Positions 1 to 20,498 of a DNA stretch of 20,498 nucleotides are shown here, in pieces. The notes under the pieces are model-generated. The model was not told where the DNA came from. It saw only the letters and a program-made list of their open reading frames with translations, and made no database searches. This stretch comes from a virus. How positions within the stretch are numbered: position 1 is the first letter of the stretch; every line of letters begins with the position of its first letter. Where the stretch lies: positions 1-20,498 of the IMG/VR virus record IMGVR_UViG_3300029957_000312; one strand, written 5' to 3'. The translations under genes were made by a program, and so were the position numbers.

Positions 1-145
1 TCCCCGAGGGCAGCGCCGCGCCCGCGGTGATCCCCTTCAGGATAAATAGAAAGGGCAGTCGTGATAACCGGGACTATCCGGGACGATCCGGGAAGTAGTG
101 GGACGGCCGCCGTTGAAACGGTGTTGCAGCAGGTGAAATAAAAAA
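1..145. other. Non-coding region distal to the early operon
   Basis: No convincing gene is seen. It lies downstream of the last early gene. It contains four 10-bp iterons (68-103) and a small CCGTT-GA-AACGG dyad (110-121). A short open frame from position 3 ends at a TAG near 96 and could be the tail of a gene outside the window, but nothing supports that strongly. No intrinsic terminator with a T run is visible after the early operon. Confidence 0.4.
68..103 (+). repeat. Four tandem 10-bp iterons (CCGGGA-type)
   Basis: CCGGGA occurs at 68-73, 78-83 and 88-93, and a degenerate fourth copy, GTGGGA, is at 98-103, giving an exact 10-bp period. Copies one and two are followed by C, and the spacers are similar. 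Head-to-tail sites at about one helical turn put binding sites on one DNA face. The array lies outside all genes, at the distal side of the early operon, where the left end of the element is expected. Transposase end-binding is possible but is inference. Confidence 0.55.
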
Positions 146-508
146 TCAAGCTTCGGCGGCGTCGAGGAGGGAGAGCTGCTTGGGCATGCGCAGCTCGCGC
201 TGCATCTTAATGATGCGATAAACGGTCTGGACGGACATGGCATACTTGCTGGCCAGCTCCGGAGCATTGACACCGTTGAACTCCCGATAGAGCTTGTCGT
301 TGCGCTCGCTACGGCGGCCCACCATGTCCATGGGCACGTAGATGTTCTGGCCGCCCCAGTCGTCGGCCACGCGACCGGCGGCCTCCATGGCGAAGTGACG
401 GGCCTTGGCCTCGGAGACGCCGAATGTGGCCATGGCCTGGATGGCGAGCTTGTCAGCCAGGTCCAACAGCAGCTCGGTGCCGAGTTGGCGCGGGGTGTCC
501 TGGGTCAT
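146..508 (-). CDS. mor: Mor/C-family transcription activator of late genes
   Basis: This 120-aa protein matches the Mor/C family of Mu-like phages, dimeric DNA-binding activators that turn on middle or late promoters. The family features visible are a helical N-terminal part, the dimer beta-strand segment GGQNIYVP (residues 52-59), and a C-terminal helix-turn-helix at about 82-102 (FNGVNAPELASKYAMS then VYRIIK). The start at 508 is chosen over an upstream ATG because GGGAGGT lies just upstream and because it overlaps the GemA stop as ATGA, suggesting translational coupling. It is the last gene of the leftward early operon. Only one family member is seen, so it probably does the work of both Mor and C, and the dyads at 11679 and 19491 are its likely targets. 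Confidence 0.92.
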   Translation of the reverse strand: MTQDTPRQLGTELLLDLADKLAIQAMATFGVSEAKARHFAMEAAGRVADDWGGQNIYVPMDMVGRRSERNDKLYREFNGVNAPELASKYAMSVQTVYRIIKMQRELRMPKQLSLLDAAEA

Positions 509-963
509 AGCGTACCTCCCAATCTGGTGACCCACCGCTTGAGGCTCTCAATGACCCGCGCGGCCTGGTAGGTGTTGAGCCACTCCAGGCGCTCCACCTT
601 GGTCTGCCTGTGCACGAAGCTGGCCAGGGCCGCCTCGCTGCTGTCCTTGATCGCGCCCATGTCGCGCAGGGTGAGCCAGAGGCTGCGGATCAGCCGGGAC
701 TGCGGATCGTTCGCCGGCTTGGCCGTGGCCGTGACCTTGGCCTTGCGCGCGGGCAGCTCCTCAAAGCCGCGGCTGCGCAGATGGTCCAACACGGCCTCCA
801 GCTGGCTCATGCTCATGCCCTTGCACGAGTCCTTGCCCGTGATCCGGAGCAGCATGGCGCGGTAGGTAGAGTCATCCATATCCGGCAGTTGGCCCTTGGC
901 CACATGGATGAGCTGCACGAGCTTGCCCTTGTAGGGCGCGAGGTTACGAGCTGGCTGCGCCAT
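505..963 (-). CDS. gemA: GemA / gp16 family regulatory protein
   Basis: A 152-aa protein of the Mu gp16 (GemA) family, early phage proteins reported in Mu to affect host gene expression and DNA supercoiling. It has the family N-terminus (YKGKLVQLIHVAKGQLPDMDDSTYRAML, residues 11-37, including the GMS..QLE segment just after) and the C-terminal half with SRLIRSLWLTLRDMGAI (about 89-105) and the FVHRQT..ERLEWL stretch. The start at 963 has GGAGGT just upstream. A longer open frame exists, but its upstream part reads as a shadow of the ASCH gene. Its first 20 bases overlap the end of that gene, and its TGA overlaps the mor ATG. This gemA-mor order is the same as in Mu. Confidence 0.9.
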   Translation of the reverse strand: MAQPARNLAPYKGKLVQLIHVAKGQLPDMDDSTYRAMLLRITGKDSCKGMSMSQLEAVLDHLRSRGFEELPARKAKVTATAKPANDPQSRLIRSLWLTLRDMGAIKDSSEAALASFVHRQTKVERLEWLNTYQAARVIESLKRWVTRLGGTL

Positions 964-1384
964 GGGGCACCTCCTTCGGGTAGGCCACCTCGAAAAAACC
1001 AAGGCGGCCGGTGCATTTGAAGAACGGGAGCGGGCGGGCATCGGCCAAGAGCCAGTGGTAATGAACAGGCTGGGCCCACTCTGATGCGCTATCCCGGATG
1101 CAGCCGACGATCCGCACGGAGCCGATGATTCCACCGAGCTGGTATGTCGTCTGCCAGTAGCGTTCAAGCCCGATCTCCACGGCGTCTCCCCAGAGACCAC
1201 ACTCCAGGAATTCAGGCCGGAGCGCGTTGAAAAGTGGAGCCTTCTCCTCTTCCGAGGATCCCGCGTGGATGAGCACCCGGCGGCCGAGGTATTTTTTGGG
1301 GCACGGCCAAGTCCGGTTCTCCACGTCCTTTTGCTGGTATATGATGAAGTAGGCCCAGGGCTGGCGGATGGAGAGGGCAATCAT
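944..1384 (-). CDS. ASCH-domain protein
   Basis: A 146-aa protein with the hallmark ASCH pattern: ALSIRQPWA at residues 3-11, DVENRTW at 20-26, RRVLIHAG at 35-42, GGIIGSVRIVGC at 84-95, and HWLLADARPLPFF at 110-122. ASCH domains have a PUA-like barrel fold; members bind RNA or nucleotides, and some act on modified cytidine. In a phage, roles in RNA or nucleotide modification or in dealing with host defence are possible, but none can be read from the sequence. The start at 1384 overlaps the stop of the preceding gene (ATGA); the longer open frame upstream is a shadow. It ends inside the start of gemA. Base composition looks somewhat less GC-rich than its neighbours, which fits an accessory gene. 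Confidence 0.85.
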   Translation of the reverse strand: MIALSIRQPWAYFIIYQQKDVENRTWPCPKKYLGRRVLIHAGSSEEEKAPLFNALRPEFLECGLWGDAVEIGLERYWQTTYQLGGIIGSVRIVGCIRDSASEWAQPVHYHWLLADARPLPFFKCTGRLGFFEVAYPKEVPHGAASS

Positions 1385-1674
1385 TGGGGCACCCGGAACA
1401 CCTTCAGGTCGTTCTTGCCGCGCTTGTGCCCGGCGCAGTCCGTGATCTCGCGCTCGTCGAAATACTCGATATGGGTCACGCCGACGTATGGCACCTTGCG
1501 CTCGCCCTCGTCGTATCTGAAGTATGAGATATCCGGGTCGCGGCGCTTCCATGACTCGGGCATGTTCGCGGGCACCGGGAACGTGCACCTTACGTCCGTG
1601 GTACGGCCATCGGAATCATAGCTGTCGCTCACGGCAAACAAGCATGTGAGGCAGTTCTTTGTTTTACTTCTCAT
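1381..1674 (-). CDS. Hypothetical Cys-containing phage protein
   Basis: An unrecognised 97-aa protein. It has CLTC at residues 8-11, a lone Cys at about 30, and a Cys in DCAGHKRG near 80, so a small zinc-binding fold (CxxC plus C and C/H) is plausible. The rest is polar and aromatic (WKRRDPDISYFRYDEGE), without membrane segments. The start at 1674 has GGGAGT a few bases upstream, and the previous gene ends 3 bases before it. The stop overlaps the ASCH start (TGA within ATGA), so the two proteins are probably made together. Function unknown. Confidence 0.72.
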   Translation of the reverse strand: MRSKTKNCLTCLFAVSDSYDSDGRTTDVRCTFPVPANMPESWKRRDPDISYFRYDEGERKVPYVGVTHIEYFDEREITDCAGHKRGKNDLKVFRVPQ

Positions 1675-1677
1675 GGT

Positions 1678-1893
1678 CTACTCCCCGAGGGTCTGCAGCG
1701 CCCGTTCAGCATCGCCCTGGATGACACCAAGGTGCGTCTTGAGGCTCTGGATGTGGGCCAGCTTCTCGCGGATGGGCAGGCCTTCCGTGCCGATCGCCGC
1801 GAGCAGCTCGCGGCACTCGTTCAAGTGCTTCTCGGCATGGGAAAGGGTATTGCCCACCATCATGATGTACATGTCCGGCGTGATCCTCAACAT
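1678..1893 (-). CDS. Small helical phage protein
   Basis: A 71-aa protein of unknown function, predicted almost entirely helical (SHAEKHLNECRELLAAIGTEG then IREKLAHIQSLKTHLGVIQ), possibly forming a short helical hairpin or coiled coil. The start at 1893 (MLRITPDMYIMM) is preferred because AAGGAGG lies 6 bases upstream. The upstream extension to 2007 is a shadow of a small membrane protein read in another frame. It sits in the middle of the early operon, between the microprotein and the Cys protein. Confidence 0.7.
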   Translation of the reverse strand: MLRITPDMYIMMVGNTLSHAEKHLNECRELLAAIGTEGLPIREKLAHIQSLKTHLGVIQGDAERALQTLGE

Positions 1894-1903
1894 GGAGCCC
1901 TCC

Positions 1904-2014
1904 TTACTGTATAAAGAGCAGGACGAAGAATCCGAGGACGGGATGCTCCTCCGTCGCCAAGGCAAGGGCGACGAAAAGGCAGAGCGTGTCCCAAACAAGG
2001 ACGTCACCGCTCAT
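1904..2014 (-). CDS. 36-aa hydrophobic microprotein
   Basis: A very short frame starting MSGDVLVWDTLCLFVALALA and ending in VLGFFVLLFIQ-stop. It has two hydrophobic stretches (about residues 5-20 and 25-36) separated by TEEHP, so it is probably a small inner-membrane protein, either a hairpin or one bent segment. The ATG overlaps the stop of the preceding gene as ATGA, and GAGGTG lies upstream at about 7 bases. The Shine-Dalgarno of the following gene begins right after its TAA. It exactly fills what would otherwise be an unexplained gap of about 120 bases in a gap-free operon. Small size makes chance possible. Confidence 0.6.
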   Translation of the reverse strand: MSGDVLVWDTLCLFVALALATEEHPVLGFFVLLFIQ

Positions 2015-2706
2015 TGCCGCACCTCACTCTCCGGTGTGCTTTCGAGGAGCCGCCGCACGTTGTGGTCCACCAGTACCGCCTGGACCGGACCAAAGAGGCG
2101 CGAGGTGCGCAGGCCGGCATACGACACCAGCGCGCCCGCCTCGTCATAATTGGAGGCACCAAGGGAATGCATGAGGTCGAGCATGGACACGCGAAGCCGT
2201 CCGTCCTGGGTCAGCTCGCGCAGGGCCCTGGCCAGCTTGGCAAGGCCTGGATCCACGCAGTGGCATTTTTGCAGCAGCGGCGCGACCTCGCGGGCGTTCA
2301 GCACCGCATGGCCATCAGGTTGAATGGTCAGCTTGACCTCGACGGTCTTGTCGCCGCCGGCCGCGCCATGGTCTACGCCGATGAACACCTGCGCGGCCAG
2401 GCGCTTGATGCGCGGGGTTTTCGGCTCCGACCTGGAGGCACGCTTGCTGGCGGCCTCTCCCGCATGGATGGCGATGGCCAGGACCCCGGCGAGCGGCAGG
2501 AGGTTGCGCGGCGTGAAGGGACTCGTGGCGGCCACGCGGTGTCCCTGCAGGCAGGCCCGACAGGTCTGGAACTCCAGCGCCGTGGCGCCCACGCAGCGCG
2601 AGGAGCACTCGGTCTCGCGCACCTTGCGGCCCATGAGGGCGCAGGGAATGCGGGCGCGGCCGTACAGCTCGGCGGTCAGGGCGTGGATCTCGCGGTCAAG
2701 GTTCAT
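2011..2706 (-). CDS. Hypothetical phage protein with N-terminal Cys cluster
   Basis: A 231-aa protein I do not recognise. The N-terminal 60 residues carry Cys at 22, 34, 38, 49 and 52 (ECSSRC and CRAC), which looks like a zinc-binding module. The remainder is a mixed region with an alanine-rich hydrophobic stretch (LLPLAGVLAIAIHAGEAA) and a C-terminal helical part (LAKLARALRELTQDGRLRVSMLDLMHSLG) that could hold a winged-helix-like fold. The start at 2706 has GGAGGA 4 bases upstream; the longer upstream frame covers a hairpin region and is not needed. Its stop overlaps the microprotein start. It is in the replication/early operon between HU and GemA. Confidence 0.72.
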   Translation of the reverse strand: MNLDREIHALTAELYGRARIPCALMGRKVRETECSSRCVGATALEFQTCRACLQGHRVAATSPFTPRNLLPLAGVLAIAIHAGEAASKRASRSEPKTPRIKRLAAQVFIGVDHGAAGGDKTVEVKLTIQPDGHAVLNAREVAPLLQKCHCVDPGLAKLARALRELTQDGRLRVSMLDLMHSLGASNYDEAGALVSYAGLRTSRLFGPVQAVLVDHNVRRLLESTPESEVRQ

Positions 2707-2732
2707 GTGTTCCTCCAGGCTGCTCGTCAGGC

Positions 2733-2771
2733 CCAGGCCGCCACGCCTGGACGACCGCCCCGCAGGGCGGT
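2733..2771 (-). promoter_or_regulatory. Tandem stem-loops in an intercistronic leader
   Basis: Two adjacent perfect dyads: CCAGGC (2733-2738) with GCCTGG (2745-2750), and ACCGCCC (2754-2760), loop CGCA, GGGCGGT (2765-2771). On the transcript they lie between the stop at 2778 and the start at 2706, in the longest gap of this part of the operon. There is no T run, so they are not an intrinsic terminator; an mRNA-stability or processing element is possible. Confidence 0.4.
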
Positions 2772-2777
2772 TTCGCT

Positions 2778-2927
2778 TCACAGGTTTTGGATCACCGCGT
2801 CGAGCTGGCCGCAGATGGTCTCGCAGTCATCTTCGGTCTGACCGCGCTCCTCAGCCCACCCGCAGAACTGCACCCAGTTTTCCTCGATGAAATCCTTCAG
2901 CAGTATGGCGTTTTCCGGTTCAAGCAT
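2778..2927 (-). CDS. 49-aa acidic small protein
   Basis: A short frame, MLEPENAILLKDFIEENWVQ followed by FCGWAEERGQTEDDCETICGQLDAVIQNL. It is acidic, helical, with three Cys. The start at 2927 is 10 bases after the HU stop, with a G-rich GGGGGCGGG in front (not an ideal ribosome site). It fills the gap between HU and the next gene, and the frame uses codons like its neighbours. No family recognised. It could be a small regulator or adaptor, but nothing shows this. Confidence 0.6.
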   Translation of the reverse strand: MLEPENAILLKDFIEENWVQFCGWAEERGQTEDDCETICGQLDAVIQNL

Positions 2928-2937
2928 CCCCGCCCCC

Positions 2938-3228
2938 CTAGCCCTTCAGGGCCAACTTGAGCGCCGTGCCCGCCACGAGCTTCGCCTTCCGCCCAGCTTT
3001 GATCTGCACCGGGTCTCCGGTGCGCGGGTTGCGGCCTTCGCGCGCCTTGGTCGCCACCACCACCAGCTTGCCAAGGCCTCCCGGAAAGGGCACCTCGCCG
3101 CCGGTCTTCAGCGCCTCGATGGCGACCTCGCCCAGGGAGTCCAGGGTGGCCTTCACGCGCGCCTCGTTGGAGCCGTACGTGGTGCTCATGTTCTGGTTCA
3201 CCAGGTTGATCAGTTCTTTCTGCGTCAT
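2938..3228 (-). CDS. Phage-encoded HU family DNA-binding protein
   Basis: A 96-aa HU/IHF-family protein: MTQKELINLV at the N-terminus, the saddle motif (GGEVPFPGGLGKLVVV, about 43-58), the GRNPRTG beta-arm tip at about 65-71, and the C-terminal KAGRKAKLVAGTALKLALKG. HU proteins are dimeric minor-groove DNA benders. In Mu, host HU helps assemble the transposase complex at the left end, so a phage copy in the operon with A and B makes sense as an assembly aid. The start at 3228 has AAGGAG upstream; the longer frame is a shadow. TTYGSNEA near residue 16-23 is the usual variable loop. Confidence 0.92.
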   Translation of the reverse strand: MTQKELINLVNQNMSTTYGSNEARVKATLDSLGEVAIEALKTGGEVPFPGGLGKLVVVATKAREGRNPRTGDPVQIKAGRKAKLVAGTALKLALKG

Positions 3229-3253
3229 GGTCCTTGCTCCTTGGGGTTGGGGG

Positions 3254-3562
3254 TTAGCACCAGCCAAAGCGGCCGTGGGTGATCTCGTAAAAGGCGTCGA
3301 AAAGCTGATCTTCAAGCTCGGCATCGCCTTCGACCACATAGCGCTTGTAGAGCGCGAGCTGCTCGGGCGTTCCGAAGGCCTCCAGGAGAACCTCGTCGAT
3401 GTCCTTGCCGTCGGTGGTCTGAAGGTCGCAGCGTCCGCCAGGGTCGATGTCGGAGCCGCGATAGGGCTCCAGGAGCGGCGCGAGCTGCTCGCCGCGCAGT
3501 CCGCCGTTGTAGGCGGCGATGACACTGGCTTCCATGTGGGTGTAAGCGGCGTTGTCTCCCAT
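3254..3562 (-). CDS. Hypothetical phage protein, 102 aa
   Basis: A 102-aa acidic protein, MGDNAAYTHMEASV at the start and DAFYEITHGRFGWC at the end. It has no recognisable motif, membrane segment or Cys cluster (a single C-terminal Cys). The start at 3562 has AAGGAG 6 bases upstream, and it sits between DUF3164 and HU with short gaps of 23-26 bases. The upstream extension to 3853 overlaps the DUF3164 gene and is a shadow. Location in the early operon suggests a role in replication or takeover, but function is unknown. Confidence 0.75.
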   Translation of the reverse strand: MGDNAAYTHMEASVIAAYNGGLRGEQLAPLLEPYRGSDIDPGGRCDLQTTDGKDIDEVLLEAFGTPEQLALYKRYVVEGDAELEDQLFDAFYEITHGRFGWC

Positions 3563-3585
3563 GGTTCTCTCCTTCAGGTTGAGGG

Positions 3586-4182
3586 TTAAACCGCCGCGAT
3601 ATCCAGCGGGATAGCGGTGTACGCGCCGTTTTCGCCGCGCTCGTAGATGCGCACGTAGGGCTTGGTGCCGGTGACCTGGATGCTGTCGCCGATGGCCTTC
3701 ATGGCCTGGAGCCAGCGCTCGTCGCTGATGTCCAGGCGGCGCAGGCCCAGGACGCGAGTGGTCGAGATGTTGCCGGCCTTGTCCATCTCGAAGGCCTGGT
3801 TCACGATGGCATGCAGCTCGCTGCGCGCCCCCTCGGTCCAGTCGCGCAGGCACTCGTCAATGAGGGCCTTGGCGGCTTGCAACCGCTCATCAAAGGTGAT
3901 GTTGTCGGCGATCTGGCGAACGATCTTGTACTTGCCGTCGTAGCTCATGAGGGTGACGTTGCCCTTGTTCCCGCCGATCCGGGCCCCGTACTTCTCGGCG
4001 CTGAGCTGCACGAAAGCCCCCACGTCGGCCATGAGTTCGGACTTGAGGCCGGCCAGGGCCAGCATCATGTTCTTGACCTTGGACACCTTCTCCAGGACCA
4101 GCTCGTGCCGGACCCTGTCGATTTCCTGCACCTGGTCCAGCGGCACCTGGTGCCCCTGGGCGTTCTCCATGTAGCCTTCCAC
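3586..4182 (-). CDS. DUF3164 family phage protein
   Basis: A 198-aa protein of the DUF3164 family, common in Mu-like phages near the transposition genes. The family pattern is visible: an N-terminal helical half (MMLALAGLKSELMADVGAFVQ and EKYGARIGGNKGNVTLMSYDGKYKIVR), then the central FDERLQAAKALIDECLRDW, and the C-terminal RRLDISDERWLQAMKAIGDSIQVTGTKPYVRIYER. Its function is not established. The start is GTG at 4182 because GGAGG stands 5 bases before it; an in-frame ATG at 4170 is too far from that site. Neighbours are the small 62-aa protein upstream and the 102-aa protein downstream. Confidence 0.88.
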   Translation of the reverse strand: MEGYMENAQGHQVPLDQVQEIDRVRHELVLEKVSKVKNMMLALAGLKSELMADVGAFVQLSAEKYGARIGGNKGNVTLMSYDGKYKIVRQIADNITFDERLQAAKALIDECLRDWTEGARSELHAIVNQAFEMDKAGNISTTRVLGLRRLDISDERWLQAMKAIGDSIQVTGTKPYVRIYERGENGAYTAIPLDIAAV

Positions 4183-4192
4183 GGTGTCCTCC

Positions 4193-4381
4193 TTACTGAT
4201 TGGTTAGAGCGTTGACGGTGATGGTGATGAGCAGCACCGCGCCTTCCAGCCTGCGGGCGCTCTCGGACGCATCGGTCAGCTCGGCGCAGGCGTTGCGGAT
4301 CACCTCGTAGCGTTCCGGGCTCACCTGCCCGCCCAGCTCGCGCAGCCGCGACGTGGCGCTGTTGATCTTCTCCTGGATCAT
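4193..4381 (-). CDS. Small helical phage protein, 62 aa
   Basis: A 62-aa protein, MIQEKINSATSRLRELGGQV at the start and ending in a hydrophobic VLLITITVNALTNQ. It is predicted as helices with a beta or weakly hydrophobic tail. The start at 4381 has AAGGAG 7 bases upstream. The frame extends further upstream, but that part overlaps the B gene end. It lies between B and DUF3164. No family recognised; a partner for B or DUF3164 is conceivable only from position. Confidence 0.68.
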   Translation of the reverse strand: MIQEKINSATSRLRELGGQVSPERYEVIRNACAELTDASESARRLEGAVLLITITVNALTNQ

Positions 4382-4403
4382 GGCGGTCTCCTTGGTTGTT
4401 GCG

Positions 4404-5591
4404 TTACACGGACAGGATGACCTTCTCATCCACAATGGGCGCGCCGATGTCGGCGGCCTGGTTCATGGCGGCAATGAGCATGTTCCCGACCGCGAGCGGG
4501 TAGCAGTAGCTCACGCGGTCGCGCGCGCCTCCGCGCCCGGCCGGGCCGGTCAGCTTGGTGCGCAGGGCCTCGATGCCCGCCGGGGTGATGATCTTGTCCA
4601 GGTCGCCGCCGGCGCGGGCCACCTTGAACTTCAGGTACTGGTCCAGGTCGCCGTTGAGCGCCTTCAGCTCCACCACTTCACAGCGCTGCACCACCTCGCG
4701 CACCTCGTGGTTGCCCTCGCTCAGGCGCTGCTGCAGCTCCGGCTGGGCGATGAGGATGACGCTGATGAGTTTGCGGAAACCGTCCTCCAGCTCCATGAAG
4801 CGCTTCAGGTGCTTAATGGTCGGCGTGGACAGGCCGTGCGCCTCCTCGATGATCAGGCAGTGGTGGTTGCCCGCGCGGCTGCTGTCGCGCAGGCTGTCAT
4901 GCAACTGATGGAAGCGCGCCTCCGGGCTGCCGTGCACGTGCTTGTGCGGGGCCACGGCGGCCATGATGGCCTCGGCGATGTGCATGGCGCGCAGGGTGCG
5001 GCCGGTCTTGTCGTTGTCCTCCATGCCCAGGACGTAGGGCTCGATGACCTTGACCGGATCGTCCTGGGCGATGATGCGGCCGATGAGGTCGCGGCGCAGC
5101 GTGCTCTTGCCGCTGCCGCTCTCGCCCAGCACGGCCAGCATGCCGCCGTGGCGCGCCACGTGGTACATGGCCTCGCGCACGTAGCGGATGCCCGTGGACA
5201 GGTAGACGTCCTCGTTCGAGCGCAGGTCCTGGCCAAAGGGATCCATGAACAGGCCAAAATGCGTCTTCGTCTCGGGGAAAAGCCCCTGTTTGCGCAGCAA
5301 CATGTCAGTCTCCTCCTTCGGTTTTTCGGCAGTGGGGGCGGCCTTGCGGGCTCGCGCCTTGCCGGTGGTTGCGGGTTCAAAAACACCTTCCAGCTCAACC
5401 TCGGGAACGCCGCGTTCACGCAGCACCTGGAGAATGGCCTCGCGGATCTGCGCGCGGTCGGCCCGCTTGGGCCAGCGTCCGTGCGTCACGATCTGCGTCA
5501 CGCTCGCCGGGGAAAGCCCGGTGGGCTGGGCCAGGGCGCGCTGCGCGACCTTGTGCGTCTCGAGGACGGTCTTGAGCTTGAGGGCTGCCAC
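4404..5591 (-). CDS. B: Mu B-like AAA+ ATPase, target DNA activator
   Basis: A 395-aa protein of the Mu B family, AAA+ ATPases that coat target DNA and deliver it to the transposase, and give target immunity. An N-terminal helix-turn-helix (about 15-40, LAQPTGLSPASVTQIVTHGR) is followed by a charged linker (75-98), then the ATPase with Walker A GESGSGKST (156-164), Walker B LIIEEAH (246-252), and the HLKRFMELEDGF segment after it. A C-terminal helical part follows (about 335-395). It is longer than Mu B (312 aa), mostly in the linker. The GTG start at 5591 shares one base with the transposase stop; GGGAGG precedes it. A and B are thus co-translated. Confidence 0.93.
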   Translation of the reverse strand: MAALKLKTVLETHKVAQRALAQPTGLSPASVTQIVTHGRWPKRADRAQIREAILQVLRERGVPEVELEGVFEPATTGKARARKAAPTAEKPKEETDMLLRKQGLFPETKTHFGLFMDPFGQDLRSNEDVYLSTGIRYVREAMYHVARHGGMLAVLGESGSGKSTLRRDLIGRIIAQDDPVKVIEPYVLGMEDNDKTGRTLRAMHIAEAIMAAVAPHKHVHGSPEARFHQLHDSLRDSSRAGNHHCLIIEEAHGLSTPTIKHLKRFMELEDGFRKLISVILIAQPELQQRLSEGNHEVREVVQRCEVVELKALNGDLDQYLKFKVARAGGDLDKIITPAGIEALRTKLTGPAGRGGARDRVSYCYPLAVGNMLIAAMNQAADIGAPIVDEKVILSV

Positions 5592-7324
5592 TACATGCCT
5601 CCCGCACCGCCGCTCACCAGGCGCAGCGGCTGGGCCTTGGCCAGCGCCGGGCCGCTGAGCTGGGCGGCGATGTCGTCGATTTCCTGGGCCGGAACGCCGT
5701 CGGGCCAGCGCTGGGCCAGCCAGGCGTAACTGGCGGCGGTCCAGGACTGGCCGATACGGGCCTTGAGCTGCTTGGCCGCCTCCACGTGGGACAGGGGCGG
5801 TATCTCGCGCCGGGCCGCGTCCAGGCCCAGGTCCCGGCCACGGCGCGGCAGGTAGACCGGGGCCTCGTGCACGTCGGCGAAGACGTCCAGGCCGTAGGGG
5901 GCCTGGCCGGTCTGGCGCTCCTTGCCCGTGTCGCCCACGGCCTCGGCGATCTCCTTGACGCGCTTGTCCGCGGCGGTCTCCGGCACGCCCTTGAACTCCT
6001 GGCCGAAGGTCGCGGCATCGGCCCGGAACCCGGCCGCGTCCACTTCCACCGGCGGCACCGGGTAAGCCACGTCCTCGCCGCGCGCGTCCTTGAGGATCAC
6101 GTCCACGGACGGGGCCAGGTAGGGGTTGACCACCACGCGCACCTTCATGCCGGGCACCACGCCGGGCAGCATGTGCAGGGCGTAGACCCTGCGGCCGTAG
6201 CCCTTGACCGAGTGCGTGACGGTCATGTCGTGGCGCACGGTGCGCTCTTCCGGCTTGGTGACCACCAGCTCGCGCAGCAGCTCCATGGCCGGGGCGATGC
6301 GCAGCTGGTCCTCATTGATGCTCAGCCACATGTCGTTGCGGGTCTTGCCGTGGCGGGAGTGGACAGCCCAGGCGTTGTAGTGCCTGCGCCAGCCGTCCGC
6401 CGCCGCCTGGAGCTGCTCCACGCCGGTGACGCGGTGGAAGGCCAGCCGGCCCTCGAACTGCGTTTCGACAAGGTTTTGGGCCTGTTCGACTTGCCCCTTG
6501 GCCCGCGGGTTGCCCGGCAGGTGCGTGAGGTACCGCACGCCCAGGCGCTCCAGCAGGTTGAGGAACAGGCCGGAGAGGTTGGCCGAGCCGGAGTCCATCA
6601 TCAGGATCTCCGGCACGCCGTGCATGGGATCGTTCATGCCGCGGTCGCTGATGGCCGCCAGGAACACGTCCACCAGGCCCTCCGCGCTCTCGCCGCCCGT
6701 CACCAGGTAGTGGACGTAGATCGCGCCGGAGTAGTGGTCCGTGACCACGTAGCGCCAGACGCGCTGCTTCTCCACGCGCGCCAGGTTCTGCGGCTTGTTC
6801 TTGTAGAACTGGGACTCGGGCATGACCTTGAGACCGCCCACCGGCAGGTAGAACAGCACGCAGATGGAGGCGTCGACCTGCCAGACGTGGTTCGGGTGCG
6901 CGGAGCGCATGTGCGTGCCGGGCTTGCCCTTGGCCAGCATGGTGGGGTGGCAGCGGTGGAGGCGCATGGCGCGCGAGAGCGTGGCCGGGGAGACGTCGGC
7001 GATACGGCCGTTGTCCTGCAGGATGTCCAGCGCCACGGTGATGGGCAGGGTCTTTTTCTTGTTGCGGCGGGTGGCTCCGCGCACGAGGGCGGCGGCCTGT
7101 ACGGCCACGTCCTCGGGCACGGAACACTGGCCGCTGTCCTTGCGGGTCTTGCGGCCGGAGTCGTATCCGGCCTTCTGGCGCAGGCGGCGGTAGACCTCCT
7201 GGGGCGAGCAGCACAGGCGCTGCGCCGCCTCGGTGACGATGACGGACTTGCCGCCATGCGGCGCGGCCAAAAGCCGGCCGCACACCTCAAGCAGGAAGGT
7301 CGATTCGCCGCGGTCCGCGTTCAT
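5591..7324 (-). CDS. A: DDE transposase, Mu A-like
   Basis: A 577-aa transposase/integrase. N-terminal DNA-binding helices (about 28-130) precede the catalytic RNase H-like core with D151 (HVWQVDAS), D244 (LMMDSGSAN) and E280 (AKGQVEQ), the DDE triad that cuts and joins phage ends to target DNA. A beta-barrel domain follows (about 360-430), and a C-terminal helical part that would contact B. It is shorter than Mu A (663 aa), suggesting fewer N-terminal DNA-binding modules. The start at 7324 overlaps the previous stop (ATGA), with GGAG upstream. Substrates should be the prophage ends, not in view, unless the iterons at 68-103 are part of one. All key residues are present. Confidence 0.95.
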   Translation of the reverse strand: MNADRGESTFLLEVCGRLLAAPHGGKSVIVTEAAQRLCCSPQEVYRRLRQKAGYDSGRKTRKDSGQCSVPEDVAVQAAALVRGATRRNKKKTLPITVALDILQDNGRIADVSPATLSRAMRLHRCHPTMLAKGKPGTHMRSAHPNHVWQVDASICVLFYLPVGGLKVMPESQFYKNKPQNLARVEKQRVWRYVVTDHYSGAIYVHYLVTGGESAEGLVDVFLAAISDRGMNDPMHGVPEILMMDSGSANLSGLFLNLLERLGVRYLTHLPGNPRAKGQVEQAQNLVETQFEGRLAFHRVTGVEQLQAAADGWRRHYNAWAVHSRHGKTRNDMWLSINEDQLRIAPAMELLRELVVTKPEERTVRHDMTVTHSVKGYGRRVYALHMLPGVVPGMKVRVVVNPYLAPSVDVILKDARGEDVAYPVPPVEVDAAGFRADAATFGQEFKGVPETAADKRVKEIAEAVGDTGKERQTGQAPYGLDVFADVHEAPVYLPRRGRDLGLDAARREIPPLSHVEAAKQLKARIGQSWTAASYAWLAQRWPDGVPAQEIDDIAAQLSGPALAKAQPLRLVSGGAGGM

Positions 7325-7734
7325 TCGGCGGACTCCTTGGCGACGGCACCGGCATGCGCCGTGACGGTTTCCTTTGCGCAGACCCTCTCTGCCTCGGCCT
7401 GGATGCGCTTGGCCCTGGCGTTCAGGTAGGTGGCAATCTTCCTGGCGTAAGCTACGATGAATTGCTCATGCTTGGCCGCGATGTCGCACGAGCATCCCAT
7501 GACCACCGTGTATCCGCCGACCTCAATGTGGCCGATGCTGCCATTTTGGGCGATGTACTTGTCGGGGGCAGACATGCTCTTTTCGTACAGGCGCTCGTAC
7601 TCTCTGCCTTCCCACGTCCATCCATTCATTCCGCTGGCATCGAAATGGATGCGTCCGCAGGCGCAGGTCATTTGGCAATGTCCCATGCCGGAGTCGAAGG
7701 CGTCGCGGAATTCGTTGCTGTACTGCTCGCTCAT
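7321..7734 (-). CDS. Hypothetical Cys-motif phage protein
   Basis: A 137-aa protein I do not recognise. Cys at 20, 24 and 26 (CQMTCACG) plus Cys 81 and 83 (CSC) could hold a metal ion in a split zinc-ribbon. The C-terminal third is a helix rich in Ala, Lys and Glu (ARKIATYLNARAKRIQAEAERV). The start at 7734 directly abuts the previous stop (TAG), with GGGGGGGAAG as ribosome site. Its stop overlaps the transposase start, so it is likely produced in step with A. Confidence 0.72.
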   Translation of the reverse strand: MSEQYSNEFRDAFDSGMGHCQMTCACGRIHFDASGMNGWTWEGREYERLYEKSMSAPDKYIAQNGSIGHIEVGGYTVVMGCSCDIAAKHEQFIVAYARKIATYLNARAKRIQAEAERVCAKETVTAHAGAVAKESAE

Positions 7735-8682
7735 CTACTTCCCCCCCTCGTCCAGGCCGAGATCCTGGGCGGCCAGGTCGCGCCGCCACTCGGGCCGGGC
7801 CATGCCCGCAAAGTCCACGTCGATGTTGTGGGTCTGGAGGAAGTCCACGAGGCTCTCGCAAAGGAAGCGCACCGCGCCCATGGCGTGGCCGGTGGTGGTG
7901 ACGCTCAGCTCGTCAAGCGCGAGCACGTCGGCCACCTCGGCCAGGAACAGGTTGACCTCGCCCTCGGCCTTGACGCAGGCGGCGTTGATGCGCTCGCTCG
8001 CGGCCTGTTCCTGCTCCAGCTGCAGGCGGGCGCGCTTGTTCGGCGGCAGGCTCCTGAGCTTCTCCAGGTCGAGGGAGACTTTGTCGAGCTTCTCGCTCTT
8101 GTCGGTCAGCAGCTTGTCGCGGGCGTCCAGGTCGGCCTTCAGGTCCTCGGCCTGCTTCTTCGCGGCCTCGCGCTCGCTCTGGTGCCGGGCGGCCAGGTCC
8201 TGCAGGATGTCCAGCACCTGGTCCTTACTCTCGGCGGCCAGGGCCTGCTTGACCACGTCCTGCTCATCCTGCGGCAGGGCCTTCAGGGCGGCGTAGTCGC
8301 GGGCCTTGAAGCCGATGCGCTCGGCGGCTTCGTAGAGGTCTGGGCCCAGGATATGGAGGTTCTTCGAGAGTTCGTAGCAGCGCGTATAGGACTTGCCGAA
8401 GAACTCCCGGCAGAACTCGTCAAAATCTTCGACGTGTCGAAGATTCCCGCCAGCGTCTTTGTACGGCAAGCCCTTGTACTTCTTGGACTCGCGCACTTCG
8501 ATGAAGGTCTGTGCGATGGCGATATCTCCGACGCGTCGAAGAAAATCCAAGCCCTCAATGCGGCCCAGGGCCTTGAAGGTGTCGCCGTAAGCGAGCAGGG
8601 CCGTATCAGCCAGCGCACCCTGATTCTGCGCGACCAGCAGCTCCGCGCCACGGGCTGGGGTGATCTCCTGGGCATCCTTCAT
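7735..8682 (-). CDS. Early coiled-coil protein with putative DNA-binding N-terminal half
   Basis: A 315-aa protein. The first part (about 30-130) looks like a helical DNA-binding region: YKDAGGNLRHVEDFDEF, then a helical EFFGKSYTRCYELSKNL, reminiscent of phage or plasmid proteins with KilA/ParB-like helices, though I cannot name a family. Residues 165-212 form a charged coiled coil (EREAAKKQAEDLKADLDARDK and following heptads). The C-terminal 100 residues are helical (AEVADVLALDELS). The start at 8682 has AAGGAG 6 bases upstream. It precedes the transposase block. Role in replication or partition-like organisation is inference. Confidence 0.78.
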   Translation of the reverse strand: MKDAQEITPARGAELLVAQNQGALADTALLAYGDTFKALGRIEGLDFLRRVGDIAIAQTFIEVRESKKYKGLPYKDAGGNLRHVEDFDEFCREFFGKSYTRCYELSKNLHILGPDLYEAAERIGFKARDYAALKALPQDEQDVVKQALAAESKDQVLDILQDLAARHQSEREAAKKQAEDLKADLDARDKLLTDKSEKLDKVSLDLEKLRSLPPNKRARLQLEQEQAASERINAACVKAEGEVNLFLAEVADVLALDELSVTTTGHAMGAVRFLCESLVDFLQTHNIDVDFAGMARPEWRRDLAAQDLGLDEGGK

Positions 8683-8699
8683 GGTCTCTCCTTGTGGTT

Positions 8700-9005
8700 T
8701 CAGCCCATCGCCCCAACGGCGACGCGGCGATTCAACTCGGTCATGCGGTCCTGCAGGTTGGCCATGTGGGACTGGTGCGCGTGGGCGATCTGCAGCATGG
8801 CCACGCTGTGGGCCCAGCGGCCATTGTCCAGCTTGGTGGCCAGGCCCTCGGCCTCCAGCTCGGCCAGCGCGCGGCTCACGTTGACGGGGCTCTCGCCCAG
8901 GCCCTCGGCCAGCTCTTTGTTGGCCAGGCCGGTGATGGAGTGGCCCTTGAGGGCCTTGAGCACGCGCAGCACGCGGCGCGCGGAGGAAGTGGTGTCCTTG
9001 GTCAT
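8700..9005 (-). CDS. IclR-type winged-helix DNA-binding protein
   Basis: A 101-aa protein with a winged helix near the N-terminus: SARRVLRVLKALKGHSITGL, then NKELAEGLGESPVNVSRALAELEAEGLATKLDNGRW (about 28-65), the layout of IclR or MarR HTH domains, followed by a helical tail likely for dimer contacts. It lacks an IclR effector domain. The start at 9005 has GGGAG upstream and overlaps the stop of the preceding gene as ATGA; the longer frame is a shadow. As an early regulator it could act on the early or repressor promoter. Confidence 0.85.
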   Translation of the reverse strand: MTKDTTSSARRVLRVLKALKGHSITGLANKELAEGLGESPVNVSRALAELEAEGLATKLDNGRWAHSVAMLQIAHAHQSHMANLQDRMTELNRRVAVGAMG

Positions 9006-9229
9006 GCGGCTCTCCCGAGGGTGTTGGTGGTCTTCTTGGCAGCGGGGGGAAGGTGCCCGGCCGGGCAGCCCCGGCCGAGAAACCAGGCGCGAAGGTTGGC
9101 GGAAGTCATCTCGCCGCGTAGGAACTGATACACGGCGCTGAGGCTGATGCCGTTGGCCTCGGCCACGGCTTTGACCTTCACGTCGTTGAGCGTCATCCAC
9201 GCCCAGAGCTTCTTGGTCCTGCGGCTCAT
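9002..9229 (-). CDS. Small HTH protein
   Basis: A 75-aa protein with a helix-turn-helix at about 12-45 (TLNDVKVKAVAEANGISLSA followed by VYQFLRGEM), typical of small phage Cro- or Ner-type regulators. Its ATG overlaps the previous stop (ATGA) and it overlaps the next gene likewise, so translation is probably coupled; the upstream GAGAGG is only a weak ribosome site. Its size and position (second early gene, close to the promoter) fit the role of Mu Ner, which dampens early and repressor transcription. That function is inference. Confidence 0.78.
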   Translation of the reverse strand: MSRRTKKLWAWMTLNDVKVKAVAEANGISLSAVYQFLRGEMTSANLRAWFLGRGCPAGHLPPAAKKTTNTLGRAA

Positions 9230-9675
9230 TTCGGGAGCCTCTCAAGGATGGCCTTGCGCTGCGCCGCCCGCGCGCGGTCCTCGGCGGTGATGACGCCCAG
9301 ATCGTAGTACGGGGCCTGCTCGTGGGTGAGCACCAGGATCCCGGCGGCCTCCACCGCGACCTGCAGAAAGCCCGTGTCGCCGGTGATGACGGCCAGGGCC
9401 CCGGCGTATTCCAGCGGCACGCAGCGGTCGTCCTTGCCGGGAGCCACCCAGTTGTTCACCTGGTGGATGGAAATGGACTCGCCGGTAAGGCGGGAGAGTT
9501 CGTCCGCCACGACATCGCGGGACAGGCCACAGCTGGCGAGGGCATGCTTGAGGGCTTCCTTGACGGCTTCTTTGGCCCGCAGGGAGCCGCTTCTGCGTTT
9601 CTGGGAGTCCAGCTCAGACAATGGAAGGGTCAGCTGGACCATCCTCCGGTCTGGATTCGTCGCCTTCTTAGACAT
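9226..9675 (-). CDS. First early gene, putative HTH regulator
   Basis: A 149-aa protein. The central part (about 32-80) is helical and holds a probable helix-turn-helix: KEAVKEALKHALASCGLSRD, then VVADELSRLTGESISIHQVNNWVAPGK, followed by a helical domain with LEYAGALAVITGDTGFLQVAVE, and a short C-terminal helix. It resembles phage regulatory proteins found as the first early gene of Mu-like elements. The start at 9675 lies about 60 bases below the early -10 sequence; the ribosome site (GGGG) is weak. Target and mode are unknown. Confidence 0.72.
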   Translation of the reverse strand: MSKKATNPDRRMVQLTLPLSELDSQKRRSGSLRAKEAVKEALKHALASCGLSRDVVADELSRLTGESISIHQVNNWVAPGKDDRCVPLEYAGALAVITGDTGFLQVAVEAAGILVLTHEQAPYYDLGVITAEDRARAAQRKAILERLPK

Positions 9676-9710
9676 TGCGCCCCCGGCAAATCGCGGTTAA
9701 AAGCGGGTAA

Positions 9711-9742
9711 CGAGGTTCACTTTTTGAACCTCGCCAGAACCT
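9711..9742. promoter_or_regulatory. Operator: inverted repeat plus extra half-site
   Basis: CGAGGTTCA (9711-9719) and TGAACCTCG (9725-9733) form a perfect 9-bp inverted repeat with a CTTTT spacer. A third half-site GAACCT (9737-9742) repeats 9726-9731 exactly 11 bases further on. The block lies at and just below the -10 of the leftward early promoter, where a repressor would block transcription. There is no T run following, so it is not a terminator. The binding protein (S24 repressor or an early HTH protein) is inference. Confidence 0.72.
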
Positions 9743-9743
9743 A

Positions 9744-9771
9744 ATTACTTTCGAACAGAGTTTCATGTCAA
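9744..9771 (-). promoter_or_regulatory. Leftward early promoter
   Basis: On the minus strand a perfect TTGACA (9771-9766) is followed after 16 bases by AGTAAT (9749-9744, four matches to TATAAT). Transcription would start near 9737, inside the operator half-sites, and read the early operon starting at 9675. This is the only good sigma-70-like promoter in the 130-base control region on this strand. A rightward promoter for the repressor is less clear; TATTTT near 9786 is a weak -10 candidate. Confidence 0.65.
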
Positions 9772-9807
9772 GAGTAATCCAGGAATATTTTTCAGGTGAA
9801 AAGAACT

Positions 9808-10611
9808 ATGCCCGACGAACCGACCCCTTACTCCCGCGCGACAGCGGAAGACATGCCCGCCTTTGTTGAGGTGATGGGGCGTCTGTCCAAGGTGGGGATT
9901 GGGAACCAGTCGGACTTAGCGCGGAAGCTCGGTGTTTCTCCGGCGGGGGTTTCTGACGCAAAGAAGCGTGGGCCGTTTCCTTTGGCCTGGGCATTAATGC
10001 TCGCCAGAGTCCTCGATGTAAGCTTAGATTATATTTTGGGCCTGTCAGCTGGGTTTGGCGACAGGAGGCCCCCGGAGCAAACGGCGCTTCTTCACCCGGA
10101 CGAGAGTGCGGTCGGACCGGAGCGCCTACGACATTTACGTGTTGACCCCGCCACCGGGTCGTCTCAGCCACCCACAGGGCCGGTGACCATTGACGGGTTC
10201 GTCATGGTTCCGAAGCATGCGGCGCGCCTATCCGGTGGCCCCGGCAGCTGGGATCTGGGGGAGGAGGTCATCGGCTTCTATGCTTTCCGGGAGGAGTGGT
10301 TGCGCTCCAAGGGCAGCCCCGGAAACATGGCGCTCATGGACGTGTTCGGCCATTCCATGGAGCCGGATCTCCGCGACGGCGACACGGTGCTGATTGACCG
10401 GGGGCAGCAGGAGGTTGAGGCTGGCAGGATCTATGCCGTGGGGATCGAGGACACAGCGGTGGTCAAGTGGGTAGAGAAGCGGCCGGGGGCGCTCTTGCTC
10501 CGCAGCTCCAACCCGGACCATCTGCCCATCGAAGTTGACATGCGCGGTGACCTGGCGGACACGGTTCGCATCATCGGTCGGATCATCTGGTGGTGCCGGG
10601 AGGCACGATAA
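9808..10611 (+). CDS. Prophage repressor, HTH plus S24 peptidase fold
   Basis: A CI/LexA-type repressor of 267 aa. The N-terminal HTH (about 24-76) includes NQSDLARKLGVSPAGVSDAKK and LARVLDVSLDYILG. The C-terminal S24 domain (about 130-267) holds the nucleophile Ser183 in GHSMEP and Lys220 in AVVKWVEKRPG, plus the RSSNPDHLPIEV segment usual in this group. The ATG at 9808 is preferred because AGGTGA stands 8 bases upstream; a GTG at 9796 is in frame but has no ribosome site. Where relatives usually show an Ala-Gly after ARLS, this protein has SGGPGS (about 142-147), so self-cleavage may be altered. It faces away from the early operon and probably represses it. Confidence 0.92.
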   Translation: MPDEPTPYSRATAEDMPAFVEVMGRLSKVGIGNQSDLARKLGVSPAGVSDAKKRGPFPLAWALMLARVLDVSLDYILGLSAGFGDRRPPEQTALLHPDESAVGPERLRHLRVDPATGSSQPPTGPVTIDGFVMVPKHAARLSGGPGSWDLGEEVIGFYAFREEWLRSKGSPGNMALMDVFGHSMEPDLRDGDTVLIDRGQQEVEAGRIYAVGIEDTAVVKWVEKRPGALLLRSSNPDHLPIEVDMRGDLADTVRIIGRIIWWCREAR

Positions 10612-10627
10612 ACAGCGGGAGGGTTGC

Positions 10628-11305
10628 ATGGCCTTGATCCAATGCCCGGATTGCAAAGAGCAGGTCTCAGATTCCGCCCCCACGTGCCCCAAGTGCGGCA
10701 GGCCCATGCCCGACGCCAAGCCGCCGAAACAGAAACTGACGGCCAAGCACTACATCATCCTCGCGGTGGTCATAATAGCGCTCGCCTCAATCCTGAGAGC
10801 AAGGCACCCCGGTATGGGTTCGAACGCCAATGCGACCCAGGCTGTGTCCGCCGCGGAGAAGAAAGAGGCGAAAGACAAAGAGACCCTCAAGGCGCGGCTG
10901 GAGCGGCAATACTCCAAGACTGGGGAGAGCGGGCTGGATGGGAGCTGCACAGCCACAGCGCTATACCGCGAGTACAACTCCAATGAGGTCGCCGCGGATG
11001 CGAAGTACAAGGGCAAGTGGGTTCAGGTGCGCGGCGTGGCCGCCTCCGTGGCCAAGGACATCGCGGATCAGCCGTATGTGGCCCTCGCTGCCGACGCCTT
11101 CGGGATGGCCCAGGTGCAAGCCTTCCTCTTCGACGTGCAGATCAAGGAGATGAAGGGGCAGGATTTCACGACCGAGACGTCCCTCGAGAAGGCCGCGGCT
11201 GTGAAGTCCGGCCAGAAGATCATGGTGGAATGCCGTGGCGAGGGGTCCATCATGGGCATCCCGCGCCTCGGCCAGTGCCTGATCCTGCCGGACAGTACGA
11301 GATGA
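10628..11305 (+). CDS. Zinc-ribbon membrane protein with OB-fold (tRNA_anti-like) domain
   Basis: A 225-aa protein with a zinc ribbon (CPDC at 6-9, CPKC at 20-23), one membrane helix (about 42-57, YIILAVVIIALASIL), a charged linker (75-95), and an OB-fold of tRNA_anti-like type (about 110-222, with KWVQVRGVAASVAKD and QKIMVECRG). The ribbon would be cytoplasmic and the OB part periplasmic; Cys 107, 202 and 217 could make a disulfide. The start at 10628 has GGGAGG upstream; the longer frame upstream runs into the repressor. It lies 16 bases after the repressor and is likely expressed with it in lysogens. It is not a core Mu gene. Role unknown; superinfection exclusion or envelope function are possible. 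Confidence 0.8.
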   Translation: MALIQCPDCKEQVSDSAPTCPKCGRPMPDAKPPKQKLTAKHYIILAVVIIALASILRARHPGMGSNANATQAVSAAEKKEAKDKETLKARLERQYSKTGESGLDGSCTATALYREYNSNEVAADAKYKGKWVQVRGVAASVAKDIADQPYVALAADAFGMAQVQAFLFDVQIKEMKGQDFTTETSLEKAAAVKSGQKIMVECRGEGSIMGIPRLGQCLILPDSTR

Positions 11306-11320
11306 GCAAGGAGGACAACG

Positions 11321-11599
11321 ATGGCAATCTACATCGGGCTCATGATTGGACGAGGCGGCGTTACCAGGATTGAAAAGCACACATCGCGCGATGCTTTTTG
11401 GGAAGAGCTATGTGTATGGGCGGAAAGCACGGGAGTCCTTCCGCCCAAGAAGTACGGCTTCGCCCATTTGCTCACTTGGGCTACGAACAACCACTACCGC
11501 ATTGGGGGAGAGGAGCGAATTTTCGTTTCCCGCATCTCTGCAGATATAACGCGCATCCTGATCAAGGAAAATGTCGCGACCCTCCACGATTTTACTTAG
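11321..11599 (+). CDS. Hypothetical cargo protein, 92 aa
   Basis: A 92-aa soluble protein of no recognised family (MAIYIGLMIGRGGV at the start, aromatic and charged throughout, WEELCVWAESTG and LTWATNNHYRIGG). GC is clearly lower than in the phage core, which suggests separate acquisition. The start at 11321 has AAGGAGG 6 bases upstream. It follows the zinc-ribbon gene by 15 bases and precedes an intrinsic terminator, so the repressor, zinc-ribbon gene and this gene look like one lysogenic transcript. Confidence 0.7.
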   Translation: MAIYIGLMIGRGGVTRIEKHTSRDAFWEELCVWAESTGVLPPKKYGFAHLLTWATNNHYRIGGEERIFVSRISADITRILIKENVATLHDFT

Positions 11600-11623
11600 A
11601 CCGAGCGCGATATTGTTCTTCTC

Positions 11624-11653
11624 CGGGCCGCCCTTGGCGGCCCGTGCCGTTTT
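11624..11653 (+). terminator. Intrinsic terminator of the repressor/cargo unit
   Basis: CGGGCCGCC (11624-11632), loop CTT, then GGCGGCCCG (11636-11644): a perfect 9-bp GC-rich stem, with TTTT at 11650-11653 five bases later. It begins 25 bases after the last cargo stop and before the late promoter, so it would separate lysogenic from late transcription. The gap before the T tract makes it slightly non-ideal. Confidence 0.65.
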
Positions 11654-11678
11654 AGCCGCCAAACCCGTCCGCAGAAAC

Positions 11679-11718
11679 TAACGCCCATTACAAGACCCGT
11701 CCTGCCCGCGCTTCTAGT
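11679..11718 (+). promoter_or_regulatory. Late promoter upstream of lysis genes (Plys-like)
   Basis: TAACGCCCATTA (11679-11690) is an imperfect dyad, followed by the shared TTACAAGACCCGTCC (11688-11702), and TCTAGT (11713-11718) at -10 position. The same TAACGC-N3-TTACAAGACCCGTCC arrangement and an aligned T-N-T-A at the same offset occur before the protease gene. There is no good -35, as expected for an activator-dependent promoter; the dyad centre is about -40. It drives the lysis/head block, with a leader of about 120 bases. The activator is probably Mor; that is inference. Confidence 0.72.
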
Positions 11719-11776
11719 GTCGGGCCTCGTGGAGCGCGTCCATCGCGGCGCGCGCAAGGCTCTCTCCTTCGCCCCG

Positions 11777-11815
11777 CCCCGCCGTTGTCCGGGACGGTCC
11801 CGGCCAGCGGCGGGG
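11777..11815 (+). promoter_or_regulatory. Long hairpin in the late leader
   Basis: CCCCGCCG (11777-11784) pairs with CGGCGGGG (11808-11815); TTG with CAG inside that (one wobble), then a T-C mismatch, then CCGGGA (11789-11794), loop CGG, TCCCGG (11798-11803). That is close to 18 paired positions. No T run follows, so it is not an intrinsic terminator, and the holin gene starts 30 bases on, after GGAGG. An mRNA-stability element, a translation-timing structure or a protein-binding dyad are options. It shares CCGGGAC with the iterons at 68-103. Confidence 0.6.
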
Positions 11816-11845
11816 CACAGGGGAGAGGCAAATCCGGAGGCCCTC

Positions 11846-12217
11846 ATGGATCGCATCAAAGCCCTTTTCACCTGGCTGCGCACGCATGCCCCGCGCATGA
11901 CGCTGCCCAACCTCATCTCCACCTGCCTTGTGCTCGTCGTGGTCAGCGTGGCCCCGCACCAGGCTCCTGTGCTGACCTACAAGCTGGCCCTGATCCTGCT
12001 GGCCGCCTGCGCCTGCTACATGCTGGACGTGAGTCTGTTCTACTATGCCAAGCCCAGCGGCTATCTGGCCCAGCCCTGGCGGGATGACATCAGCTTCAAG
12101 CCCTCGCAGGCTGACTTCGGCGTGGCCGCGGGCTGCCAGGCGCTGTTCATCGCCGCCTGCGCGCGCCGGTGTCTCATCGTCTGCGCGGGCATGTTGGCCG
12201 TGGCCTTGGCGCTCTAG
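11846..12217 (+). CDS. Putative holin
   Basis: A 123-aa membrane protein with hydrophobic stretches at about 21-36, 44-62 and 92-123 (the last may be two short segments). It stands first in the late block, directly before the lytic enzyme, the usual place of a holin, which forms the membrane lesion that starts lysis. I do not recognise a particular holin family. The start at 11846 has GGAGG seven bases upstream; the frame extends upstream through the leader hairpin but that part is non-coding in style. A short charged loop lies around 72-90. Confidence 0.68.
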   Translation: MDRIKALFTWLRTHAPRMTLPNLISTCLVLVVVSVAPHQAPVLTYKLALILLAACACYMLDVSLFYYAKPSGYLAQPWRDDISFKPSQADFGVAAGCQALFIAACARRCLIVCAGMLAVALAL

Positions 12218-12227
12218 GGGGCGGGCC

Positions 12228-12905
12228 ATGCGGAACAGCTGGAAAAGCTGGACGTGGGGTGAGCGGACGATGTTCCTCAGCGGCGTGGCTGGTCTGCTGC
12301 TGATCCTCTTCACATTGGCCTGGGCCGGGTTGGCCCATGCCGAGTCCATCCCGCCACAGGCACAGCGCTACCGCTCCGTGCTCATCCGCGCCGCCCGCAT
12401 GGAGTGGGGGCTGAATGCGCCCACCGCGACCCTGGCCGCGCAGGTGCACCAGGAGTCCCGCTGGCGCGAGAACGCGCGCAGCCCCGTGGGTGCCGCCGGG
12501 CTCACACAGTTCATGCCCGCGACAGCGAAATGGCTGGGCGATCTGCGGCCGGACATGGGCGCGGCAGACCCCTGGAATCCTGGCTGGGCGCTCCGCGCGC
12601 TGGCCGCCTACGACCACTGGCTCTGGGACCGCGCCCGCGCCGCCACGCCCTCTGACCGCATGGCCAAGGCGCTCAGCGGCTACAACGGCGGCGAGAGCTG
12701 GGTGCAGCGTGACGAGACCCTGGCCGCGCGCCAGGGCCTGGATCCGCTCCGCTGGTGGGGCAACGTGGAGGTCGTCAACGCCGGGCGCTCCGCCAGCGCC
12801 TGGGACCAAAACCGCGGCTACCCGGAGCGCATCATCCGCGTCCTGGAGCCCTTGTACCGCGCCGCGGGCTGGGGCCTGGGGTGCGCGGAGCTGGAGGCAC
12901 GATGA
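12228..12905 (+). CDS. Lytic transglycosylase endolysin (SLT)
   Basis: A 225-aa SLT-type lytic transglycosylase that cuts the glycan strands of peptidoglycan. Catalytic Glu76 in HQESRW, the GLTQFMP motif at 91-97 and the SGYNGG motif are present. An N-terminal hydrophobic segment ending ...AGLAHA-ES (about 17-39) looks like a Sec signal peptide, so export may not need the holin. The ATG at 12228 has only a G-rich ribosome site; an ATG at 12270 (residue 15) is a good alternative and makes a more usual signal sequence. It follows the holin by 10 bases; its stop overlaps the next gene (ATGA). Confidence 0.9.
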   Translation: MRNSWKSWTWGERTMFLSGVAGLLLILFTLAWAGLAHAESIPPQAQRYRSVLIRAARMEWGLNAPTATLAAQVHQESRWRENARSPVGAAGLTQFMPATAKWLGDLRPDMGAADPWNPGWALRALAAYDHWLWDRARAATPSDRMAKALSGYNGGESWVQRDETLAARQGLDPLRWWGNVEVVNAGRSASAWDQNRGYPERIIRVLEPLYRAAGWGLGCAELEAR

Positions 12906-13183
12906 AAGGAGCGCAGCTCATCGACATCGAACGCGACCGGCAGGAAACGGGCGAAAGCTACTCGCTGGAGCAGGATCTCCAGCTTGAACGCGGCGCGCTG
13001 GCACAGGCCGGGGCCTGCTACCTCATGGTCGACCTGGAGCCGCTCGTCCGGCTTCGTTGGCCCTTCGCCCCGGTGCTGTTCAAGCGCCAGTCGTTCCCCT
13101 ACCCGAGCGTGCGCGACATGGTGAAGGGAGGATCCCTGGCCGCTGCCGCCATCGACCGGGAACAAGCGCAGGAGGCACACTGA
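12902..13183 (+). CDS. Small conserved phage protein of unknown function
   Basis: A 93-aa protein. MKGAQLIDIERDRQ at the start and PSVRDMVKGGSLAAAAIDRE near the end with a WPF between resemble a widespread small phage family whose members read roughly ...ERxRQ... WPW... DRxRxLVKAGALIAAEIDR. Function is not known. The start overlaps the endolysin stop (ATGA) with GGAGG upstream, and its stop overlaps the i-spanin start (TGATG). Lying inside the lysis cassette may be incidental. Confidence 0.7.
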   Translation: MKGAQLIDIERDRQETGESYSLEQDLQLERGALAQAGACYLMVDLEPLVRLRWPFAPVLFKRQSFPYPSVRDMVKGGSLAAAAIDREQAQEAH

Positions 13184-13701
13184 TGGATCTGTCGTCACTC
13201 TTGTCGTCCGCGTCCTCGTGGAAGGGCAAGCTGGCCCTGGGCCTGGGCGTGCTGCTGCTCATACTTCTAGTCGGCCTGGCCGGCCTCTGGGTGGGCTACC
13301 GCCATGGGCGCAGCACAGCCACGGCCGAAGGCGACGCCAAGTACGCCGAGCTGGAGAAGGTGCAGGCCGACGCCAACCGCCTGGCTAGCGACACCGCCCG
13401 CAAGGTTCTGGACGCCGAAGTCGTACGCCGCGACGAGCTGGAGAAGAGCTTGTCCACGGCCCTTGCCACCATTGCGGACCAGGGCCTCAAAATCACCAAC
13501 CGGAGGATCTCCGATGCGTCGCGCTCTGTCGTTGTTGTTGCTGGCCGTTGCAGTTTTGGGCCTGGGTGGGTGCAGCTTTGGAACGAAGCCCTCGGCTTCG
13601 GCGACGGTGATCCAGGCCGTTCCGCCGCCGCCCCCGGCGCTGTTGGTGCGGCCCGCGCCGCCCAACCGGCTGACTCCGGGCTACTTCCAGCCGGGCACTG
13701 A
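13183..13701 (+). CDS. Rz-like i-spanin
   Basis: A 172-aa inner-membrane spanin: a membrane helix at about 17-38 (LALGLGVLLLILLVGLAGLW), then a long periplasmic coiled coil (about 48-100, ELEKVQADANRLASDTA), then a C-terminal part with FGPGWVQLWNEALG typical for Rz-like proteins of this kind, and a Pro/Ala-rich tail. It works with the o-spanin to fuse the inner and outer membranes at the end of lysis. The start at 13183 overlaps the previous stop (TGATG), with GGAGG 7 bases before. Its 3' part (13514-13701) is read in another frame by the o-spanin, an arrangement known for Rz/Rz1. Confidence 0.88.
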   Translation: MDLSSLLSSASSWKGKLALGLGVLLLILLVGLAGLWVGYRHGRSTATAEGDAKYAELEKVQADANRLASDTARKVLDAEVVRRDELEKSLSTALATIADQGLKITNRRISDASRSVVVVAGRCSFGPGWVQLWNEALGFGDGDPGRSAAAPGAVGAARAAQPADSGLLPAGH

Positions 13702-13843
13702 AAACGCCACGGCCGAGGACGTCCTGACCAACCATCGGGACAACTCGCTGCGCTGCCGCGAGATTGAGGCCCGGTACCTGGGGCTCATTGAGTGGGCCGA
13801 GGGCCTGCCATGGAGCGCCAACGCCACGGAGGCCCCGAAGTGA
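13514..13843 (+). CDS. Rz1-like o-spanin lipoprotein
   Basis: A 109-aa lipoprotein. MRRALSLLLLAVAVLGLGGC is a signal sequence with the lipobox LGGC, the lipidated Cys at 20. The mature part has the Pro-rich stretch of Rz1 proteins (PPPPPALLVRPAPPNRL). It would anchor in the outer membrane and bind the i-spanin. It starts inside the i-spanin gene in a different frame, after GGAGGATCTCCG, and overlaps it by 188 bases, then runs 142 bases beyond. The stop overlaps the next GTG. This pair proves a double-membrane host. Confidence 0.92.
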   Translation: MRRALSLLLLAVAVLGLGGCSFGTKPSASATVIQAVPPPPPALLVRPAPPNRLTPGYFQPGTENATAEDVLTNHRDNSLRCREIEARYLGLIEWAEGLPWSANATEAPK

Positions 13844-14232
13844 TCACCGAGCTTTGGAAGGAAAGCCTCCCCTGGCTGCAGCTGCTCTCCCTGGTGGGTG
13901 CCGTGGTGCAATGCCTTGGAGTCTGGGCCCTGTGGAGTCTGACGAGGAAATTCGTCACACGCGAGGACTGCCTGGCTTGCCGTAAGGCCTGCCAGAAGGA
14001 AGTGAGCGAGCGTCTGGCGAAGCAGGAGGCCAGCTCCGGCGAGTTGCTGGGCAAGGTCGCCCAGGCACCGACCAAGGACGAGGTGAAGGCCGTGGACAAG
14101 GATTCCGGTGCGATGCGCGCGGACATCGAGGCCTTGACCGCCACGGTGCAGGGAATGGGTGAAGCCATGAAGGGCATGGCCCGACAGCTCAACCTGCTTT
14201 TCGAGCACCATCTGGGGAGGCCGAGATCGTGA
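13840..14232 (+). CDS. DUF2730 family phage membrane protein
   Basis: A 130-aa protein matching DUF2730 proteins found between lysis and terminase genes of Mu-like phages. An N-terminal membrane helix (about 8-32, WLQLLSLVGAVVQCLGVWALW) is followed by a coiled region with two Cys (CLACRKAC, about 44-51) and a C-terminal helix (MRADIEALTATVQGMGEAMKGMARQLNLL). Function is unknown. The GTG at 13840 is chosen because GGAGG lies 8 bases upstream and it overlaps the o-spanin stop (GTGA). An ATG further up is a shadow of the spanin. Confidence 0.82.
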   Translation: MITELWKESLPWLQLLSLVGAVVQCLGVWALWSLTRKFVTREDCLACRKACQKEVSERLAKQEASSGELLGKVAQAPTKDEVKAVDKDSGAMRADIEALTATVQGMGEAMKGMARQLNLLFEHHLGRPRS

Positions 14233-14528
14233 AAAGCTTTGAATGTCTGTTGAACGAGGACCGCCGCTTGATGATCCTGCGCCTGCTGGCCGAGGATCCC
14301 GGCTACCAGCTCAATGTCTTTGTGCTGCGCCCGGCGCTGGAGGCCGTGGGGCACACCGTCAGCCACGACAAGGTGGAGACCGACCTGGCCTGGCTGGACG
14401 AGCAGGGCCTGGTGACGGTGGGGGAGGCTTCCGGCGTCACCGTGGGCAAGCTGACCCCGCGCGGGGCGGACGTGGCCGCGGGCCGCGCCAGCACGCCCGG
14501 CGTCAAGCGCCCCGAACCGGAGGCGTAG
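14229..14528 (+). CDS. Winged-helix phage protein (VpaChn25_0724 family type)
   Basis: A 99-aa protein with DRRLMILRLLAEDPGYQLNV, then a helix-turn-helix with a wing (ALEAVGHTVSHDKVETDLAWL, EQGLVTV), and a conserved tail LTPRGADVAAGRA..PGVKRP. I recall this pattern from the VpaChn25_0724 family, which in Mu-like phages lies before DUF3486, the place of Mu gp26. It may help packaging initiation or regulate late genes; not known. The GTG start at 14229 overlaps the previous stop (GTGA) with GGGAGG upstream. Confidence 0.83.
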   Translation: MKSFECLLNEDRRLMILRLLAEDPGYQLNVFVLRPALEAVGHTVSHDKVETDLAWLDEQGLVTVGEASGVTVGKLTPRGADVAAGRASTPGVKRPEPEA

Positions 14529-14531
14529 GCC

Positions 14532-15119
14532 ATGCCGCGCAAGTCCTCCGTCCGCCGTCTGCCGCCGGAGATCCGCGAGCAGATCGGCAAGCTCCTCGAT
14601 GAGGGCCGCAGCCTGGATGAGATCCTCGAGCATCTGCGCGAGCTGGGTGCGGACGTCTCCCGCTCCGCCCTGGGCCGCTACAAGCAGCGCCTCGACAAGG
14701 TGGGTGAAAAACTGCGCCGTTCGCGTGAGGTGGCTGAGGCGCTCATCGCCAGGCTAGGCGCGGCCCCGGAGTCCAAGTCGCTGCGGCTCAACGTCGAGCT
14801 GATGCACGGCCTGTTCACGGACCTCGCACTCAAGGCCAACGAGGCTGAAGATGGCGAGGGCGACGAGGGTGCCAAGAGCAAGGGCATGGTCCTCACGTCC
14901 ATGGACGCCATGCTGCTGTCCAAGGCGCTCGACCACCTGGCCCGCGCCAGCAAGCAGGACGCCGAGCTGGTGGGCAAGATCCGCGAGCAGGCGGCCAGGG
15001 AGGCCCAGGAGAAGCTCGACAAGGCCGTGGTCACCACCGCCGGCGAGGCCAAGCGCAAGAGCATGACCCCGGCACAGACCCTGGAGCGTGTCTTGGCCGT
15101 CTACCGTGGGGAGGCGTAG
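14532..15119 (+). CDS. DUF3486 family protein, Mu gp27-like small terminase
   Basis: A 195-aa protein of the DUF3486 family. An N-terminal HTH-like start (SSVRRLPPEIREQIGKLLDEG, then LRELGADVSRSALGRYKQRL, about 5-54) is followed by helical oligomerisation parts and a C-terminal basic helix. Mu gp27 is thought to be the small terminase subunit, recognising the packaging site near the left end. The start at 14532 has GGAGG 8 bases upstream and stands 3 bases after the previous stop. A 13-base GGAGGCGTAGGCC before this start is repeated exactly before the large terminase gene. Confidence 0.88.
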   Translation: MPRKSSVRRLPPEIREQIGKLLDEGRSLDEILEHLRELGADVSRSALGRYKQRLDKVGEKLRRSREVAEALIARLGAAPESKSLRLNVELMHGLFTDLALKANEAEDGEGDEGAKSKGMVLTSMDAMLLSKALDHLARASKQDAELVGKIREQAAREAQEKLDKAVVTTAGEAKRKSMTPAQTLERVLAVYRGEA

Positions 15120-15122
15120 GCC

Positions 15123-16436
15123 GTGGGCAAGGTCGCGAAGCCCAAGCCGAAGGGCATCCTCCTGCCCTACGAGCGCCGCTGGGTGGATGATCCCGCCCGC
15201 TTCAAGATCGGCATGCTCGCCCGCCAGACCGGAAAAACATTCACCTGCACCGAGGAGATCGCCGAGGACATCCTGAAGCATGACGTGCGCAGCGCGCGCA
15301 CGCGCTGGGTCATCCTGTCCCGCGGCGAACGCCAGGCCAAGGAGGCCATGGACGAGGGGCTCAAGCTGCACCTGCGCGCCATGGGCCTGGCCTTTGAAGC
15401 ACTCGACGACACGGACTCCGGCTATCGCTACGAGGACGGCTCCAGCATCAAGGCGCAAGAGGTGATCCTAAAGCACGGCTCGCGCGTCACCGCCCTGCCG
15501 GCCAACGCGGACACGGCGCGCGGCTTCAGCGCCAACGTGCTGCTCGACGAGTTCGCCTTCCACCGCGACTCGCACGCCATCTGGCGCGCACTCTTCCCGG
15601 TCATCTCCAAGCCGGGGCTCAAGCTGCGCGTGGTCTCCACGCCCAACGGCAAGGGCAACAAGTTCTTCGAGCTGATGACCGGGAAAAATGACCGCTGGAG
15701 TCGGCACACCGTGGACATCTACCAGGCCGTGGAGCAGGGCCTGGACCGCGACATCAATGAGCTGCGCGAGGCCCTGGGCGACGAGGATGCGTGGGAGCAG
15801 GAATACGAGCTGAAGTGGCTGGACGAGGCCTCGGCCTGGCTGTCCTACGAGCTGATCAACGGCTGCGAACATGACCGCGCCGGGCTGCCGGATGCCTACC
15901 TGGGCGGCCCCTGCTTCGTGGGCGTGGACATCGGCAGGCGCAAGGACCTCTACGTGATCTGGGTCCTGGAGGCCGTGGGCGACGTGCTCTGGACGCGCGA
16001 GGTCATCGCCCGCCAGCGCATCAAGTTCTCGGAGCAGGCGGAGCTTCTCGCCGAAGTGTTCAGGCGCTACCGCGTCATCCGCTGCTGCATGGACCAGACC
16101 GGCATGGGCGAGAAGCCCGTGGAGGACGCCAAGGACGCGCACGGAAGCCTGCGCGTGGAGGGAGTGCTTTTCACCGGGCCGAACAAGCTGGTGCTGGCCA
16201 CCATCGGTAAGGAGTCTTTTGAGGACCGGCGTATCCGCATCCCGCTGGGCGACAAGGATTTGCGCGCCGATCTGCACAAGCTGCAGAAGGTCTCCGGCCC
16301 CACGGGCTCGCCGCGCTTTGTGGCCGATTCCGACGCCGCGGGCCATGCGGACCGCGCCTGGGCCTGTTTCCTGGCCCTCAACGCAGCTGGGCAGAAGTCC
16401 GGCCTGCAGACCTGGGAGAAGTTGGCCGATGGCTAG
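15123..16436 (+). CDS. Terminase large subunit (Mu gp28-like)
   Basis: A 437-aa packaging motor and nuclease. Walker A-like LARQTGKT (32-39), Walker B NVLLDEFAF with D142 E143, coupling motif VVSTPNG (170-176), and an RNase H-type nuclease with D269 (GVDIGRRKD), D324 (CCMDQTGMGE) and D410 near HADRAW. It uses ATP to drive DNA into proheads and cuts headful lengths. The start is GTG at 15123 with GGAGG 8 bases upstream, and its 3' end overlaps the portal start by 8 bases. Length fits the phage terminase range; no key residues are missing. Confidence 0.93.
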   Translation: MGKVAKPKPKGILLPYERRWVDDPARFKIGMLARQTGKTFTCTEEIAEDILKHDVRSARTRWVILSRGERQAKEAMDEGLKLHLRAMGLAFEALDDTDSGYRYEDGSSIKAQEVILKHGSRVTALPANADTARGFSANVLLDEFAFHRDSHAIWRALFPVISKPGLKLRVVSTPNGKGNKFFELMTGKNDRWSRHTVDIYQAVEQGLDRDINELREALGDEDAWEQEYELKWLDEASAWLSYELINGCEHDRAGLPDAYLGGPCFVGVDIGRRKDLYVIWVLEAVGDVLWTREVIARQRIKFSEQAELLAEVFRRYRVIRCCMDQTGMGEKPVEDAKDAHGSLRVEGVLFTGPNKLVLATIGKESFEDRRIRIPLGDKDLRADLHKLQKVSGPTGSPRFVADSDAAGHADRAWACFLALNAAGQKSGLQTWEKLADG

Positions 16437-17829
16437 ACGCAAACACAATGGCGGCAGCAAGCAATTCCGGGACGGCTTCAGCAACATCACGGCGCAGCTG
16501 GGCCTGGACCAGCAGAATCCGCTGGCCGGGGGCATGTACACGCTCACGTCGCTGGTGACGCGCGAGCGCACCGAGTTGGAGGCCGCCTACCGCGGCTCCT
16601 GGGTCGTGGGCCGCATGGTCGACGTGGTGGCCGAGGACATGCTGCGCGGCGGGCTGGACATCCAGGCCCAGCTGCAGGCCGGCGAGGTGGACAAGCTCCT
16701 CAAGCACATGCGCCGCACGGGCGTGCCGGGCCGGCTGAGCAGCGCCATCAAGTGGGCGCGGCTCTATGGCGGCAGCTTGGCCGTGATCCTCATCGACGGC
16801 GAGGACGCCGCCTCCCCGCTCGACGTCTCGACCATCCGCAAGGGCGGCTTCCGGGGACTCCACGTGTTGGACCGCTACCAGGTGGTCCCCTCGGAAGAGA
16901 AGATCGACGAGCTGGGGCCCATGCTCGGCTACCCGCAGCACTACCGCGTGAACGTCGAGAACGACCAGGTCGGGATCGACCTTCACTACAGCCGCGTCAT
17001 CCGCTTCATCGGTGTGGAGCTGCCCTACCAGCAGCGCATCTCCGAGCAGGGCTGGGGCTCCTCCGTGGTGGAGCGCGCCTATGACCGCATTCTGGCCCTG
17101 GACAGCTCCACGCATGGCGCGGCCAACATGATGCTGCGCAGCTATCTGCGGGTGCTGGGCATCAAGAACCTGCGTGATATTCTGGCCGCCGGTGGGCCTG
17201 CGGAAAAGGCCCTGATCAAGATGTTCCAGATGATCAAGACCATGCAGACCAGCGAAGGCTTGACCATTCTGGACGCCGAGGACCAGTTCAACACCCACAA
17301 CTGGAGCTTTGCCGGAGTCTACGACGCTTTGCAGGCCTTCGCGGAACAGATCGCCGGGGCCACGGGCATTCCGCTGGTGCGCCTGCTCGGCCAGTCGCCC
17401 AAGGGCTTCTCCACCGGCGAGAGCGATCTGCGGACCTACTACGACACCATCGCCACCCAGCAAGATGACGACCTGCGGCCGGCCTATGAAACGCTGTTGC
17501 CGATCCTGAGCCGGAGCCTCTGGGGCCAGCCCCTGCCCGAAGGGTGGAACTTCGAGTTCCGCAGCCTCTGGCAGCCGAGCGAAACCGACAAGGCGACCAT
17601 CGCCACGGGCGATGCGCAGTCCGTGGCCGGCCTGCACCAGGCTGGCATTATCACCGAGTCCCAGGCCCTGGCCGAGCTGCGCGATTCCGGTCGCGTCACC
17701 GGCCGGTGGACGGCCATCACGGACGAGGACATCAAGCGCTCCGAGGCGGCCGAGGCCGCGCCGCCGGTGCCCGAGCTGCCGCCTCCTGGCCAGGACGATC
17801 CCGCCCGGCCCGGAGGCCCGGCGCAATGA
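16429..17829 (+). CDS. Portal protein, DUF1073 type
   Basis: A 466-aa portal protein, a dodecameric ring at one head vertex through which DNA passes. The DUF1073 pattern is visible: AYRGSWVVGRMVDVVAEDMLR (about 54-74), WARLYGGSLAVILIDGED, FRGLHVLDRYQVVP, IHYSRVIRFIGVELP-like segment, and GIPLVRLLGQSPKGFSTGESDLRTYYD. The C-terminal part is Pro/Ala-rich. Some databases name this group after an Acb1-like anti-CBASS fusion, but this protein has no such extra domain I can see. The start at 16429 has GGGAGA upstream. Its TGA overlaps the next ATG. Confidence 0.9.
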   Translation: MARRKHNGGSKQFRDGFSNITAQLGLDQQNPLAGGMYTLTSLVTRERTELEAAYRGSWVVGRMVDVVAEDMLRGGLDIQAQLQAGEVDKLLKHMRRTGVPGRLSSAIKWARLYGGSLAVILIDGEDAASPLDVSTIRKGGFRGLHVLDRYQVVPSEEKIDELGPMLGYPQHYRVNVENDQVGIDLHYSRVIRFIGVELPYQQRISEQGWGSSVVERAYDRILALDSSTHGAANMMLRSYLRVLGIKNLRDILAAGGPAEKALIKMFQMIKTMQTSEGLTILDAEDQFNTHNWSFAGVYDALQAFAEQIAGATGIPLVRLLGQSPKGFSTGESDLRTYYDTIATQQDDDLRPAYETLLPILSRSLWGQPLPEGWNFEFRSLWQPSETDKATIATGDAQSVAGLHQAGIITESQALAELRDSGRVTGRWTAITDEDIKRSEAAEAAPPVPELPPPGQDDPARPGGPAQ

Positions 17830-19076
17830 CCACGCCGCCGGCCGCGAAGCCCTGGCGCAAGCCCTGGGCCTGGGCCGACGTGAGCGCGGCCAAGCAGGGG
17901 CGTCAGCTCTTCCGGCCATCCCGCGCGGCGGAGAAGGCCTACGCCGAACAGCTCAAGAGCGTGGCCCGCAACGTGGCCAAGGTGCTCGCCAAGGCCCCCA
18001 GCCCGGAGCACGCGCAGCGTCAGCTCGCCGCCTATTCCGAGGCCCTGGAGCCCTGGGCGCGCCAGGCGGCCACGAACATGGTGCGCAAGGTCGCCGTCAA
18101 GAACGACGCCAGCTGGCGCGAGGCCGCCGAACGCTGGGGCATCGGCCTGCGCGGCATGCTCGACGCGGACGTGAGCCAGACGATGCAGGACCGCATCGAC
18201 GCCAACGTCCTGCTCATCAAGTCCCTGCCGGGCGAGGCGGCCATGCGCGTGGGCGAGCTGGCCCAGGAGGCCGTGCTCTCCGGCACGCGGTCCGAGGACC
18301 TGGCGGCCAAGATCCAGGCCCAGGGCGACGTGACCCACAGCCGGGCCAAGACCATCGCGCAGACCGAGGTGAGCAAGGCCAGCACGGCGCTGACAAGCGC
18401 CAGGGCCCAGGCCGTGGGCAGCGAGGGCTACATCTGGCGCACCGCGCGCGACGGCAAGACTAGACCCAGCCACGCGGCCATGGAGGGCAAGTTCGTTCGC
18501 TGGGACAGCCCGCCAACGCTCGACGGCATGACCGGCCACGCCGGCGAGTTCCCAAATTGCCGCTGCTACCCCGAGCCCGTGGTCTCCGATTCCGCCGGCG
18601 AGGCCGTCCAGAGCCCGATCCCCACGCGGGAGGACGAGGAGAAGAGCGGCGAGCACAAGCTGCGCAGCCAGTGGGAGCGCCAGGCGGTCAGCATGGTGGT
18701 GCCGTTCGAGCCGCACAAGCCCATGCCCAACGCGGAGCGCGCGTTCATCCCGGAGGGCAAGCTGGAGACCTATGTGCTCGACCCGGCGCACAAGAAGGGC
18801 GGCCCCAAGGCCAGGGTCATGAACTCCGCCCTCGGGCTCACCAAGCGCGACGCCGATCTCCTGGCGCGGCAGCTCCTGGCGCAGCTTCCCGGCACGCCGG
18901 CGATGCGGCACGCGACGCGCCCCATCACCGAGCACGGCGAGACCTTCAGCGTGGTCATGCCCGTCACGGGCACGAACGGGCAGGTCTTGCCAGTGCGGTC
19001 GAACTGGATATATGACACGATTAATGGCGCACGAAGCACTCGTCCGAGGCTCGTGACCGCCTGGGTGGACATATGA
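17826..19076 (+). CDS. MuF head protein with C-terminal toxin-like DUF6883 domain
   Basis: A 416-aa protein. Residues about 1-250 are a minor head protein of Mu F/SPP1 gp7 type: helical part, SRAKTIAQTEVSKA (172-185), then YIWRTARDGKTRPSHAAMEGK-type motif (about 202-222) and FPNCRCYPEP (242-251). After a charged linker (252-300), residues about 300-416 match what I recall as DUF6883: IPEGKLETYVLDPAHKKGG with K312, Y316, L318, P320, H322, then KAR, LGLTKRDADLL, and a final beta part with SNWIYD and RPRLVTAWVDI. MuF proteins with C-terminal toxin domains are known in temperate phages. The start (ATGA overlap) has GGAGG upstream. GC falls near the 3' end. Confidence 0.88.
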   Translation: MTTPPAAKPWRKPWAWADVSAAKQGRQLFRPSRAAEKAYAEQLKSVARNVAKVLAKAPSPEHAQRQLAAYSEALEPWARQAATNMVRKVAVKNDASWREAAERWGIGLRGMLDADVSQTMQDRIDANVLLIKSLPGEAAMRVGELAQEAVLSGTRSEDLAAKIQAQGDVTHSRAKTIAQTEVSKASTALTSARAQAVGSEGYIWRTARDGKTRPSHAAMEGKFVRWDSPPTLDGMTGHAGEFPNCRCYPEPVVSDSAGEAVQSPIPTREDEEKSGEHKLRSQWERQAVSMVVPFEPHKPMPNAERAFIPEGKLETYVLDPAHKKGGPKARVMNSALGLTKRDADLLARQLLAQLPGTPAMRHATRPITEHGETFSVVMPVTGTNGQVLPVRSNWIYDTINGARSTRPRLVTAWVDI

Positions 19077-19318
19077 GCGCGATACACGAGGGAGACAGCG
19101 TGCGCCTGCTGGGCGCGTACAGGTACGGGGACATGCCCGACCAATGGCTGCCTGCGGGGGAAACCGGCAGGGTCGTGGACGTGCACGGCCAGGGCCAGGG
19201 CCTCGCCGTGGAGTTCACCCTGCGCGCGCCTGTCTTCGGTCCCTCGGGCCAGGTGCTCGACTACGGCAAGTTCGAGCTGGGCTACTTCGGCATTGGCCAG
19301 GTGACGCCCGCGAGCTGA
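19073..19318 (+). CDS. DUF4926-like small protein, possible immunity partner
   Basis: An 81-aa all-beta protein. EGDSVRLLGAYRYG then WLPAGETGRVVDVHG (25-39) and LAVEF (44-48) match what I recall as DUF4926, small SH3-like-barrel proteins often next to DUF6883 genes. The start overlaps the MuF stop (ATGA) without a strong ribosome site, so translation is probably coupled, as for toxin and immunity pairs. It is followed by a 220-base gap. It is not a standard Mu head gene, supporting an acquired pair. Immunity function is inference. Confidence 0.7.
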   Translation: MSAIHEGDSVRLLGAYRYGDMPDQWLPAGETGRVVDVHGQGQGLAVEFTLRAPVFGPSGQVLDYGKFELGYFGIGQVTPAS

Positions 19319-19391
19319 TTTCGCCCCAGGCGCGAGAGCGGCCCCACCCACGGCCAATGAGCCGCCGAGGGGGCGTGCCGAGCGGCAGAGG

Positions 19392-19415
19392 GCGTTTCCA
19401 AACGTTTTTAAACGC
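19392..19415. terminator. Possible weak terminator or dyad after the head block
   Basis: GCGTTT (19392-19397) and AAACGC (19410-19415) are inverted copies, with AAACG followed by TTTTT (19405-19409) between them. AT-rich in an otherwise GC-rich gap of 220 bases (19319-19539). As drawn, a short CGTTT/AAACG stem with T5 would be weak. A stop of the first late transcript here is possible but not convincing. Confidence 0.3.
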
Positions 19416-19490
19416 GCTTCCGTAGTGGCCCGAACCGGCCGCCGCACCCCTCAAGACACACTCCTCACGATCATCCCTCTGCCCAAGTCT

Positions 19491-19530
19491 TAACGCGGGT
19501 TACAAGACCCGTCCCGAGCGCCCCTGTATC
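19491..19530 (+). promoter_or_regulatory. Late promoter upstream of the protease gene (PI-like)
   Basis: TAACGCGGGTTA (19491-19502) is a perfect TAAC-N4-GTTA dyad, overlapping the shared TTACAAGACCCGTCC (19500-19514), with TGTATC (19525-19530) at the -10 place. It repeats the arrangement at 11679, with all elements at the same distance. Transcription would begin around 19537, two or three bases before the ATG at 19540. In Mu, the late promoter PI lies before the protease gene I, matching this position. Activation by Mor is inference. Confidence 0.72.
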
Positions 19531-19536
19531 CAGGGG
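19521..19536 (+). other. Hairpin over the start region of the protease gene
   Basis: CCCCTG (19521-19526), loop TATC, CAGGGG (19531-19536) is a perfect 6-bp stem ending 3 bases before the ATG. It covers the only Shine-Dalgarno-like AGGGG and the presumed -10. On transcripts reading through from upstream, it could hide the ribosome site; on transcripts from the local promoter it would be mostly absent. Confidence 0.45.
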
Positions 19537-19539
19537 CCC

Positions 19540-20498
19540 ATGCGCTACCAGATCGCTTCCCAACTCTCCGAGCATATCGCCGAGACGCCCGAGGGCTATC
19601 TGCTCTGCCTCGGCGTGCCTGTCGCACGCACGGGCGAGCTTGAGTACGCCCCGGATGTGGTGCCCATTGAGGCGCGCGGAGACGGCCCGGTTCTCATCAT
19701 GCGTGAGCCGGAGGATGTGTTCGCCCCCGAGGCCATCGCCTCGTTCGAGGGCAAACCGACAACCGTCGACCATCCTGAAGAGGACGTGACCCCCAAGAAC
19801 TGGTCTGAGCTGGCCGTTGGCCATGCGCAGAACCTGCGCCGCGGGGAGGGAGTCCAAGCCGACCTGCTGCTTGCCGATCTGCTCATCTCCGACAAGGAGG
19901 CCATCGACCTGGTCCGCGGGGGCCTGCGCGAGATCTCGTGCGGGTACGACGCGGACTACGAAGAGGAAGCGCCCGGCAGGGGCAGGCAGCGGAACATCCG
20001 GGGCAACCACATCGCCCTGGTTCGCCGGGGCCGTTGTGGTCCGCGCTGCAAGATCAACGACAACCGCGAGGACAACATGAAGAAACCCAGTTTCAAGGAC
20101 CAGCTCGCCGCGTTCAAAAAGAGCCTCCTCAAGGCCGTGGACGGCCTTTCCGAGGAAGGGCCGGACAAGAAGCCCGAAGGGGAAGGCAAAAAGCCCGAGG
20201 AGGGCCAGGAGGCCGCGCCCGTCAAGGATGACGCCACCGAGGAGCGCCTGGCCGCCCTGGAATCCAAGATGGAGGAGATCAGCATCGCGCTGCGCCAGCT
20301 CGCCGGCTCCGAAGGAAGCGAGACGTCGCAGGACGGGGAAGACCCCGACGGCGAAGAGGGAGCCGGAACCTCCGACGAGGAGCAGGATCCGGAGCAGCCC
20401 ACCGGCGACGGAGAAAAGCCGTGCGGCAAGACCGGCGACGGCGTCCGCGCCAAGGCCCGCGACGCCCGCGCCCGCACCGTGGACGCGGACACCAAGGC
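19540..20498 (+). CDS. Prohead protease/scaffold, DUF2213 type (3' end outside window)
   Basis: The open frame runs from the ATG at 19540 through the window end, 319 codons so far. It matches DUF2213: IAETPEGYLLCLGVPVARTG (about 13-32), FEGKPTTVDHP with H78, SELAVGHAQNLRRGEG, VQADLLLADLLISD, LREISCGYDADY with S133, and GNHIALVRRGRCGPRCKI (155-172). H78 and S133 are likely catalytic residues as in prohead proteases. From about 180 on it is charged, acidic and low complexity, as a scaffold would be. ATG at 20077 (M180) has GAGGA 4 bases upstream, so a shorter scaffold protein may start there. No stop before the edge. No good ribosome site for the main start. Confidence 0.88.
   Translation, partial: MRYQIASQLSEHIAETPEGYLLCLGVPVARTGELEYAPDVVPIEARGDGPVLIMREPEDVFAPEAIASFEGKPTTVDHPEEDVTPKNWSELAVGHAQNLRRGEGVQADLLLADLLISDKEAIDLVRGGLREISCGYDADYEEEAPGRGRQRNIRGNHIALVRRGRCGPRCKINDNREDNMKKPSFKDQLAAFKKSLLKAVDGLSEEGPDKKPEGEGKKPEEGQEAAPVKDDATEERLAALESKMEEISIALRQLAGSEGSETSQDGEDPDGEEGAGTSDEEQDPEQPTGDGEKPCGKTGDGVRAKARDARARTVDADTK

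Follow-up and report, generated by a model that had tools for sequence, protein, structure and literature searches.

The last gene of the virus record analyzed here very probably encodes two head proteins, a protease and a scaffold, in a single reading frame. It belongs to the DUF2213 family, and the scaffold would be made from a second start codon, the ATG at 20077, inside the protease gene. We favor this nested protease/scaffold reading because the inner start, the predicted fold, the helical tail, the gene order and a protein fragment seen in Pseudomonas phage Pa193 all agree.

The window, meaning the whole stretch analyzed, is a 20,498-base record of a Mu-like phage. Its Mu-like traits are genes for an integrase-core protein, an AAA ATPase, a Mor activator and a Gp27-type small terminase; a holin and a transglycosylase are also encoded (Pfam), followed by the large terminase, the portal and Mu F-like head genes (Pfam and PHROGs). 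The protease-scaffold gene comes last. The record stops at 20498 inside this gene, and the end of the scaffold lies beyond it. The features of the gene are as follows.

19540 to 20496, plus strand: DUF2213 protease-scaffold gene (open reading frame, Pfam, PHROGs), open at the record end
19582 to 20061, plus strand: DUF2213 (prohead protease) domain, residues 15-174 (Pfam, AlphaFold model, structural match)
20068 to 20072, plus strand: GAGGA, Shine-Dalgarno (SD) sequence of the putative inner start, read from the sequence; anti-SD duplex of -5.9 kcal/mol
20077 to 20079, plus strand: putative inner start codon ATG, codon 180 of the outer frame, conserved in the family
20077 to 20496, plus strand: putative nested scaffold coding part (alignment and model of the relative L012), open at the record end; charged and predicted helical in complete relatives

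The outer protein matches PF09979 (DUF2213) with an E-value of 4e-47 and 160.6 bits, above the gathering cut-off of 22. It has six PHROGs matches, the best two without a function and the other four annotated as head maturation protease. At an E-value of 0.001, DUF2213 is the only Pfam family found in the protein, with no match to a Mu I-type or S49 (lambda C-type) protease family. NCBIfam holds no family for the protease part or the scaffold part, and Rfam gave no match around the gene.

Selection on an inner start in DUF2213 genes

The preliminary description of this DNA had placed a nested scaffold start at the ATG at 20077, after GAGGA and a 4-base gap, where the conserved DUF2213 part gives way to a charged part. 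On re-reading the sequence, this layout is exact. CAAC (20073-20076) fills the gap, the ATG is in frame with the outer gene ((20077-19540)/3 = 179), and it lies five codons past the end of the domain, where the charged part starts. Taken alone, the window is not significant: anti-SD pairing is equal or better in 65% of synonymous shuffles of the seven codons before the ATG (p = 0.65), and most synonymous ways of writing the R-E-D residues encoded there contain an SD-like string. This result favors a reading in which the methionine and the purines before it belong to the protein sequence of a charged linker, whose Glu, Lys and Gly codons resemble an SD, or arise by chance, with no initiation. 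Whether the inner start goes beyond chance is decided not by the window but by counts across the family.

DUF2213 loci were drawn from IMG/VR, GTDB genomes and named phages. A search of 50,697 phage records found relatives of the domain in 808 of them; one is Escherichia phage haarsle, with E. coli K-12 MG1655 given as its host. Scans of genome contigs with a single protein gave no match, but an alignment-based scan of the contigs did recover DUF2213 loci. Before counting, we left out L007 (truncated), L020 and L038 (copies of L002 and L003) and L163 (the same locus as L092); L170-L173, near-copies of one another, are counted within the 167 loci and collapse at 70% identity. Our strict rule called for an in-frame ATG preceded by AGGA, GGAG or GAGG at a gap of 3-12 nt, at most 30 codons from the domain end. 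By this rule 149 of the 167 loci have an ATG with an SD, 8 more have a GTG with the SD kept (L064, L065, L081, L084 and L170-L173), and 10 have neither. Among 66 loci with less than 70% mutual identity, the numbers are 58 ATG and one GTG. In an earlier set of representatives, also below 70% identity, ATG and SD were present in 54 of 59, compared to 92 of 2405 random anchors (3.8%) in the same genes. Close relatives at 66-78% identity (L012-L019 and L092) all carry an in-frame ATG with an SD-like 4-mer (9/9). Thus, the conservation of the inner ATG and its SD, which the preliminary description had proposed to check by alignment, extends from these relatives to nearly the whole family.

Acidic linkers do raise the background: with the protein kept, synonymous shuffles alone produce an SD before the first ATG in 22.2 of 57 genes. 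The observed number, however, is 52 of 57, and the other in-frame ATGs show no excess (34 of 375 observed, 40.8 expected). This test scores the first ATG; in L073, L141 and L144 the SD-led ATG is another. The linker peptides also vary between lineages (REDN, KEDQG, KEIA, IGDS and others). The inner start falls anywhere from 1 to 27 codons past the domain, and the SD moves along with it. Among representatives below 60% identity, the SD occupies codon phase 0, 2 and 1 in 12, 10 and 4 cases, respectively, with a gap to the ATG that is always 4-11 nt.

Synonymous change is reduced at the same place. Across 44 pairs of loci, codons for the same residue differ at 21 of 180 positions in the five codons upstream of the inner start and at 820 of 2861 further upstream, a 2.5-fold reduction in the zone (Fisher 8e-8). 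Before other shared ATGs in these pairs, they differ at 75 of 290, so the reduction is confined to the inner start. The trough spans about codon -8 to codon +7. Given an SD that keeps its distance to the ATG while peptide and codon phase change, we regard the linker or chance explanation as extremely improbable. At the level of sequence, these comparisons show that the inner start has been selected as a ribosome start across DUF2213 genes.

The strength of the site is in the range of known nested starts. Scored alike, anti-SD pairing is -5.9 kcal/mol in the window, -7.6 on average in the representatives, -7.4 for Mu Z and -6.9 for lambda nu3. The preliminary description had likened the layout to Mu (I and Z) and lambda (C and Nu3), and the comparison is apt: the Mu and lambda records annotate Z within I and nu3 within C, and the SD energies are similar. 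In 45 of 56 representatives the inner SD pairs more strongly than the best candidate for the outer start, which fits an excess of scaffold.

A few loci depart from the pattern. L149 (Erwinia phage Mauresque) is without any inner-start candidate, L143 and L148 have weak candidates, and L061, L128 and L158 carry GGGA- or GGGG-type sites. In L167, DUF2213 is part of a 625-residue protein of another architecture, without an inner start. L166 is a further case of other architecture, with the domain in a 648-residue frame and an inner start present.

In one clade the gene is split in two at the place of the inner start (L140, which is Agathobaculum phage AB434P3, L155 and L160). The protease stop codon lies within or beside TAAGGAGG at the junction, and a second gene, for a charged protein of 212-226 residues, begins 13-14 nt after it. 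In the fused relatives L156-L159 the inner ATG is preceded by AAAGGA or AAAGGG; where the gene stop falls within the record (L156, L158 and L159), a decoration-type gene follows directly. The split-gene scaffold shows modest homology to the fused tails (hhalign E 2e-7, probability 94; phmmer matches mostly reflect composition bias); gene order supports it. In this clade, the inner start is thus where a natural division of the gene has occurred.

The split form could also mean that SD and ATG in the fused genes survive as a relic of an ancestor with two genes. Ribosomes can be slowed by SD-like strings, and the site might likewise serve as a pause for protease folding, in either case with no translation start. 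A relic would decay over such divergence, however, with domain identity down to 27%, and pausing needs no start codon at 4-11 nt. We therefore consider relic or pausing highly improbable, and return to the nested protease/scaffold reading.

Predicted protease fold, putative scaffold tail and related systems

An AlphaFold model of the domain, built for the window with 62 relatives, has a pLDDT of 96.6. Its best structural match in VIA-align is T4 gp21 (Z 11.5, rmsd 2.6 over 129 residues), followed by the herpesvirus assemblins of pseudorabies virus (PrV; Z 8.7) and varicella-zoster virus (Z 8.6). Foldseek alone found no significant match to the model in the PDB (best E 0.26), so the assignment draws on the VIA-align match. 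On this basis, we predict for the DUF2213 domain the fold of T4 gp21 and the herpes assemblins. H78, S133 and H157 are among the residues invariant in 82 DUF2213 sequences, a pattern suggestive of the Ser-His-His set that PMC4498786 (available part) gives for assemblins.

In the model of the complete relative L012, the inner methionine is residue 180 and sits in a low-confidence linker (178-187), with helices from 189 to 413. The C-terminal part is charged and helical in complete relatives, by alignment and by the L012 model; the window copy is cut off. The tail terminates in a recurring INKxN..FW motif in the alignment. Searched against the PDB, profiles of the scaffold part found no solved scaffold, only unrelated coiled coils and similar structures. 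For the nested start of the preliminary description, the predicted prohead-protease fold with a helical rest adds to the support from conservation, from fewer synonymous changes upstream and from gene fission at the same place.

We propose the following course of events. Translation from 19540 would give the full protein, a predicted serine protease with the gp21/assemblin fold joined to a scaffold tail, while translation from the SD-led ATG at 20077 would give the scaffold alone, presumably as the more abundant product. Together with less of the protease-scaffold, the scaffold would assemble with the capsid protein through the C-terminal part common to both, and the shared tail would thereby bring the protease into the prohead. 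There, the protease would probably cut the scaffold and itself, making DNA entry possible.

The best structural match also provides an alternative for the short product. T4 gene 21 has a second start, at Met45, and its short product, gp21s, is essential according to the available part of PMC9026906. The DUF2213 inner start might similarly be used for an accessory form that is not the main scaffold. In T4, the scaffold is a separate protein, gp22 (same source), and the inner start of gp21 releases no scaffold. In DUF2213 genes, however, the inner start falls exactly between protease and tail and keeps the tail complete, the annotation of nearby genes names no other scaffold, and the split form encodes the tail separately. 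We therefore consider a merely accessory short product very unlikely, and keep to the reading in which the short product is the scaffold.

Evidence on the tail comes from virions of Pseudomonas phage Pa193, a Pbunavirus. The DUF2213 profile matches its gp24 (PDB 9B40) with an E-value of 1e-10, making gp24, like the window protein, a DUF2213 relative, and its tail is bound at the vertices. Residues 286-326 of gp24 were built as a helix-turn-helix inside the five-fold vertices and called a putative scaffold (PMC11042391, available part). In that part of the paper, the word protease is absent and no nested start is described, so gp24 differs from the window protein in being presented as a putative scaffold without mention of a protease. 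In phage PB1, related to Pa193, the matching motif EMSGE lies at 288 and the inner methionine at 182; because the motif is downstream of the methionine, the fragment seen in Pa193 would belong to the inner product.

Nested genes of this kind are already known from Mu I/Z, lambda C/nu3 and herpesvirus UL26/UL26.5. The Mu record annotates an SD-led in-frame inner ATG of the protease gene that yields the scaffold, as we propose here, but the window protein matches only DUF2213 in Pfam and no Mu I-type family. In the lambda record, the nested scaffold shares its C-terminal end with the protease gene, and the next genes encode decoration (D) and capsid (E) proteins, as in DUF2213 relatives. Lambda C, however, is annotated as an S49-family peptidase, unlike the gp21/assemblin fold predicted for DUF2213. 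UL26/UL26.5 likewise combines protease and scaffold in one frame, with a nested gene for the scaffold alone, and the Ser-His-His triad of the assemblins may have a counterpart in the invariant H78, S133 and H157. The herpesvirus inner product has its own transcript, according to the title of a reference in PMC4498786, whereas for the window gene we propose an SD within the same message (other herpesvirus features from the available part of PMC4498786).

A nested start in DUF2213 genes appears to be undescribed as far as we found: no description turned up in the available parts of papers that name DUF2213 with phage, or among titles and abstracts from literature searches in which subscription journals are sparsely covered. 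A putative inner Val start has been noted in the Mu-like phage PaMx73 (PMC4378225, available part). None of 19 named phage records annotates a nested inner gene. In 14 of the 19, one of the next three genes downstream is annotated as a capsid gene and none is named as a separate scaffold; in the other 5 the genes there are hypothetical. This gene order comes from the named relatives, since the window ends before the decoration and capsid genes. Further upstream, the Mu F-like head protein at 17544-19076 carries a C-terminal DUF6883 domain (Pfam), which may be a cargo or toxin-like module that travels inside the head.

If the nested reading is true, it would identify the scaffold of many phages that have none annotated and correct databases that show one protein where two exist. 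It would add one more case of protease and scaffold in one frame, here with a predicted herpesvirus-type protease fold. The report of an "essential domain" in BCAM1066 (PMC8770471, available part) would be recast as concerning a likely prophage head protease.

A putative late promoter upstream of the protease-scaffold gene

Four further features lie outside the gene.

19491 to 19509, plus strand: promoter-like dyad TAAC-N4-GTTA-CAAGACC before the protease-scaffold gene, likely a late promoter
11679 to 11697, plus strand: the dyad again, ahead of the holin and lysis genes, likely a late promoter
149 to 535, minus strand: Mor/C-type late transcription activator (Pfam Mor, E 1e-26)
19520 to 19537, plus strand: inverted repeat GCCCCTG-TATC-CAGGGGC just before the outer ATG

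The window dyad, TAACGCGGGTTACAAGACC, lies 31-49 nt upstream of the outer ATG. A -10-like TATCCA (19527-19532) follows 21 nt past TTACAA and 7 nt before that ATG. The window contains two matches to the dyad, with 0.18 expected. The dyad or a variant is present in nine Desulfovibrio-type leaders (the window, L012-L015, L017-L019 and L092), with the GTTA-type half 39-40 nt before the ATG in eight of them. Three relatives also have a second copy, 7.4-7.5 kb upstream of the protease-scaffold gene; counting the window, four phages carry the dyad both ahead of this gene and ahead of the holin. The holin- and transglycosylase-like genes beside the second copy were named by reading translations in the relatives and by Pfam in the window.

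Mu late promoters stand before lys and I. The dyad pair is likely a Mor/C-type late promoter pair like that of Mu, judging from sequence and position, and the Mor/C-type activator is a candidate for its reader. The predicted transcription start at the protease gene coincides with the outer ATG: if transcription starts 6-7 nt past the hexamer, the protease message would be leaderless. With considerable doubt, we put forward a broader idea. Head proteases with the assemblin fold, in tailed phages and herpesviruses alike, would share the nested gene from far back and have retained it because it fixes the ratio of the two products and brings the protease into the prohead. In the Mu-like clade, the ratio would be set by a late promoter starting at the protease ATG, leaderless and SD-less, against a good scaffold SD.

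The form TAAC-N4-GTTA-nAAGA with a TA-rich hexamer 21 nt on is found at 19491-19539 and 11679-11720 of the window and in L012-L015, L017-L019, L092, L183, L184 and L188. An inverted repeat with changing arms around the TA-rich hexamer, ending 0-2 nt before the outer ATG, recurs in L013, L014, L015, L017 and L079. We considered this hairpin as an RNA control element and rejected it. The promoter fits better because the spacing of dyad, hexamer and ATG is constant and second copies stand before lysis genes. The hairpin was more stable than in mononucleotide shuffles (p below 0.05) for only 4 of the 11 leaders.

Beside the second dyad copy, the holin frame (11717-11860) is open upstream of its SD-led ATG at 11846 as far as GTG codons, and a longer holin form starting from these codons is possible.
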